Positions 1 through 64,000 of a stretch of DNA of 64,000 nucleotides are shown here, piece after piece. The notes below the pieces were generated by a model. That model saw nothing but the letters and a program-made list of their open reading frames with translations, did not search any database and was not told the origin of the DNA. The position numbers were made by a program, and so were the translations under genes. The stretch is from Leptolyngbya sp. SIO1E4 (GTDB lineage: Bacteria; Cyanobacteriota; Cyanobacteriia; Phormidesmidales; Phormidesmidaceae): the NCBI GenBank assembly GCA_010672825.2, contig JAAHFU020000004.1, positions 186,001 to 250,000 on the forward strand, in the 5' to 3' direction. Position 1 is the stretch's first letter. Each line of letters begins with the position of its first letter.

Positions 1-1
1 A

Positions 2-1063
2 CTGTGGATAGTGTGGGCAGCGACAGGCAACGTCATTGGGAGTGTGGAAGTCCCGGTGTCTCAAGGAGAACTGGCAACAACCGTGCAGCGCTTTGGCGAA
101 CTCCTCAATTCACCCAATCAACTCGCAGAACTTCAGGTCACCAGTCAACAACTGTATGACTGGATTATTCGCCCCCTGGAAACGGAACTCACTGCCAACA
201 ACATTGACCATCTCATCTTCGTCAACGATCGCGTCACCCGCTATATCCCCATGGCTGCTCTCTACGATGGAGAACAGTACCTGCTGGAGCGCTATACCCT
301 TTCCACGGTTCTAGCCCCTGGCCTCACCGATACTGAAGACCGACTGACAAACATTGATGAGTCTGAGGTGCTGGGGCTAGGGCTAACCCAAGCCGTGGCT
401 GATTTCAGTCCGCTGCCCGCTGTTTCCGAAGAACTAGATGCCATTGTCCGCAGTGATGACGCCGATGCCACAGGGGTTTATCCAGGGCAGGTTTTCCTAG
501 ATGATGACTTCACCCTGGATACGCTCAAGGAGAATGTGATTAACCACCGAGTATTGCACATGGCCACCCATGCTGCTTTTGTTCCTGGTCAGGCTGAAGA
601 ATCATTCATCATGCTGGGGAATGGTGACCCGTTAAAAATTGCTGATATCGAGGCCATGGAACGACGTTTGCGCAATCTGCACATGGTCGTTCTCTCGGCT
701 TGTCAAACAGCTTTGGGCGGTACCGCTGGGGATGGAACCGAGATTGCCGGTATCAGCTCTTACTTTCTTGAGGTCGGTCGTGCCGAAACGGTGATCGCCT
801 CCCTGTGGGTGGTCGCTGATACCAGTACCAGCCTCCTTATGCAGCGTTTTTACGAACTTCTGGCTTCCGGCGAACTTACCAAAGCAGAAGCCCTGCGCCA
901 GGCCCAGCTCAGCCTCCTCTACGATGAAGATACCGAAACTCGCCTTGCCGCCGCCCGCACCGCGATCGCCGTCACAGCCCGTGATGGCCGCCCCCCCACA
1001 ACAACGGGCTTTAACCATCCCTATCACTGGGCACCCTTCATCCTCATCGGCAACGGGCTATAG
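2..1063 (+). CDS. CHAT-domain caspase-like protease, C-terminal part (5' end outside window)
   Basis: The reading frame is open to the window edge, so the N-terminal part, probably TPR repeats, is missing. The visible part is a complete CHAT domain (caspase HetF associated with TPRs). Counting from base 11, the catalytic His is about residue 187 in HMATHAAF and the catalytic Cys about residue 231 in LSACQTALGG. The end GFNHPYHWAPFILIGNGL is the usual CHAT C-terminus. It shows the same YDWIIRPLE...IDHLIFV...IPMAAL order as the TPR-CHAT proteins at 16661 and 39147. A trypsin-like protease follows 150 bp downstream. Family and catalytic dyad are clear from the sequence; the substrate is unknown. 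Confidence 0.9.
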   Translation: MWIVWAATGNVIGSVEVPVSQGELATTVQRFGELLNSPNQLAELQVTSQQLYDWIIRPLETELTANNIDHLIFVNDRVTRYIPMAALYDGEQYLLERYTLSTVLAPGLTDTEDRLTNIDESEVLGLGLTQAVADFSPLPAVSEELDAIVRSDDADATGVYPGQVFLDDDFTLDTLKENVINHRVLHMATHAAFVPGQAEESFIMLGNGDPLKIADIEAMERRLRNLHMVVLSACQTALGGTAGDGTEIAGISSYFLEVGRAETVIASLWVVADTSTSLLMQRFYELLASGELTKAEALRQAQLSLLYDEDTETRLAAARTAIAVTARDGRPPTTTGFNHPYHWAPFILIGNGL

Positions 1064-1214
1064 ACCCGGATCTATCGTTGCAAAAACAATAAATTTCGAG
1101 CCCTATGATAGCCACCGTGAAACACTAACCCCTGAGTGAATAAGTTCGTCCCTGCCAGCCATATGGATAAGCACAGTCGCTCAACAGTCGCTCAACCGTT
1201 TCTCTTCACTTGCC

Positions 1215-2183
1215 ATGAAACTCAATCACCCCGCTAGTTATTCTCTATTGATTGCTCTCAGCGCAGCGTCTGCGCTGCTGACCACCTCTGCATTGACGGC
1301 CCGGGCCCACACCCCGATCGCCACTCTGCTGAGCCAGGTACAGCAAACCGCTGCTGAAAAAATTATTGCCTTTGGCCTCACCCCCAACCCAGAACCCTAC
1401 ATCCCCGAAGGGCTGAGTCAGTCTCGCAACCCTAATAACGATAGCCGCGGCACCATTGGCCTCGGCGACGATCGCATTCCCATGACCAGTCAAAACTATC
1501 CCTGGTCTGCGATCGGGCGGCTGCAGAACCCCGTGGATGACACCCGCATTGCTATCTGCACGGGCAGCTTGGTCACCCCTGATGTGGTGCTCACCAATGC
1601 CCACTGCGTCATCGATCCAGAAACCAACCAGGTGAAACCTGACATCACCTTTAAACCCAACCTGATCAATGGTCGGGTAGAGGATGAAGCCGATGTTGCT
1701 ACCGTCGTCGATGTCATTTATGGCACCGACTTCAGCGATAGCAACGCGGTTCCCCATCCTAATGATTGGGCCTTTGCCCAGCTAGATCGCCCCCTGGGCA
1801 ACAAATATGGCACCCTATCGTGGACGCAGCTGACCCTATCAGAGCTGCTAAATACCTATGAGGGTCAGCTGATTCTAGCGGGGTATTCCGGCGACTTTCC
1901 CGAAAACCTGCCCGGACGCACCGCTGGCGTTCACGATGGCTGCAGCATCCTCGGAGAAGCCGAAGGCAATGTGTTGCACGACTGCGATACCTTTGGCGGC
2001 TCTTCTGGAGGGCCAATTTTAGCCTTCATCAACGATGAATTTCGCATTGTGGCCCTCAATTCTGCCGAGCGTTTTGAAGAAGGCACGCTGCTCAGCACAG
2101 GGGAAACGATTCGCGCTGGCATCATCAACTACGGCGTCAAAATCGACCCCATCATCGATTTTCTCAATCAGGCAAACAACTGA
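1215..2183 (+). CDS. exported trypsin-like serine protease (S1 family)
   Basis: 322 residues. The N-terminus is a signal peptide: MKLNHP, then a hydrophobic stretch, then an Ala-rich cleavage region near TARAHT, so the enzyme should act in the periplasm or outside the cell. The catalytic triad is visible as His130 in LTNAHCV, Asp184 in PNDWAFAQL and Ser264 in GGSSGGP. Family knowledge: chymotrypsin-fold endopeptidases of this type cleave exported or misfolded proteins. There is no PDZ domain, so it is not a HtrA/Deg protein. It sits between an intact and a broken CHAT protease gene, which suggests a protease-rich envelope locus. The partner or substrate cannot be read from sequence. Confidence 0.92.
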   Translation: MKLNHPASYSLLIALSAASALLTTSALTARAHTPIATLLSQVQQTAAEKIIAFGLTPNPEPYIPEGLSQSRNPNNDSRGTIGLGDDRIPMTSQNYPWSAIGRLQNPVDDTRIAICTGSLVTPDVVLTNAHCVIDPETNQVKPDITFKPNLINGRVEDEADVATVVDVIYGTDFSDSNAVPHPNDWAFAQLDRPLGNKYGTLSWTQLTLSELLNTYEGQLILAGYSGDFPENLPGRTAGVHDGCSILGEAEGNVLHDCDTFGGSSGGPILAFINDEFRIVALNSAERFEEGTLLSTGETIRAGIINYGVKIDPIIDFLNQANN

Positions 2184-2476
2184 GCATCGAGAGCTTCCAG
2201 CTATTGTCGTTGCAATTCCGTGAGTCATGCCCCAGAAGAGGTGGCTGCCATTGCCCCCCTTCTGCCCAACGCCACCATCCTTACCGAAGCCAACGCCACC
2301 GAAAGCCAGCCCAAGCAGGCCCAAAGCCCTCGCATTCTCCACATTGCCACCCATGGCGTCTTCCTTGAAGACGCCCCTCGCCCTGAGCCTGAGGACACCC
2401 GCAGCCTCACCTTCGCCAGCACCGACGGCCTCCGTGCCTTTCCCCGCATCAGCGCCCCGGTGGAAAATCCCCTGCT
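2184..2476 (+). pseudogene. remnant of a CHAT-domain protease gene
   Basis: The frame reads SHAPEEVAAIAPLLPNA, then LTEANATES, then ILHIATHGVFLED and finally PVENPLL. This is the middle of a CHAT domain including its catalytic His (IATHG). No TPR or upstream CHAT sequence precedes it. The half that should carry the catalytic Cys (SACxT) is absent: the frame runs into a dispersed repeat at 2475 and then into sequence antisense to the aldolase gene. A GTG at 2220 could start a short product, but it would lack the Cys. I read it as a decayed gene truncated at both ends. Confidence 0.8.
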
Positions 2477-2533
2477 TATGCAGCAAGGGTTTGATTTCTG
2501 CCTTCTGCCTTCTACTTTTTGCCTTTTGCTATA
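2475..2533 (+). repeat. dispersed repeat family A, copy 1
   Basis: It starts CTTATGCAGCAAGGGTTTGA, continues with CTGCCTT units and ends TTTTGCTATA. The same core is found at 19536, 27661, 38991 (reverse), 59795 and 60162. This copy forms the abrupt 3' end of the CHAT remnant. Confidence 0.85.
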
Positions 2534-2551
2534 TAGCAATGATTTCAGCCC

Positions 2552-2586
2552 AAAAAAACACTCTCAGAAAGAGCTCTTTCTGAGAG
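2552..2586 (-). terminator. Rho-independent terminator of the aldolase gene
   Basis: Bases 2561-2586 are a perfect 26-bp palindrome: CTCTCAGAAAGAG followed by its own reverse complement. On the minus strand it is followed by a run of seven T (2558-2552). It lies 45 bp beyond the aldolase stop codon. Confidence 0.8.
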
Positions 2587-2630
2587 CTGTTGACTGTGAA
2601 AGGATACGATTGATTTTCGGAGGAAAGACG

Positions 2631-3671
2631 TTAAACGGTTGCGAGGGTCTTCTCCATGTCGCTGGAGTACTCACCCAGGCTAGCGGCACTATTGCACTGA
2701 GCCCGCTTGAGCAAACGAGTCTGTGCTTCCGATATTCGGCTGGCATCTCCCGACCAGTAGTCAAGTGCCGGTTGCTGAATAGCCCGAGCGTAGGAGAAGG
2801 TGACGGGCCAAGGGCACTGAGACCCGAAAATCGCATTCATCGCGTTAAGATGTGCCGAGGATTGTTCCATAGACTGCCCACCGGAGAGGAATGCAATGCC
2901 CGCAACGCTTGCGGGAACATTTTTCAATAGACAGCTGATGGTTGCTTCTGCCACCGCTTCAACACTGGCCTGCTGAGGACATGCCTTGCCCGGAATCACC
3001 ATACTGGGTTTCAAAATCATCTGATCAAAGGCAACATTCTGTGTGTGTAACTGGTTAAACACCTCATGGAGTGTTGCATCGGTGACATGCCAACAGTGAT
3101 CTAAGGTATGTTCACCATCAATCAAGACCTCTGGCTCTACAATCGGAACTAGCCCTCCCTCTTGGCATAGCGCTGCATAGCGAGCAAGCGCATGGGCATT
3201 CGCCTCAATGCAGGCAGGGCTGGGAATGCCATCGCCAATGGTAATCACCGCTCGCCATTTGGCAAACCGAGCGCCCATTTGATAGTACTCGGCAACGCGA
3301 TCGCGCAGCCCATCTAAACCTTCTGTAACCGTCTCATTGGGGTGACCGGCCAACTCTTTGGCACCCGTATCAACTTTGATACCGGGAATCATACCCGCCT
3401 CTGTGATCACCCTTAGGAAAGGCACACCATCTTGGGTCGATTGGCGAATCGTCTCATCGTAGAGAATGGGACCGCTGATATAGCTCGACAGATTAGACGT
3501 GGTCAAAATCAGCTGTCGATAGGCCTGACGATATTCTTCAGTTGCCGGAATACCCAGCTTTTGGAACCGCTTATTGCAGGTGCCATTGCTCTCATCCATG
3601 GCCAAAATGCCTTTACCTCTGGCAACCATCGCCTTGGCCGTTTCTTTTAGCTCCTGCGCGTAGGCACTCAT
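2631..3671 (-). CDS. fda: class I fructose-bisphosphate aldolase
   Basis: Reversible cleavage of fructose-1,6-bisphosphate (and sedoheptulose-bisphosphate in Calvin-cycle organisms) through a Schiff base. The class I fold is recognised from KGILAMDESNGTCNKRF near the N-terminus, GIKVDTG, RFAKWRAV, VEPEVL and the Schiff-base Lys221 in MILKPSMVIPG; FLSGGQS near residue 255 binds phosphate. About 346 residues is the usual length. The ATG at 3671 is chosen because GAGGAGG lies 5 bases upstream; a longer frame to 3701 has no such site. A clear terminator follows. It is divergent from the short hypothetical gene at 3965. A housekeeping enzyme here suggests a chromosome or a large secondary replicon. 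Confidence 0.95.
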   Translation of the reverse strand: MSAYAQELKETAKAMVARGKGILAMDESNGTCNKRFQKLGIPATEEYRQAYRQLILTTSNLSSYISGPILYDETIRQSTQDGVPFLRVITEAGMIPGIKVDTGAKELAGHPNETVTEGLDGLRDRVAEYYQMGARFAKWRAVITIGDGIPSPACIEANAHALARYAALCQEGGLVPIVEPEVLIDGEHTLDHCWHVTDATLHEVFNQLHTQNVAFDQMILKPSMVIPGKACPQQASVEAVAEATISCLLKNVPASVAGIAFLSGGQSMEQSSAHLNAMNAIFGSQCPWPVTFSYARAIQQPALDYWSGDASRISEAQTRLLKRAQCNSAASLGEYSSDMEKTLATV

Positions 3672-3964
3672 ATGAACCTCCTCAAAGGTGGGGTGCGTCA
3701 TTTCTTTTCTTATTGATATATAATCTCATTAAGTTAAGCCTGTCAAATGAAGATAAAATTCAAGTTCTTGACACCTAAGCAGAAGGATTAGGCTGAGCAG
3801 CACTCTGCGCTCCTGTCCCAAATCCAATGTTAGGGAACTATTTTGAGGGTTTTATTCTCAGTGCAAGAGGATTTCAATGGATTCCCATAGATGCAAATTA
3901 ATCTCAAATAATTCTTATTTTATTGAGAATTGATCTAAATTAGAGTTTAGTGCCAGGACACCCC

Positions 3965-4414
3965 ATGAATGCAGTCAGTCAGGCGATCACCCCTGAGTTA
4001 GCCAGTAAAATTGCTTACCTCGCCGTTCTCTTCCGAGCAGAATTTTGCGACGCTCGAGTTGACTTGAGTCCCTGGCTGACCGACACTGAAACCCAGCGTC
4101 AGCTAGATCTTCACTCCATTGATCTCAGCTTTCATTTCTTAACGGGGAATTTGGGGCTGGCATGCGATTGCGTCCTAATGCAAATTCATTTTTCTGAAGG
4201 GCTTTTGAAACCAACCTGTCAGCTCCTCGCCGTTGAGACTCATGGTTACCGTCGCACTCAACAGCAGTGGCAATTTTCGACTGCTAGCAGAGGCTTTGAG
4301 GGGAAATATCTACCCGAACAGGAATATCAGGCAAGATTCAGAAAGCTGGTTCACCAAATTGTCAAGCTGTTTGAATTCCCCAATCAGGCCAGAACCCCTT
4401 CAGATCACCGCTGA
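3965..4414 (+). CDS. hypothetical protein
   Basis: About 149 residues, not recognised. It has no signal peptide or membrane segment. The middle is β-rich (IDLSFHFLTGNLGLACDCVLMQIHF) with two nearby cysteines (CDC), and an amphipathic helix near the C-terminus ends LVHQIVKLFEF. The ATG at 3965 has AGGA about 8 bases upstream and is preferred to a GTG 15 bp earlier. The 290-bp divergent region shared with the aldolase gene is AT-rich and holds the loose inverted repeat ATTCT...AGAAT (about 3910-3930). Codon use resembles neighbouring genes. Function cannot be inferred. Confidence 0.65.
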   Translation: MNAVSQAITPELASKIAYLAVLFRAEFCDARVDLSPWLTDTETQRQLDLHSIDLSFHFLTGNLGLACDCVLMQIHFSEGLLKPTCQLLAVETHGYRRTQQQWQFSTASRGFEGKYLPEQEYQARFRKLVHQIVKLFEFPNQARTPSDHR

Positions 4415-4635
4415 ATGCTGAGATAGCAAGCCCGCAAATTCATCACCCCCTCCGCCCCAAATTTCGACCAGAACATACCCGATTGCTTAAGCCGAACAGT
4501 AGACCATCCGTCGGTTGGAATTCTCCATGACGACAGAATCAACCCTGAGCCCCTGCTAACGATAGGACTGATCATCGATGCGGTTCTGATTGTGTCGAAT
4601 TGATGTAAAACAGTCCTCAGGGATGAAGGTGCCTT

Positions 4636-6900
4636 ATGCCTCAGCACATTCAGCGTCGTCATTTTCTACAGCTTGCGGGGGGCACCCTCGCGACCCTGGG
4701 CCTGAGCCAGCTCGACTTTTATCGTCAGGCTCGGCAATACGATCGCGCCTTAGCCCAACCCACCCGACGCAAGCTGGCGTTACTGGTAGGCATCAATCGC
4801 TACCCCAGCCCCATTCCATCCCTGCGGGGGTGCCTGACCGATGTGGAACTGCAGTACGAACTGCTCGTTCACCGTTACGGCTTTAACCCCCGCGACATTT
4901 TGGTGGTTAGCGATAGTGCCTTAACCCTGCCCGGTCAGGCGATCGTGTCACCGCCTACGCGCCAAAACATTTTGACCGCCTTTGAAACTCACCTGATCGA
5001 GCAAGCCCAGCCGGGGGATGTGGTTCTTTTTCACTATTCAGGGCACGGGGCTTATGTCTTAGATGACAATGGCATTCCCGAGTTTAGCGGCCTTAACGGC
5101 ACCCTGCTGCCCTATGACGGCAGGGCTCAGGGGGGCGATCGCGTTGACGACATCATGGGGAAGACGCTTTTTTTGCTGAGCCTGGCGCTGCCCACGGAAT
5201 ATGTCACCCTGGTCTTAGACAGCTGCCATTCCGGGGGCGGTGTTCGGGGCAATCAGCTTGTGCGCGCCTTTGACACCCTCAATGCCCGGCCTAGCGATCG
5301 CGAACTGGCCTATCAGACCCAGTGGATGAGCCGCCTCAACCTCACCCCTGCAGAGCTGCAGACACGACGGCAACAGGGAATTGCCAAAGGGGTGGCCCTG
5401 GGGTCAGCCCAGATTAGTCAGTTATCCTCAGATGCTGCCTTCGACGGCTTCTATGCGGGTGCGTTTACCTATCTGCTGACGCGATACCTGTGGCAGCTGC
5501 CCACCCAACAGCCGTTGAGTGACACCTTTGTTAACCTGGCCCGCAGCACCCGAACGGTGGCCAACACCTCAGGCATCGCCCAAGATCCGATTTACGCCAT
5601 CGCCCCCGATCGCGCCTGGGACACGAACCCGACCTATTTGCTGAGCCCAGCCCAGTTACCGGCAGAAGCCGTCATCCGCAGCCTTGAAGGTGATCAGGTA
5701 GTGTTTTGGCTGGGGGGCATGTCGGTCAACAACTTATCCACACAGCAGGCCGTTTTTAGCCTCGTGGACGATCGCGGACACCCAGTCGGTGAAGTCCTTC
5801 AAACAGAACGCAATGGCCTGGTTGGGCGCGGCACCCTTAACCGAGTTTCTCGGCAGCAACCGCAGCCAGGGCAGCTGATGCGCGAGCAAATTCGGGGAGT
5901 GCCCCTGAATTTGACCCTACGGGTTGGCCTCGACCCCTCACTGACCGATGAGTCAGCGGACGCCCTGGCCACCCTCAATGCCATCTCACGCGTCGAGGGT
6001 GTACCGGTTACTCAAGAAATCCCCATCGACTATTTACTGGCAAGGTTCACAGAGGCCGTGCAAGCGCAGGCCCAACAGCACCAGGGGGCGATCGCCGCGA
6101 CCCTTAACAGCATCGGCCTCTTGACCCCCGATCTGACCCCCGTTCCCGACACTGTTGGCGTTGCCAACGAGCCCCTTCCCGAGGCCATTCAGCGGCTGCG
6201 CCCGCGTTTCAAAATGCTCTTGGCCGGTAAAATGCTGAGCACCCTGATTAACAGCAGCGCCTCTGGCCTCACGGTTGAAACTGCCCTCCTGCTATCTGAC
6301 CGTGAGACCGTGCTGTTATCTGTCGGTAGCCGTTCCGCCCAGGAAGCCGGGCAGACGACTCAAGGGGGGTCGAGCCTGGTACAACTCTCAGCGGGCACCG
6401 AAATTCAGATACAGGTGAAGAATTACGAACCTCGGGATCTCTTTATCAGCGTTTTGTCTATCGCGAGCACGGGCGAGATGGCCATTTTGCACCCCGTCGT
6501 TTGGGATGCCCCAGACGAAGCTGCTCGCATCTTGGCGGGGCAAACCCTTCGGGTTCCCTCCTCCCAGGGAGGCCGCGATCGCTTTCGGTTCGTGGCTCGT
6601 GGCCCCGCTGGCTTTTTTGAGCTGATGGTGCTGGCCAGCACGGAGCCCCTACAAGCAGCCCTGCGCAGCCTGCAAACCATCGCTCGCGGGCGCGGCACTC
6701 GCTCCGGCAACCCCCTGCAGTTTGCCGAAGGGCGCCGGGGGACAGAGGAAACGGACGATGCCCCAGTCGATGTGGTCGATGCCCTCCTGAGCGATCTGGA
6801 TCGCGGTGCCCGGGGCGGCCTTGCCGTCATTAGCAATAGCCAACGGGTCGACACCCAGCACCTTGCCGCCTTCTCAATGGTGATTGAAGTAGTAGACTAA
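4636..6900 (+). CDS. Tat-exported orthocaspase (peptidase C14) with C-terminal DUF4384-like domain
   Basis: 754 residues. The N-terminus has a twin-arginine signal (QRRHFLQLAGG plus a hydrophobic stretch), predicting folded export to the periplasm or membrane. The caspase p20 domain starts at KLALLVGINRY (about residue 45). The catalytic dyad is His137 in HYSGHGAY and Cys197 in LDSCHSGGG. Around residues 590-670, the segment IQIQVKNYEPRDLFISVLSI...GEMAILHP resembles DUF4384 domains found on many cyanobacterial caspase homologues. Family knowledge: orthocaspases are Arg/Lys-specific cysteine proteases. It precedes the TpsB-TpsA-TpsA-CHAT genes on the same strand after a 154-bp gap. A role in processing exported proteins is inference. 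Confidence 0.92.
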   Translation: MPQHIQRRHFLQLAGGTLATLGLSQLDFYRQARQYDRALAQPTRRKLALLVGINRYPSPIPSLRGCLTDVELQYELLVHRYGFNPRDILVVSDSALTLPGQAIVSPPTRQNILTAFETHLIEQAQPGDVVLFHYSGHGAYVLDDNGIPEFSGLNGTLLPYDGRAQGGDRVDDIMGKTLFLLSLALPTEYVTLVLDSCHSGGGVRGNQLVRAFDTLNARPSDRELAYQTQWMSRLNLTPAELQTRRQQGIAKGVALGSAQISQLSSDAAFDGFYAGAFTYLLTRYLWQLPTQQPLSDTFVNLARSTRTVANTSGIAQDPIYAIAPDRAWDTNPTYLLSPAQLPAEAVIRSLEGDQVVFWLGGMSVNNLSTQQAVFSLVDDRGHPVGEVLQTERNGLVGRGTLNRVSRQQPQPGQLMREQIRGVPLNLTLRVGLDPSLTDESADALATLNAISRVEGVPVTQEIPIDYLLARFTEAVQAQAQQHQGAIAATLNSIGLLTPDLTPVPDTVGVANEPLPEAIQRLRPRFKMLLAGKMLSTLINSSASGLTVETALLLSDRETVLLSVGSRSAQEAGQTTQGGSSLVQLSAGTEIQIQVKNYEPRDLFISVLSIASTGEMAILHPVVWDAPDEAARILAGQTLRVPSSQGGRDRFRFVARGPAGFFELMVLASTEPLQAALRSLQTIARGRGTRSGNPLQFAEGRRGTEETDDAPVDVVDALLSDLDRGARGGLAVISNSQRVDTQHLAAFSMVIEVVD

Positions 6901-7054
6901 ACACCCCATTGCTGGCATGATTTTTTAAGGTTTTTTCATCTAAAAAGAGTTGGTAGAAATCCTTTTTCAGTCATCAATTAAAAATAGGAAATGTAACGTT
7001 TTCAAACAGTCCTGAGCATCCCAAAAATCTATCCTAACTATTAACAAACTTGAT

Positions 7055-8830
7055 ATGTTCCTGTTATCTACTGCGCTGTTAGCCCCGCTTCCTCAGCCTG
7101 ACTTAGCCGTCTCTAGCCCGCCCCAACCGCCATCAGAGACTGTTCTGTTTCACAGCGATCGCCAGGGTGCACAAAAGATTGCACAAGGCCCAGTCACCCC
7201 CGCAGGCAGACCCGATTTACCCCCCGAGCCCGAACCTCCAGAGCTAGAACCGCTCCCCCCCTTGCCCCCTCCAGAAGAGTTGCTGCAGCCACCCGCTGCC
7301 CCTGAAGCCCTGCCCCCCAATTTTGACGTGCCCGGCACTATTGTTGTGCAAGCATTCCGCGTGGTGGGCAGCACTATTTTTTCAGCGGAAGAATTGGCAA
7401 CGGTAACCGCCGCTTACACCAACCGCCCGATTACCTTCACTGAATTGCTGGAAGCGAGATCAGCGGTCACCCAGCTGTATTTAGACTCGGGCTACATCAC
7501 CACGGGTGCCTTTATTCCCACAGAACAAGTGATTGATGAAGGCATTGTTGAAATTCAGGTCGTCGAGGGGTTCTTAGAAGCGGTGGTGATTGAAGGGCTC
7601 GAAGATTTAGTGCCGGGCTACGTGAGCAGCCGCATTGAAAGAGCAGCCGGTCGCCCTCTGAACGTCAATGATTTGGTCGAGGGCCTGCAGCTGTTGCAGC
7701 TAGATCCTGTGATTGAGTCTATCTCAGCAGAATTGGCCACTGGCACACAGCTCGGCGGCAGCATCGTCAACCTGCAAGTTGAAGAGGCCAAAAGCTTTAG
7801 CATTGAAGCAGGCATGGACAATGGGCGATCGCCCACGGTCGGGAGTGTGCGCGGTCAGGCCAGCCTCCGCGATATCAATTTATTGGGCTTTGGGGACACG
7901 TTAGACCTGGCCTATAGCCTGACTGCCGGTAGCGACACGGTGAATATTGGCTATACGCTGCCCGTCAGCCCTTCGAATACGACAGTGGGCCTTAATTTCA
8001 GCCTGACCCGCAGCGAAGTCATCGACGATGACTTTGACATTCTCTCGATTGAATCAGCCTCCGAGGATCTGCAGCTCTCCCTGCGTCAGCCCATCGTTCA
8101 AACGCCCACTGAAGAACTCGCCCTGAGTTTAGGCTTTGCCTACAGCCGGATTGAAAGTACCTTTCAGCTGCCAGGGGCGCCACGTCTAGGATTTCCCTTT
8201 ACTGGGGCACCGGATGGGGAAGCGAAGGTCACGGCTATCCGCTTTGGCCAAGAGTGGACCCAGCGCAGCGCCAGCCGTGTGCTGGCAGCCCGCTCGACCT
8301 TCAACCTGGGTGCAGATTGGTTGGGCGGCACCAACAATGAGGGTGACATTCCTGACAGCAATTTTTTTAGCTGGCAGGGCCAAGCCCAGTGGGTACAGGT
8401 TTTGGCGACTGATACCCTGCTGCTGGCGCGGATAGATGGGCAACTGGCCGATCGCCCGCTGCTGTCTCTAGAGCAGTTTCGCCTGGGGGGGCAGGGGAGC
8501 GTGCGCGGGTACCGCGAAGACGAGGTGATTGCCGATAACGGGGTGTTTGCGTCTCTAGAAGTTCGGGTGCCCATCCTGCGGATTCCAGAATGGGAAAGTT
8601 TAGTGCAGCTCACCCCCTTTGTGGACGTTGGTTATGCCTGGAACAGCGGTGATAGCCCTGATCCTGAATCACAAACCCTAGCATCGGTAGGGGTCGGTGC
8701 CCTGTGGCAGGTGAGCGATCGCGTGACGGCGCGCCTAGACTATGGCATTCCACTCATCAATGAAGACGATATCGGAAATTCTTTACAGGAAAGCGGCATT
8801 CTGTTTTCCATCACCGGACGGGTCTTCTAA
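7055..8830 (+). CDS. TpsB outer-membrane transporter (ShlB/FhaC/HecB family)
   Basis: 591 residues. A short hydrophobic N-terminus is followed by a Pro/Glu-rich linker (about residues 45-95). A POTRA-type region follows (IVVQAFRVVGSTIFSAEEL...VEIQVVEGFLE, then VPGYVSSRIERAAGRPLNVNDL), then a long β-barrel with VRGYRED at residues 483-489, the conserved loop motif of TpsB pores, and a β-strand end SITGRVF. It secretes TpsA exoproteins across the outer membrane; two candidate TpsA genes follow directly. The signal n-region after the ATG has no basic residue. An in-frame ATT at 7040 would add INKLD, so the true start may be slightly upstream. Confidence 0.93.
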   Translation: MFLLSTALLAPLPQPDLAVSSPPQPPSETVLFHSDRQGAQKIAQGPVTPAGRPDLPPEPEPPELEPLPPLPPPEELLQPPAAPEALPPNFDVPGTIVVQAFRVVGSTIFSAEELATVTAAYTNRPITFTELLEARSAVTQLYLDSGYITTGAFIPTEQVIDEGIVEIQVVEGFLEAVVIEGLEDLVPGYVSSRIERAAGRPLNVNDLVEGLQLLQLDPVIESISAELATGTQLGGSIVNLQVEEAKSFSIEAGMDNGRSPTVGSVRGQASLRDINLLGFGDTLDLAYSLTAGSDTVNIGYTLPVSPSNTTVGLNFSLTRSEVIDDDFDILSIESASEDLQLSLRQPIVQTPTEELALSLGFAYSRIESTFQLPGAPRLGFPFTGAPDGEAKVTAIRFGQEWTQRSASRVLAARSTFNLGADWLGGTNNEGDIPDSNFFSWQGQAQWVQVLATDTLLLARIDGQLADRPLLSLEQFRLGGQGSVRGYREDEVIADNGVFASLEVRVPILRIPEWESLVQLTPFVDVGYAWNSGDSPDPESQTLASVGVGALWQVSDRVTARLDYGIPLINEDDIGNSLQESGILFSITGRVF

Positions 8831-8972
8831 CCCACTATCTAACCCAATAGATGACGCGTCTAATCAACCCGTGACAACATCCATAACTTTTGTGAGCGCA
8901 TCCCTTTTTTGAGCCGAGGAGTCTGCATAATGACCGTGGGATTACGGACGTCTTTTGGGTTATAGGTGCTTT

Positions 8973-11900
8973 ATGTTAACCCCCCGATTGGATCGTACGG
9001 CGCTCTCAAACATCATCAGACACCCTGCCAGGCCGGGTTTGCTGGCTCTCTTCGCCCTGGGAATGACACCCCTGGCAGTCCCGGTTGCCGCCCAACTCAC
9101 CCCTGACGCAACGCTCAGTAATGACGCCTCCATTGTCACCCCCAATGCCCTGGTGCAGGGGGATTTTGCAGACTTGATTGAAGGCGGCGCGATTCGGGGC
9201 AGCAATCTGTTCCACAGCTTTAGCGACTTTAATGTCGATACCCTGCAGCGGGTCTACTTCGCCAACCCAGCCGGAATTAAAACAATTCTGACGCGCGTAA
9301 CCGGCAACAATGGTTCGTTCATCGACGGCACCCTCGGGGTCGATGGCTTGGCCAATCTATATCTACTCAACCCCAACGGCTTTGCCTTTGGCCCCAATGC
9401 CCAACTCGATATTCGCGGCTCTTTTATCGTCAGCACTGCTGAGGGCTGGCAGCTGGGCAACGGAGAGGTGTTTAGCGCGATTGATCCAGACGCGCCACCG
9501 CTGCTGGCAGTCACGCTGACGCCAGGGCTGCAGTACGGGGCAGCGCAGCAGGCAGATGTGACTAACCAGGGCACTCTGGCCGTGGCTCCGGGAGAGAGTT
9601 TAGTCCTCCTGGGGGACACGGTGACCCACACCGGTACCCTGACGGCACCAGGGGGGCAAGTACAGCTGTTGGGCGATCGGGTGGGTGTCTTCGACGCTGG
9701 GCAAATTGATGTCTCTTCACCCAATGGGGGTGGCACAGTCAATCTGGGGGGCGGCTTTCAAGGGCAGGGGGCATTGCCGACGGCTCAGCAAACGGTGGTG
9801 GGGCCAAATGCTACCCTCATTGCGGATGCAACTCAGGCAGGCAATGGCGGCGAGGTTATTGTCTGGTCGGATAGGTTGACGCGGTTTTATGGCAGTGCCA
9901 GTGCCCAAGCAGGCGGGCAGGCAAGCAATGGCGGCTTCGTGGAAGTGTCAGGGCTGAACCATTTAATGTTTGACGGGCAGGTCAGCACCGCCGCGGCTAA
10001 CGGCACAGTGGGGACGTTCTTGCTAGACCCTACCAATATTGACGTTGTCGATGTCTTGACGGCAGAAACCTTTTTGCTGACAGAGGTTGATGAGTTTGCC
10101 GACGCGGATATTGGCGGGGATGGGGAGACTCGCATTGCCGCGATCGCCTTAGCCGGAGCAGCAGCCAATAGCAACGTGATGCTGCAAGCCACAAACGATA
10201 TTCGCTTTTCGACCGATCTTTCCATTCCAGCGGCTAATGTGACGCTGACAGCCGTGGCAGGCAACGATATCGTCGTGGATAATTCTATTCAGTTCCTAGC
10301 AGGGGGCAACGCTGTCTTCAATGCTGGCAACACGATTGCACTGACAAATGCCAACAGCTTCATCTGGACTTTTGGTGGCAATGTCGAGCTGACAGCAGGC
10401 AACACGGTGTCTTTGATCAACGCCGCTCAGGTTGATACGGCACCGTCTTTAGGCACCAGTGGTGACATGCAGGTGACTGCACGAACCGTTGAACTTTTGG
10501 ATGGCGCTCAATTTCGCGTGGGTGCGTTTGATGAGGATGGCGGCACCCTAATCGTGAATGCAACGGAAGCCATCAATATTAGCGGTATTGGCACAGGCGT
10601 TTCTGGCTTAGGAGCCGCTGGCTTCAACGCCAGTGCGTTGCCAGGGAGTACAGGCGATGCTGGCATCATTCAGGTCACCACACCTCAACTAACCATCAGC
10701 AATGGGGGTTCAGTTGGGGCGCTTGCCTCGGGGAATGGCAATGGGGGGGACGTCAACGTTCAAGCCGAGGTGATTGAAGTCAACGGCTTTTCGGACTCGA
10801 TCATCGGGGAATTTCAAAGTGGCATATTCGCCTCTTCAGACTCACTCAACCCCAATGGGGACACGGGCCAAGTCACGCTAGAGGCTCGTACGATTACGGT
10901 GCAGGGCGGCGGTGAGATTGGTTCTAGCACAGGGGGGCTCAGGGATGCAGGTTTTGTAGAAATCATCGATGCCGATTTGATCGAAGTCTTTGGGAGCACT
11001 GCATCTGGCCTACCAAGCGGTATCTTTTCTAATTCAGAATCAGTCGGCCTTGATGGGGATGCGGGTCGAGTCACGATAGATGCCCGCAAAGTTATCGTGC
11101 GGAACAGTGGCGAAATTCGATCAGGTTCGAATGGCCTTGGCAATGCCGGAATTGTAGAAATTGTAGAGGCCGATGAGTTAACGGTTAGCGATCGGGGTCA
11201 AATCAGTGCGGATGGTTCTTTTCTCAGCGATTCTGGACAGGTTGATATCAGATCTCGCTCAGTTGATGTCCGAGATGAAGGGGTTATTTCGGTTTCTAGT
11301 GCTGGGCTAGGCAACTTTACTGAGGGCGGCAGCTTAGATATCCAGGCAGACGATGTCATAGTCCGTCGAGGTGGCCAGATCTTTGTGGTTAGTTTTAGTG
11401 GTGGCAGCACAAACCGGCTGTCTGTTAATGCCAACAATTCGATTTCTATTCTTGAGGAAGGCGCTATTGTAGGCTCCTCTCTGGTTAACGGAACAGCTGC
11501 CAATATTTTTCTAACCACCCCTCAATTGGAGGTAGCGAGGGGTGGTTCGATCTCAACGACTTCGATCGGCACAGGGGCTGCCGGAAACATCGAGATCTTC
11601 GCCGATTCATTTGTCAAGTTGGACGATGGCCTCATCTTTTCGGATTCAGTCTCTACTGCCCCCAGTGGAAATATCTCGGTGACCACCCAGGATCTGACGC
11701 TGACAAATCAGTCTTCCATATCCGCCTCAAGCCTCGATAACGCTGAAGCCGGGTTCATCGATATATCTGCTGAAGCAATTTTCCTCAACAACGGAAGTTC
11801 GATTGACACAGTCAGCTTACAGGGCTCTGGAGGAAATATTTTTGTCCAAGCAGATGACTTCTTATTGTTGCGCAACAGAAGTAGAATCTCGGCGACAGCA

Positions 11901-12548
11901 GGCCTACTGGCTGCTGGTGGAGATGGGGGCAATATCACCATCAATGCCCCCTTTATCGTCGCTGTACTCTCTGAAAACAGCGACATCACCGCCAATGCCT
12001 TCACCGGCAGCGGTGGGCGCGTTATCGTCTCAGCCCTAGACATCATCGGCCTCGAGTTTCAGGACGAACTCACCCCCTTCAGCGACATCACTGCCAGCTC
12101 ACAAGCAGGGGCCGCTGGCATCACTGAGTTTAATCGCCTCACCGATGTCAACGTGGAAGAGGGGTTAAGTGAACTGCCCGTTGACCTGGCTGACCCCACC
12201 CGCCTCATTAGTCAACAATGCGCCCTGCAAGCGTCTGACAACGCCAGCGAGTTCACCGTAGTGGGTCGCGGTGGCCTTCCCCCTGACCCCAGCCAGCTAG
12301 GTACCGCAGACCGGTTCCTAGAAGATCTCGGCACCGTCCCCACCGAACCCCCCCCGTCATCCGAACAATCCCATATCGATGACCTGGATACGGCAGAATC
12401 GCCCACGGTCATTCAAGAAGCCAAAAGCTGGGTTCAAGATGCGAGCGGGCACGTGCATCTCGTGTCTGCTGCCCCCTCGAATGCTGCATCCGCTGTTTTT
12501 ATCCCTGTGCCCTGTCAAAATTCCGATGACGTTGGAACACCTAATTAA
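8973..12548 (+). CDS. TpsA exoprotein 1 (filamentous hemagglutinin N-terminal domain)
   Basis: About 1191 residues. The signal peptide ends near residue 40 (VPVAA|Q). The TPS secretion domain follows at once (GGAIRGSNLFHSFSDFNV...YFANPAGI...NPNGFAFG). The rest is Gly/Asn/Asp/Val-rich β-helix repeat sequence. The C-terminal region has CALQASDNASEFTVVGRGGLPPDP followed by an acidic tail. It should be exported by the TpsB encoded 142 bp upstream and act on the surface or in the medium as an adhesin. ATG 8973 has AGGTG 5 bases upstream; an in-frame TTG lies 18 bp earlier. Its ends are nearly identical to those of the next gene while the middle differs. Confidence 0.93.
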   Translation: MLTPRLDRTALSNIIRHPARPGLLALFALGMTPLAVPVAAQLTPDATLSNDASIVTPNALVQGDFADLIEGGAIRGSNLFHSFSDFNVDTLQRVYFANPAGIKTILTRVTGNNGSFIDGTLGVDGLANLYLLNPNGFAFGPNAQLDIRGSFIVSTAEGWQLGNGEVFSAIDPDAPPLLAVTLTPGLQYGAAQQADVTNQGTLAVAPGESLVLLGDTVTHTGTLTAPGGQVQLLGDRVGVFDAGQIDVSSPNGGGTVNLGGGFQGQGALPTAQQTVVGPNATLIADATQAGNGGEVIVWSDRLTRFYGSASAQAGGQASNGGFVEVSGLNHLMFDGQVSTAAANGTVGTFLLDPTNIDVVDVLTAETFLLTEVDEFADADIGGDGETRIAAIALAGAAANSNVMLQATNDIRFSTDLSIPAANVTLTAVAGNDIVVDNSIQFLAGGNAVFNAGNTIALTNANSFIWTFGGNVELTAGNTVSLINAAQVDTAPSLGTSGDMQVTARTVELLDGAQFRVGAFDEDGGTLIVNATEAINISGIGTGVSGLGAAGFNASALPGSTGDAGIIQVTTPQLTISNGGSVGALASGNGNGGDVNVQAEVIEVNGFSDSIIGEFQSGIFASSDSLNPNGDTGQVTLEARTITVQGGGEIGSSTGGLRDAGFVEIIDADLIEVFGSTASGLPSGIFSNSESVGLDGDAGRVTIDARKVIVRNSGEIRSGSNGLGNAGIVEIVEADELTVSDRGQISADGSFLSDSGQVDIRSRSVDVRDEGVISVSSAGLGNFTEGGSLDIQADDVIVRRGGQIFVVSFSGGSTNRLSVNANNSISILEEGAIVGSSLVNGTAANIFLTTPQLEVARGGSISTTSIGTGAAGNIEIFADSFVKLDDGLIFSDSVSTAPSGNISVTTQDLTLTNQSSISASSLDNAEAGFIDISAEAIFLNNGSSIDTVSLQGSGGNIFVQADDFLLLRNRSRISATAGLLAAGGDGGNITINAPFIVAVLSENSDITANAFTGSGGRVIVSALDIIGLEFQDELTPFSDITASSQAGAAGITEFNRLTDVNVEEGLSELPVDLADPTRLISQQCALQASDNASEFTVVGRGGLPPDPSQLGTADRFLEDLGTVPTEPPPSSEQSHIDDLDTAESPTVIQEAKSWVQDASGHVHLVSAAPSNAASAVFIPVPCQNSDDVGTPN

Positions 12549-12559
12549 CCGAATGCCAT

Positions 12560-15500
12560 ATGCCCCTGATATCTCCCCATTCCTCTGGATTTCTGGTCGC
12601 TCTACTTATTAACGTAGCAGCGCTGCCTGCACCTGCTGTGGCTCAGCTCAACCCCGACAATACCCTGGGTGATGAAGCCTCAACCGTGGCACCGGATGTT
12701 TTGGTGCAGGGGGATTTTGCAGACTTGATTGAAGGCGGCGCGATTCGCGGCAGCAATCTGTTTCACAGCTTCAGCGACTTTAATGTCGATACCCTGCAGC
12801 GGCTTTATTTCGCCAACCCAGCAGGTATCGAAACCATTCTTACCCGAGTGACGGGGGGCAATGGCTCTACCATCGATGGCACCCTTGGGGTCGATGGCTT
12901 GGCCAATCTATATCTACTCAACCCCAACGGCTTTGCCTTTGGCCCCAATGCCCAACTCGATATTCGCGGCTCTTTTATGGTCAGCACTGCTGAGGGCTGG
13001 CAGTTGGGCAACGGAGAGGTGTTTAGCGCGATTGATCCAGACGCGCCACCGCTGCTGGCAGTCACGCTGACGCCAGGGCTGCAGTACGGGGCAGCGCAGC
13101 AGGCGGATGTGACTAACCAGGGCAATCTGGCTGTGGATCCGGGAGAGAGTTTAGTACTCCTGGGAGATACGGTGACCCACACCGGCACCTTGACGGCACC
13201 GAGGGGGCAAGTACAGCTGCTGGGCGATCGGGTAGGCGTTTTCGACGCCGGGCAGATTGATGTCTCTTCCCCCAATGGTGGCGGCACGGTCAATCTGGGG
13301 GGCGGCTTTCAAGGGCAGGGGCTGCTGCCCACATCTCAGCAGACAGTGGTGGGGCCAAATGCCACCCTCATTGCAGATGCGACTCAGGCAGGGGATGGCG
13401 GCGAGATCATTGTTTGGTCGGATGGGCTAACTCGGTTTTACGGAAATGCCCAAGCGACGGGGGGCCTTTCAATTGGGAATGGCGGATTCATTGAGATATC
13501 GGGGGCCAGATCTCTAGCTTTTGATGGTGCAGTGAGCGCTGTTGCGCCCAATGGTGAGTGGGGCACTGTTTTGTTTGACCCTACAAACATTGTGGTGGTT
13601 GAGGACGCTTTGGCAGAAACCACTGTTCTGAGTGTTGTAGATAACTTCTTCGACCCAGATATTGGGGGGGATGGTGATACGCGAATAGCCGCTAGTGCTC
13701 TGGCTAATGCAGCAGCCAATAGCAATGTGAGCTTACAAGCCACTAACGATATCCGCTTTAAGGGAGCATTTACCATTGCGAATCCAGGTATTACGCTGAC
13801 GGCCATAGCGGGTAACGACATCGTAGTCAGTAACGACATTTTTTTCCTCGCTGGCGGTGATGTCATCTTTGAGGCTGGCAAAAATATCGAGTTAGCTGGA
13901 ACAGACATTGAATTATCAACCCTCGGGGGTAACGCCAGTTTCACAGCAGGAAATTTACTTTCCCTCACGAACAATGCCTTCGTGAATACATCTCTGCCCA
14001 CAGGGAGAAGCGGAAACTTAACCGTAGTTTCTCAGGTATTTGAACTGTCTGGAAATTCCATATTTAACGCTGGAAATGGTGGCATTGGAGATGCTGGTGA
14101 CATTCAAGTTACAACCAATCAGCTTCTCATGGGAGAAGGTTCTCAAGTCAGCAATTCAATTTTTGGCAGTGGAAATGCAGGGGTTCTTACAGTTAATGCA
14201 CGTGACCTAGTTCAACTCAATGGAAATTTGACCGGCCTTTTCAGTCAAACCAATCCTGGAAGTTCGGGAAATGCAGGAAATCTTCAAATCATGACCGGTC
14301 AGCTACTCATTCAAGATGATGCCGACATCAGTGTTGGAACCTTCGGTAGTGGCAACGGAGGACTGCTTGAGATAAATGCTAATGATCTCATCCAATTGAG
14401 TGGGGATAACACTATCCTGTCGAGTCGGGCAAACCTTGGAAGCTCAGGCGATGCTGGCGATATCAAAATCACAACAAATCAGCTCTTCATTCAAGATAGA
14501 TCTCAAATCAGCATCAGCACTTTTAGCGAAGGGAATGGCGGGCTTCTTACAGTCAATTCAGCGGATTTAATTAAGATTAATGGCACTTCAGCAGGTTTGT
14601 TGAGTTCAGCTAGTTCAAGTTCAAGTGGAAATGCAGGAAATATTCAAGTTGCAACGGATCAACTCTTTATTCAGACTGGTTTTATCGCTTCTGGAACTGC
14701 GGGTTTAGGTAATGGAGGAGATATTGGAATTCAAGCCAGTCGAATCGAGTTACTCGGCTCTGAAACCAGTATTTCTTCAAGCTCAAATAACTTAATTTCA
14801 ACAACCTCTGTTGGCGACGTTTTACTCGATACCGACACCCTCATTCTCCGTGATGGAAGTACAGTTAGCGCTCGGGCACTTGGAGTAGCCGACGCAGGCA
14901 CCGTTGAAATTGCCAACGCTAGTTATGTTGAGCTGAATGGCGCTGGAACTACTTTGCGTGCTTCAGCGGCCGACACACCAGCGAATGCTGGGTTCATCAA
15001 GATTGATTCAGATGCTGTATTGGTACAGAACTCAGCCCAGCTAGATGTGAGCTCCCTGGGAAGTGGGGATGCTGGTGTTATCGAAATTCAAGATGCCAGC
15101 TATGTCGAATTCAGCAATCATAATCACAATCCTGAAAACACTACGTTCACAGGTGCATTTGTGACGACTGGCACCGGTTCTGGGAATGGCGGACGCGTAA
15201 GCATAGATGCAGAAAGGTTGAGGTTTTCTGGACCGTCTACAGGCATCCAAGTTGATGGAACAGTAGATAGCAATTCTGGTGTGGTAGACATCATCGGCTC
15301 GGAAATCACCCTTGAAAATTCAGCAAGTATTGTATCGCTGGGCTCATCAGGACAGGTTCAGATCGTGTCAGAGGATTTTCTAGAGATTAGCAATAGCACA
15401 ATTGGGATTGAACCTTTGACAGAAGAGAGCCCAGGCAGCATTAGCCTCAACGTTAGAGATTTACGGTTAAATGAGCGAGGGGTCATTTCGGCTGGAATAG

Positions 15501-16657
15501 GATTTAGTACCTTGAACAGTCAGGCAATACTAGAAATATTTTCAGCGGATATTACGGATATTTTAGAGGTGCAGGAAACCTTGGCAACATTCAGTGGGGG
15601 TGATCCTGAAGAAATTGCTAGAGGAGGAAACATTGATATTTTAGCTGACACTGTATCTCTGAATAATCAAAGTCAAATTCTCAGTTTTGGCGGTGACATT
15701 GAGGTTGTTGCCAAAACTATCTCTTTGGAAAACGTTAGTGCCCTTAATACCCTTTCGCCTCTTGCGGACGGAGGCAATATTCTGGTTCAGGCTGGCGAGT
15801 CTCTAAATCTACATAACCAGAGCGCTATTTTAGCCACAGCTGGGCCTGTCGGCAATAATGGAGGAGGGGGCGTTGTCAATCTCAATTCTCCTAATATCAC
15901 TGTTGCAGATCAGAGCTTCATTTCTGCATCGTCCTTTTCTGGCGAGGGCGGCAACGTTAATATTCAAGCCGATAACTTCTTGTTACTTCGAAATAATAGT
16001 TTAGTGAGCGCTTCTGCAGGTCTATCTGGTAGCAGTAGCGGGGGGGGTGGCAATGTCAATATCGATGCTCCGTTTGTCGTGGGTGTTTTGTCTGAAAACA
16101 GCGACATTATTGCCAACGCCGTGGCTGGGAATGGGGGATTCGTGATCATCAGCGCCCTAGACATCATCGGCCTAGAGTTTCAGGACGAACTCACCCCCTT
16201 CAGCGACATCACTGCCAGCTCACAAGCAGGGGCCGCTGGCATCACCGAGTTTAATCGCCTCACCGATGTCAACGTGGAAGAGGGGTTAAGTGAACTGCCC
16301 GTTGACCTGGCTGACCCCACTCGCCTCATTAGTCAACAATGCGCCCTGCAAGCATCTGACAACGCCAGCGAGTTCACCGTAGTGGGTCGTGGTGGCCTTC
16401 CCCCTGACCCCAGCCAACTGGGTACCGCAGACCGGTTCCTAGAAGATCTCGGCACCGTCCCCACCGAAACCCCCTCATCATCCGAACAATCCCATATCGA
16501 TGACCTGGATACGGCAGACTCGCCCACGGTCATTCAAGAAGCCCAAAGCTGGGTTCAAGATGCGAGCGGGCACGTGCATCTCGTGTCTGCCACCCCTGAT
16601 AACCGTGCCGTAGTGCTGCCGTCCGCTGTCCGCTGTTCAAATCACCCCGACCTGTAA
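12560..16657 (+). CDS. TpsA exoprotein 2 (filamentous hemagglutinin N-terminal domain)
   Basis: 1365 residues, 11 bp after the stop of TpsA 1. The signal peptide ends near residue 28 (PAVA|Q). The TPS domain is almost the same as its neighbour's (GGAIRGSNLFHSFSDFNV, NPNGFAFG). The central β-helix diverges strongly and has repeats such as GNAGNLQI / GDAGDIKITTNQLFIQD. The last about 145 residues return to near identity, including FTVVGRGGLPPDP. The TPR-CHAT gene starts 3 bp after the stop, so the three genes are probably cotranscribed. The central part contains no recognised enzymatic or toxin domain. Confidence 0.93.
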   Translation: MPLISPHSSGFLVALLINVAALPAPAVAQLNPDNTLGDEASTVAPDVLVQGDFADLIEGGAIRGSNLFHSFSDFNVDTLQRLYFANPAGIETILTRVTGGNGSTIDGTLGVDGLANLYLLNPNGFAFGPNAQLDIRGSFMVSTAEGWQLGNGEVFSAIDPDAPPLLAVTLTPGLQYGAAQQADVTNQGNLAVDPGESLVLLGDTVTHTGTLTAPRGQVQLLGDRVGVFDAGQIDVSSPNGGGTVNLGGGFQGQGLLPTSQQTVVGPNATLIADATQAGDGGEIIVWSDGLTRFYGNAQATGGLSIGNGGFIEISGARSLAFDGAVSAVAPNGEWGTVLFDPTNIVVVEDALAETTVLSVVDNFFDPDIGGDGDTRIAASALANAAANSNVSLQATNDIRFKGAFTIANPGITLTAIAGNDIVVSNDIFFLAGGDVIFEAGKNIELAGTDIELSTLGGNASFTAGNLLSLTNNAFVNTSLPTGRSGNLTVVSQVFELSGNSIFNAGNGGIGDAGDIQVTTNQLLMGEGSQVSNSIFGSGNAGVLTVNARDLVQLNGNLTGLFSQTNPGSSGNAGNLQIMTGQLLIQDDADISVGTFGSGNGGLLEINANDLIQLSGDNTILSSRANLGSSGDAGDIKITTNQLFIQDRSQISISTFSEGNGGLLTVNSADLIKINGTSAGLLSSASSSSSGNAGNIQVATDQLFIQTGFIASGTAGLGNGGDIGIQASRIELLGSETSISSSSNNLISTTSVGDVLLDTDTLILRDGSTVSARALGVADAGTVEIANASYVELNGAGTTLRASAADTPANAGFIKIDSDAVLVQNSAQLDVSSLGSGDAGVIEIQDASYVEFSNHNHNPENTTFTGAFVTTGTGSGNGGRVSIDAERLRFSGPSTGIQVDGTVDSNSGVVDIIGSEITLENSASIVSLGSSGQVQIVSEDFLEISNSTIGIEPLTEESPGSISLNVRDLRLNERGVISAGIGFSTLNSQAILEIFSADITDILEVQETLATFSGGDPEEIARGGNIDILADTVSLNNQSQILSFGGDIEVVAKTISLENVSALNTLSPLADGGNILVQAGESLNLHNQSAILATAGPVGNNGGGGVVNLNSPNITVADQSFISASSFSGEGGNVNIQADNFLLLRNNSLVSASAGLSGSSSGGGGNVNIDAPFVVGVLSENSDIIANAVAGNGGFVIISALDIIGLEFQDELTPFSDITASSQAGAAGITEFNRLTDVNVEEGLSELPVDLADPTRLISQQCALQASDNASEFTVVGRGGLPPDPSQLGTADRFLEDLGTVPTETPSSSEQSHIDDLDTADSPTVIQEAQSWVQDASGHVHLVSATPDNRAVVLPSAVRCSNHPDL

Positions 16658-16660
16658 GCT

Positions 16661-19249
16661 ATGACACCTGCGCTTAAGCGATCGCTGCGATTCTTGCTGA
16701 TTGGGTTACTCACTCTGGCCATTTGCATCCTGGGTCATTCTGCGATCGCCCAATCCCCCAACCTGTCTCCCACAGAGCACCTGCAGCAAGGGCAACAGGC
16801 CTATAGCAATGGGCAATATACCCAAGCCGCCGACTTCTGGCAGACAGCAGCTGAGGGGTATGCCACAGCCCAAGATAGCCTGCATCAGGCCATGGCCCTC
16901 AGTAACCTAGGGCTTGCCTATTTACGGCTGGGCCTTTACGACAAGGGGGAAACCGAGATCGCCACTGCCCTAGATCTGATCCAATCCCTTCCCGAAACGC
17001 CTGAGCAGCAAAAGGTCTGGGCTCAGGTGCTCAGTGCCCAGGCACAATACCAACAGGGGCAGGGGCGCTACACCACTGCAATTCAGAGTCTGAGCCAGGC
17101 CCAGGCAGGCTACGCTGCTGTTGATGATGCCGCAGGACTGGTGCGATCGCAGCTCAATCAGGCCCAGATTTTTGGCTTGCAGGGGCGACACCGACAAGCC
17201 CTGACGCTGTTGAATCAGGTCGCTGAGCAGCTAGAAACCATGCCCAACAGCGTCCTCAAGGCCAACGGACTGCGACAGTTGGGGGATGCGCTGCGGCGGG
17301 TGGAAAATGCAGAACAAGCCCGCACCATGTTGGAAGCAAGTCTGGCCGTGACGCAGGCCATCAACGCCCCTGATGAGCAGGGAGCCACCTTGGTGAGCCT
17401 AGGCAACACTGCAGAAGCCTTGCAGCAACCTGACAGGGCGCTGAACTACTACAGCGATGCCGCTGCGATCGCCACCGACCCCACCCTACAGCTACAGGCT
17501 CAGGTGAATCGCCTGAGATTGCTCCAAGCCCAGAACGAGCTAAGTCCAGCACAAACCCAGCTGGCCGAGATTCTGCAAACCCTTGACACACTGACACCGG
17601 GGAGAGATAGCCTCTTTGTTCGCATTAACCTGGCCGACCTGCTGGTCAGCGAAAATCAACTGATGGGCGATCGCGCCGTGGCTGACCTGCTAGCAATGAC
17701 CCTACAGCAAGCCACAGCATTACAGGATGTTCGCAGTCAGTCCTATGCGCTGGGGTATCTGGGGAAGCTCTACCAAAAAACCCAACAATGGGCAGAGGCC
17801 TTAGATCTGACACGTCAGGCCCTCAGCCTATCTCAAAGCATTAATGCCAACTCAGTCACCTACCGCTGGCAGTGGCAGCTAGGCCAGCTACTGGCCGCCC
17901 AGGGAGAAGAGACCGCCGCAATTGAGGTGTATCAGCAAACTGTAGAGACGCTGACGGCCTTGCGGAGCGACCTGGCTGCCATCAACCCAGAAGTCCGATT
18001 CTCATTTCGAGAGGGGATTGAGCCCATCTATCGAGAACTGGTTAGCCTGCTATTAAAATCAGACAACGCCCGAGCCCCCCTGCAGACCAACCTGCTGCAG
18101 GCACGGGATGTGATCGAATCGCTACAGGTCGCCGAGTTAGTGAACTTCTTTCGTGCTGATTGTGTCGTCACAACACCGGTAGAAATCGACCAGGTCGATT
18201 CTGATGCGCTAGTCATTTACCCCATCATCTTGCCGGATCGTCTGGAAGTGGTGGTCAGTGCCCCCGGCCAACCTTTACACCAAGCGACCGTGCCAATTCC
18301 AGCGGATCAGATTAACCCAACTCTAGATGCGCTCCGCCAATCCATTTCCCTTCCGGTCGCCGGGAGCCGGTCGCGGGCAGCGCGAGCGTCCTTAGCCCTG
18401 GAAGCAACAACTGGGGAATCTGATTATCTGCCCTTAGCACAACAGGTTTACAACTGGTTGATTCGTCCGATTGAAGCTCAAATCCAGGCTGCCAATGCCG
18501 ATGTGCTGGTGTTTGTGTTAGATGGGGCGCTGCGGAATGTGCCGATGGCCGTTCTCCACGATGGCGAAAGTTACCTGATTGAGAAATACGCGATCGCACT
18601 TACCCCAGGGTTGCAACTCCTAGAACCTCAGTCCCTCGCCGAACGGCAGATAGAAGCCCTCGTTGCAGGGCTCAGCAAGGCCAGAGACGAGTTTGGTGCC
18701 CTCCCCAATGTAGAGCGAGAAGTGACCGCAATTCAGACCCAGGTACCAGGAGCAGTCTTGCTCAATGAAGGCTTTAGTAAAGAAAATTTTGCCGCTCAAC
18801 TAACCGATTCCTCCTTTCCAGTCGTACACCTGGCCACCCACGGTCAGTTCAGTTCTGACCCAGAGCAAACCTTTGTCTTGGCTTGGGACGATCGCATTCG
18901 CGCCACTGAGTTGGGAACCTTGCTACAGCGCGGAGAACTGAGTCGAGAAGCCGCCGTAGAGCTGCTGGTGCTGAGCGCTTGCGAAACCGCTGCAGGCGAT
19001 GAACAAGCCGCACTAGGACTCGCCGGTGTGGCCGTGCGATCAGGGGCTCGCAGCACCCTGGCTACCCTCTGGCTAGTAGATGACGAAGGCACTTCTGTAC
19101 TGATGGACAACTTCTACAGCGAGTTAGCAGATGCTGCCAAGACTAAAGCAGAAGTCTTGCGGCAGGCACAACTTCAGCTTTTGCAAGATGACAACTATGG
19201 ACATCCTTATTTCTGGGCCCCATTTGTGCTGGTGGGGAACTGGCTGTAG
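16661..19249 (+). CDS. exported TPR-CHAT caspase-like protease
   Basis: 862 residues. It has an N-terminal signal or anchor segment (LKRSLRFLLIGLLTLAICILG...IAQ). About six to seven TPR-like helical pairs follow to about residue 430 (EHLQQGQQAYSNGQYTQAADFW is the first). The C-terminal CHAT domain carries His727 in HLATHGQF and Cys774 in LSACETAAG, ending GHPYFWAPFVLVGNWL. Family knowledge: CHAT domains are caspase-clan cysteine proteases, and the TPRs usually sense a partner. The 3-bp gap to TpsA 2 implies a common transcript and possible processing or quality control of the secreted proteins; that is inference. Paralogues lie at 2-1063 (partial) and 39147-41870. Confidence 0.94.
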   Translation: MTPALKRSLRFLLIGLLTLAICILGHSAIAQSPNLSPTEHLQQGQQAYSNGQYTQAADFWQTAAEGYATAQDSLHQAMALSNLGLAYLRLGLYDKGETEIATALDLIQSLPETPEQQKVWAQVLSAQAQYQQGQGRYTTAIQSLSQAQAGYAAVDDAAGLVRSQLNQAQIFGLQGRHRQALTLLNQVAEQLETMPNSVLKANGLRQLGDALRRVENAEQARTMLEASLAVTQAINAPDEQGATLVSLGNTAEALQQPDRALNYYSDAAAIATDPTLQLQAQVNRLRLLQAQNELSPAQTQLAEILQTLDTLTPGRDSLFVRINLADLLVSENQLMGDRAVADLLAMTLQQATALQDVRSQSYALGYLGKLYQKTQQWAEALDLTRQALSLSQSINANSVTYRWQWQLGQLLAAQGEETAAIEVYQQTVETLTALRSDLAAINPEVRFSFREGIEPIYRELVSLLLKSDNARAPLQTNLLQARDVIESLQVAELVNFFRADCVVTTPVEIDQVDSDALVIYPIILPDRLEVVVSAPGQPLHQATVPIPADQINPTLDALRQSISLPVAGSRSRAARASLALEATTGESDYLPLAQQVYNWLIRPIEAQIQAANADVLVFVLDGALRNVPMAVLHDGESYLIEKYAIALTPGLQLLEPQSLAERQIEALVAGLSKARDEFGALPNVEREVTAIQTQVPGAVLLNEGFSKENFAAQLTDSSFPVVHLATHGQFSSDPEQTFVLAWDDRIRATELGTLLQRGELSREAAVELLVLSACETAAGDEQAALGLAGVAVRSGARSTLATLWLVDDEGTSVLMDNFYSELADAAKTKAEVLRQAQLQLLQDDNYGHPYFWAPFVLVGNWL

Positions 19250-19400
19250 ACCCATCAACGGTTTTCCCAGTCAGGCAATTCCCTCTCTTTGGCGGGAATC
19301 CGACTGTATTGAGGTTTATCCATTTGAGATGTGTATAAATCGCAGCCTTGATAAGGCAAGGATGGGAGGGGTTCGGATGTGTGACCGCAAAAACGGGAAC

Positions 19401-19450
19401 TGACAGAACTCAACGGCTCTCTAATCAAGCATTTCGAGTCATCCTTCTGC
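19401..19450 (+). repeat. dispersed repeat family B, copy 1
   Basis: It contains ACTCAACGGCTCTCTAATCA, then AGCATTTCGAGTCATCCTTC. The same unit recurs at 60246-60305 and, reversed, at 20129-20185 and 52497-52569. Confidence 0.75.
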
Positions 19451-19535
19451 CTACTGCTACGCAGAAGCAAGCTACATCCTGTTGCCTTTTGCTATATCTC
19501 GGGAGCTTCCTAAAGGCAATAGCACAATAGTAGAT

Positions 19536-19640
19536 ATTGCACCTGAAGTGCCAGTCAGAACAATCGGATTGCCTGACATCCTTATGCAGCAAGGGTTTGC
19601 TTTCTGCCTTCTGCTTTTTGCCTTCTGCCTTTTGCTATAG
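19536..19640 (+). repeat. dispersed repeat family A, copy 2 (long form)
   Basis: The long form begins ATTGCACCTGAAGTGCCAGT and continues with CAGAACAATCGGATTGCCTG. It then joins the CTTATGCAGCAAGGGTTTG...TTTTGCTATAG core. The same two-module order occurs at 59795 and, reversed, at 38991. Confidence 0.85.
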
Positions 19641-19714
19641 TCACGCCACGATATCACTCAGCAGCATCAAATCATTATGCATGGGCATTATATTATTATG
19701 TCGTGTGTTAAAGG

Positions 19715-20107
19715 CTATTTACGATGAGTTTCTAGGATGGTTCGCTCAGTATCACTGAACAGACGAGAGCGAGTAATAAAGCGCGATCCATCACGCCCCT
19801 CTAAGGAAAAGTCGCTGCCGCCGGGGCCAGGAGCCACATCTAAAATGAGCTGGGTATGTTTCCAATATTCATACTGTCGTGCCCCGATATAGAAAGGACA
19901 ACCGCCCACTTCATCTAACAACACATCTTGGTCGCCTACGATAAAGTCTCCGAGGGGGTAACACATGGGTGAACTACCATCGCAACAGCCTCCGGATTGG
20001 TGAAACATCAATGGCCCATGGGTCTCCTTTAATTCGCTGATTAACTGCAGCGCTTTTGCAGTTGCATCGACCCGCTTAACACTCGGGGAAGGGGCAGTGT
20101 CTGGCAT
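19715..20107 (-). CDS. DUF779 family protein
   Basis: 130 residues, recognised as DUF779 from the LMFHQSGGCCDGSSPMCYP segment, then VGGCPFYIGARQYEYWKHTQ and VAPGPGGSDFSLEGRDGSRFITRSRLFS. The Cys-rich SGGCCDGSxPMC stretch could bind metal. Family knowledge: DUF779 genes are often next to acetaldehyde or other aldehyde dehydrogenase genes, as here, where the dehydrogenase lies 166 bp upstream on the same strand. The role is unknown; a maturation or accessory function for the dehydrogenase is inference. A family B repeat sits in the gap between the two genes. Confidence 0.88.
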   Translation of the reverse strand: MPDTAPSPSVKRVDATAKALQLISELKETHGPLMFHQSGGCCDGSSPMCYPLGDFIVGDQDVLLDEVGGCPFYIGARQYEYWKHTQLILDVAPGPGGSDFSLEGRDGSRFITRSRLFSDTERTILETHRK

Positions 20108-20128
20108 GATTGCTCCTTAATAGGAAAA

Positions 20129-20185
20129 AGCAAAAGAATGAATGAAAAGCATCATTGAGAGAGCAGTTGAGTTATCTGAATTGCC
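20129..20185 (-). repeat. dispersed repeat family B, copy 2
   Basis: On the minus strand it reads GGGCAATTCAGATAACTCAA, then CTGCTCTCTCAATGATGC, and then AT-rich sequence ending TTTTGCT. It lies in the gap between the aldehyde dehydrogenase and DUF779 genes. Confidence 0.7.
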
Positions 20186-20273
20186 CTAATGCAAATAGCG
20201 GATAGCCATAAAAAACTAACAGGGGTACAGCACTTTTGTACCCCCGCAGTTGGACTATGTTAGGGTGCAAACC

Positions 20274-21794
20274 TTAGTAAAAACCCAAGGCATTGGGACT
20301 GTAGCTGACCAGCATGTTCTTGGTCTGCTGATAGTGGTCGAGCATTATCTTGTGCGTTTCTCGACCAATCCCCGATTGCTTGTAGCCACCAAAGGCCGCA
20401 TGGGCAGGATAGGCATGGTAACAGTTGACCCAAACCCGTCCGGCTTCAATGGCACGCCCCATACGATAGGCGCGATTGATGTCACGACTCCAAACACCTG
20501 CACCCAGGCCATAGAGGGTGTCGTTCGCGATTTCTAGCGCTTCTGCCTCATCCTTAAAGGTGGTGACAGACAGTACCGGCCCAAAAATCTCCTCCTGGAA
20601 GATGCGCATTTTGTTATGTCCGCGGAATACGGTGGGTTGGAAATAATACCCATCATTGATCTCACTACCCAGGTGGGCTCTTTCGCCACCGATCAGGCAC
20701 TCAGCCCCCTCCTGGCGACCAATATCTACATAGGCCTGAATCTTCTCAAGCTGGTTGGCAGAGACCTGCGCCCCCATCATGGTGTCGGTTTCTAAGGGAT
20801 GTCCCATACGAATGCGGCTAATGCGATCCAATGCCTGTTCCATGAAGCGATCATAGATAGACTCTTGAATTAGAGCCCGAGATGGGCAGGTGCAAACCTC
20901 GCCTTGGTTAAAGGCAAACATCACCAGCCCTTCAATGGCCTTATCCATGAAGGCATCATCTTCTGCACAGACATCTTCAAAGAAAACATTGGGAGATTTA
21001 CCCCCCAGTTCCAGGGTTACTGGAATGATATTTTGGGAGGCATACTGCATAATCAGTCGGCCAGTGGTTGTTTCACCGGTGAAGGCGACCTTAGCAATCC
21101 GAGGGTTCGTAGCCAATGCCTTACCCACTTCCGCGCCAGGACCATTCACCACATTGAGCACACCAGGGGGTAAAAGATCACCGATCACCTCAAGTAATAC
21201 CAGGATAGAGGCGGGGGTGGGGCCAGCGGGCTTTAAGACCACACAGTTACCCGCAGCTAAGGCTGGAGCCAGTTTCCAAGCTGCCATCAGCAAGGGGAAA
21301 TTCCAGGGAATAATCTGCCCGACTACGCCCAGTGGCTCATGGAAATGGTAAGCGACTGTATCGTGATCGACTTCTCCGATTGACCCTTCTTGAGCGCGAA
21401 TGCAGCCTGCGAAATACCGGAAGTGATCAATCGCCAGCGGAACATCTGCTGCTGTTGTTTCGCGAATGGGCTTACCGTTGTCCCAGGTTTCAGCTTGCGC
21501 TAAGCGATCCAGATTCGACTCCATACGATCCGCAATGCGAAGCAGGATCTGAGACCGTTCCGTGACGGACGTTCTAGCCCAAGCATCCCGAGCCGCATGG
21601 GCCGCATCCAGCGCGAGATCTATGTCTTCTGCTGTAGACCGGGGCACCTGACACAGGGATTTGCCTGTCACAGGGGAGAGGTTGTCTGAATACTGACGTT
21701 TAACTGGAGCGATCCATTTTCCTCCAATGAAGTTGTCGTAGCGAGCATGAAAAAGAGATTCTGTTTCGAGTTGTCTCGCAATTGATTGAACCAT
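20274..21794 (-). CDS. NAD(P)-dependent aldehyde dehydrogenase (AldB/ExaC-like)
   Basis: 506 residues, the usual length for the family. It oxidises an aldehyde, probably acetaldehyde or another short aliphatic aldehyde, to the acid. Visible motifs are [35 protein letters not shown] (cofactor site), FTGETTTGR, the general-base Glu in LELGGKSPN and the nucleophile Cys in [13 protein letters not shown]. The [10 protein letters not shown] variant and the [14 protein letters not shown] ending are typical of the AldB/ExaC/AcoD branch, whose genes often neighbour DUF779. It probably forms an operon with the DUF779 gene. It is divergent from nothing obvious: the 426-bp upstream gap holds a palindromic repeat. 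Confidence 0.94.
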
Positions 21795-22220
21795 TAATCA
21801 CAGTCCTCAATATCGTCAATAAAACAGCCATAATCGATTAAAGGGCGTTGATGAGAGCAACAAAGAGCCACCAGCAAATCGACTACAGGCCAAACTTGAA
21901 GGGTCACTTGCCGTCAAAGTACCAACGTAGTTGAGCTGTTTTGAGAGACATTTATACGGATTTAAGATTGTTGGTTTTCACCGGACAAAGACAATCAATA
22001 TTCTTCAAGAATCAATTCTATATATTATGAGTTGTTCGATTTTTGTTGCGACTATAGGCGGTGTACTTTATCCAGATGCGGACTGCTATGCGTTAGGCAA
22101 CATCTATAGCGGTATGCATTTGGATAAAGTACACCCTAGACCCCAAACCCTAGACCCCACCTTCACCAAAATGTACTGGATTGAACTGAATAGGGCTATA
22201 AAATCTCACCTTCTGCTGGG
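21795..22220. other. gene-free gap with a palindromic repeat
   Basis: This stretch separates the aldehyde dehydrogenase start from the DnaB-like gene end. The left 265 bp would hold the aldehyde dehydrogenase promoter; I cannot pick out a confident -35/-10 pair. The right part is a family C inverted repeat. Confidence 0.6.
22060..22162. repeat. repeat family C: large inverted repeat with tandem tail
   Basis: GGTGTACTTTATCCA (22060-22074) is matched by TGGATAAAGTACACC (22121-22135), a perfect 15-bp inverted repeat. It extends to about 20 bp with one mismatch (CCAGATGC against CCAAATGC). Next to the right arm is the tandem tail CCCTAGACCCCAAA / CCCTAGACCCC. A second copy of one arm plus the tail occurs at 42060. 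The shape resembles a miniature mobile element without a transposase. Confidence 0.75.
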
Positions 22221-22934
22221 TTAGCTCGTCGCTGAAATTTCTAGTTCACCGTCGTGAAGGAAGCAGGCTTTATTGAAGAGTTTCAAATCCAGCGGATTCG
22301 GCAATCGGACGTCATTAAGACCTGGACACCTCCCAGCCGAGGCATCAAAAGCGCGATCGATCTGCGAGATGCACACCATTATGAGGCCACGTTCCCTCGC
22401 GAATGCCTTCAACACACGCACCTGAACCATGAGTTCGGCATTCTCTCGTTTCTGATCTAAGAGCTGTAGGTAATCGATAACGACCACGGTTCCTGCTGGC
22501 ATCGTCGAGAGTCGCGCTGTCATGTATTCGGCACTAATCGCGTCAGAAACATCAAATTCGAATGTGTTGCGAAAGACTGCTGGGTCTTCCCCAATGCTGT
22601 TGAACAAGTTAAGGATGTCAGTCACGCTGTATTCCAGCGTGAAGAAGACCCCCTGGTGACCTGACTTCATCGCTGCCACTGTGAGTTCGAGACTCAATTG
22701 CGTTTTGCCATGACCCGGACGCGCTCCCAAGAGAACGAGATCTCCAGGCCTCAAACGAGCAAGCAAAGCACTCGCGGGTGCCGCAGCAGACGCATGTGCT
22801 GCAAGCAGACTCCACCGAGTAAAGCCCTCTTTAGTTGCAATGCGCTCTAACGCTTCGTGTAGAGGGATACCTTCCGCACGCGATAGGACTTTGGCCTGGC
22901 GCTTCAGTCGATAAATAGGGGCAGACAGCTTCAT
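22221..22934 (-). CDS. DnaB-helicase-like RecA-fold ATPase
   Basis: About 237 residues. The Walker A motif is GARPGHGKTQLS and the Walker B-like segment is TVVVIDYLQLLDQ, followed by a VCISQIDR segment. These are features of the replicative helicase C-terminal domain (DnaB_C). The DnaB N-terminal domain is missing; instead about 65 residues resemble a small helical region (YRLKRQAKVLSRAEGIPLHEALERIA). Start ATG 22934 has GGGAGG 6 bases upstream, which decides against the ATG at 22964. It follows ftsH on the same strand. It could be a stand-alone ATPase in repair or plasmid maintenance; the helicase role is unproven. Confidence 0.82.
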   Translation of the reverse strand: MKLSAPIYRLKRQAKVLSRAEGIPLHEALERIATKEGFTRWSLLAAHASAAAPASALLARLRPGDLVLLGARPGHGKTQLSLELTVAAMKSGHQGVFFTLEYSVTDILNLFNSIGEDPAVFRNTFEFDVSDAISAEYMTARLSTMPAGTVVVIDYLQLLDQKRENAELMVQVRVLKAFARERGLIMVCISQIDRAFDASAGRCPGLNDVRLPNPLDLKLFNKACFLHDGELEISATS

Positions 22935-23085
22935 TGAAAACCTCCCATTGCGAGCGCTTGTCACAATCCCTCCTTATGCGTGGTGCTCGTACAGTTGGTT
23001 TTACAAGCGTTATGCCCTGCACGAATAGGTACTTTCCCAAATGGAGGGGGGAGGCATGGGCTGTGGCCGGAGACCACATTATACG

Positions 23086-25071
23086 CTAATCTCCCCTAGA
23101 GAGTAGCGTAGTTTCCTTCCCATCCTGATGGCCCCACAGAGCGTTAGAGACAGGGGACAATGTGCCTTTATTGAGCCAGGTTTGCAGGTCAGCAGGCGGT
23201 CTCAGCTGGGTCAGGAATGTCTTCAGCATTTCACCTTCCAGCGTTTCTGCTTCTAAGAGGATTTGGGCAATGCGCTCTAAAACATCCTGATTGCGCATCA
23301 ACGTCTCTAACGCCATCTGATAGGCTTGCTCCATGAGGTCTTTAATTTCATGGTCGATCGCCGCAGCTAATTGTGGACTCACCGCCCGTCGCGACTGTGG
23401 AAACCCCTCTAAAAACGGAGACTGGCTGCGATCTACAGCAACTGGCCCTAGAGTTTTACTCATGCCGTAGAGGGTGATGCAGCGCTCGGCCAAATCCGTA
23501 GCTTTTTGAATATCATCACTGGCCCCCGTCGAGACCTTACCAAACACCAACGCTTCAGCAGCTCGCCCCCCCAGCAGGGTGACCAATCGACCTCGAATTT
23601 CATCTTCAATCATCAAAAAGCGATCATCCTCTGGAAGCTGCAGCGTGTAGCCCAGGGCCGCGACTCCCCGTGGCACAATCGAAATTTTTTCCACCATGCC
23701 CGCCCCCGGCATTAAAGCCCCAATGATGGCGTGGCCAGCTTCGTGATAAGCCACCGTTCGTTTTTCCAAATCACCGAGCACCCGCGATTTTTTCTCCAGC
23801 CCGGTCAGAATACGTTCAATGGCCTCATTAAAATCAGCCATGGTGACCGCCTCTCGGTTCTGACGAGCCGCCAGCAGCGCGGCTTCATTCACTAAATTGG
23901 CCAGGTCAGCACCGGCAAAACCAGGGGTACGGGCCGCGAGTTTATCTAACACCACATCGTCAGCCAGCTGCACAGTTCTGGCATGAACCTGCAAAATGGC
24001 TTCTCGACCCAGGCGATCTGGGCGGTCCACCACAATCCGTCGATCAAATCGCCCAGCCCTTAACAGCGCTGGATCGAGCACCTCCGGTCGGTTCGTAGCA
24101 GCCAGTAAAATCACACCCGCGTTAGGCTCAAAGCCATCCATCTCCGCCAACAGCTGATTCAGGGTTTGCTCCCGCTCATCATTACTGGCAAAGGGGCTAT
24201 TGGCGGCCCGAGACTTGCCCAAAGCATCTAACTCATCAATAAACACAATGCAGGGGGCTTGCCGCTTGGCTTGCTCAAAAAGGTCCCGGACCCGGGATGC
24301 CCCTACCCCAACGAATAGCTCAATAAATTCAGAGGCAGAAATACTAAAAAACGGCACCCCAGCTTCCCCTGCGATCGCCCTTGCGAGTAGGGTTTTCCCG
24401 GTTCCCGGTGGCCCCACCAGTAGCACCCCTTTGGGAATCTTGGCCCCCAAACGCGTGTACTTCACGGCATTTTGCAGAAAGTCTACAATCTCCTGCAGTT
24501 CGGCTTTGGCTTCATCTACCCCTGCAACATCCTCGAAGGTGACGCGGTTTCCAGTTTCTGAATAAATTCGGGCTTTGCTTTTGCCCACATTGAAAACAGG
24601 AGAGCTGCCGCTGGTACGATTCGATAAAAAGCTCAGCAAAATCCACAGCATCACCATCGAAAACAGGAGTGCCCAGACTCCCCCCATCCAGCCCCCCCCT
24701 TCAGCAGGCAGAGCTATGACTTCAACCTCCTGAGTTCGGAGAATGCTGGGTAATTCTGCATCCGCTGGCAGGGGTCTGGTGATCCAGATTTCTTCAACAG
24801 CAGTATCTTCTGTAACACCCATGTCAGGGAGGGGTTTCAGGGTGTATTCAATTTTATGAGAGCTGACTTTAGCCGTCGCCACGAGACCACTTTCAACCTG
24901 ATTAATAAACTCGCTGTAGGGGATTTCCTCCTTGCGCGGGGCTCGACTCGTTAATAGCGTGATTAAAAAGAACCACAGCATCAACCAAATCAGGAGGGCG
25001 ATCGATTTCCCAGGATTGGTGGGGGTCTCTTGGGAAGGACTTGAGGGAGGTGTAGGGGTATGTTGGGGCAT
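23086..25071 (-). CDS. ftsH: ATP-dependent zinc metalloprotease FtsH
   Basis: 661 residues. A transmembrane helix near the N-terminus ([19 protein letters not shown]), a short periplasmic FtsH extracellular domain and a second helix ([17 protein letters not shown]) precede the AAA+ module. Walker A GPPGTGKT is at residues 220-227, followed by [10 protein letters not shown] and the second region of homology ending RAGRFDRRI. The zinc site is H443EAGH447. It degrades damaged membrane proteins. The N-terminal [13 protein letters not shown] stretch is unusual. It is probably one copy of several in this organism. It lies downstream of M48, CBS-CP12 and an 88-residue gene on the same strand, a plausible membrane-stress operon. 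Confidence 0.96.
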
Positions 25072-25212
25072 CTCACTTCAGGGGTAAAGCGTGACATCCG
25101 AAAGGGTCAGGCTAACGAAACGTATAGCGGGCCCGATGCTTTTAGCCTAGACAGAAAATTTGGAGAACTTGTGAAGGAACGGTGTAGCAAAGGGAGATAC
25201 ACGATGCCTGAT

Positions 25213-25479
25213 CTATTCACCCCCTTGCTTCGTAGGCGGTGAATGTTCGAGATCTACTCTGGCATCGAGTCGGTGTAGCGCAGCTAAAATCTGATCCAAA
25301 ATGTCTGCTGGGCCACCGCCCATATTTTCTTCTTCAGCCACTTGCAGCTCTCGCGCATCATATTCCCACTGCCGCAAAATCTTAATTTTTTGCGCCCGTG
25401 TCAAGGAGGGTTCATTGCAGACATCATCTGGACACATAAATCGAGTGGTCGGATCCCGCAATATCTGTTTCAGGTTCAT
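25213..25479 (-). CDS. small conserved-looking protein of unknown function
   Basis: 88 residues. The N-terminal half reads MNLKQILRDPTTRFMCPDDV, then LTRAQKIKILRQWEYDARELQVAEEENM. The first part looks like a short motif with two cysteines (MCPDDVC), and the second is a charged amphipathic helix with an LxRxQKxxIL(R/K)xWExDARELxVAEEE pattern that reads like a conserved family. I do not recognise a named domain. It lies 22 bp after the CBS-CP12 gene and 141 bp before ftsH, so it is probably cotranscribed with them and stress related by association. Confidence 0.75.
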   Translation of the reverse strand: MNLKQILRDPTTRFMCPDDVCNEPSLTRAQKIKILRQWEYDARELQVAEEENMGGGPADILDQILAALHRLDARVDLEHSPPTKQGGE

Positions 25480-25501
25480 AGATTTTCCCTACGCTGACTT
25501 C

Positions 25502-26125
25502 TCAGCCTGCGCACCAGGCTGCGTATTCTATATCTTTAAAGGCTTCTGGATGGTCATACATGTAGCTCTCAAAGGCTGTTCTTTCAATGGATTCAGCGTT
25601 TTGACAGGCAATCTCAGCTTCTAGGGCATCTACGACGGCCCAGGCATCGTAGCAGTCTTGGGAGCTGGGGCCTTTCTGATAACAAATCTGCCGGGCGGTC
25701 TCCTCCAAGTGCTGCAGGCGTTCCGTCAGTTTTAGGGTTTGGGGACGTTCAATAAAATCACCCTGCTGCAGAATATCCGTCATGGACAAAATCCCCAGCA
25801 AACGTTGCTGGACAACCGGGGCACTATGGATGCTTGCATTGGCCAATAACCGAGCCGCATACTCAAGGCCTAAATCGGGGTTGAGCACAATGCAGGGCTT
25901 GTTCATAATTTCATAAACACGCCGTCGTCGGGTGTCTTGGCCAAAGGCGATGACTTTAGTGACGATATCAGTCACAGTCACAATTCCGTAGGCATCCTCG
26001 TCATAATTGCGGTCTACAATCAACGCTTGGATATCGTGTCGCCGCATCAATTTGACAGCTTCAGCAACACTGGCAGAATTGCGAATGGTGACCACATCCT
26101 GGGTCATAATGTCAGCAACCTTCAT
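25502..26125 (-). CDS. CBS-domain protein with a CP12-like C-terminal tail
   Basis: 207 residues. Two CBS motifs (VADIMTQDVVTIRNSASVAEAV and VYEIMNKPCIVLNPDLGLEYAA) form a Bateman module that normally binds adenine nucleotides. After a helix, the tail CYQKGPSSQDCYDAWAVVDALEAE matches the N-terminal Cys pair and AWxxVxxLxAE of CP12, the redox linker of GAPDH and phosphoribulokinase. The end SYMYDHPEAFKDIEY aligns with CP12's YCxxNPExxECRxY but has lost both cysteines. CBS-CP12 fusions are known in cyanobacteria. Start 26125 has AAGGAG 8 bases upstream. It lies 17 bp after the M48 gene. Confidence 0.88.
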   Translation of the reverse strand: MKVADIMTQDVVTIRNSASVAEAVKLMRRHDIQALIVDRNYDEDAYGIVTVTDIVTKVIAFGQDTRRRRVYEIMNKPCIVLNPDLGLEYAARLLANASIHSAPVVQQRLLGILSMTDILQQGDFIERPQTLKLTERLQHLEETARQICYQKGPSSQDCYDAWAVVDALEAEIACQNAESIERTAFESYMYDHPEAFKDIEYAAWCAG

Positions 26126-26142
26126 CGGTAATCTCCTTAGCG

Positions 26143-26994
26143 TCACAACAAGGCTTGAATGCGATCGCGATAGGCCGCCCCGTCTAAGCCGCGCCCCGTG
26201 GAGGCAGTGGCTGGGTTAATCCGCTCATTGATGGCATTGATGCGCGCCTCTGGATGGGGGTGGGTACTGAGAAAGGCAGGGGTCGCATTGGGTTGATCCA
26301 GCAATTTTTGTAGAAAGTCAACGGCGGCCCTGGGGGCATAGCCTGCTTGAGTGAGCAGTGCTAACCCGACTTCATCAGCCTCTAGCTCATGGACACGACT
26401 ATTGGGGCGATGCAGGGCTAGCTCTACCCCCAGGGAGATCGCGGCGTTTTGATCTAAGCCCCCAGCGGTCAAAACACCTTCTGCAATGGCCGCCTGCTGC
26501 AATTGTTGAATGGCATGGCGGCGGTCTACATGGCCAATTTCATGAGCAATCACGCTGGCCAGTTGAGCCTCATTATCCGCAGCTCGCAACAGCCCAGTGT
26601 TTAAGTAAACAAACCCACCCAGAGTGGCAAAGGCATTCACCTGATCCTCTTCAATGATTTGAAAGGTATAGGGAATTTGGGGGCGATGGGTGCCTTGCAC
26701 TAATCGCTGTCCGAGGCCATCAACATACTGGATAATGCTGGAATTATCATACACTCGCACCTCTTGCAGGATTTGCTGATTGACTTGCTGGCCTAATTCA
26801 ACCTCCTGCTCATCGGAAAGGTTAGAGAGCTGAATAATGCGCACACCCTGGAAAATCAGATCCAGGATGTCGGTATCGGCCTTAGCGAACGGCACCGCAA
26901 CAACGCTGCTAAGGCCAAAGATCATCGCCCCAGCCAGGGAAAGCCAGCGACGGAAATGACGGCGCTGTCGCTCAGTACCTCGTAGCGTCTTCAT
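26143..26994 (-). CDS. M48-family metalloprotease (BepA/Oma1-like)
   Basis: 283 residues. The N-terminus is basic and then hydrophobic (RRHFRRWLSLAGAMIFGLSSVVAVPFAKA), a signal peptide or membrane anchor. The zinc site is HEIGH in SVIAHEIGHVDRRHA, and the downstream Glu ligand lies in ELEADEVGL. It should degrade or quality-check envelope proteins. It is the first gene of the run M48, CBS-CP12, 88 aa, ftsH, all on the minus strand with short gaps before ftsH. The GGATAATGCTGGAATTATCA segment inside it (26730-26749) matches the partition-site candidate at 18 of 20 bases, possibly by chance. Confidence 0.93.
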   Translation of the reverse strand: MKTLRGTERQRRHFRRWLSLAGAMIFGLSSVVAVPFAKADTDILDLIFQGVRIIQLSNLSDEQEVELGQQVNQQILQEVRVYDNSSIIQYVDGLGQRLVQGTHRPQIPYTFQIIEEDQVNAFATLGGFVYLNTGLLRAADNEAQLASVIAHEIGHVDRRHAIQQLQQAAIAEGVLTAGGLDQNAAISLGVELALHRPNSRVHELEADEVGLALLTQAGYAPRAAVDFLQKLLDQPNATPAFLSTHPHPEARINAINERINPATASTGRGLDGAAYRDRIQALL

Positions 26995-27173
26995 ACCTCA
27001 AACGTAGAGATTCTTTTTGAGGAACTTATGAGCAACCTTGGACATGTGGGCCGTCCCCGAGGGTCAAAGACACGTCGGGTAAAGCGTTATCTGAATGACA
27101 GTCCCAAATTCGCAATACATTAGGCTAATGGCGTGTAGTACCAGAACAGAAACCCCTGAGCAAGTTTAAGAAG

Positions 27174-27638
27174 ATGAATCGATTGCAGATTCGTGAAGAT
27201 GACCTGACCGGCCCCAAAATCGCCTACTTTCTCCAAGAACATCTCGACGAGATGCATGAAATCACCCCCCCTGAAAGTATTCACGCGCTTGATTTAGACG
27301 CGCTGCGATCGCCTGAGATTACTTTTTGGTCAGCCTGGGAGGAGGGTGAGTTACTGGGATGTGGCGCTCTGAAAGAATTGGATGCAAGCAGCGGTGAAAT
27401 CAAATCAATGCGGACGGCCAAGGCTCACCGTGGTCAGGGCATTGCCTCACAGATTCTGGAACACATCATCCAAGAAGCTAAACGGCGTGCTTACGATTCC
27501 CTCAATTTAGAAACAGGCGCTATGGCAGAATTTGCACCAGCACGCGCCCTATATACACGGTACGGGTTCGAGTATCGAGGCCCCTTTGCCGAATACGTTG
27601 ACGACCCCAACAGCGTGTTTATGACAAAGAGGTTGTAG
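27174..27638 (+). CDS. GNAT family N-acetyltransferase
   Basis: 154 residues with the GNAT fold. The β-strand ITFWSAWEEGELLGCGALKEL is followed by SGEIKSMRTAKAHRGQGIASQILEHIIQEAKRRAY, where RGQGIAS is the acetyl-CoA pyrophosphate-binding motif (R/Q-x-x-G-x-G/A). YTRYGFEYRGPFAEYVDDPNSVFMTKRL is the usual C-terminal motif B. The substrate is not predictable. It stands alone on the plus strand and converges on the third TpsA gene, with a family A repeat in between. The ATG at 27174 follows an A/G-rich AAGAAG stretch. Confidence 0.9.
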   Translation: MNRLQIREDDLTGPKIAYFLQEHLDEMHEITPPESIHALDLDALRSPEITFWSAWEEGELLGCGALKELDASSGEIKSMRTAKAHRGQGIASQILEHIIQEAKRRAYDSLNLETGAMAEFAPARALYTRYGFEYRGPFAEYVDDPNSVFMTKRL

Positions 27639-27660
27639 AAGAATAAAGACTGCCCCTTTC

Positions 27661-27721
27661 CTGAAGTCCTTATGCAGCAAGGTTTTGCTTTCTGCCTTCT
27701 GATTTCTGCCTTTTGCTATAG
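27661..27721 (+). repeat. dispersed repeat family A, copy 3
   Basis: It contains TCCTTATGCAGCAAGGTTTTG and ends TTCTGCCTTTTGCTATAG. Its last bases supply the stop codon of the minus-strand TpsA gene (CTA at 27716-27718), as copy 1 forms the end of the CHAT remnant. Confidence 0.85.
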
Positions 27722-30559
27722 GCCACAAACTCGCCCTAAAACTAAACGACCGTCTTCCAACGGATACATTCCACTCGCTTCAACAAGTACTTCATCACGG
27801 GTTGCATCACTCTGATCGAGTTCTTGTTCTGCAACATTCAAATCGCGATCGGCGGCTTCTCTGGTAAGGGGTACGGCTAAGGTCTGAAAGGATGAATTAG
27901 CGCGATCGCCAGGCAGGGTTGGTAGTCCACCAGCTCCTACAATTCTGAATCGTCCTTGCTGTCGGCGACTGGGAGCTAGACAACTTGTGGCAATCAGCGT
28001 GTCTGGATCGACGATTCCAGACGGCAACTCCACCAGACCTTTATCCGGGTCGGCCCCTAATTCCTGAATGTCTACAACGCCATCGACGCCAAGTTCAGAG
28101 CTGGCAGTAATGTCACTGTCTGAGGATTGGAAAAGTCCTTGCGTTGTGATTTGGATATTGCCACCTGGTCCTTCAACTGCATTGGCAGTGATGTCGCTAT
28201 TGCCCAAAGCAACCAGTACATCAGCCGAGATGGTGATGTTGCCACCAGTAGCAATATCGCTGGCATTTGTTGTGATATTGCTATTACCTAGCAAGAGAAC
28301 AACAGAAGCATCCAAGGCAATGTTGCCTTGATCTCCTTCAGCTGTTTCAGCAGTCAAGATACCGTTATTCAAACGGATATCATCTGCCTCGATTTCTAAG
28401 TTGCCTGCTGTACCAACATCCAAACTGCTAACAGAGACTTTAGCCCCTGCTTGAACCTGTAGGTGGTTGGTTTCTAGCTGTACTCTGCCAGCAGCTCCAG
28501 TGCCTGGTGAACTGCTGGTGATAGCGCTTTCTGGACCATCTGGTTCAACCAGTTCGCGGCCAAACTCGGCTAACCGATCGCTGTAAGTTGGATCTGTCCC
28601 AGACAGATTAATAGAATCAGCTGCGTTGATAATGATGTCACCAGCGGCCCCTTCACTAAAGGCAGCAGAAATAATCTGGGCTCCGCCAGTCATATCAAGG
28701 GTTGTCGTCTCAACTAAAATATCTCCCCCGCGCTGATCGCTAAGACTGCGGCTGCTTAAAACAGCTCCATCAGCTAATTCTAGACTGGGTGAAAACACTT
28801 GAATTGTATTGCCTGGGCCAACTGGAACGGGAGGGGTAAATGGATCGATTTCTGTAGCAGAGAATAATCCACTAGATACTCCATTAATTGGATTGACACC
28901 TACCAGGCTAACCTCTTCAGAAGCCTCGACTCGCAACCGCCCCGCCCTTCCTTGCCCAAAGGTCGTAGTGCTAATGAAAGCCCCCTGCGTTGCTGATAGA
29001 GAGTTGGTTATGAGACTGATGTCGCCAGCATTACCCACAGCAGAAGGATTTACTAACGTCGTAATACGGCTGTTACGCCCAAAATTATTGGGATTGCTTC
29101 CTTGCGTAACAAAACCATCCAGGATAATAGCATCAGTAGTCTGAATTTTGACATTCCCCCCATTGCCATTTCCTGATGTTCCCGTATTCAGTTGGGCTCC
29201 CCCAGTAACCCACAACGAACGGGCTCGGATGATGACATCTCCGCCATTACCAATACCTATTGTGCCTACACTAGTGCCCAATTGCGTAGGTCTTCCAACC
29301 AATTGCGTAGGCACTCCAATATTTGGCCGGGAACCATCCACCTGTACAGTATCCGCCGCTTGGATATTGATTGTACCTGTATCACCTTGTCCAAATGATG
29401 CGCTCGTCAATGAAGCACCGTTTGCAACAGACAGAGAGCCAGTCGTGATGATGATATCCCCAGCGTTGCCAATAGCGCCTGGATCGATCTGGCTGAAGAT
29501 CGCACTGTTACGGAAACTACTGCTATCTGAGCCATCAACGACAACCGAACCAGTAGCATTAATAGTGAGATCTCCAGCTTGAGCCCCTGGAAAGCCCCCC
29601 TCTGAAGCAATTCCAGTACCTAATGCGCTTATCTCCAAAACCGCTAGGTTATTGGCATTGACGGTAATACTTCCGCCATTGTTGCCCCTACCATCTACTC
29701 TTGAACGGTTCCTCAGAGTTATATTTGCCCGCTCTATTTGGGATGGAAATTGTAGATGCGCTGTGTCAGTATCATCATCTGCCTGTAAGTCGGCGATCGC
29801 AACTGTGCCCTCACCAGCCAGTCCGCCCAACTCAATATGGCTACCTGGAGAAACAATGTGCCCCCCGTCTAGAAGAATCTCTCCACCCACTAGGGCCAGC
29901 ACCTGATCAGGTGGTACTTGTAGACCAGTGGGGTTATTAAAAGGATCGGGAGCCGTGGATTGATGGACTATGCTGCCGGGATTAGCGCCAAACTGTAACC
30001 CAACGGGTGTGCTGATGGTGAGCAATGGAGGGGATTGGGGATTGGTGGCGCTAAACTGCAGCCCATCTGCAAACTCGATATGGTTGGCCGTACTCGCCAC
30101 AAACGATCCGTTTACGTCGAGTTGGGCATCGGGGCCAAAGAGAATGCCGTTGGGGTTAATCAGAAAGACATCGGCATTGCCTAAAACCCCCAAGGTCCCG
30201 AAAATGTCGGTGGCAGTATTGCCGGTGACTCGATTGATAATCGTCTCGACTACGGCAGGATTAGCAAAATAAACCCCTCTGCCTGCAGGCACATTGAATG
30301 CCTCGAAGCTATGGAAGAGGTTGCTGCCACGAACCGCGCCACCATCAATCCGATCGCTCGGCAAGCCATCAATTGTGACATTGGGCACCACGACAGAACT
30401 TTCACCCCCTAAACTCGTGTCGGGTATCAGTTGAGCCCACCCTGGGCCTTGCGAAAGGATGCAGCCAACACTAGTAATCGCGATCGCAGCCAGCGGGGCA
30501 TGAAAGGTCTTGGTTGCCCAAACATATCCTTGTGACGTCCTAGAAAGTAAATGTCTCAT
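27716..30559 (-). CDS. TpsA exoprotein 3 (filamentous hemagglutinin N-terminal domain)
   Basis: About 947 residues. From ATG 30559 the signal peptide is MRHLLSRTSQ...AAIAITSVGCILSQGPGWA|Q; the frame also extends to an ATG at 30649, which would add 30 residues before the signal, so the start is uncertain. The TPS domain follows (GGAVRGSNLFHSFEAFNV...YFANPAVV...NPNGILFG). The rest is β-helix repeats with many GNAGDI / GNGGNV turns. Near the C-terminus FRIVGAGGLPTLP corresponds to the GGLP motif of the other two TpsA proteins, and the end is LGRVCGL. No TpsB lies next to it, so it may share the transporter at 7055. Its stop codon lies in a family A repeat. Confidence 0.92.
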   Translation of the reverse strand: MRHLLSRTSQGYVWATKTFHAPLAAIAITSVGCILSQGPGWAQLIPDTSLGGESSVVVPNVTIDGLPSDRIDGGAVRGSNLFHSFEAFNVPAGRGVYFANPAVVETIINRVTGNTATDIFGTLGVLGNADVFLINPNGILFGPDAQLDVNGSFVASTANHIEFADGLQFSATNPQSPPLLTISTPVGLQFGANPGSIVHQSTAPDPFNNPTGLQVPPDQVLALVGGEILLDGGHIVSPGSHIELGGLAGEGTVAIADLQADDDTDTAHLQFPSQIERANITLRNRSRVDGRGNNGGSITVNANNLAVLEISALGTGIASEGGFPGAQAGDLTINATGSVVVDGSDSSSFRNSAIFSQIDPGAIGNAGDIIITTGSLSVANGASLTSASFGQGDTGTINIQAADTVQVDGSRPNIGVPTQLVGRPTQLGTSVGTIGIGNGGDVIIRARSLWVTGGAQLNTGTSGNGNGGNVKIQTTDAIILDGFVTQGSNPNNFGRNSRITTLVNPSAVGNAGDISLITNSLSATQGAFISTTTFGQGRAGRLRVEASEEVSLVGVNPINGVSSGLFSATEIDPFTPPVPVGPGNTIQVFSPSLELADGAVLSSRSLSDQRGGDILVETTTLDMTGGAQIISAAFSEGAAGDIIINAADSINLSGTDPTYSDRLAEFGRELVEPDGPESAITSSSPGTGAAGRVQLETNHLQVQAGAKVSVSSLDVGTAGNLEIEADDIRLNNGILTAETAEGDQGNIALDASVVLLLGNSNITTNASDIATGGNITISADVLVALGNSDITANAVEGPGGNIQITTQGLFQSSDSDITASSELGVDGVVDIQELGADPDKGLVELPSGIVDPDTLIATSCLAPSRRQQGRFRIVGAGGLPTLPGDRANSSFQTLAVPLTREAADRDLNVAEQELDQSDATRDEVLVEASGMYPLEDGRLVLGRVCGL

Positions 30560-30649
30560 CTTTGATGGGTCAACCCTTAAGTGAAGATGCTGTGCGGAGC
30601 GATCGCTAGAGATAAATGAAACACTAGGCGTAGCTAAACCACATGTCAT

Positions 30650-31228
30650 TTGATAGCTAGTGTTTTTGTCAGGTCAAAGCCAGGAATCTAGATATGACCA
30701 GGGATATTTATACATTCAAGACAAAATATTGAGCAGTTTAACCCTTTGATTTTCAATAATATGAACGACCTTAATTCTAGAATTTATTTCGAGTATTTCG
30801 AAAATTTCAGGGCATTGCTTTAAACAAATTCAAACAACCCCCTCAAAACCTCCTTTAACAGGATCCTACATCTCATCTTTGATTCAGAGAAATGAAATAA
30901 AATTTCCCAATATCTCAGGAATCATCAGCAAAAATCGACCTGGAATCTCCTGGAGTCAAGCAATCAAAGATTGATTTTTGTTTTTTTAATCTAAAAAAAT
31001 TGATTTTTACATTCAATAAAATCGCGTAAAAGCTCTCTAAAGAAGTCTCTTATATTCTGATTTTCCGAATTTGGAAAATAATGATCTAAATCTGGAAACC
31101 CGTTTTCCAGAAAGTAAAAGACTTCCAGTAAGGGCTCAACTTATGGTTTGGATCAGCAGGCGGTTAATCACGAAGCTAGCCTGCAAATTCAACTTTTATT
31201 GAGCTCTTTATCAATGGAGATACTGGCA
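30650..31228. other. AT-rich upstream region of the RTX gene
   Basis: This stretch between divergent genes is much more AT-rich than its surroundings, with T and A runs around 30975-31010 and TTGATTTTT repeated at 30971 and 31000. The right part carries two inverted repeats (see 31061-31111). It probably holds promoters for both divergent genes, but I cannot assign them with confidence. Confidence 0.6.
31061..31111. promoter_or_regulatory. paired TTTCC/GGAAA inverted repeats upstream of RTX gene 1
   Basis: TTTTCC-GAATTT-GGAAAA (31061-31078) and TCTGGAAA-CCCGT-TTTCCAGA (31091-31111, a perfect 8-bp inverted repeat) lie about 120-170 bp before the RTX start. Related sites are at 33037-33070 and 34769-34784. 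They probably serve as operators for one regulator. Confidence 0.6.
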
Positions 31229-32137
31229 ATGCAGTCTACAACCGAAACGGTAACGACTGGAACGCCCGGCAACGATACCCTCGTTGGTGGAGACGGTCCA
31301 GATATTATTTTGGGTCTATCTGGAAATGACGTAGTCTTCGAATCGGGTGGTCGGAATCAAATCTTGGGTGGTCAGGGCAATGACCTAATTAGTGGGGGCG
31401 TTAATGAAGATCAGATTTTTGGCGGGCCTGGGAATGACTTTTTAAGCGGCGGTATCGCTAGCCTTGATAGCGTTACCACAGACAGCGATGATCAGATTTT
31501 TGGCGGTTCAGGCAATGATGTGCTCACAGGTGCCGCAGGGCAGGATACCCTTTGGGGCGGCTCGGGTCACGATTTCTTTATCGGCGGGGCTGATGCAGAT
31601 ATTTTCTCAGGGGGACCTGGAATTGATCTGCTCATTAATGAGGGCTTGCCCAGTGTAGATAATTCAGCCGATTCTTTTCTTCTAGCGCCCGGAGAAGGCC
31701 CGGATCTGATTCTCGACTTTCAAGACACCTTAGACCAGCTGGTGTTTACCGGTGGGTTGACAGCAGCAGCGGTGAACCAGGCTGAAATTGGCAACACAAC
31801 GCTGGTCAGAACTACGGAGACAGGTGAGCTGTTAGCTGTTTTGCGGTCGGACTTTAGATACGATGTTACAGCCACAGAGGAATTCTCGATTTTCAATGGT
31901 GAGAAATCAGGGGAAACGTTTGTCGGTGGTCCTGGTTCTGATATTGGCAGTGGCGGACCCGGTGATGATGTTTTCCGAGGCAAAGGTAGTTTTGATGCTT
32001 TCCAGGGAGATAGCGGCAACGACGTCCTATTTGGCGATGCCGGAACGGATATCTTAGGTGGGGGTGAAGGGCGCGATCGCCTCTATGGTGGCGACAGCAA
32101 GGAGATAGCAATGAAGTATGACAGGTCTCTTCGTTAA
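31229..32137 (+). CDS. RTX-type calcium-binding repeat protein 1
   Basis: About 302 residues. Nonapeptide GGxGxDxUx repeats run from near the N-terminus (GTPGNDTLVGGDGPDIILG, GGPGNDFLSGG, GGSGNDVLTG) and again near the C-terminus (GDSGNDVLFGDAGTDILGGGEGRDRLYGG), separated by a β-rich spacer. Such repeats bind Ca2+ and usually mark type I secretion, but no TolC/HlyB/HlyD genes are in the window. ATG 31229 has GGAG 10 bases upstream; an ATG at 31214 and a TTG at 31148 are alternatives. The last repeat is cut short: after LYGG the frame ends DSKEIAMKYDRSLR and overlaps the next gene by 20 bp, suggesting truncation by rearrangement. Confidence 0.85.
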   Translation: MQSTTETVTTGTPGNDTLVGGDGPDIILGLSGNDVVFESGGRNQILGGQGNDLISGGVNEDQIFGGPGNDFLSGGIASLDSVTTDSDDQIFGGSGNDVLTGAAGQDTLWGGSGHDFFIGGADADIFSGGPGIDLLINEGLPSVDNSADSFLLAPGEGPDLILDFQDTLDQLVFTGGLTAAAVNQAEIGNTTLVRTTETGELLAVLRSDFRYDVTATEEFSIFNGEKSGETFVGGPGSDIGSGGPGDDVFRGKGSFDAFQGDSGNDVLFGDAGTDILGGGEGRDRLYGGDSKEIAMKYDRSLR

Positions 32138-32876
32138 AGGTATCAGCATGGATGATGCACTACACGGCCAAATATCCATTGAATACCAAGGAAAAAATCA
32201 GGTGACTACAAATTGCATTTTCCTTGGCAAGGCAAACCATCACCATGTTGGCAAACATCCTATTTTATACTGTTTCACTCTAGTAACCGATAACCCTTTT
32301 ACCAGAAGGCATGATCCAATTGCCCATGGTCTTTACAGCTTTACGGATCCCCTTAAGGCAGAACTTTCTTGGTGGTCAGAGATGGTAGGGGGTTCTCTAC
32401 GGCAAACGTATAAAGACATTCCACAGGAGTTTTATTCTGCCTCAATTCTGAAATTGCCTGAGTATACTTTCTCAGAGCAAGCATTAATGGGAATCGTGAA
32501 GATCTTAAAATGCTTACCTGAAAAGTTATTTAGGGTTTTTGGGAAAGCCATTTTAGGCTTCATCTATTCAGAAAATCTAGCGTTCTTCTTTTCTATTGCT
32601 TTGACGGTAGCTAGGGCTTCAGATGTTTTTTTGCGCCAGCAAATTGAGCAAGCTCCAAGAGGCACTTTGGAAATCATTAATCAGTTTTATGGCCTTGAAC
32701 GTGAACTCTGCGAAATCATTGAGAGTAAACAGGCTGGAACGGCTGTTGTGCCTAATCATTTACTCAGTTTCCTCAATGAGCATATGACTGCAGTTAGCCG
32801 AGCGATTGACCGAGAGATTTCTACAGAGCAGCTTCCCAAAAACTTGACTCACTACTACGAACTATTGGGTTCATAA
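32118..32876 (+). CDS. hypothetical protein overlapping the RTX gene end
   Basis: About 252 residues (a second ATG at 32148 gives 242). I do not recognise it. The first part contains ISIEYQGKNQVTTNCIFLGKANHHHVGKHPILYCFTLVTDNPF, probably β-strands. The rest is α-helical, with a hydrophobic stretch LGFIYSENLAFFFSIALTVARASDV that could be a membrane-associated helix. The start lies inside the RTX gene end. The 19 bases coding for IEYQGK (32177-32195) are identical to 48371-48389 in the small gene at 48225, so the two loci share recent ancestry in this segment. Base composition is more AT-rich than the TpsA genes. Confidence 0.65.
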   Translation: MTGLFVKGISMDDALHGQISIEYQGKNQVTTNCIFLGKANHHHVGKHPILYCFTLVTDNPFTRRHDPIAHGLYSFTDPLKAELSWWSEMVGGSLRQTYKDIPQEFYSASILKLPEYTFSEQALMGIVKILKCLPEKLFRVFGKAILGFIYSENLAFFFSIALTVARASDVFLRQQIEQAPRGTLEIINQFYGLERELCEIIESKQAGTAVVPNHLLSFLNEHMTAVSRAIDREISTEQLPKNLTHYYELLGS

Positions 32877-33186
32877 AACGTGAAGCAGGAGAGAAATCCC
32901 TGCTCTTCTGACTTTTGGCAAAGTTTGCCCGAAGAGGTGCGGGATATGTTCTTCTCTTCAGAATAGAAAACTGACTTCCAAAAACCGACGGTAAGTCAAT
33001 CAAACTGTTTCCAATAAAGCTTCTTGAATTCGGGTTTTCCAAAATTGGAATTCAATGATCCAAAATTGGAATTCGATTTTCCAAAAACAAAAAGCATTCA
33101 ATAAAACCTTCAGCATATGCTTTTTTCAAGTTATGAGTTACGAAATAGTCTTGCTAATCTCAGCGAAGAAATCTTTGGAGGAAATT
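32877..33186. other. regulatory gap between hypothetical gene and RTX gene 2
   Basis: No gene. It holds the TTCCAAAATTGGAA cluster at 33037-33085. The reading frame of RTX gene 2 is open through part of this gap, but the strong ribosome-binding site just before 33187 and the operator-like sites argue that it is noncoding. Confidence 0.6.
33037..33085. promoter_or_regulatory. cluster of TTCCAAAATTGGAA palindromes upstream of RTX gene 2
   Basis: TTCCAA-AA-TTGGAA (33037-33050), TCCAAAATTGGA (33059-33070) and a half site TTTTCCAAAA (about 33077-33086) are spaced about two helical turns apart. The second copy at 34769 before the response-regulator gene shares the exact core. Confidence 0.7.
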
Positions 33187-34707
33187 ATGGCAACGATTAA
33201 TGTGGATTCTTTTGTCGATAGCATTGATCCAAATGATGATGTAACGACTCTACGAGAAGCCATTCTTGAAGCAAATGATGGCGACACCATTCAACTAGAA
33301 GCAGGTACCTATGAACTGAGCCTTGAAGGCGATGGAGAAGATGCTGGACTGACAGGTGATTTGGATATTAACGGCAAATCTTTGACGATTCTGGGGGCCG
33401 GTCAAGACGCAACAATTATTGATGCCAATGGCATTGATCGGGTGTTTGATGTGATAGGTAACAATGATGTGACCACCATTACTAATGTCACGATTACAGG
33501 TGGTGATGACGTAGCTGGTGTTGGTGCCGTAGCTGGTGGTGATGGCATTAGAGTAGCAAGAGGTAATCTCGCACTCAACAGCAGCGTGATTCATGGCAAC
33601 CAAGGCGATGGTATTAGGGTTTTGAATGGCACGCTTGTAATAATGAGCAGCACAGTTAGTGAAAATGGTCGCGATGGCATTTCGAACGGGTTTACCAGTA
33701 GTGATTTCACAGTAATTAACAGCACCATTAACAATAATGATCGCGATGGCATTTTCATTTTGGGTCGCCCCTCAGGAGGAGATGAAAGTCACATGAATTT
33801 AATTGGTAGTACCATTAGCGATAATGGTCGCCATGGCATTATCGGTTACTTTGCAGATGAAATCTTGGTAACGAATACCACCATCAGTGGAAATGGTGGA
33901 AATGGTATTATTGATTTAGACTTTAATCCCTCTAGGGTTACCAGCTCTATTATTGCGAACAATGGACATGATTCCGTCTTCAACCGAGATGTCGTGGGCG
34001 ACTTTACTACTGGTGGCAACAATCTAATCGGCGATGGTGACGGAAGCACGAGTTTTACCGATGGAGTAAATGGCGACATTGTGGGCACCACGGCCAACCC
34101 CATTGATCCCCGCCTAGGTCCGCTACAAGACAATGGTGGCCCCACGCTCACTCAAGCGTTGCTTCCGGATAGCCCCGCTATCGATGCTGGCAGTAACCCT
34201 AATACTCTCACTACTGATCAGCGCGGCGCGGCTAGGGTCTCTGGTGAGCGGGCTGATATTGGTGCCGTGGAGTATCAGCTCGATCCTGACCAAGTGATTA
34301 TCGGCACCGAGGAAAGTGATAGTCTCACTGGTGGCTCAGGCAACGATACTATTGACGGTGCCAGTGGTGATGACATACTGACCGGTGGTGCAGGTAGAGA
34401 CATTCTTACAGGCGGTCAGGGGGCTGATCGCTTTGTCTTCGACCAGCCTGTCGGTTCCGGCATCGATACCCTCACCGACTTTAACCACAATGGCCAAGGA
34501 GACAAACTGGTGCTGGACAGCGCAGCTTTTGACTTACTTGACGACGGTCTTATGGTGGTCAGTGGCATCTCTGAAGCAGAGGCTCAGGGTATTGGTGGCA
34601 ACGCTCTCGGCTACACCACGGATGGATACTTGTTCTACGAGGGTGTTCACTTTGCCACTTTGCAAGGCACTCCCACGCTGACTAGCAATGCTATAGAGCT
34701 GGTGTAA
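33187..34707 (+). CDS. β-helix / RTX repeat exoprotein 2
   Basis: About 506 residues. The N-terminal part reads [23 protein letters not shown], the CSLREAI-type start of polymorphic outer-membrane or right-handed β-helix proteins. Many NSTI / ISGNGGNGI-type turns follow to about residue 300, then [12 protein letters not shown]...[20 protein letters not shown], which closes such domains. RTX repeats follow ([35 protein letters not shown]) with a conserved C-terminal secretion-like domain. ATG 33187 has GGAGG 7 bases upstream. There is no classical signal peptide, which fits type I secretion. It is likely regulated through the palindromes 100-150 bp upstream. Confidence 0.87.
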
Positions 34708-34768
34708 GTTTCCATCGTTCCCTGTAGAGACTCAGGCGTTTTTTGGGTTGAGCCCTAATTCTCGTCGC

Positions 34769-34809
34769 TTTCCAAAATTGGAAACGCTGTTAGTAAATCT
34801 GGAAAGACA
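34769..34809. promoter_or_regulatory. TTTCCAAAATTGGAAA palindrome and half site upstream of the response regulator gene
   Basis: TTTCCAA-AA-TTGGAAA (34769-34784) is a 7-bp inverted repeat with 2-bp spacer. AAATCTGGAAA (34796-34806) repeats exactly the half site at 31088-31098. Together with 31061 and 33037 this makes three intergenic regions with the same motif. Confidence 0.7.
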
Positions 34810-34939
34810 GCGCCCGCCTGCTGAATTTATGCTGTGAACAACAGGAATAAGCCGTGCAATTGCTTATTCAAACTTAGGATTTTACGTCAAAGCGAAGTGT
34901 AGATTTATGATGCTTACAGAGGTGAGCGGGGGTTGGCTT

Positions 34940-35605
34940 ATGAAGACAGAAACCCAAACTCCACACCAGTTTCTCGTCGTTGATGATCATGAAGTCATCC
35001 TCCAGGGCACTGTGCCAGCCCTTCAGGAAAAATATCCTGACGCTCAAATCAAAACCGCCAAAGACCGGCAAACTGCCCTAGCAATCATAGAACTCTATGG
35101 CCCTGACCTGGTTCTGCTAGATCTCAGCATTCCGCCAGATGCCACCTCCCCAGCCCGACCCGAGGTGGGCCTAGCGTTTTTGGAAACCCTCATTCAGGGC
35201 CGAGCGGCCCCCAACGTGATGGTGCTGAGCACCGATGTTAAACCCTTGGTGCGATTGAAGTCTGAGATTAATACCTATGGTGGGGGCTTCGCCGCGATCG
35301 ATAAGTCAGTTTCCATTGACGAGATGTTGAGGATGGTGGAACTGGCCTTGCGAGGTTCCATCCATTTGCCACCCCAGGTGCGATCTCGCTCCGAGTTTGA
35401 CTCCGCCTGGTTACAGGTATTGACCCTGCGCTTTGAAGAAGGACTGACCGACAAAGCCATTGCCAAACGCTTAGAGGTCAGCGATCGCACTATCCGCAAC
35501 TACTGGACCCGCATGCAAGACTTTTTGTGCATTGGCGAAGAGCCTGATAAAGACGTTCGCATTCAGATTGCCATTGAAGCCAGAAAGATGGGGTTAATCA
35601 GTTAA
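34940..35605 (+). CDS. response regulator, receiver plus LuxR/NarL-type HTH
   Basis: About 221 residues. The receiver domain has the acidic pair Asp15-Asp16 in LVVDDHEV, the phospho-acceptor Asp61 in LVLLDLS and Lys122 in AIDKS. The C-terminal HTH reads LRFEEGLTDKAIAKRLEVSDRTIRNYWTRMQ, which fits a GerE-like fold. ATG 34940 is preferred; ATGs at 34907 and 34910 are in frame. The stop codon abuts the ATG of the CHASE2 kinase with no gap, so they are a two-component pair. The TTTCC/GGAAA palindrome 150 bp upstream may be its own binding site; that is inference. Confidence 0.9.
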   Translation: MKTETQTPHQFLVVDDHEVILQGTVPALQEKYPDAQIKTAKDRQTALAIIELYGPDLVLLDLSIPPDATSPARPEVGLAFLETLIQGRAAPNVMVLSTDVKPLVRLKSEINTYGGGFAAIDKSVSIDEMLRMVELALRGSIHLPPQVRSRSEFDSAWLQVLTLRFEEGLTDKAIAKRLEVSDRTIRNYWTRMQDFLCIGEEPDKDVRIQIAIEARKMGLIS

Positions 35606-37651
35606 ATGAATCGTCACGTCTGGAAGCAAATTAAACACCACGCTAAGTATTGGCGAGAAGTGGTTCTACCTGGAGCCGCGATCGTTGCACTGGTGGTTTT
35701 AATCCGGCTTTCTGGATTTTTACAAACGCAAGAATGGGAAACCTTCGACACCTTTATGCGGATGCGTCCCCCGGTCACCCCAGAGCCCAGAGTTGTGATG
35801 GTCGGCATCGACGAAGCCGATTTAAATCGCATCGGTGGATATCCCGTTTCTGATTTGACCCTCGCAAAAGCCATCGATATCTTAGAGCGCTATTCTCCCA
35901 GGGTGATCGGGCTGGATTTGTTTCGCGACTTACCCATAGAGCCCGGACACGAATTGCTTCAGCAGCGATTCAAAACCTATGACAACATCGTTGGGGCTGA
36001 AGTGGCTCTCAATCAAGACGACCTCCTCAATATTGGCGGCCCGCCTGCTCTAACGCCCGAGCGGGTGGGCTTTGTAGATGTCATCGTTGATGCCGATGGC
36101 AAAATCCGTCGCAGTCTACTCGCCAGTCGAGATTGGCATGGAGACCTCAAATATTCCCTGGGCTTAAAGCTGGCCCGAGTGTATCTAGCAGGGGAAGATA
36201 TCGCTTTCAGCCAAGGGCAGCTTGACCCACAGCCACGATCGCAAACCATTCGCACAGTCAGCCAAGCAGCCGACCAGACCAAGATTAAAAGCAGCGATCC
36301 CATTTACTTTGGAACCACTATAATCCCCCGTTTTTTAGCGAATTCAGGCGGCTACATCCGGGCTGACGCCTATGGCTACCAAACCCTCTTAAACTTTTGC
36401 ACCAGTCACACCCCTTTTCGGTCACTGTCTTTAAGCGATGTCCTGGAGGAAAGCTTTGATTCAACGTGGATTCGCGATCGCGCCATTCTGATTGGTATGA
36501 CCGCAGCCAGCACCAAAGACATCTTTCTCACAGCAGCAGTTAAAAGTACGCAAATCCACTCAGCGCTTAAGAGCGACATTTCAGCCAACCAGCTGATTTA
36601 TGGCGTCGAAATCATCGCCCATACTTCGGGTCAAATCATTCGTGCCGTTTTAGACAAACGAGCCCCCCTCCACGTTTGGCCCGACCTGGCAGAATATGCC
36701 TGGATTATGGCCTGGGGATTTTTAGGCATCACCTTAGGACTCATTTTTCAGTCTCCTTGGCATAGTCTCCTCAGCATTGGGGTAGCCAGCCTGGGGCTGC
36801 TGAGCCTGTGCTATTTGCTGATGATGGGATATTGGTGGACGCCCATAGTACCCACCCTATTAGCCTTACTGGGGGCTGGTCTAACCACGACCTTTTTTGA
36901 CCGTGATTTGAAGTTTGAGATGGAGCAGCGGCGACGAACCATTGAGCGCACTTATGAAGCTGTGCACAACGGGCCATTACAACACCTGGCCGCCATGCTC
37001 AGAAACACTCCTGAACTCACCCATTCTTCGGAACAGTTGCATACCAACCTGCAGACGCTCAATGAAGAACTGCGCAGTATCTATGAGTCAATGCGGCGGG
37101 AGTTATTGACCCGCAGTGATGGATTTCACCTGGAGGGCAATCTTGTCCTCGATCTGGACGCTCCGATCACAGAGTTACTCTCACGGGTTTATGAGCACAC
37201 CCTCACCCGTAAGCTGCCTGGATTTGCAACCCTGCAAACCTACATCACCTCAAACTTTAAACCCTTAAAAAACTGTCGCCTCACGCTGGAGCAAAAGCGG
37301 GGACTCTGCCGATTTCTACAGGAAGCCTTGTGCAACGTTGGCAAACACAGTATGAATGCCCGGCGGCTGGATGTCATTTGTACTCAACGAGCCGGGTGGT
37401 ACAGTCTGCGGGTCATTGACAATGGCACTAACACGATCGATTGGGATCAGCCCATCGTCACTGGCCAGGGCACCCAACAGGCCCTTGCTTTGGCGCGCAA
37501 GCTACACGGCAAGTTTCGCCGGGTTGCCAATTCGCCTCAAGGGATCCTGTGCGAATTAACCTGGCCTACATCTGTGAAATGGCCCAGACGTCTGTGGCAA
37601 TTCATGCCAAAGCTTTACGAGCAGCTTTGGGTGCATCGATCTCAGAGGTAA
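35606..37651 (+). CDS. CHASE2-domain membrane sensor histidine kinase
   Basis: 681 residues. An N-terminal transmembrane helix (VVLPGAAIVALVVLIRLSGFL) is followed by a periplasmic CHASE2 domain (QEWETFDTFMRMRP...RVVMVGIDEADL...YSPRVIGLDLFRD...FGTTIIPRF) to about residue 355. Three more helices follow (about 370-435). The cytosolic kinase has His454 in AVHNGPLQHLAAML, the phospho-acceptor region of NarX-type kinases. The ATPase domain has the N box LCRFLQEALCNVGKHS and the G1 motif VIDNGTN. The gene starts one base after the response regulator. CHASE2 kinases next to DUF928, hemagglutinin and CHAT genes are common in cyanobacteria. Confidence 0.93.
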   Translation: MNRHVWKQIKHHAKYWREVVLPGAAIVALVVLIRLSGFLQTQEWETFDTFMRMRPPVTPEPRVVMVGIDEADLNRIGGYPVSDLTLAKAIDILERYSPRVIGLDLFRDLPIEPGHELLQQRFKTYDNIVGAEVALNQDDLLNIGGPPALTPERVGFVDVIVDADGKIRRSLLASRDWHGDLKYSLGLKLARVYLAGEDIAFSQGQLDPQPRSQTIRTVSQAADQTKIKSSDPIYFGTTIIPRFLANSGGYIRADAYGYQTLLNFCTSHTPFRSLSLSDVLEESFDSTWIRDRAILIGMTAASTKDIFLTAAVKSTQIHSALKSDISANQLIYGVEIIAHTSGQIIRAVLDKRAPLHVWPDLAEYAWIMAWGFLGITLGLIFQSPWHSLLSIGVASLGLLSLCYLLMMGYWWTPIVPTLLALLGAGLTTTFFDRDLKFEMEQRRRTIERTYEAVHNGPLQHLAAMLRNTPELTHSSEQLHTNLQTLNEELRSIYESMRRELLTRSDGFHLEGNLVLDLDAPITELLSRVYEHTLTRKLPGFATLQTYITSNFKPLKNCRLTLEQKRGLCRFLQEALCNVGKHSMNARRLDVICTQRAGWYSLRVIDNGTNTIDWDQPIVTGQGTQQALALARKLHGKFRRVANSPQGILCELTWPTSVKWPRRLWQFMPKLYEQLWVHRSQR

Positions 37652-37657
37652 GCATCT

Positions 37658-38224
37658 ATGATTATTCAAAAATTTTCTGCCACACAAAAAACTATTTTTC
37701 ACCTAGACGGCAACCTTATCCTTGATTTGCAGACTCCGATTACAATGCTACTGCCCCAGGTTTATGAGCACACCCTAGCGCGCCAGTTGCCTGGGTTTAA
37801 AGCACTGAGAACCTGTGTCACCTCCAACTTTAAGCCCTTAAGAAATTGCCCCCTAACCCTGGAGCAAAAGCGCGGACTCTGTCGGTTTCTGCAAGGCACC
37901 CTCTTTAGTGTGGGCAAACACAGTGTCTGTGCAAGCCGTTTGGATGTGGTGTGTACCAGGCAAGCCGGTCAGTACAGTTTACGGGTCATTGGCAACGGGG
38001 CTGAGACTATGGATGGGGCTCAATCCATCACAAGTAGCCAAGGCATTCAACAGTCACTGCTGTTGTCTCGACATCTACGAGGACGATTTCGACGCATTGA
38101 AATTTCTCCGCGAGGCACCCTTTACGAATTAACCTGGCCATCACCTGCAAAACAGCACGGTGGGTTTGGGCAATTCATACCGCAGCTTCCTCAACCACTT
38201 TGGTTCAATCAATCAGCGAGGTAA
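37658..38224 (+). CDS. degenerate stand-alone copy of the kinase ATPase domain
   Basis: 188 residues, starting 6 bp after the CHASE2 kinase and clearly a tandem copy of its last about 170 residues (HLDGNLILDLQTPIT against HLEGNLVLDLDAPIT; LTLEQKRGLCRFLQ identical). The phospho-acceptor His, dimerisation helices and sensor are missing. The N box FLQEALCNVGKHS has become FLQGTLFSVGKHS, losing the Glu and Asn. The G1 motif VIDNG has become VIGNG, losing the Asp. ATP hydrolysis and Mg binding therefore look abolished. The frame is intact, so it may act as a decoy or binding partner, or be decaying. Confidence 0.85.
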   Translation: MIIQKFSATQKTIFHLDGNLILDLQTPITMLLPQVYEHTLARQLPGFKALRTCVTSNFKPLRNCPLTLEQKRGLCRFLQGTLFSVGKHSVCASRLDVVCTRQAGQYSLRVIGNGAETMDGAQSITSSQGIQQSLLLSRHLRGRFRRIEISPRGTLYELTWPSPAKQHGGFGQFIPQLPQPLWFNQSAR

Positions 38225-38229
38225 CCCCA

Positions 38230-38973
38230 ATGATGATGATGATGCAAAAGCTCCCCGGGTTGACGCTCCTGCTGTGGTCTCTAAGTTGCCCACTGTTGCT
38301 GGCCGCCCCAGTCTCTACAGATCGCCCCCCCAATACCGGCGGTCGATCTGCTGGATCTAGAGGCTGCCCGACGCTGGAAATCGCGCCTACATCAGAAGAG
38401 ATTTCAGAAGAGGCGGCAGCCTTAATGCTGTTAGCACCACCAGCTGCGATCGCACAAACAGCATCTTCTCATCCCACTTTTGGCTGGTTCGTGCGCGATT
38501 CCGGGACGTGGCCCATGGCCTTTCGCATTTATCGTTATGCCCGCGATCGCGGCGACTATGACCTCATCACTGAGGTGATGGATGACACCTTCCAGAGTGC
38601 CCAGGGATTAAACGTGCTTTCCCTCTCTGAATCGATGCCCGCGCTCCTAACTGACGAAATCTATCTCTGGCAGGTTGAGCTGATTTGTGACCCCAGCCAA
38701 CCCTCGGGCAACCTGTTTGCTGAAGCCGAAATTCAAGTGGTTAGGTCCCCACCAGCGTTACAGCAACACCTCAATACGGTCGATGATGCGGCCCAGCGGG
38801 TCACCCTGTACCACGAAGCTGGGTTCTGGTATGACGCGTTAGGTATCACCCTCACCACGTCATCTGTATCTGAACTGTCTGAACTGAGGGCACGGTTACT
38901 GGAATCGATCAGCCTCAATCCTAATGAGGCGAAAGTATTGCGGGAAAGTTCTATTCAGGTCTTTCAGCGCTGA
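38230..38973 (+). CDS. DUF928 family exported protein
   Basis: About 247 residues. The signal peptide is MMMMMQKLPGLTLLLWSLSCPLLLAA. The DUF928 core is recognised by PTFGWFVRDSGTWPMAFRIYR, a segment on response and strand pairing (YDLITEVMDD), LSLSESMPALLTDEIYLWQVELICDPSQPSGN and an Arg/Gln helix after it (AEIQVVRSPPALQQHL). Five ATG codons in a row start the gene, with GAGG 9 bases before the first. DUF928 genes often sit beside CHASE2 sensors and CHAT/hemagglutinin genes; function unknown, exported by signal. It overlaps nothing but follows the degenerate kinase piece by 5 bp, so the four genes from 34940 probably form one operon. Confidence 0.85.
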   Translation: MMMMMQKLPGLTLLLWSLSCPLLLAAPVSTDRPPNTGGRSAGSRGCPTLEIAPTSEEISEEAAALMLLAPPAAIAQTASSHPTFGWFVRDSGTWPMAFRIYRYARDRGDYDLITEVMDDTFQSAQGLNVLSLSESMPALLTDEIYLWQVELICDPSQPSGNLFAEAEIQVVRSPPALQQHLNTVDDAAQRVTLYHEAGFWYDALGITLTTSSVSELSELRARLLESISLNPNEAKVLRESSIQVFQR

Positions 38974-38990
38974 GCGATTTTCAGGCGTAT

Positions 38991-39086
38991 GGCAAAAGTC
39001 AGAAATCAGAAGGCAGAAATCAAAACCTGGCTACATAAGGATTTCAGGAGATTTGACTGTCCTAACCAGCACTTCAGGTGCAATAG
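38991..39086 (-). repeat. dispersed repeat family A, copy 4 (long form)
   Basis: On the minus strand it reads CTATTGCACCTGAAGTGC, then TGGTTAGGACAGTCAAATC, then CTTATGTAGCCAGG and the CTGCCTTCTGATTTC tract ending TTTTGCCA. It separates the convergent DUF928 and TPR-CHAT genes. Confidence 0.8.
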
Positions 39087-39146
39087 TTTAGCAGGGAGAG
39101 GATTTCTGGATGCCATGCATCTTGCGCACAGTTGAATTGAATTTTT

Positions 39147-41870
39147 TTACAACCAATTACCAATCAGAATAAAGGCGGCCCAGTAGCCAGGGTGGCGATA
39201 GCTGCCCCTGGGATGGGTCTCTAGCCAGTTTTTTTGGGCGGTTTGCAGGGCCTCTGCGCGACTTAACCCCTGGCCTAACCCGCGATAAAACTCGGTGATA
39301 ATTTCTGCCGTAGCAGCATCGTCAACTTGCCAGAGAGAGGCAACCGCACTTTCAGCCCCAGCCTGCAGGGCAATCCCAGCAATGCCCAGGGCATCGCGAT
39401 CGCTACCCACAGCCGTTTCACAGGCGGTCAACGTTAGCAACGCTAACGGAGAACTGTCTTGCCGGGTACGCTGCAGCATTTGATAAAGTTCGCCCATGGT
39501 CAGGGTTTCATTGAACCCTGGAGACGACAAGGTGCTTGAGCCGCTAGCGGGATTGACCCTACCCGTGACCAGAAAGGTATCTTGGGCATCGAAGCCAAAT
39601 TGAGCATGGGTGGCCAGGTGCAATATCGGGTAGGTATTGTGCTCCAGCTCTTGCTGCAGGCGATCGCGGCTAAAGTCTTGATTCAAAAAGCCCTTGCTTC
39701 CGGGCACGGTCGCTTCAATTCCATCAATCTCAGCTGCAACGGCCTTGAGCGCTGAAAACGCAGCTGACTCACTAATCACAGCAGGTTCGGTGAGGCCAAA
39801 GGCCAGGACTTTCAGATCAGACGGGGTCAATGGTGTCGGATTGGTCAACGCCAGGCTGGGGGCATTGGCAATGGCATACTGCTCGATTAGAAACGTTTCC
39901 CCCTCTAACAGCACAGCCATCGGCAAACTGCGCAAAATACCATCCTGCAAAAACACCAGCGTGTTGATTTGAGCCGCTGCCAGCTCGGCGCTGAACGGTC
40001 GAATTAGCCAGTCATAGAACTGTCGAGCCCCCTGCTTAAACTGATTTTGGCGATCGGCGCGCCGCTCTAGGCTGCGGCGAAAGTCGTTGACTTGAGCCGT
40101 GATGGTTGCCTGTTCCAGAGGCAGCCAATGTACCATCGAGTCGAACCCGCCCTTCCCGTTGGGAAGGGTGGCAATCACTGCGGTGCGATCGGCAAAAATG
40201 ACGGAGCTAAAGACAGCCGTCTGGTCATCAATGAGCGTGATTGGGGTTTCAAAAACGGTGAGTTCACACTCATCCCCCAGGTAATTCTGTAGCTCTGTGA
40301 GTCTGAGTTGATCCAGCGTTTCTAAGGCGGTTAAAAGCGGTTCTTGGGAGGGAATAGCGTCAGGGGTTGACGCGGTGGTTGAAGCCTGTACAAACCTCAG
40401 CTCCGTAAGCTGGCGATAAACCCCTTCCACCGTATCTCGAAAATCTAACTGCAAATCCCGATTGGCAATGGCGATATCCCCTTGAATGCGCTCTAAGGTG
40501 GTAACCGCCTGCTCATAGGCCGCGATCGCGGCCTGCGTCTGCCCGGTGGCCTGCAAAATTCGGCCGGTCTGCCAGGCCCAAAGATATTGGCTTTCGTTAG
40601 ATACCGCAATGAGTTGAGCCTGTTGGGTGAGATCGAGCGCCCGATCGTAGTCCTGCTGGCATTCATAAACATGGCCCAACTGCCCCAGGGCAAAGGCAGA
40701 GGCTTGCGAGTCTTGTAATCTGTCTGCGATCGCGACCGCTTCTTGCAGCAGGGCAATCGCAGTGGGTGACCCAGACGCCGCCGCACACTGGGTGGCTGGA
40801 TTCAGCGTGAACCCGGCTGCCCCCCAAGCTACCCGCTGCACCAGGTTGGCGAGTCGAATCAGGGCATAGCCTTTCTTGCGAGACTCTGGCAGATGATTCA
40901 ACGTAGCAGCAGCGGACTGAATCATCGGCGTCAGCGTGTCTAAAGTTTCTGCCCGCTGCTGCTGATAGTGAGACTCGATCAGGTTGAGTCGGGTCTGTAG
41001 CTCCTGTAGGCGATCGCCTTGAGCCAGTGCCAGTTCAAGGCTCTGCTCATAGTAGGCAATAGCCGCTTGAGTTTGCTGGTCAGTCGCTTGCTGAAATTGC
41101 ACCCGGGCTCGCTCATCATTAGATTGGCTAGCCAGTTGACCATAGCGGCGACTGCGCAGCGCGAGGCCCGCGTAGACATTCCCTAAACCATTGAGAGCAG
41201 AGGCTTGATAGCTGGTCTGGCCCAACCGCTGGGCCAGATCCAAACTTGCGGTCAAGGCTTGAATCGCCGGGTCATATCGACCCTGAAGGCGGTGAGTGTT
41301 GCCAACACTCCCCAAGGCAGCGGCTTCTCCCAGAAGATCTTCCTGCTCACGGGCAATCCCCACGGCACTTGTAGGCGCGCACCTGCCCGCGCCGTCTGCG
41401 TCTGGCGAATTACACAAAAGCCGCAGCGCCCGTCGATGCTGCCCCAATTCGCTATAGGCTTGGGCCTGGGCGGTTATCAGCCGCCCGACTTGCTGGGCAT
41501 CCTGGGCCTGACGATACAGGGCAATCGCCTGGTCAAGCTGAGCGATCGCCTGACTGTGTTGCCCTAACTGTTCATAGGCATTGGCCAAGTATTGCAGAAG
41601 GATGCCCGCTTCATCCGTTTCGGGGGGCAATGCTTCGCCAGCCACCTGCTGCCAGACTTCAATAGCCCCTTGAAAATCCCCATTTTGATAGCGAGCGACC
41701 CCTTGCTGCATCAGCTGATTCACAGATGCCGTCTGAGCCCGTGCCGGAGCAGTCAGCGGCAGCCAAACGGGGCCGAGAAGAAAGGAATGCAGGCAAAGGC
41801 AACCGATTAAACCGGTGAAAAATAAAATCTTCAGGCGGCGCAGTCTCAAGCGACAGACCCTGGCGAGCAT
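39147..41870 (-). CDS. exported TPR-CHAT caspase-like protease 2
   Basis: About 907 residues from ATG 41870 (GAGGGGA about 8 bases upstream); ATGs at 41885 and 41912 are alternatives. The N-terminus is strongly basic then hydrophobic (RLRLRRLKILFFTGLIGCLCL), a signal or anchor. TPR repeats extend to about residue 470 (LMQQGVARYQNGDFQGAIEVWQQ is the first). The CHAT domain has His755 in HLATHAQFG and Cys817 in LTACETAVGSD, and the C-terminus is RHPGYWAAFILIGNWL. It has the same architecture as the gene at 16661 but is clearly diverged. It converges on DUF928, and its upstream region faces the STAND-WD40 gene. Confidence 0.93.
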   Translation of the reverse strand: MLARVCRLRLRRLKILFFTGLIGCLCLHSFLLGPVWLPLTAPARAQTASVNQLMQQGVARYQNGDFQGAIEVWQQVAGEALPPETDEAGILLQYLANAYEQLGQHSQAIAQLDQAIALYRQAQDAQQVGRLITAQAQAYSELGQHRRALRLLCNSPDADGAGRCAPTSAVGIAREQEDLLGEAAALGSVGNTHRLQGRYDPAIQALTASLDLAQRLGQTSYQASALNGLGNVYAGLALRSRRYGQLASQSNDERARVQFQQATDQQTQAAIAYYEQSLELALAQGDRLQELQTRLNLIESHYQQQRAETLDTLTPMIQSAAATLNHLPESRKKGYALIRLANLVQRVAWGAAGFTLNPATQCAAASGSPTAIALLQEAVAIADRLQDSQASAFALGQLGHVYECQQDYDRALDLTQQAQLIAVSNESQYLWAWQTGRILQATGQTQAAIAAYEQAVTTLERIQGDIAIANRDLQLDFRDTVEGVYRQLTELRFVQASTTASTPDAIPSQEPLLTALETLDQLRLTELQNYLGDECELTVFETPITLIDDQTAVFSSVIFADRTAVIATLPNGKGGFDSMVHWLPLEQATITAQVNDFRRSLERRADRQNQFKQGARQFYDWLIRPFSAELAAAQINTLVFLQDGILRSLPMAVLLEGETFLIEQYAIANAPSLALTNPTPLTPSDLKVLAFGLTEPAVISESAAFSALKAVAAEIDGIEATVPGSKGFLNQDFSRDRLQQELEHNTYPILHLATHAQFGFDAQDTFLVTGRVNPASGSSTLSSPGFNETLTMGELYQMLQRTRQDSSPLALLTLTACETAVGSDRDALGIAGIALQAGAESAVASLWQVDDAATAEIITEFYRGLGQGLSRAEALQTAQKNWLETHPRGSYRHPGYWAAFILIGNWL

Positions 41871-42059
41871 ACCCCGTCCCCTCATAAAGGTTTGTTCGGA
41901 AGCATCGTGCACCGCAATTGTGGCAGACTCCCAGTAGTGGGGTCGTGATCATTTGTGAAAGGTTAAGCTCAGCAGGTAAAAGTCGCATCGACTTAGGGAA
42001 AGGAGATATGGCCTTGTGCAATTGAATCTAGTACATCTGGATCAAGACAGAAGTTAGGG

Positions 42060-42092
42060 CATGGGGTCTAGGGTGTGTTTTATCCAAATGCA
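42060..42092 (+). repeat. repeat family C, second copy (one arm)
   Basis: GGGGTCTAGGGTGTGTTTTA followed by TCCAAATGC matches the reverse complement of the right arm and tail at 22116-22150 with about two differences (GTGTTTTATCC against GTACTTTATCC). Confidence 0.7.
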
Positions 42093-42169
42093 AACCGCGA
42101 TAAACAGTATTCTAGGGTTCGAGGTTTGAAGGGAGCAAAATCGTAACCTCGTTGCCCGCGATATTCATT

Positions 42170-42201
42170 TTTCTCTAAGCCTCATTTTCTCTAAGCCTCA
42201 T
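42170..42201 (+). repeat. perfect 16-bp tandem duplication
   Basis: TTTCTCTAAGCCTCAT occurs twice in direct succession (42170-42185, 42186-42201), 20 bp before the STAND-WD40 start. It may be a fresh slippage duplication in the leader. Confidence 0.85.
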
Positions 42202-42221
42202 TTGCCCGTGACGCCTCTAAA

Positions 42222-45200
42222 ATGACCCGGCAAGAGCCTATGTATGCCTATCAAGTTGGCGGCAGTCTCGCCTTTGGACATTCCACCTATGTTGAGCGAC
42301 AGGCCGATATCGACTTGTACAGCGCGCTGCTGAGAAAGGAGTTTTGCTATGTTCTAACGTCTCGTCAAATGGGCAAATCCAGCCTCCGCCTGCGCATGAA
42401 ACATCGGTTGGAACAAGCACAGCAAGGATACTGTGCCTCCATTGATATGACGCGCATCGGCAGCCACAAGATTACGCCTCAACAATGGTACAGAGGCATT
42501 GCCTTTGATTTATTGAGAACGCTCAAACTGACGCAAAGGTTAGACTTCAAAACCTGGTGGGCAGAACAGGGAGATCTCTCCCCCATCCAGATATTTAGTC
42601 AATTCATCGAAGATGTTTTACTGACCAGGTCTCCAGAAGAAAACATTTTTATCTTCGTAGATGAAATTGACAGCGTTAAAAGCCTTGAGTTTGACGTGGA
42701 TGATTTCTTTGCCCTGATTCGCTTTTGCCATAACCAACGGGCAGAAAATCCTGCCTACAATCGCCTGACCTGGGCACTGTTTGGCGTCGCGGCTCCTAGC
42801 ACCTTAATCGTGGATTCCCGACGGACTCCTTTCAACATCGGTCGAGCTATCGATTTATCGGGTTTTTCGCTAGAGGAAGCCCAACCGCTCGTTCAAGGGC
42901 TCGTGGGGATTGTTGATCATCCCCAAGCCGTATTCAGGGAAATTCTTACCTGGACTCGGGGACAACCCTTTTTGACTCAAAAGCTATGCCATTTCGTTCA
43001 AAGCTCTAGTCAGGATTCAGGCAAAAGGATGCTGACCATTCCACCGGGCACAGAAGCCTTCTGGGTAGAAAACCTGGTGCGATCGCACCTGATCGACCAT
43101 TGGGAAGCCCAGGATGAACCCGAGCATCTGAGAACAATCCGCGATCGCCTCCTCGCAGATCCTCAGCAATCTGGACGGTTGCTGGGCATCTATCAGCGCA
43201 TTCTGCACCCCTCCCCTCACACCCCCTCCCCTCATCTCCCCATCCCTCCATCCCTCCAGATCCCTATTTCCGGTATCAAAGCTGATGGCAGCCCAGAACA
43301 GACCGAACTCATGCTGTCAGGGTTGGTGGCGAATCGAAAGGGTCAGCTGCAAGTGGCAAATCAGATTTATGCGGCTGTTTTTGATGGCGCTTGGATAGAG
43401 CAAGCACTCGCTAAACAGCGACCCTATTATGCGGCGATCGCCACTTGGGCGGCGTCCCAATTCCAGGACGAATCGCGTTTGCTGCGGGGGCAAGCCTTGG
43501 AAGAAGCTCAGGCATGGGCTAAGGGCAAAAGCCTCAGCAATCTGGATTATCAGTTTTTAGCCGCTAGCCAAACCCTGAATCAGCAGACGGTTCAGCAAGC
43601 ATTAGCAACGGTTGAGGAGCGCAACCGCATTTTAACGGCAGCCCACCAACAGGCAAAGCGCGCCATTCACCAGGGGCGCATGATCATTATGGCCTGTACG
43701 GCGATGGGGGTCATCTTTTTAGGGTTGGCTGGCACTTGGGCCATGCAGGCAGCACAGCAAAAGCAACGAGCTACCCTGAATGAAATCACGTCAATGAATC
43801 GCTCGGCAGAGTCCTTACTCAGCGCTGATCAACCGCTCAATGCCTTACTTGAAAGTATTCGCGCGGGCCTCACACTGCGCTCAGCCTCCTGGGCTCAGAC
43901 CGATCCCCGTCCTCAGACTGAGACAATACGCCTGCAGACACTCATCACCTTGCAACAGATGGCCAGCCAGGTGAAGGAACAAAACCGTCTGGTCGGGCAC
44001 ACCAGTAGTGTCAGAGGAGTCGCCTTTAGCCCAGATGGCCAAATGATTGCCACCACCAGCTACGACCAGACCGTTAAGCTATGGCAGCCAGATGGGAAAC
44101 TGCTGGCAACCTTGACAGACCATCAGGGGCCTGTTTGGGGAGTCAGTTTCAGCCCAAATGGCCAGACGCTTGCCTCCGCCAGCTCTGATCACACTCTGAA
44201 GCTATGGCATGCTGATGGCACCCCACTCCGCACCTTCAAGGGTCACACTGATAAAGTTTGGGGCGTCGCTTGGTCACCCGATGGAGACGCGATCGCCTCT
44301 GTCAGCGCGGATCACACCCTAAAGCTATGGCACCCCGATGGCACCCTGCTCGATACCCTAACGGGTCACGCTGGAGAGGTCTGGGGGGTGGCCTGGTCTC
44401 CTGACGGGCAACTATTGGCATCTGCCGGTGAGGATCGAATCGTGAGACTTTGGAGTCGCACCGGGGTGCTTCTGCAGACTCTGTCTGGGCATACAGCAGA
44501 AGTGAATTCACTGAGCTTTTCCCCCGATGGCCAACTGCTAGCCTCCGCCAGTTATGACGGCACCGTAAAGGTCTGGAATCGGGATGGCAACTTACTCAAG
44601 ACACTGACAGGGCACGCGCAAGAAGTCTACAGTGTCAGCTTCTCCCCCGATGGTGCCCGGTTAGCGTCCACCAGCTTGGATAAGACCGTTCAGCTGTGGC
44701 GCTTAGATGACTCAAACGGGTTAGAGATCATGCCAGAGACCACCCTCACCGGACATACGAGTCAGGTGTTTGGCGTCAGCTTCAGCCCAGACGGCAAAAC
44801 CCTTGCCTCCACGGGCTTTGACCAAACTGCTAAGCTGTGGCAGTTGGAAAACACGCTGCAGCAAACCCTGGTCGGCCATCACAGTAGTGTCCGCAGCTTG
44901 AATTTTGCCCCCGATGGCCAGACAATCATGTCGGCCAGCTGGGACGAAACCCTGAAGCTCTGGCAGTTAGACGGAACACCGATAAAAACCCTGGGTGGAA
45001 ACTTGGGGGACATTTACGAGGTCACCCTCTCCCCCACAGGCGATCGCATCGCCGCCGTCAGCAAGAACAGCTTGGGCTGGATCTGGGATGCCTCTGGCCA
45101 GTTGCTAGCGACATTGAGCGATCACAGCGATTCTCTTTTGAGTGCCGCCTGGTCACCGGATGGACAGGTTTTGGCGACAACGAGCGCCGATCAAACGGTC

Positions 45201-45824
45201 AAGCTGTGGACCCGCGAGGGTGTTCTGTTGCGGACGTTAAGCGGTCACCGTAACGAGGTTTGGGGCGTAGACTGGTCACCGGACGGGACAATACTGGCCA
45301 CCGCCAGTACTGACAAAACCATCAAGTTGTGGACCCGCAACGGGATTCTCCAACAAACGTTAGTGGGCCACACTGCTACGGTTAGCGACGTGAGTTTTTC
45401 GCCAGATGGTCAAACCCTGGCTTCAGCAGGCTGGGATCAGACTATCCATCTCTGGGATCGAGCAGGAAGGTTACGCCAAACCTTGACTGGCCATAGCGAT
45501 CGCGTTTGGAGCGTCAGCTTCTCCCCGGACGGTCAGCGGTTAGCTTCCGCTAGCAACGACCAGACAGTTAAGCTCTGGCATACAGACGGAACGCCCTTGA
45601 TCACCCTGGTGGGCCATCAGGATGGGGTGGCGGATGTCAGCTTTAGCCCCGATGGCAACCTTCTGGCCTCCGCCAGCCTGGATGAACGCATTATACTTTG
45701 GCATCTCGACCACCTGAGCGGGTCATTACTCGATAACCTGCTGCTCAAAAGCTGTGGCTGGGTTAAAAATTATTTGAGTACCAACCCGACTGTAGCCGAC
45801 AGCGACAGAACGCTGTGTCAGTGA
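42222..45824 (+). CDS. STAND-type AAA-like NTPase with 14 WD40 repeats
   Basis: 1200 residues. The N-terminal AAA-like domain has P-loop TSRQMGKSS (GKS 51-53), Walker B IFIFVDEID (145-150) and a following winged-helix-like region. A transmembrane helix lies near residues 487-508 (IIMACTAMGVIFLGLAGTWAM). From about residue 590 there are 14 WD40 units (H-x4-V-x-GVxFSPDGQxLASxSxDxTVKLW), enough for two seven-bladed propellers. Unit 9 (IYEVTLSPTGDRIAAVSKNSLGWIW) is degenerate. Family knowledge: STAND ATPases act as switches or sensors. Divergent from TPR-CHAT 2, so coordinated function is possible but unproven. A low-complexity Pro/Ser/His stretch lies near residue 330. Confidence 0.93.
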   Translation: MTRQEPMYAYQVGGSLAFGHSTYVERQADIDLYSALLRKEFCYVLTSRQMGKSSLRLRMKHRLEQAQQGYCASIDMTRIGSHKITPQQWYRGIAFDLLRTLKLTQRLDFKTWWAEQGDLSPIQIFSQFIEDVLLTRSPEENIFIFVDEIDSVKSLEFDVDDFFALIRFCHNQRAENPAYNRLTWALFGVAAPSTLIVDSRRTPFNIGRAIDLSGFSLEEAQPLVQGLVGIVDHPQAVFREILTWTRGQPFLTQKLCHFVQSSSQDSGKRMLTIPPGTEAFWVENLVRSHLIDHWEAQDEPEHLRTIRDRLLADPQQSGRLLGIYQRILHPSPHTPSPHLPIPPSLQIPISGIKADGSPEQTELMLSGLVANRKGQLQVANQIYAAVFDGAWIEQALAKQRPYYAAIATWAASQFQDESRLLRGQALEEAQAWAKGKSLSNLDYQFLAASQTLNQQTVQQALATVEERNRILTAAHQQAKRAIHQGRMIIMACTAMGVIFLGLAGTWAMQAAQQKQRATLNEITSMNRSAESLLSADQPLNALLESIRAGLTLRSASWAQTDPRPQTETIRLQTLITLQQMASQVKEQNRLVGHTSSVRGVAFSPDGQMIATTSYDQTVKLWQPDGKLLATLTDHQGPVWGVSFSPNGQTLASASSDHTLKLWHADGTPLRTFKGHTDKVWGVAWSPDGDAIASVSADHTLKLWHPDGTLLDTLTGHAGEVWGVAWSPDGQLLASAGEDRIVRLWSRTGVLLQTLSGHTAEVNSLSFSPDGQLLASASYDGTVKVWNRDGNLLKTLTGHAQEVYSVSFSPDGARLASTSLDKTVQLWRLDDSNGLEIMPETTLTGHTSQVFGVSFSPDGKTLASTGFDQTAKLWQLENTLQQTLVGHHSSVRSLNFAPDGQTIMSASWDETLKLWQLDGTPIKTLGGNLGDIYEVTLSPTGDRIAAVSKNSLGWIWDASGQLLATLSDHSDSLLSAAWSPDGQVLATTSADQTVKLWTREGVLLRTLSGHRNEVWGVDWSPDGTILATASTDKTIKLWTRNGILQQTLVGHTATVSDVSFSPDGQTLASAGWDQTIHLWDRAGRLRQTLTGHSDRVWSVSFSPDGQRLASASNDQTVKLWHTDGTPLITLVGHQDGVADVSFSPDGNLLASASLDERIILWHLDHLSGSLLDNLLLKSCGWVKNYLSTNPTVADSDRTLCQ

Positions 45825-45920
45825 CGTTAATACGCTCTGCAGGTGTAGCAAACAATAAGGTACTCGCTTGGCATACTCACGATAGCCTTCTAACTTCTTC
45901 GTTTTCTCCTCAACCAGAAA

Positions 45921-47006
45921 CTACCGGGCTACGGCAGCGACCGTGGTTGGAATCGGTGGCTGCACCCGTTTTCCAGCCCGGGTTCGATAAAGGGTGGCTA
46001 GACGGTGTTCATATCGAGCCAAATCCTGCTCAATGGTGTTCAAAATATCAACCGTCAGCGGATCTGTGAGCTGATTGCACAAGCGATAGGTATCAATAAC
46101 GCCCGTTTGCACATCGCCCAGGGCACGACGCAAGATGGAGATTTCATCGCTGGCTTGAAACCAGCTTTGGAGCGCGGCATAGGCTTCACTACCGGGTGCT
46201 TGCCAGCTGACTTGTTCATGAAATGTTTTGTGCAGGCGCTCTTCTAGTCGCTGAACATGGCGCTGTTTGAGCACACTGATTTCCTGCAGTAGCTGACGCA
46301 GGTCTTCATGGGAGACCCGATAGCGATATTGCTTGAAGGCTTCTAGCGTGTATCGTTCTCCGATGATGGTGGTGTTCAAGGCTTGGATAAGCTCTCTTCG
46401 GGTGGACCCTCCCCAGGCTTGCCCCAGCTCCCACCATTCATAGGTGTGGTCGGTCGTGTCAGGCAAATGGGTGTCTTGAATGGTGAGCCCGAGCAGTCTA
46501 AGCAGCGTGGTGGTGAAAATGGGCAGGTCACCGGGGCGTCGAGCCGTAATCAGGTAGTCGTCTACGATCGCTGGGGCATTCAAATAGGTTGCTCCGGCAT
46601 TTTCAATATCTTTGCGAATGGCACGGCACCCAGCAACTTTCTTGCCGCCCAACTGATCCGCTTCAATTAAAACCTGGGGGCCATACCCCACTGCTGCGAT
46701 CCACTTATCTTGAGCGATCGCATCCACAACGAGGCGAACAACGTTGGGATTGGTTCGAATGCTGCCTCCCGGAATTACAAAAGCATCAAAGTCTTCAGCA
46801 CTAACTTCTGTCGCTGTGGCATCGGGTTTAATCGAAACAGCCCCTCGATAGCTTGTGTATTCATCATTCATCCGGGAGCCCAAGACGGTGACCGCTGCTC
46901 CCGCTTTCTTCAGCGCCGTGTAGGGAATTTGAAATTCCAGGTCTTCAAATTGGTTTTCAATCAAAATGGCGACTTTCTTGGAAGATGATGCATGTTTGGA
47001 TGTCAT
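45921..47006 (-). CDS. DJ-1/PfpI-like protein lacking the catalytic Cys, with helical C-terminal domain
   Basis: 361 residues. Residues 10-185 are a PfpI fold (KKVAILIENQFEDLEFQIPYTALKKAGAAVTVLGS, DFDAFVIPGG, LIEADQLGGKKVAGCRAIRKDIENAGATY, DDYLITARRPGDLPIF). At the nucleophile elbow, where active members have a CHGPQ-type motif, this protein reads GYGPQ, so the Cys is replaced by Tyr and the following His by Gly. Residues 225-345 form a separate helical region (YRYRVSHEDLRQLLQEISVLKQRHVQRLEERLHKTF...) resembling a ferritin-like bundle. It is probably not a protease or deglycase of the classical kind. It lies downstream of a TetR regulator gene on the same strand. Confidence 0.87.
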   Translation of the reverse strand: MTSKHASSSKKVAILIENQFEDLEFQIPYTALKKAGAAVTVLGSRMNDEYTSYRGAVSIKPDATATEVSAEDFDAFVIPGGSIRTNPNVVRLVVDAIAQDKWIAAVGYGPQVLIEADQLGGKKVAGCRAIRKDIENAGATYLNAPAIVDDYLITARRPGDLPIFTTTLLRLLGLTIQDTHLPDTTDHTYEWWELGQAWGGSTRRELIQALNTTIIGERYTLEAFKQYRYRVSHEDLRQLLQEISVLKQRHVQRLEERLHKTFHEQVSWQAPGSEAYAALQSWFQASDEISILRRALGDVQTGVIDTYRLCNQLTDPLTVDILNTIEQDLARYEHRLATLYRTRAGKRVQPPIPTTVAAVAR

Positions 47007-47143
47007 GGGTGCTTCCTCTGTTAAGCAACGCCACCTTTTTAAGACAGCAGAGACACTTTCATGCCTGACGTTAGAGCAGGAGTTTGAGGAAGTTGTGAAG
47101 AAGCCTGAGTTGGCAAAGACTCAAGGAGAAATCCCCTAAACAC

Positions 47144-47764
47144 TTAGGATCCCCGCATCCCATAGGCCACAAATGCTACAAGCTCTGATAATCCAGTTTC
47201 GATGTCGGCTTTTGAGCTGCTTCTGATGAGACTGTTGGGTCTTCCTATCTGTGTGATTGCCAGCACCATCAAGCTCACCACCGCATCCAATTTCCAGGAC
47301 AACTGCAGGCGTGATTGTTCTGGCAATGCTCGCTGCAACATGTCTAAAAAGCGAGCATCAGTTCCAGCAAATTCGCGCTCAACCAGCTCTTGAACCAATG
47401 GGGGTTCCATAAAAAAGCGAGCAAAAAACTTGGCTCGCTCCAGTTCCAGCTGTTTGTCGCTCAGTAAATAGCACATACCAGACTGGATAAAAGCGTTCAG
47501 CACAGTTTCAAGGGCAGGGGGCTCTTCAGCCGTTTCAATCTGCTCCAGCGCCGCTAACTGGCGCTCAATAATGGGCTGAGCCATCCGAGCAACCACAGCC
47601 TGATAGAGTTCCTCCTTAGAGCCAAAGTGGTAATTCACTAACGCCAGATTTACCCCTGCATCCCTAACGATGCTGCGCAGAGTTGTTCCATCAAAGCCAT
47701 GGGTTCCGAACATGCGTTCAGCTGCATCCAAGATTCGCTGTTTCGTGATGGCAGCAGATCCCAT
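47144..47764 (-). CDS. TetR/AcrR family transcriptional regulator
   Basis: 206 residues. The N-terminal HTH is typical (ITKQRILDAAERMFGTHGFDGTTLRSIVRDAGVNLALVNYHFGSKEELYQAVV). The C-terminal ligand domain carries a conserved-looking FARFFMEPPLVQELVEREF segment like the CecR/YbiH group of TetR regulators. It probably represses a neighbour in response to a small molecule. Candidates are the PfpI-like gene downstream (137 bp) and the MATE pump gene on the other side, whose upstream region contains a direct repeat (48044-48084). Its own promoter lies in the 460-bp divergent gap. Confidence 0.9.
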   Translation of the reverse strand: MGSAAITKQRILDAAERMFGTHGFDGTTLRSIVRDAGVNLALVNYHFGSKEELYQAVVARMAQPIIERQLAALEQIETAEEPPALETVLNAFIQSGMCYLLSDKQLELERAKFFARFFMEPPLVQELVEREFAGTDARFLDMLQRALPEQSRLQLSWKLDAVVSLMVLAITQIGRPNSLIRSSSKADIETGLSELVAFVAYGMRGS

Positions 47765-48224
47765 CTTTAGATCTCATCTTTATCAAGCGTTTAATAATAT
47801 ATCGCTCTATTGTACAAGCAAGCATCCAAGCAGGTGCGATCGCCCGCTTCAGGACAGCATCTCAGACAGGCTTACTGCCCAATGCGTATTGACCAACGCG
47901 TATTGCTTGATCGCTTTACATTGCTCTCTCCCAGGGACTTCCAAGGCAGAAGCATAGCCAGTCATAGGTTCTTTGGAGGCTCAGGCACTGCGCAAACACT
48001 AGGGTTAGACACCAAACGATAAATTCCTTGACAATTCTAAAAATTGGACATACGTTTAATAGAAGAGTTGGACAACTGTTTAATTTAAGGGTTTCAAGTT
48101 CACTCTCTTGACCAGAGACTGAGCCTGTCATGTTCCTTTCATAACTCTTTTCAGACTGAACAAAATAGTTGAAAGATTCCCAGTATCGATCACTTCAAAG
48201 CACGCAATTGACTGGAGCAAAATC
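47765..48224. other. divergent intergenic region
   Basis: No gene is supported between the tetR start and the small gene at 48225. The left part is unremarkable; the right part contains a promoter-like segment and direct repeats (48028-48084). Confidence 0.6.
48028..48084 (+). promoter_or_regulatory. candidate promoter with direct repeats
   Basis: TTGACA (48028-48033) lies 17 bp before TACGTT, with TTTAAT just after. TTGGACATACGTTTAAT (48044-48060) and TTGGACAACTGTTTAAT (48068-48084) are direct repeats 24 bp apart, a possible operator overlapping the start site for the gene at 48225 and the MATE gene. Confidence 0.45.
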
Positions 48225-48500
48225 ATGAGTCTTCTCCCCAATCAAATGAATTTTGAACTCATTTTTAGAGCCTGGCTTCATACCCAAATCACACAGTTGA
48301 GCGTTGATGTTTTACGCGCAGGTGTTTTTGTTCGTATTGCTCACTTCGATTTTCATGACACTGAATACCTCATTGAATACCAAGGAAAAGTCACTCATTG
48401 TTCACCGGAAGAAGCCTATGCAATGCTGAAATTTTATTTGGCACTAGATGATCTAGAGAAGCGAGAAAAGGTTGGCACCTCAACAATTTATCCGTTTTGA
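48225..48500 (+). CDS. small hypothetical protein
   Basis: 91 residues, not recognised. It reads as a compact α/β domain: FELIFRAWLHTQITQLSVDVLRAGVFVRIAHFDFHDTEYLIEYQGKVTHCSPEEAYAMLKFYLALDDLEK. No signal peptide or membrane segment. GACTGGAGCAAAATC precedes the ATG, a weak ribosome-binding site. The IEYQGK stretch and its 19 bases of DNA are identical to a stretch of the gene at 32118. The MATE gene starts 55 bp downstream, so they may share a transcript. Confidence 0.65.
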   Translation: MSLLPNQMNFELIFRAWLHTQITQLSVDVLRAGVFVRIAHFDFHDTEYLIEYQGKVTHCSPEEAYAMLKFYLALDDLEKREKVGTSTIYPF

Positions 48501-48554
48501 TGCTGCCAATAAATTGCGCCTATTTTGTTATCTGCTGTAGACAATAAATTTACG

Positions 48555-49928
48555 ATGATGTCTATCCAAACACAGAAACATTTCCACACTGAGGCGCGCG
48601 CGTTTTGCAAACTGGCTGTTCCTCTAGCCAGTGCCCAGGTAGCCCAGTCTGCCACCGGGTTTGCTGACACCATCATGATGGGCCGGATGGGGGCCGACGT
48701 CTTAGCTGCAGGCGGGTTGGCAGCGGTTGTCTTCCTCTTGCTCATGGTTACCATCAGCGGCATGGTGATGGGAGTGAGCCCCCTGATAGCTGAAGCTGTT
48801 GGTGCCAAGCAAAAGAGACGCATCGAACAAGTTGCCCGTCAGGGGCTCTGGTTGTCCTTGCTGATTGCGATTCCCTTCATGATTGTGACGGGGCATCTCG
48901 GCGTTTGGATAGCGCAAACGGGACAAACTGAAACGACGATCACCCTAGCGGACACCTACCTCGATATTATCCTGTGGAGTTTGTTTCCCGTAGCAGGATT
49001 TGCAGCCCTACGATCCACCGTGTCGGCCCTGTCTCAAGGCAAACCGATCATGATCATTATTGGGGTGGGTACTGCTTTTAACATCCTGGGCAATTATGTT
49101 TTGGGGTTTGGTAAATGGGGTTTTCCTGAGATGGGTTTGGCGGGCTTGGCCTTAGCCACCACCGTGACCTGGTGGGGGATGTTCATAGCGCTGGCCCTGT
49201 ATGTTGCCCGTCATCCCTCCTTGAGAGACTATCGGATTTTTCAATCGCTGCACCGGATCACCCCTCGCGTACTGGGGCAGTTAGCCTGGGTGGGTGTGCC
49301 CATTGGCTTGTTTTCAGGGTTGGAGATGGGTTTCTACACCATGATTACGTTCTGGGTAGGAACGTTAGGCACAGAGATGTTAGCCGCTCACCAGATTGTG
49401 TTTCAAACTGCAACGGTGATGTTCATGGTGCCATTGGGGAGTTCTTTTGCCACCACTGTGCGCGTTGGGCAGTGGGTCGGGCAGCGTGATCTACGGGGTC
49501 TGCAGCGGGCAGCCTGGGTCAGCATGGCGATGACCACCCTTTTCATGATGGGAGCATCGACACTCTTTTTGGTATTTCCTCGGCAAATTGTGGGTCTGTA
49601 TTTGAACCTGCAAGATCCGGTCAACGAGAATATTGTTGCCCTGGCTACGCCGCTGTTGATGGTGGGGGCGATCGCCCAAGTGCTCGACGGTTTTCAAAAA
49701 GCGGTGTACGGCTCGCTGCAAGGGCTACAAGACACCCAAGTGCCGATGGTGCTCAATATCGTGGGCTATTGGGGCATTGGTCTATTGGTTGGCTATGGTC
49801 TGGGTTTTGGCCTGCAGATGGGCGGTATTGGTCTGTGGATTGGGCAAGCCGTCGCCGCTGCCGCCGTCGCAGGTCTTTTTAGCTGGCGATTACATCACCT
49901 GATCAAGCAGCGAAAGCAGCTAACCTGA
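48555..49928 (+). CDS. MATE-family multidrug/Na+ antiporter (NorM-like)
   Basis: About 457 residues with twelve hydrophobic segments, the MATE number. The first repeat reads AFCKLAVPLASAQVAQSATGFADTIMMGRMGADVLAAGGLAAVVFLLLMVTISGMVMGVSPLIAEAVGAK, a NorM-type start with GRMGADVLAAG. The second half starts RVLGQLAWVGVPIGLFSGLEMGFYTMITFWVGTLGTEMLAAHQI. It sits in the inner membrane and exports cationic compounds in exchange for Na+ or H+. ATG 48555 and ATG 48558 are adjacent; the earlier in-frame start at 48525 is less likely. A TetR gene lies upstream in the opposite direction. Confidence 0.93.
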   Translation: MMSIQTQKHFHTEARAFCKLAVPLASAQVAQSATGFADTIMMGRMGADVLAAGGLAAVVFLLLMVTISGMVMGVSPLIAEAVGAKQKRRIEQVARQGLWLSLLIAIPFMIVTGHLGVWIAQTGQTETTITLADTYLDIILWSLFPVAGFAALRSTVSALSQGKPIMIIIGVGTAFNILGNYVLGFGKWGFPEMGLAGLALATTVTWWGMFIALALYVARHPSLRDYRIFQSLHRITPRVLGQLAWVGVPIGLFSGLEMGFYTMITFWVGTLGTEMLAAHQIVFQTATVMFMVPLGSSFATTVRVGQWVGQRDLRGLQRAAWVSMAMTTLFMMGASTLFLVFPRQIVGLYLNLQDPVNENIVALATPLLMVGAIAQVLDGFQKAVYGSLQGLQDTQVPMVLNIVGYWGIGLLVGYGLGFGLQMGGIGLWIGQAVAAAAVAGLFSWRLHHLIKQRKQLT

Positions 49929-49964
49929 TCCATAATCGAGAAACACCGCTTAGGGGATAAGGCC

Positions 49965-50762
49965 GTGGCTACGACACCCTTTCATATCCCACAGACTGAC
50001 CCGCCGCGATCGCCCCGCGAGACGCTGCCGACGATGTACGACCTCCCCAGCGAAGACCCTGAGGAACCCGGCTTGCCAGATGAATTTCATGACCATCAGC
50101 CCGAGCTATTGAGTCTCACGCTTCGATTGGCTGACTACACAGACGATAACTTCTTTACGGGTAAAGACCTCAACCTTTACTACGATGTTCGCCATCCTAA
50201 ATGGTACAAGCGACCTGACTGGTTTTTATCCGTTGGCGTACCGCGTCTCTACGACAACCAAGATATGCGCCTCAGTTATGTAGTGTGGCAAGAAGGGGTA
50301 AATCCCTTCGTGGTGGTGGAGCTACTATCTCCTGGTACGCAAAAAGAAGATCTGGGCGAAATCGAGCCGCAACCGGATACCCCCCCTGATAAATGGACAG
50401 TGTATGAAAAAATCCTGCGCATACCTTACTACATCGTGTTCGATCGCTACACCGATGAATTCAGAGCGTTTCATCTCAAGGCCGGTCACTATGAGGCGTT
50501 GAGTTTGCCTGAAGGTCGGCTCTGGCTGCCGGAACTCAAGGTTGGGCTAGGACTATGGCAGGGCTGCTATAAGCAAATCGAGCGATTGTGGCTCCGCTGG
50601 TATGACGAGGCTGGCAACTGGTTTCCAACACCTTCAGAACAGACAACATTGGCTCAACAACAAGTTGTTCAAGCACAGCGGCGGGCAGATGTCGCTGAAG
50701 CAGAGTTGGCAAGATTACAGAATCTGTTACGAGGAAAAGGAATTGACCCCGCTGACCTATAG
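49965..50762 (+). CDS. Uma2-family (DUF820) PD-(D/E)XK nuclease-like protein
   Basis: 265 residues starting with GTG. The Uma2 core is recognised by NLYYDVRHPKWYKRPDWFLSVGVPR, FVVVELLSPGTQKEDLG, KWTVYEKILRIPYYIVFDRYTDEFRAFHLKAGHYEAL and LWLPELKVGLGLWQGCY. The D...E-x-L (PDW / VVELLSP) arrangement gives the PD-(D/E)XK-like acidic pair. The C-terminus is a Gln/Ala-rich coiled coil (LAQQQVVQAQRRADVAEAELARLQNLLRGKGIDP) common in this cyanobacterial family. These genes occur in many copies per cyanobacterial genome; their role is unknown. It converges with the cyclase-domain gene 7 bp away. Confidence 0.9.
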   Translation: MATTPFHIPQTDPPRSPRETLPTMYDLPSEDPEEPGLPDEFHDHQPELLSLTLRLADYTDDNFFTGKDLNLYYDVRHPKWYKRPDWFLSVGVPRLYDNQDMRLSYVVWQEGVNPFVVVELLSPGTQKEDLGEIEPQPDTPPDKWTVYEKILRIPYYIVFDRYTDEFRAFHLKAGHYEALSLPEGRLWLPELKVGLGLWQGCYKQIERLWLRWYDEAGNWFPTPSEQTTLAQQQVVQAQRRADVAEAELARLQNLLRGKGIDPADL

Positions 50763-50769
50763 TCAATGA

Positions 50770-51411
50770 TTACCCACGTTGCCGCCGATAGATGGTGAGC
50801 GTGACGCCGGAAATTTCGTCGGTAAATCCCTCAAACAGTTGTGTGGACTTGGTGAGAAAATCGTGAGCAGACTCTGTGAGTAAGATTTCATCGTCACCGG
50901 CAATATCTTCCCCCAGTTTGGAGGCCAGGTTCATTTCATCGCCATAAAGGTCGCGATCGCCCACGACCAGCACTTCCCCATACCCAATACCGATGCTGGC
51001 GTGGAGATCCGCAGCATTCAAGCGGGTCAGTAAGTGAACGTTGGCCTGCAAGGCGAGGTCAGGATTATCAAAGACCGCGTAGAGGTTGTCGGCTTCTACT
51101 TTGCATACTCGGCCGCCTTCTTCTTCCAAGACAGGTATCGCAGTGTCTCTGAGGCAGTAAATCTCCTGCAGGGTGGGAATAATCCCTAGCTTTTGGGTAT
51201 GGCGAGAAAACCCCACCATATCCAGAACAACAATGGCAAGGGTTTGGAGGAAGCGATCGCGAATTTCGGCATCAATTTCCTCAGCGCGATCGGGGTGGCG
51301 ACGGCGCTCTTCTAGAAGTAACACTAACTGCTCATCTGGAGGGAGATTGGTGGGTACGCATTGCCCCATATCAACGACCTCTCTTGCATTATTGGGGCCA
51401 TTCTTGGCCAT
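50770..51411 (-). CDS. class III adenylate/guanylate cyclase-domain protein
   Basis: 213 residues. A short helical N-terminus (LPPDEQLVLLLEERRRHPDRAEEIDAEIRDRF) precedes a cyclase homology domain. The first metal-binding Asp is in VVLDMVGFSR, the second in KVEADNLYAVF, and the transition-state region is YGDEMNLASKLGE. The usual Arg of NxAxR is Lys, and the purine-contact positions are not obviously standard, so catalysis is possible but uncertain. There is no sensor or membrane segment, so it would be a soluble enzyme or nucleotide-binding protein. It is divergent from the LysR gene. A hairpin-like inverted repeat lies 12 bp upstream. Confidence 0.85.
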   Translation of the reverse strand: MAKNGPNNAREVVDMGQCVPTNLPPDEQLVLLLEERRRHPDRAEEIDAEIRDRFLQTLAIVVLDMVGFSRHTQKLGIIPTLQEIYCLRDTAIPVLEEEGGRVCKVEADNLYAVFDNPDLALQANVHLLTRLNAADLHASIGIGYGEVLVVGDRDLYGDEMNLASKLGEDIAGDDEILLTESAHDFLTKSTQLFEGFTDEISGVTLTIYRRQRG

Positions 51412-51422
51412 CCATTAAGCTA

Positions 51423-51441
51423 TTCCCACTCAATGTGGGAA
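51423..51441. promoter_or_regulatory. short inverted repeat between cyclase-domain and LysR genes
   Basis: TTCCCAC-TCAAT-GTGGGAA is a perfect 7-bp inverted repeat just upstream of the minus-strand cyclase-domain start and in the divergent gap with the LysR gene. It could be an operator or an mRNA leader hairpin. Confidence 0.45.
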
Positions 51442-51592
51442 GTGCAACATCAAGGTTGACCGCGTCTGAGAATTTGCCGTGTTCTCGCTTTTCCCGTTTC
51501 CGGCCAATTGTTGTCTGTGTAAGATAAAGTGAGTTCAAGCTAAAGTATTTTTGCCACCCTACAACAATTGGCAGTGATTAAGGAGCGTGCCG

Positions 51593-52477
51593 ATGAGTAT
51601 CTGGGATGGTGTTTCTGAATTTATTACCGTGGTGGATGCTGGCAGTTTCTCCGCAGCCGCTAAACGGTTGGGGGTTTCCACATCCTATGTGAGTCGGCGG
51701 GTTGCCAGTTTGGAGGCACGTTTGGGGATTCGGTTGTTAGCCCGATCAACTCGCAAGGTACGCATGACCGATGCGGGTGCCGAATATTATCGCCGCTGTA
51801 CCGATTTGGCCGCCGGACTTGAAGAAGCCAATCAAGTCGTTATGGGCGAAACTGCTGAGGTGGTTGGACGAATTCGAGTGGCAGCTGCGGGAGCCTTTGC
51901 TGAACGCTATGTCGCTCCGGCCTTGGCAGAATTTGCAGCACAACATCCCAAAGTCCAAATCGAAATTGGCTTCAACTCTCGCATTATTAACCTGATTGAC
52001 GAGGGGTTTGACTTTGCCGTGCGCTACGGGGTGTTGGAAGATAGCAGTCTCATTGCTCGTAAGTTAACGAACCGAACGCTGGTGACCTGTGCCAGTTCTG
52101 ATTATTTGAAGCGGTGCGGCACACCCAAAGAACCCGAAGATCTTCGAGAACATGCTTGTTTGTGCGGTAACAGCGATCGCTGGCGATTTAGCTACCCAGA
52201 GGGTCATCGGGTAATCCGGGTCTCTGGCCCTTGGATTAGCAACAACGGCGTTGCTTTGGTGGCTGCAGCCAAGCAAAACTTAGGTATTGTTTATTTGCCG
52301 CGAGTTAACCTCGTAGAGGCTCTGAATGCTGGACAGCTAATCCCAATCTTGGAAGATTTTTGGGACCGTGATCGGGCCACTTGGATTGTTTATCCCAACC
52401 GCCATCACTTACCGCTGCGGGTGAGACGGGTCATTGAATTTCTGCTTGAGCATTTCCGCACTCAAGAAGAGGTCTGA
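51593..52477 (+). CDS. LysR-family transcriptional regulator
   Basis: About 294 residues. The N-terminal winged HTH is standard (FITVVDAGSFSAAAKRLGVSTSYVSRRVASLEARLGIRLLARSTRKVRMTDAGAEYY). The C-terminal periplasmic-binding-like domain senses a small ligand (VVGRIRVAAAGAFAERYVAPALAEFAAQHPKVQIEIGF...). ATG 51593 has AAGGAG 8 bases upstream and is preferred to GTG 51587. The wording SFSAAAKRLGVSTSYVSRRV is typical of the large DsdC/AaeR-like branch. The regulated genes are not evident; the divergent cyclase-domain gene is one candidate. Confidence 0.92.
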   Translation: MSIWDGVSEFITVVDAGSFSAAAKRLGVSTSYVSRRVASLEARLGIRLLARSTRKVRMTDAGAEYYRRCTDLAAGLEEANQVVMGETAEVVGRIRVAAAGAFAERYVAPALAEFAAQHPKVQIEIGFNSRIINLIDEGFDFAVRYGVLEDSSLIARKLTNRTLVTCASSDYLKRCGTPKEPEDLREHACLCGNSDRWRFSYPEGHRVIRVSGPWISNNGVALVAAAKQNLGIVYLPRVNLVEALNAGQLIPILEDFWDRDRATWIVYPNRHHLPLRVRRVIEFLLEHFRTQEEV

Positions 52478-52496
52478 AGTTTTTATGCCCGACAGA

Positions 52497-52569
52497 TATA
52501 GCAGAGGGCAGAAGGGTGAATAGAAATGCTTGGTTAGAAAGCCGTTGAGTTATCTGGACTGCCCTGACA
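52497..52569 (-). repeat. dispersed repeat family B, copy 3
   Basis: On the minus strand it reads GGCAGTCCAGATAACTCAAC, GGCTTTCTAACCAAGCATTT and a CCCTTCTGCC tract, closely matching 60246-60305. An ATAGCAAAAGGCAGAA element (52586-52601), the reversed family A end, sits beside it. Confidence 0.75.
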
Positions 52570-52733
52570 CAAATGCAGATTTCGATAGCAAAAGGCAGAA
52601 TAGAACATCCTGAACTCTTTAATGAAAAGAGTGGATTTCCTGGGTTTTGCCACGCCTGCAGGCATGATGGGAAAGTCTGCATGAACACCTGAATCGATTG
52701 TCCATTGGCAATAAGGCGTATCTCTCATTAACT

Positions 52734-54281
52734 ATGCAGGATTTCAACTGGAAAAAGCTTCAAAATGGCTCAGACATCCGGGGCGTTGCGATCGCAGGCG
52801 TTCCCAATGAGCCTGTCAATCTCACCCGTGAAGTTGCGTACCGTCTGGGGCAAGCCTTTGTCGCCTGGTTGGCTTCTAAGCTAGATCAACCCGCTGCAAA
52901 TTTACGACTCGCTGTGGGTCGAGACAGTCGAATATCCGGGCCTGACTTGATGCAGGGGGTGATGGACGGCATGGCCGCCTGGGGTAGCCAAGTTTACGAT
53001 TTTGGCATGGCCTCTACCCCAGCGATGTTCATGAGTACGGTGACGCCAGGGTTTGACTGTGATGGGGCCATCATGCTGACCGCCAGTCACCTACCCTACA
53101 ACCGGAACGGGCTCAAATTTTTCACGGCTCAGGGCGGCTTAAGCAAACCAGACATTACTGAGATTTTGACCCTGGCTGAGCAAAACGACTTTCCCACCAA
53201 TCATGAAGCGAGGGAGATCGCAGCCCAGGCCATTGCAGCAATCGAAACGCAAGACTTCATCTCTGTCTACGCTGAGCAACTGGTGCAGAAAATCCGTGCT
53301 GCGGTCAACCATCCAGAACATTTTGAGCAGCCTTTACAGGGGTTGAAAATTATCGTCGATGCCGGGAATGGGGCAGGCGGGTTCTATGCCAGCAAAGTGC
53401 TAGAACCGTTGGGGGCCGACACCACAGGCAGCCAGTTTCTAGAACCAGACGGGATGTTCCCCAACCATATCCCTAACCCTGAAAATTCAGCAGCGATGGA
53501 TTCTATCTGTCAGGCAGTCACTGCCCACACAGCAGACTTCGGTATCATTTTTGACACGGATGTCGATCGCTCCGCTGCGGTAGATCACCAGGGACAAGAG
53601 CTGAACCGGAACCGCTTGATTGCACTGATTGCCGCGATCGTGCTGCGAGAACACCCAGGTTCCACAATCGTCACCGACTCGATTACCTCCGATGGCTTGA
53701 CCCAATTTATTGAAAAAGACCTGGGGGGCAAGCACCATCGGTTTAAGCGGGGCTATAAAAATGTTATTAGTGAGGCCATCCGCTTGAATCAAACTGGGGA
53801 AGCGTCTTGGTTGGCGATCGAAACCTCCGGCCACGGAGCCATGCAGGAAAATTATTTTCTGGATGACGGTGCCTATTTGGTCAGCAAACTCTTGATTGAA
53901 CTGGCCAGGGCCAAACAAGCTGGACAATCCATAACGGATTTGATTGCATCCCTTAAAGAACCCCAAGAGAGTCGAGAAATTCGCATCAAACTTGGGGTAG
54001 AGGATTTCAAACCCTATGGTGGGAGCGTGATTGAACAACTCCAAACGTTTGTCACCCAACAGTCAGACTGGGCAGTTGTGCCCAATAACTATGAGGGCAT
54101 CCGCGTTGCCTGCCAATCCCCAGCAGAAAACGGCTGGTTTTTGCTGCGCCTCTCCCTACACGATCCGGTTTTGCCTTTAAATATCGAATCGAATGTTGAG
54201 GGAGGGGTCACCAAAATTGCTGATCGATTGTTGGCTTTTTTAAGCACGATCCCTTCCCTCGACTTGTCTGCCTTTGATTAA
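52734..54281 (+). CDS. phosphohexomutase (phosphomannomutase/phosphoglucomutase family)
   Basis: About 515 residues from ATG 52734. The four α-D-phosphohexomutase domains are visible. GSDIRG near the N-terminus binds substrate. The phospho-Ser loop is TASHLPYNRNGLKFF (usually TASHNPxxxNGxK). The Mg loop is FDTDVDR in IIFDTDVDRSA, the sugar-specificity loop is ETSGHGAM, and the phosphate site lies near the C-terminus (EGIRVACQSPAENGWFLLRLSLHDP). It interconverts hexose-1- and hexose-6-phosphates for polysaccharide or glycoprotein synthesis; specificity is not decidable. The ASHLP in place of ASHNP marks the branch. The upstream gap holds repeats. Confidence 0.93.
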   Translation: MQDFNWKKLQNGSDIRGVAIAGVPNEPVNLTREVAYRLGQAFVAWLASKLDQPAANLRLAVGRDSRISGPDLMQGVMDGMAAWGSQVYDFGMASTPAMFMSTVTPGFDCDGAIMLTASHLPYNRNGLKFFTAQGGLSKPDITEILTLAEQNDFPTNHEAREIAAQAIAAIETQDFISVYAEQLVQKIRAAVNHPEHFEQPLQGLKIIVDAGNGAGGFYASKVLEPLGADTTGSQFLEPDGMFPNHIPNPENSAAMDSICQAVTAHTADFGIIFDTDVDRSAAVDHQGQELNRNRLIALIAAIVLREHPGSTIVTDSITSDGLTQFIEKDLGGKHHRFKRGYKNVISEAIRLNQTGEASWLAIETSGHGAMQENYFLDDGAYLVSKLLIELARAKQAGQSITDLIASLKEPQESREIRIKLGVEDFKPYGGSVIEQLQTFVTQQSDWAVVPNNYEGIRVACQSPAENGWFLLRLSLHDPVLPLNIESNVEGGVTKIADRLLAFLSTIPSLDLSAFD

Positions 54282-54536
54282 GCCATCTGTCAGTAAGTGA
54301 TGTCGCAGCATGCAGGTGTGTTAGAAAAGACTCAACATGGCTCGCAATCTTGCCCCAGTCGGGCTAGCGACTACTATAAACAGCCAGAATCGGGGGCAGT
54401 TTTGAGCCTGCTACCCACTGCCTACATCACTTTTACTCTCTATTACAGTCTCACCATTTTGAGGCTCATATATCAGATGATAAAAGGCAGGGCAATTTAC
54501 CAACCCACACTACAACGCTCCATCAATGCCTACTAG
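54282..54536. other. intergenic stretch without a convincing gene
   Basis: A 79-codon frame exists here (54297-54536), but it has no ribosome-binding site and an unnatural composition, so I do not call it. No clear terminator follows the phosphohexomutase gene. Confidence 0.5.
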
Positions 54537-54701
54537 ATGAATAACCTGTATCAGCTCATCCAACATCAAGCCAGCTATGCCGAACTAGTCGCATGGATGC
54601 AAAAACAAGAGCAGTGTAACTATCTGCAAGCTTGCCTTAAGGTCAATCAAGAACTGAGGCAATACCGTTTGCAATACCCAGCTAGAGAAGATTATCCCTA
54701 G
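54537..54701 (+). CDS. short hypothetical protein (54 residues)
   Basis: The frame reads MNNLYQLIQHQASYAELVAW, then MQKQEQCNYLQACLKVNQEL and RQYRLQYPAREDYP. It is a highly charged helical peptide with normal codon choice and ends 42 bp before a strong terminator. Support is weak: there is no clear ribosome-binding site and I do not recognise a family. It could also be the remnant of a longer gene. Confidence 0.4.
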   Translation: MNNLYQLIQHQASYAELVAWMQKQEQCNYLQACLKVNQELRQYRLQYPAREDYP

Positions 54702-54743
54702 CCCATCACAAGTCATCAGCTTTTCTGCTGATGACCCAGCCCC

Positions 54744-54786
54744 CCCTAAAGCCCTTGGCATTTAGCATCTGCCAAGGGCTTTAGGG
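54744..54786. terminator. strong bidirectional-looking hairpin
   Basis: CCCTAAAGCCCTTGGCA (54744-54760) and TGCCAAGGGCTTTAGGG (54770-54786) form a perfect 17-bp stem with a 9-base loop. It lies between the plus-strand 54-residue frame and the end of the minus-strand nuclease gene. No long T run is present on either side. Confidence 0.75.
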
Positions 54787-54799
54787 TATGAGCAAACCC

Positions 54800-55861
54800 T
54801 TATTCCTCTTCTAAGGATCTTGCCTTTTCACTCTCTAGTTCCGCGACAACTGTCTGTAGCTGGGTTTCCAGTTGCTCCACAGAGGGAAGGTTTGCCTGCA
54901 AGTTCTGCGGCAATTGATGCGTCGTAATGGCGATCGGCGTAGAGATGTTTCGCAAAGCGTACTCAGCCGTAGTTTTATTCTTAGAACGGCACAGAATGAT
55001 ACCAATTGTAGGGCTGTCATCAGCATGACGCAGCATGTCATCAACCGCTGACACATAGAAATTCATCTTGCCAGTGTATTCCGGCTTAAACGGGGTCACT
55101 TTGAGATCAATCACCACATAGCAGCGTAATTGGACATGGTAAAACAGCAAGTCAATATAATAGTCTTCACCATCCACCTGCAACGGGTACTGACTACCCA
55201 TAAAAGCAAACCCAATCCCTAGCTCCAGCAAGAACTCTCGCATTCGTTCGACCAACGCCTTCTCTAGCTCCCGCTCTTGTACATTGCGACCAACGGTCAA
55301 AAAGTCAAAGTGGTAGGGATCTTTGATGAGCTGTTGTGCCAGATCAGACTGTGGCGGGGGCAGGGTGCGACCAAAGTTAGTAATGGCCCCACCCTGCCGT
55401 CCGTACAAGTTCGAATCAATCTGCAGCGCTAGTACGTCGCGACTCCAGCCATTTTCGTGGGATTGTTGTGCATACCACAGCCGCTCTTCCAGGGTCTTCA
55501 GCTTGTCTAGCAGTAATTGATTATGTCGCCACGGTATTTGTGCAGCGCTACGCTGCACAATTTCATCTTCAGGATATGCCTCGGCAAAAGCCCTCATGTA
55601 AGCCAGGTTTCGGGGTGAAAATCCCTTAATTTCTGGGAACGCCTGCTTCAAATCTTGGGACAGGCGTTTAATGACCTTGCTACCCCAACCTTCCACATTC
55701 TGCCGACTCAGAATATCTCGACCAATTTGCCAGTAAAGCAGGATAACTTCTCGGTTAACAGCCAGCGCCGCCTTAATCTGAGCAGTTCGAATCCGCTGCT
55801 TCAGATCACTCAGAAAAGCCGTATATTTCTCTTCCGGAAATAGAGCGTTTTGACGGGGCAT
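54800..55861 (-). CDS. YhcG-family (DUF1016) PD-(D/E)XK nuclease-like protein
   Basis: 353 residues. The N-terminal DUF1016_N domain is clear (FLSDLKQRIRTAQIKAALAVNREVILLYWQIGRDILSRQ...GWGSKVIKRLSQDLKQAFPEIKGFSPRNLAYMRAFAEAYP). The C-terminal PD-(D/E)XK domain has the acidic residues in DGEDYYIDLLFYHVQLRCYVVIDLKV. The family includes E. coli YhcG and is often linked to restriction-modification or DNA repair, but no partner genes are here. It is alone on the minus strand just left of the partition region, ended by a strong hairpin. The ATG at 55861 begins MPRQNALFPEE with only weak ribosome-binding sequence. Confidence 0.9.
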   Translation of the reverse strand: MPRQNALFPEEKYTAFLSDLKQRIRTAQIKAALAVNREVILLYWQIGRDILSRQNVEGWGSKVIKRLSQDLKQAFPEIKGFSPRNLAYMRAFAEAYPEDEIVQRSAAQIPWRHNQLLLDKLKTLEERLWYAQQSHENGWSRDVLALQIDSNLYGRQGGAITNFGRTLPPPQSDLAQQLIKDPYHFDFLTVGRNVQERELEKALVERMREFLLELGIGFAFMGSQYPLQVDGEDYYIDLLFYHVQLRCYVVIDLKVTPFKPEYTGKMNFYVSAVDDMLRHADDSPTIGIILCRSKNKTTAEYALRNISTPIAITTHQLPQNLQANLPSVEQLETQLQTVVAELESEKARSLEEE

Positions 55862-56010
55862 GCCTCATCCTTCCTTTGCCTCATCCTCTTATTATCAATC
55901 TTTCTTCCCTCAAGACTGTGTCAGGATTCAGGGATCTACAGGGTGTCTAGAGCCAGTCTCCTTGAAGGGAAGGCGCAGCTTGGTGGTGCGAGGGGAATCG
56001 ACATCAAAAT

Positions 56011-56056
56011 TGTTAGGGAATAGATGTGCGGGTTTCACTCTTTTTATTCCCTAACA
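56011..56056. repeat. 12-bp inverted repeat
   Basis: TGTTAGGGAATA (56011-56022) pairs with TATTCCCTAACA (56045-56056), perfect with a 22-base loop. It could be a transcription terminator or part of the partition region; no T run follows. Confidence 0.6.
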
Positions 56057-56156
56057 CCTTCTTATAAAAGAAGCAGCCCGAAAATCAACAGGAAGTGGCG
56101 AATCAAGCAGGCTGCCAATTTCTCACTTAGAGACCGTGTTGTACATCCCAATAAAC

Positions 56157-56176
56157 TGATAATTCTGGAATTATCA
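56157..56176. promoter_or_regulatory. candidate ParB-binding site (parS-like), copy 1
   Basis: TGATAATTCTGGAATTATCA has 9-bp inverted arms (TGATAATTC / GAATTATCA) around TG. The identical 20-mer lies inside the parB gene at 58222. A half site CTGGAATTATCA is at 56433-56444. It lies 340 bp before parA. Binding by ParB is inference. Confidence 0.6.
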
Positions 56177-56432
56177 TCCATATGTTATTTCAGCAGGCAG
56201 AATCGTTACTTTGACCCGTAGTTTGTTTGTCCTTTCACAAATTATCTTGGTGAAATGAGTGATAAAGGCTCCTATCAATGACCTGTCTTCAGGGTTATTC
56301 ATCCCTTTCATCTTGGCACTCGTTGAATCTCTCTTATAATCTCCCCTCAGATCATCCCCCCATTTATGGGCAAGATGACTCCATATCTATTCATGCGATC
56401 GCATACGATTACAAAAATCATATTTTTTTGTG

Positions 56433-56444
56433 CTGGAATTATCA
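56433..56444. promoter_or_regulatory. half site of the parS-like element
   Basis: CTGGAATTATCA matches the right half of the 20-mer at 56157 and lies about 70 bp before the parA start. A weaker relative AATTCTCTGGAATTCTCA is at 56484-56501. Both would suit autoregulation of parAB. Confidence 0.45.
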
Positions 56445-56514
56445 TTCGCTATTAAGATATGAATGCGCTTCAGCTTAATCGAAAATTCTCTGGAATTCTC
56501 AACCCTACAAATCT

Positions 56515-57336
56515 ATGCCTCAACGTCGCATTGCCATCATGTCCAACAGCGGTGGAGTTGGGAAAACAACTCTCACAGTTAATCTCGCCTATCAACTGGC
56601 GCGGCTCCAAAAGCGGGTGGCGGTTTTTGGGTGTGATCCCAACGGCTCTCTCACACTCTTTTGTGGCCTCGAAGATCCACCTGATGCTAATAACACCCTC
56701 GACTATGTTCTCCGTCAGGAATTTACAGGGGATTACCCCCTTTTCCCCACTTGGGCGGATCACCTCAACAGTATTGATGCTTGTCTAGGTGGTCTTGTGC
56801 TGACTGAAACAGCTCAGCGTTTGGTTTTGAGTAAACGGGGAGAATACTTGCTCGCTGATAAGTTAGAAGATTATCCTTTGCCCCATGATGTGATTATTTT
56901 TGATTGTCCCGGTACTATCGAGCAGATTCACACCGTTGCCCTGGCAGCTTCTACCCATATTCTCTTAACCCTCAAACCTGAGGACAAAGACATTGATGCC
57001 TTGGCCAAACTACTCAACTGGATTTATGAAACCCGTCAAGAACTGCGGCTACGACCCAAACCAGAGATTTTAGGCGTAGTTCCGAATGGCTTCAAGGATC
57101 GAGCGATGCACCGCGATAACCTGGGTCTTTCTAAACTTGAGGGTATCGAAAGCCTGCCTGACATTCTTAAACAACTCAATATTCCGATGTTTCCGGTCAT
57201 CAAAGACAACGCCTACATTGCGAATGCTGCAGCTGCTGGGTTGCCGTTAGGCATTTATCGGTCTGGTGAATCTATCAATGAAATTTATCGCAAGATTGCG
57301 ATCGCAGTTCTAGAGGCTAATGGGGGAGACGAGTAA
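56515..57336 (+). CDS. parA: ParA-family partition ATPase
   Basis: 273 residues. The deviant Walker A is SNSGGVGKTTLTVNLAYQLARL, followed by VAVFGCDPNGSLTLF (A' motif) and VIIFDCPGTIEQI (Walker B). The short N-terminus (MPQRRIAIM then Walker A) makes this a small ParA (type Ib-like) without an N-terminal HTH, so repression of the operon would fall to ParB. It drives plasmid or chromosome segregation by ATP-dependent movement. The parB gene follows 2 bp after the stop. The upstream sequence holds the parS-like repeats. Confidence 0.93.
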   Translation: MPQRRIAIMSNSGGVGKTTLTVNLAYQLARLQKRVAVFGCDPNGSLTLFCGLEDPPDANNTLDYVLRQEFTGDYPLFPTWADHLNSIDACLGGLVLTETAQRLVLSKRGEYLLADKLEDYPLPHDVIIFDCPGTIEQIHTVALAASTHILLTLKPEDKDIDALAKLLNWIYETRQELRLRPKPEILGVVPNGFKDRAMHRDNLGLSKLEGIESLPDILKQLNIPMFPVIKDNAYIANAAAAGLPLGIYRSGESINEIYRKIAIAVLEANGGDE

Positions 57337-57337
57337 G

Positions 57338-58402
57338 ATGGCACGCCATAGTAGAAGACCCATGAGTACGATGTTCAATCAGGCTGTTGGGGCCCAGAAA
57401 GAGGAAGAAATAGCCCATCTCAAGGCTGAAATTGAGCGTCTTCAGACCACTACAACCACGACTCATCGTGACCCAGGGTTTACTCGGCTGAACGTCAGCC
57501 AAATCGTAGCGTTGCGTCTGCCTGAAAATCTGAAACAGCCAAGACGCTATTTTGACCCTGTAAAAATAGCAAAGCTGCGGGACTCAATCCAAAAACATAA
57601 CGGCGTATTAGAACCCATTCTCGTTCGCCCTACTGCAGATGGGCTTTATGAAACCATCAGTGGTGAGCGTCGTTGGCGATGTTGCGTTGATCTCAACATT
57701 GAGACGATTCCAGCAATGATTACGGAGATGGACGATGAAACCGCTTTAGAGGTCGCGCTAATTGCCCATCTCCTGAGTGAAGACATTAGTGCAGTTGAGG
57801 AAACCGACTCAATTATGGGACTGTTGATGTTACGCTTACAAATGCCCTTTGAAGCCGTCAAGCAGTTCTTAATTGCCGTTAAAAATTATCAGACACGGGG
57901 CGATCGCTCAGAGATTGCTGAAGATAACATCGAGAAAGTCGGCATCGCTGAAGCAATCTTGGAAGAGTTTGATCTTAAAGTTGGGAGCTTTGTTTCAAAT
58001 CGGCTTCCGCTCCTCAATCTAGCCACTGTCATTTTAGAGGCGGTCCGTTCAGGGCAAATCAGCCCAACCAGCGCCACGCTCATCAATCGGGCTCCGGTTG
58101 ATCTTCACGAGCACCTGCTAAAACTTGGGAAAGACATGACCAAAGCCGAACTGCAGGAAACTATTGCCAAAATCAAGGTGGAAAGAGGCCTCCACACCAC
58201 CGCCAAAGGCTCCCGCAGTCGTGATAATTCTGGAATTATCAACTTGTTTCCCACCTACGATCACATCAACAGTCAGCTAAAGCTAATCCGCAAAAAGAAG
58301 AAACTCTTAGCGGATCAAAGAGTACAAATTTGCCTTAATAAGATGGATAAAACTATTCAAGAAATTGAGGCCATCGCCCAAGAGAAAGGGATCAAGCTCT
58401 AG
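57338..58402 (+). CDS. parB: ParB/Spo0J-family partition protein
   Basis: 354 residues. After a coiled-coil-like N-terminus (QAVGAQKEEEIAHLKAEIERLQ) comes the ParB core: VSQIVALRLPENLKQPRRYFDPVKIAKLRDSIQKHNGVLEPILVRPTADGLYETISGERRWRCC, with the GERRWR box, then ALEVALIAHLLSEDISAVEETDSI and an HTH segment. It binds the centromere and recruits ParA. ATG 57338 has a purine-rich GGGAGACGAG 5-15 bases upstream and lies 2 bp after the parA stop. A copy of the parS-like 20-mer is inside its 3' third (58222). Confidence 0.92.
   Translation: MARHSRRPMSTMFNQAVGAQKEEEIAHLKAEIERLQTTTTTTHRDPGFTRLNVSQIVALRLPENLKQPRRYFDPVKIAKLRDSIQKHNGVLEPILVRPTADGLYETISGERRWRCCVDLNIETIPAMITEMDDETALEVALIAHLLSEDISAVEETDSIMGLLMLRLQMPFEAVKQFLIAVKNYQTRGDRSEIAEDNIEKVGIAEAILEEFDLKVGSFVSNRLPLLNLATVILEAVRSGQISPTSATLINRAPVDLHEHLLKLGKDMTKAELQETIAKIKVERGLHTTAKGSRSRDNSGIINLFPTYDHINSQLKLIRKKKKLLADQRVQICLNKMDKTIQEIEAIAQEKGIKL
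58222..58241. promoter_or_regulatory. candidate ParB-binding site (parS-like), copy 2, inside parB
   Basis: TGATAATTCTGGAATTATCA, exactly the 20-mer at 56157. It codes for DNSGIIN in parB, so a coding origin alone does not demand this exact palindrome. Centromere sites inside par operons are known for several plasmids and chromosomes. Confidence 0.6.
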
Positions 58403-58459
58403 AATGCTGCCTGTAGTGTTGTAATCAGTTGCCTTGTGCTATGGCCCTATGATTAAGGA

Positions 58460-59137
58460 TTAGCCCAAATCAGATTGGGTATCAGAGACCAGAATCTGCA
58501 AGCTGTAGAAACGGTCATCGACGGCTTCAAGGGTAAAGCCACCTAATAAAAGACTCAGCCAAAGCTTTACCAGCGGCCATCCCAAACTTTGTTGTAGTTG
58601 CAAAAGCAAAATGGGCTGTGGGTGATGCTCAAACCATTGAGCGATCGCCGCCACCCAAGCTTGGATACTTTCTTCATGGGCAACTGACAGCACCGCGGCT
58701 TTTTGTTCCGCTTGCTCTACTTGATCCAGCATTTTCAGCACATTGGCCTTAGGCACTTCCCCCACGACCGTATCCAGCTCTGACTTTGCCTTGGAAGCTT
58801 TACCCGGTGGGCGTCGCTGCACCGGAGCGGTGAGTTCAGACAGATCAACCTGTTGTGTCTGCCGCACTAACCCTTGCAACCAGTCCCCTGGTACGGTTGG
58901 GTCTTGTGGGTTGTAGGTATTTTCCCAATCCCCTAAGAGAAACTCTGCTCTGGCTTGATGGAGACCTGCTAACTGGTCAATCACTTTTCCCCCCAGACGC
59001 AGCTGTTCATGCACAGAGAGTTGCACAATGACAGGTTCAGCTTGCTGCCACAAAGCGTTCAGGTCTGCCAACACTGGCATCTCTGCGGCATCTTCTAAGG
59101 CCAGGTCTAACTCCAGTTCTAGCTGTTTCGCATTCAT
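58460..59137 (-). CDS. hypothetical protein of the plasmid module
   Basis: 225 residues, not recognised. It is highly helical with a charged start (MNAKQLELELDLALEDAAEM) and a Gln/Leu-rich end (PQPILLLQLQQSLGWPLVKLWLSLLLGGFTLEAVDDRF) that could be a small hydrophobic domain but is not a clear transmembrane helix. It overlaps the upstream gene by 4 bp (ATGA arrangement), so the two are translationally coupled. The pair lies between parB and the replication initiator on the minus strand, suggesting a plasmid-maintenance role by association only. Confidence 0.75.
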   Translation of the reverse strand: MNAKQLELELDLALEDAAEMPVLADLNALWQQAEPVIVQLSVHEQLRLGGKVIDQLAGLHQARAEFLLGDWENTYNPQDPTVPGDWLQGLVRQTQQVDLSELTAPVQRRPPGKASKAKSELDTVVGEVPKANVLKMLDQVEQAEQKAAVLSVAHEESIQAWVAAIAQWFEHHPQPILLLQLQQSLGWPLVKLWLSLLLGGFTLEAVDDRFYSLQILVSDTQSDLG

Positions 59138-59706
59138 TCACTGGTATCCTCAACGGGGCGATGTTTAAGCGGGCAGTGGGCAAGAGGACATTCTGTCGGA
59201 TCCAGTCGAATTTCAGGCTCAAATTTAGTAATGCCATATTGTTGACGTAAGGTATTTAACACCTCCATCAGATAGGCCTGAATCTGCTGATTTCGCAACC
59301 CTGAACAGTGAATAGGGGTGACATCTAACAGTCGCTGATCCCCTTGCCACACTGAAGCCGCGATCGCATGTAAGGGCGCATCCTGCCGTTTTTGGCGATA
59401 GAGATAGAGATAAGCCACAGGCTTCAAGGTAATAGGGACAGTCAACGCATCAGGAGCGCTCTCAGCCCGCTTTTCTTCCACCGTTTGACGATATAAGCTG
59501 CGACGTCCAGCATTCACATCCCGTCGGTTGCGATAGTGAGAACGCCGACGATGGCAGCGGGCCTCATGCCAGCAGCCATCCCCTTCTGGCCCATGAACCT
59601 GGCGGGCTTCAGCGGCAGAAAGCCGTGTGCAGTCTAGACATTTAGGGTCAATTCGTCGAGGCACGGGGTAATTCTGGTTGATTACGAGGGCTTGAACACC
59701 ATCCAA
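59134..59706 (-). CDS. Cys/His-rich hypothetical protein (possible zinc-binding)
   Basis: 190 residues. Near the N-terminus the order DPKCLDCTRLSAAEARQVHGPEGDGCWHEARCHRRRSHYRNRRDVN holds a CxxC and further Cys/His residues, probably a zinc site beside a very basic segment that could bind DNA or RNA. The C-terminal part (LKPVAYLYLYRQKRQDAPLHAIAASVWQGDQRLLDVTPIHCSG...) is β-rich and ends with PTECPLAHCPLKH, two more cysteines. I do not recognise the family. The 4-bp ATGA overlap with the next gene indicates coupling. The N-terminal start is uncertain; the codon after MDG is GTG and would serve too. Confidence 0.72.
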   Translation of the reverse strand: MDGVQALVINQNYPVPRRIDPKCLDCTRLSAAEARQVHGPEGDGCWHEARCHRRRSHYRNRRDVNAGRRSLYRQTVEEKRAESAPDALTVPITLKPVAYLYLYRQKRQDAPLHAIAASVWQGDQRLLDVTPIHCSGLRNQQIQAYLMEVLNTLRQQYGITKFEPEIRLDPTECPLAHCPLKHRPVEDTSE

Positions 59707-59794
59707 ATGGACGTCTCAATACAAGAGAAAATTTCGCGTAAGTTTTTGTGTAATTAAAGCAAATCAGAGAACTTCCTGCAACTGGTGAATGAAT

Positions 59795-59878
59795 ATTGCA
59801 CCTGAAGTGCTAGTCAGAACAATCAGATTTCCTGGAATTCTTATGCAGCAAGGATTTGATTTCTGCCTTTTGCTATAG
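59795..59878 (+). repeat. dispersed repeat family A, copy 5 (long form)
   Basis: ATTGCACCTGAAGTGCTAGT, AGAACAATCAGATTTCCTGG, CTTATGCAGCAAGGATTTGA and TTCTGCCTTTTGCTATAG in order. It matches copy 2 at 19536 almost throughout, though the CTGCCTT tract is shorter. Confidence 0.85.
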
Positions 59879-60161
59879 ATGTCTTTTTGACTGGTTTTAT
59901 GACTTTGTTCAGTTGAGTTCGGTACCTCTGGGTCGAGGCAGGGGCTAGGGTTTGTCGGCTCAGACTAGATACCGCCATATTCCTGGCGTTCAAAAGCGAG
60001 GTCTGTAGGGAGGAAGAAGGCTTCTGCAAACTTACACTACGTATTACACTAATTTTCTTGCTTTAGCGATCACCTGGATTTACCCGAGTTTTGAGTCCGT
60101 TAACCCATAGCAGGTTCTATGGATCAACAGATATCTCTGCATAGACGCCCGCATTTGTGCC

Positions 60162-60244
60162 ATTGCACCTGCAACGCTAGTTATGGCACTCAGATTTCCT
60201 GAAATTCTCAGGCAGCAAGGGGTTGATTTCTATCTTTTGCTATC
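60162..60244 (+). repeat. dispersed repeat family A, copy 6 (diverged)
   Basis: ATTGCACCTGCAACGCTAGT, CAGATTTCCTGAAATTCTCA, GGCAGCAAGGGGTTGATTTC and TATCTTTTGCTATC in order, the most diverged of the six copies. Confidence 0.75.
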
Positions 60245-60245
60245 G

Positions 60246-60305
60246 AACAGTCCAGATAACTCAACGGCTCTCTAATCGAGCGTTTCTTTCATCCTTTTGC
60301 GATAT
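60246..60305 (+). repeat. dispersed repeat family B, copy 4
   Basis: AACAGTCCAGATAACTCAAC, GGCTCTCTAATCGAGCGTTT and CTTTCATCCTTTTGCGATAT, directly after family A copy 6. The near-identical reverse of this is at 52497. Confidence 0.75.
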
Positions 60306-60401
60306 CTCTGAAACCAGGGCAGTGCCCCAAACCCACAGCCCAATACGTTAGCCTAAGGTTAGAGGGCTAGAAGGATGCATTCTCCTTAAGAGGAGGCCTC
60401 C

Positions 60402-60731
60402 ATGAAAATGACAGCATTGGGCAAGGTTCTCGTCATAACAGCAGTGGGGATGATGGTTCCTGCCTTTCCCGCAAATGCCATCCCCAGCAGTGAATCGATT
60501 CCTGCGGTTCATCTCAATGGCATTTTGAAACTTGAGTCTGACTTCTTTGATCAGGGTCGAGAGCAATTCGAGCAAGAAATTGAGCGCCTACTTCAACTTC
60601 AAGGTAATGCCGATCCCCCTGTATTAACGATTGACGAATCCGTTCAGCAAGAGGAGGAGCCACCAGACGTGCTTGAGGAGGAATATACTTCCCCGAATGA
60701 CTCTCTGCTGTTGGACTCTCCTGAGCGATAA
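60402..60731 (+). CDS. small exported acidic protein of unknown function
   Basis: 109 residues. The signal peptide is MKMTALGKVLVITAVGMMVPAFPANA|I, so the mature protein is about 85 residues, acidic (LESDFFDQGREQFEQEIERLLQLQ, EEEPPDVLEEEYTSPND) and without cysteines. A strong ribosome-binding site AGAGGAGG lies 6 bases before the ATG. I do not recognise the family; periplasmic location is inferred from the signal. It converges with the replication initiator gene, with a 59-bp gap. Confidence 0.75.
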   Translation: MKMTALGKVLVITAVGMMVPAFPANAIPSSESIPAVHLNGILKLESDFFDQGREQFEQEIERLLQLQGNADPPVLTIDESVQQEEEPPDVLEEEYTSPNDSLLLDSPER

Positions 60732-60790
60732 GGTTGGATCTGGCCTAGCCATCTGCTAAGAAAGGGGTGAACGGGGTACCCATCACCTCA

Positions 60791-61921
60791 CTACTCTCCT
60801 CCGTGTGCCTTGAGTTTTTCAGGGTTGATCTGAAACTGAATTGACGACACACGACGCTTACCGGGGAGTTCTTGTGCCCCTACGATGTAGCCGTCTTGCT
60901 GGAGTTCCTCTACCGTGCGCCAAAAGATCTGGTTATTCCGTGAAGAGTTTGCGCCTAGCAGATCAAGATTCTTAAACAAATACCGTTTTGAAATCGTCAA
61001 GTATTGACCATCTTCAGGGCGATCCCACTTCATGCGGCTGGCTAAATACACCAGCAGCTTGGTTTTGTAATCATGCTTGGCATTGCTGCCGAGACGTTGA
61101 CTAATATCCAGGGTATTTGCGAACAGCACATAGTCACCTGTCTTAGCTGGGCCGTCAAAAAACTCCAGCGACACGGTGTAAGCATCCGCGAGTTCATAGG
61201 TGTAGTCTGCGGCTTTAGCCAGGTCAAAATCGCGCGGGACATTATCAATTTCATAGTCTCGAATGCGCAACACACTTTTAATCGTCACTTTAGCCCCAAC
61301 GCTATTGCCTTTACGTAGGGACTGGGCAAACACCAGTTCAGTACGGTGCAAGGCCACCAGGTCTCGATGCAGTTGCGATCGCAGCTTTGAGGCAAACCCT
61401 CCGTCTTTAGTGCGTGTGTATCCCAGGGCTTCCAGCAGCTCATTAGACCGGAACGAGACTAAAGGGCCACTCCCTTGACGGGCTGCTTCACGATACAGAT
61501 ACAGCACAATTGAAACTTGGCGTGGATTCAAAAACGTCAGCAGCGCCATAATCAAGCGCTGAATCCGCCGATCCTGAATTTTCTCTAACCCCTTGGTGAT
61601 GCCATGATCCAGACAAGAAGCCAGATCCAAGCTGGAATACTGTTCTTTGAGTTCTTCCCATTCCTCTTGTGAAAGATCTTCGAGCGGCACTCGTCGCGTA
61701 ACGGCGACCTCAGCATCATCTCTGGGATCCGTCTCAACCCGCATCTCTAGATAGTAACCATCACCATCAGAACGCAGAATGGGGAGCTGAACATCAGGAT
61801 TCTTAGCGGCAGCAGCAGCTCGTGGCAGCACCATCAAGAGCTGACCATCGACGGGAAATGTATCCGTTTTCTCTTTCAAATTTGCGGTATTGCTCACCGG
61901 TCTAACGCTCAATGGCTTCAA
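60791..61921 (-). CDS. plasmid replication initiator protein (Rep)
   Basis: 376 residues. It is helix-rich with a winged-helix pattern: RIQRLIMALLTFLNPRQVSIVLYLYREAARQGSGPLVSFRSNELLEALGYTRTKDGGFASKLRSQLHRDL is a first DNA-binding unit, and YLTISKRYLFKNLDLLG... with a following helix, near residues 300-345, a second. Two winged-helix units are typical of iteron-binding initiators. It starts about 55 bp from the first of ten iterons (61977), so it should bind them to start replication and repress itself. Named by context and fold; I cannot assign a Rep family. Confidence 0.82.
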   Translation of the reverse strand: MKPLSVRPVSNTANLKEKTDTFPVDGQLLMVLPRAAAAAKNPDVQLPILRSDGDGYYLEMRVETDPRDDAEVAVTRRVPLEDLSQEEWEELKEQYSSLDLASCLDHGITKGLEKIQDRRIQRLIMALLTFLNPRQVSIVLYLYREAARQGSGPLVSFRSNELLEALGYTRTKDGGFASKLRSQLHRDLVALHRTELVFAQSLRKGNSVGAKVTIKSVLRIRDYEIDNVPRDFDLAKAADYTYELADAYTVSLEFFDGPAKTGDYVLFANTLDISQRLGSNAKHDYKTKLLVYLASRMKWDRPEDGQYLTISKRYLFKNLDLLGANSSRNNQIFWRTVEELQQDGYIVGAQELPGKRRVSSIQFQINPEKLKAHGGE

Positions 61922-61976
61922 AGATTAGAACACATTCTAAGTAAATCTTTTGCCATTGAAACAGGGAACTTTAGCT

Positions 61977-62289
61977 CCTATAACTCCGGCGTACGTCTTT
62001 GGAGAAGGTGCCTGTAACTTTGGCGTATGTTTTTGCCCATAACTCTGGCGTATATCTCTGCGCTACCCTGTAACTTTGGCGTATATTTTTGCCTATAACT
62101 CTGGCGTATCTAGTCTTAAAGCTTTTAGGCTGCACGCTACATGAGATAAAGGCTTTTTCAACTGGGTCTATAACTCCGGCGTATATTTTTGCCTATAACT
62201 CCGGCGTATTTGAGGGGGTTAGCCTATAACTCCGGCGTATGCTTTTGTCTATAACTCCCGCGTATTGAGAGCCTGTAACGCTGGCGTAT
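61977..62289 (+). repeat. ten-copy iteron array (probable plasmid oriV)
   Basis: 18-bp units close to CCTATAACTCCGGCGTAT start at 61977, 62011, 62036, 62067, 62092, 62167, 62192, 62223, 62248 and 62272. Copies 2-5 and copies 6-9 form two blocks with identical spacing (25, 31, 25 bp), offset by 156 bp. Some units read CCTGTAACTTTGGCGTAT. All point the same way, away from the initiator gene. This is the arrangement of an iteron-regulated theta replication origin; binding by the adjacent Rep is inference. Confidence 0.88.
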
Positions 62290-62494
62290 TAAGAGTTTTA
62301 GCCTCTTGAGAAGCCTTGAGTTGGGTGTTAACCTTTCGCCATTCCTACCACCGAACATTCGCACTACCTAAGCAACAAGGAGGTTGACTACTCGCCTTAT
62401 CACTCCTCAAGTCCCTATCTCAGATTCTCTGAGCTTGTGGAGATGGCATAAAGCCTGGGGGTATAGGCGCTCAGCTTTTAGAGTTCTTTCAGTA

Positions 62495-62537
62495 AAAAGA
62501 ACCCCGCATCCCTACCACAGTCTGCCAGGGTTCTTTT
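62495..62537. other. 10-bp inverted repeat near the origin
   Basis: AAAAGAACCC (62495-62504) and GGGTTCTTTT (62528-62537) form a perfect stem with a 23-base loop, 40 bp before the short frame at 62576. It may be a terminator or a leader structure controlling the next gene. Confidence 0.6.
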
Positions 62538-62575
62538 AGATAACTCCTCTGCAAATACAGAGGAATCAATTTGTT

Positions 62576-62701
62576 ATGCCTATTGATCGTAGCAATTCTC
62601 ATCGTTTTTCTCCAGAACGGTGTCAATTTTTTAGTGCCTGTATAGCCATCAGCAGCTGCTTTGATGGTTATAGCGGGGGTGAACCATCGTTGCCGCGGTG
62701 A
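62576..62701 (+). CDS. short frame overlapping the primase-like gene; possible misplaced N-terminus
   Basis: 41 residues: MPIDRSNSHRFSPERCQFF, SACIAISSCFDGYSGGEP, SLPR. The TGA stop (62699-62701) overlaps the GTG (62698-62700) that can start the next gene, a classic coupling arrangement. Alternatively it is the true N-terminus of that gene and a frameshift separates them: the two frames differ by one base and the downstream frame has stop codons before 62683, so any slip must fall at 62683-62701. I cannot tell which by sequence alone. Confidence 0.5.
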   Translation: MPIDRSNSHRFSPERCQFFSACIAISSCFDGYSGGEPSLPR

Positions 62702-64000
62702 CCCCTGGAACATTTGGCTATGTGCCAGAGAGCAAGGATGCGTTTCTTGCTCTGTTTTCCCATCGCTATGACTATATTTATGCACCTCATCCAGAGCCTC
62801 ACGATCGCCCCCAGTGGCAAACTGAGAGCCGTCACCCCCTGAGCGATCGCCTCTTTCGTCAAGGGGCTTATCTCTATGGCGTGCGATTTGCCGCACAGAC
62901 CCGTTATTGCCTGCTCGATATTGATGCGGGTAGCGCTTATCATCCCAGTCGAGACCCTTTAGCGATTTCACGGATCCTGGCAGCGCTAGAACCGTTAGGG
63001 CTGGTTAGCTATGTCGCCTGTACCTCAAGTTATTCTCAAGGGTTGCACCTTTATTTTCCCCTTCAGGTAGCGCAACCGTCTTGGCAGCTTGCCGCTGCAG
63101 TAACGGCACTGCTTGAGGGGCAGGGCTTGAAGGGCAGACCTGGCCAACTTGAAGTTTTTCCCAACAGCAAGCTTTATGTTGTTGAAGGTACCCCGACTCT
63201 CTTTAATGCCCATCGGTTGCCGTTGCAGGCGGGGTCTTATCTACTCAATAGCCAGTTTGAGCCAGTTTCTAGTTGTCATGAGGCGTTTGTTCGACAGTGG
63301 CAGCAGTGTCAGCAGCGAAATGTGGTTGAGACAGCGGTTATTGAACAAGTCCTCAAGCGAATAAAACGGCGACGCCATCGAGTGTCAGAAAGGGCGGATA
63401 AGTTCCTGAATGACCTGAATGCGGAAATTGAGGCGGGTTGGACAGCAAAAGGGCAAACTAACTACCTTTTAGGGCGTATTACGATGCGCTGCTATGTGTT
63501 TCACCATGTTATTAGAGGTGGCCTACCCCTTACAGGAGATGCCTTGGTGGACGAGATTGTATCAGTCGCCACCTCCTTGCCGGGTTATCGCGAGTGGTGT
63601 AGCCATCAACAGGAAATTCATCAGCGGGCGGAGGAATGGGCTCGGTGCATTGAAAATAGCCGTTACTTTCCCTATGGAAAACACCATGGAAAGTACAAGG
63701 CCAAACAAGCAAAGTTGGGAAATTCTAGTTCGGCCAGCAATGGATCATCGTTCAGCTGGAATCAACAGCGATCCCAAGCTGCTCAAACGAAGATTCAGGC
63801 AGCCATTGCTAAGTTACTAGAATTAGGACAGCTGCCAGAAACCGCAACCGCTCGCTTCAAAAAGCTCTTGACTTATGGCCTTGGGGGTAGCACCCTCTAC
63901 AAGTACAAGTCCCTTTGGCATCCGAAACTGTGGAAAACCCCCCAAACCCCCCCTACTTCTATTGAGGAAGCAGCGTCTGCAACGGCTTCGCCAGCAACCG
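62698..64000 (+). CDS. primase-like plasmid replication protein (3' end outside window)
   Basis: The frame stays open from the GTG at 62698 to the window end (434 codons). It contains RYCLLDIDAGSAYHPSRDP, VSYVACTSSYSQGLHLYFPL and QLEVFPNSKLYVV. The D-x-D pair plus a downstream SxGxHLYFP segment fits the catalytic core of archaeo-eukaryotic-type primases (D-x-D, then SGxGxH). Further on come DKFLNDLNAEIEAGWTAKGQTNYLLGRITMR and a helix-rich region with Gln repeats (after residue 330). It lies just beyond the iterons, opposite to Rep, as expected of a plasmid primase or primase-polymerase. The function call is by motif and context only. Confidence 0.75.
   Translation, partial: MTPGTFGYVPESKDAFLALFSHRYDYIYAPHPEPHDRPQWQTESRHPLSDRLFRQGAYLYGVRFAAQTRYCLLDIDAGSAYHPSRDPLAISRILAALEPLGLVSYVACTSSYSQGLHLYFPLQVAQPSWQLAAAVTALLEGQGLKGRPGQLEVFPNSKLYVVEGTPTLFNAHRLPLQAGSYLLNSQFEPVSSCHEAFVRQWQQCQQRNVVETAVIEQVLKRIKRRRHRVSERADKFLNDLNAEIEAGWTAKGQTNYLLGRITMRCYVFHHVIRGGLPLTGDALVDEIVSVATSLPGYREWCSHQQEIHQRAEEWARCIENSRYFPYGKHHGKYKAKQAKLGNSSSASNGSSFSWNQQRSQAAQTKIQAAIAKLLELGQLPETATARFKKLLTYGLGGSTLYKYKSLWHPKLWKTPQTPPTSIEEAASATASPAT

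Follow-up and report, generated by a model that had tools for sequence, protein, structure and literature searches.

Two copies of an identical 20-bp palindrome, one upstream of parA and one inside parB, were found at a parAB operon of the cyanobacterium Leptolyngbya sp. SIO1E4. They are very probably the parS sites of the operon's own ParB protein; together they would form the centromere region of a replicon of 0.96 Mb. Judged from its sequence, the system appears to be a ParABS variant with a new parS family, characterized by a centromere within parB itself and by a ParA that lacks the signature lysine.

The parAB Operon and Its Replicon

The window, i.e., the whole stretch of 64,000 nucleotides analyzed here, comprises positions 186,001–250,000 of contig C4 (963,703 bp). 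C4 does not contain a 16S rRNA gene, the only one of the genome being located on contig C2, and the minimum of its cumulative GC-skew lies at approximately 248 kb, about 4 kb off parAB (242–244 kb). These two observations suggest that C4 is a large replicon in its own right, the origin of which is close to parAB. The relevant features of the window are the following:

56157–56176, no strand: site 1, proposed ParB-binding (parS) copy TGATAATTCTGGAATTATCA, exact; also found 5′ of parA in the related genomes G036 and G046
56313–56340, plus strand: promoter-like element TTGGCA-16-TATAAT between site 1 and parA, 11 of 12 positions matching the consensus, assigned by this match only
56433–56444, plus strand: half site CTGGAATTATCA, 71–82 bp 5′ of the parA ATG, with a presumed function
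56492–56501, plus strand: weak half site GGAATTCTCA with one mismatch, just 5′ of parA, which may be due to chance
56515–57336, plus strand: parA, ParA-type ATPase of 273 aa (Pfam AAA_31 3e-23, CbiA 7e-18; Walker A NSGGVGKTT)
57338–58402, plus strand: parB, 354 aa, ParB_N CTPase domain, helix-turn-helix (HTH) domain and C-terminal helices (Pfam ParB_N 9e-23; the model matches Noc/ParB folds)
57980–58018, plus strand: recognition-helix region SFVSNRLPLL, assigned by alignment, model and co-variation
57998–58000, plus strand: codon of N221, the residue proposed from the residue-base match to read palindrome base 7
58222–58241, no strand: site 2, the identical 20-bp palindrome in the part of parB encoding the C-terminal linker, exact; kept in G036, G046, and G052

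In the Walker A motif of ParA, the signature lysine of the deviant box (KGGxxKT) is replaced by serine and the P-loop lysine is kept. The same lysine-to-serine change is reported as a distinguishing mark of the carboxysome protein McdA (PMC6328274). Many plasmid ParAs of the loci surveyed below likewise have serine or alanine at this position. Since its ParA lacks the signature lysine, the system was classified as a variant and not as a standard member of the ParABS systems.

The parB gene follows directly on parA, with an alternative start being possible at an ATG at 57320. Its product contains the sequence GERRWR (GERRxR motif), of which G109, E110, R112, and R114 are invariant in 21 homologs, and is thus predicted to bind CTP. 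The AlphaFold model has a mean pLDDT of 80, and its fold matches Noc as well as ParB structures. Residues 287–302, the region encoded around site 2, are among the few stretches with a pLDDT below 50, as would be expected for a flexible linker.

Three further features lie close to the par locus. A gene for a DUF1016/YhcG-type PDDEXK nuclease (54800–55861, minus strand) adjoins it. The gene at 60791–61921 (minus strand) encodes a protein of unknown family, of which relatives with 77–82% identity are found near parAB in several loci; a role as replication initiator would be a guess. Beside this gene, two arrays of imperfect 25-bp repeats (62015–62265) are possibly iterons.

Two Exact Copies in the Genome

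The initial annotation had described an identical 20-mer at both positions and a half site at 56433–56444, and had proposed a ParB centromere. Both copies are indeed exact (arms of 9 bp around a central TG), and the half site is present. Site 1 lies 339–358 bp 5′ of the parA ATG; site 2 starts at the third position of a codon and encodes the peptide DNSGII. The palindrome differs from the canonical chromosomal parS TGTTTCACGTGAAACA of 16 bp. The pattern TGATAATTCNNGAATTATCA occurs at two places only in the 8.22 Mb genome, namely the two parAB copies, against approximately 1e-4 chance copies expected from the base composition, so that the check for further copies on the rest of the replicon yielded no exact one.

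When up to three mismatches were allowed, the window contained five matches, with the two exact copies counting on both strands, against 0.02 expected from shuffled sequences. The sole further match, the two-mismatch copy GGATAATGCTGGAATTATCA at 26730–26749, is located 29 kb from parA and probably due to chance. Across the whole genome, the same threshold yielded three weaker places, about as many as were obtained with the reversed control. The idea of more copies along the replicon was rejected on these grounds.

Conservation in Related parAB Loci

Relatives that keep the 20-mer share approximately 61–66% ParB identity with the window. In G036 and G046 (approximately 61–62%), the exact 20-mer is present both 5′ of parA and within parB, where a tandem copy with one mismatch lies 48 bp further on. 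Both genomes also contain CTGGAATTATCA approximately 60 bp 5′ of parA, matching the half site of the window; site 1 and the half site can be aligned to these loci although the intergenic DNA is otherwise poorly conserved. The gene pair p58460/p59134 lies 5′ of parA in G036 and G046 and 3′ of parB in the window, whereas site 1 stays by parA. G052, whose parB ranks among the closest, contains a copy with one mismatch in parB and an exact copy at the end of a separate short contig on which no parA is found. Altogether, a search of 65 genomes of the family yielded seven exact sites in four genomes, six of them at the family parAB and one on the short contig of G052.

In a class-wide sample, G240 was the only additional genome with a site, 8.9 kb from its parB. 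There, TGATAATTCTAGAATTATCA (L142:14298) is the sole perfect palindrome in a stretch of 18 kb, and the parB concerned is a family member without an internal site.

In relatives with 35–50% identity, the core ATTCnnGAAT (or AGTCnnGACT) is kept, while the arms differ and the copies within one locus change together. The arm TGA[AG]AATTC is found in G015, G016, G020, G056, G063, and G258, CTATTATTC in G000 (contig C6), G049, and G217, and TGATTATTC in the second systems of G015 and G020 as well as in G056 (C11). The genome of the window contains a second parAB (G000, contig C6, L059) with palindromes of its own, one upstream (CTATTATTCCAGAATAATAG) and one within parB (CTATTATTCCGGAATAATAA). Most of the distant relatives carry the internal copy in a loop of the HTH domain, whereas in the lineage of the window it lies in the C-terminal linker, and in several distant loci a copy starts at the parB stop codon. 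The peptides encoded at these differing internal positions are alike because the site retains its reading frame.

The comparison of homologous parAB loci, which had been proposed as a check, thus shows the 20-mer at both places in G036 and G046 and, with one mismatch, in the parB of G052. Together with the concerted change of the arms in distant loci that keep both places, and with the residue-base co-variation in a sister group described below, this supports the interpretation of the palindromes as a ParB centromere.

parB-Internal Sites Across the Plasmid Family

A survey of 103 parB loci was evaluated against genes with shuffled synonymous codons; related loci are not independent in these counts, and kinship is addressed by a tree only for the residue-base match. 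A perfect palindrome of nine pairs inside parB was present in 55 genes (0.8 expected, at most 5), and a palindrome common to parB and its flank in 36 of the 103 loci (1.5 expected, at most 5). With a definition based on the core, 94 of 103 loci contain a site and nine have no recognizable one; in 81 of 103 the site is inside parB, usually in a variable loop of the HTH domain. An internal site therefore appears to be the rule in this plasmid family.

The larger sister group is characterized by the core AACGTT with very diverse arms, and most loci of this type have a copy inside parB only. When AACGTT occurs in frame in parB codons 110–215, five to seven of the seven outer positions are symmetric in 61 of 61 cases, against just two to four in six of the seven occurrences elsewhere in parB. 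Outside the Cyanobacteriota, a Thermus plasmid contains GGGCCATAACGTTATGGCCT in parB, and matching copies 5′ of parA and in parB are present in a Deinococcus plasmid. No comparable internal palindrome was found in the parBs of Pseudomonas, Methylomonas, and Thermaerobacter (one locus each). Avoidance of similar sites among co-resident plasmids went in the right direction, but was not significant (one similar pair against 1.9 expected).

A Recognition-Helix Residue Matches One Base of the Site

Among 49 non-redundant loci of the AACGTT type, the strongest co-variation of all pairs of protein columns and site positions links base 7 with one column of the recognition helix (z of 22, the next pair reaching 11). 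The pairing holds without exception in all 68 AACGTT-core loci: T with N (39), A with S (16), T (8) or K (1), and C with H (4). S, T, and K were pooled into one class post hoc, after the data had been seen, and the other arm was used for the asymmetric site of L199. On a tree built without the recognition-helix column and the columns encoding the site, base, residue class and joint state each change 13 times, compared to a mean of 33 and a minimum of 28 for shuffled residues.

In solved ParB and Noc structures, the co-varying column corresponds by alignment to the N of the recognition helix. In Caulobacter ParB, N178 contacts parS (PMC7383237), and by our own reading of the numbering the co-varying residue is probably its equivalent. 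The window itself combines N with T at base 7, as the rule predicts. There is hardly any variation of residue and base within its subgroup (core ATTCnnGAAT), and the rule was therefore transferred from the sister group; exceptions are G027, G040, and G035, which have N with G, and G215, in which the residue is deleted and the base is G. Although indirect, the residue-base match speaks strongly for binding of the palindrome by ParB.

Alternative Explanations

The palindromes might be bound by ParB and yet function chiefly as autoregulatory operators of parAB, with the true centromere being located elsewhere. One full copy, the half site and the promoter-like element 5′ of parA would fit such a function. 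However, site 1 ends approximately 140 bp 5′ of this element, loci with the parB-internal copy alone prevail in the AACGTT group, and no other repeated palindrome was found near the parAB of the window. We therefore regard this explanation as unlikely. A regulatory role in addition to a centromere function, for example on parA expression, is conceivable for site 1 and the half site.

Binding of a different dimeric protein, such as a repressor or recombinase, appears very unlikely. It is true that a related 20-mer in the viral contig L046 adjoins a recombinase gene, but the sites track ParB and not its neighbors, as illustrated by the p58460/p59134 pair switching sides, and a ParB residue co-varies with a base. 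The L046 site itself is single, lies on an unrelated GC-rich contig and was regarded as a chance match, given the very large size of the collection.

There is even less reason to assume that the parB-internal copy acts as an mRNA hairpin affecting translation or decay of the parB transcript. From its sequence, a perfect palindrome could form 7 to 8 pairs with a loop of 4 to 6 nt. Nevertheless, imperfect pairs show no G-T bias on the sense strand (6 G-T and 9 A-C in 47 distinct sites), the centre (AACGTT or ATTCnnGAAT) is almost invariant, and copies of identical sequence are found outside genes. That the copy is kept for the peptide DNSGII, with the palindrome as a by-product, is scarcely credible: the peptide core does recur (DNSGII, ENSRI, xNVx), but it lies in differing loops across lineages and, in the window, where the model shows the least order, the codons are the exact palindromic ones, and the pattern is destroyed by synonymous shuffling.

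Proposed Function and Relation to Known Systems

We thus favor a function of both palindromes as parS. A ParB dimer would bind each 20-mer via its HTH domains and, by analogy with other ParBs, might then load CTP, close into a clamp and spread. By analogy with other ParABS systems, the resulting ParB-DNA complex would be moved by ParA, leading to segregation of the replicon. The parB-internal copy is best viewed as a functional DNA site embedded in the coding sequence of a tolerant linker, so that the parB gene would carry both the reader and the tag.

Sites of this kind have precedents. For the ParABm-parSm system of the Thermus thermophilus megaplasmid pTT27, a replicon-specific palindrome inside parBm is reported to be bound by ParBm, as shown by gel shift and foci (PMC4409726; PMC10085754). 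Like the window system, this is a plasmid ParABS with a ParB of a related group and a site within parB; it differs in that the published 14-bp parSm AAGGACGCGTCCTT lies at codon 219, whereas the window has a different 20-mer in the C-terminal linker and an additional intergenic copy. At codon ~155 of the same parBm (strain HB27, L228), we observed a palindrome of the cyanobacterial type in the HTH loop, TAGGGACAACGTTGTTCCTA, apart from the published parSm. It fits the rule (H with C), and no mention of it was found in the accessible part of PMC4409726. In Bacillus subtilis, parS-359 is likewise located inside the parB gene (spo0J; PMC4442127). It is, however, chromosomal and one of about ten canonical 16-bp sites of the origin region, whereas the window palindrome is one of two exact sites genome-wide and of another sequence.

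The window ParB shares the CTPase and HTH fold with Caulobacter ParB and Noc (PDB 6t1f, 7ol9), including the probable equivalent of the parS-contacting N178 (PMC7383237). It differs from both by its site and by extra residues inserted between the two helices of the HTH. In canonical parS the fourth base from the centre is T, which agrees with the residue-base rule. The palindromic sites of RK2 KorB serve regulation as well as partition; they are many and spread over the plasmid, in contrast to the two sites at the par operon of the window. In its fold, KorB (8qa9) is a ParB-family match to the window protein.

Internal parS sites in parB are hence already known from a Thermus megaplasmid and B. 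subtilis. In a literature search largely confined to texts outside subscription journals, neither a parS of cyanobacterial plasmids nor a family-wide parB-internal site was found described. For these reasons, we consider the system a ParABS with a putative new family of parB-internal sites.

More generally, it seems reasonably likely that many cyanobacterial plasmid parBs and their relatives in Deinococcota contain the centromere in frame within parB. Protein specificity and DNA tag would therefore be passed on as a single cassette and would diversify jointly. This diversification would mostly involve one residue of the recognition helix, which reads the fourth base out from the centre (N-T, S/T/K-A, H-C), with the tag being able to move between loops, linker and the parB stop codon.

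For dozens of cyanobacterial plasmids, these results predict the centromere and offer a simple rule linking residue and base; they also point to a second candidate site in a studied Thermus megaplasmid. In practice, they may guide the construction of stable cyanobacterial shuttle vectors. A parB gene carrying its own tag would explain how a partition module might relocate, or switch its specificity, as a unit, which bears on the origin of plasmid incompatibility groups.
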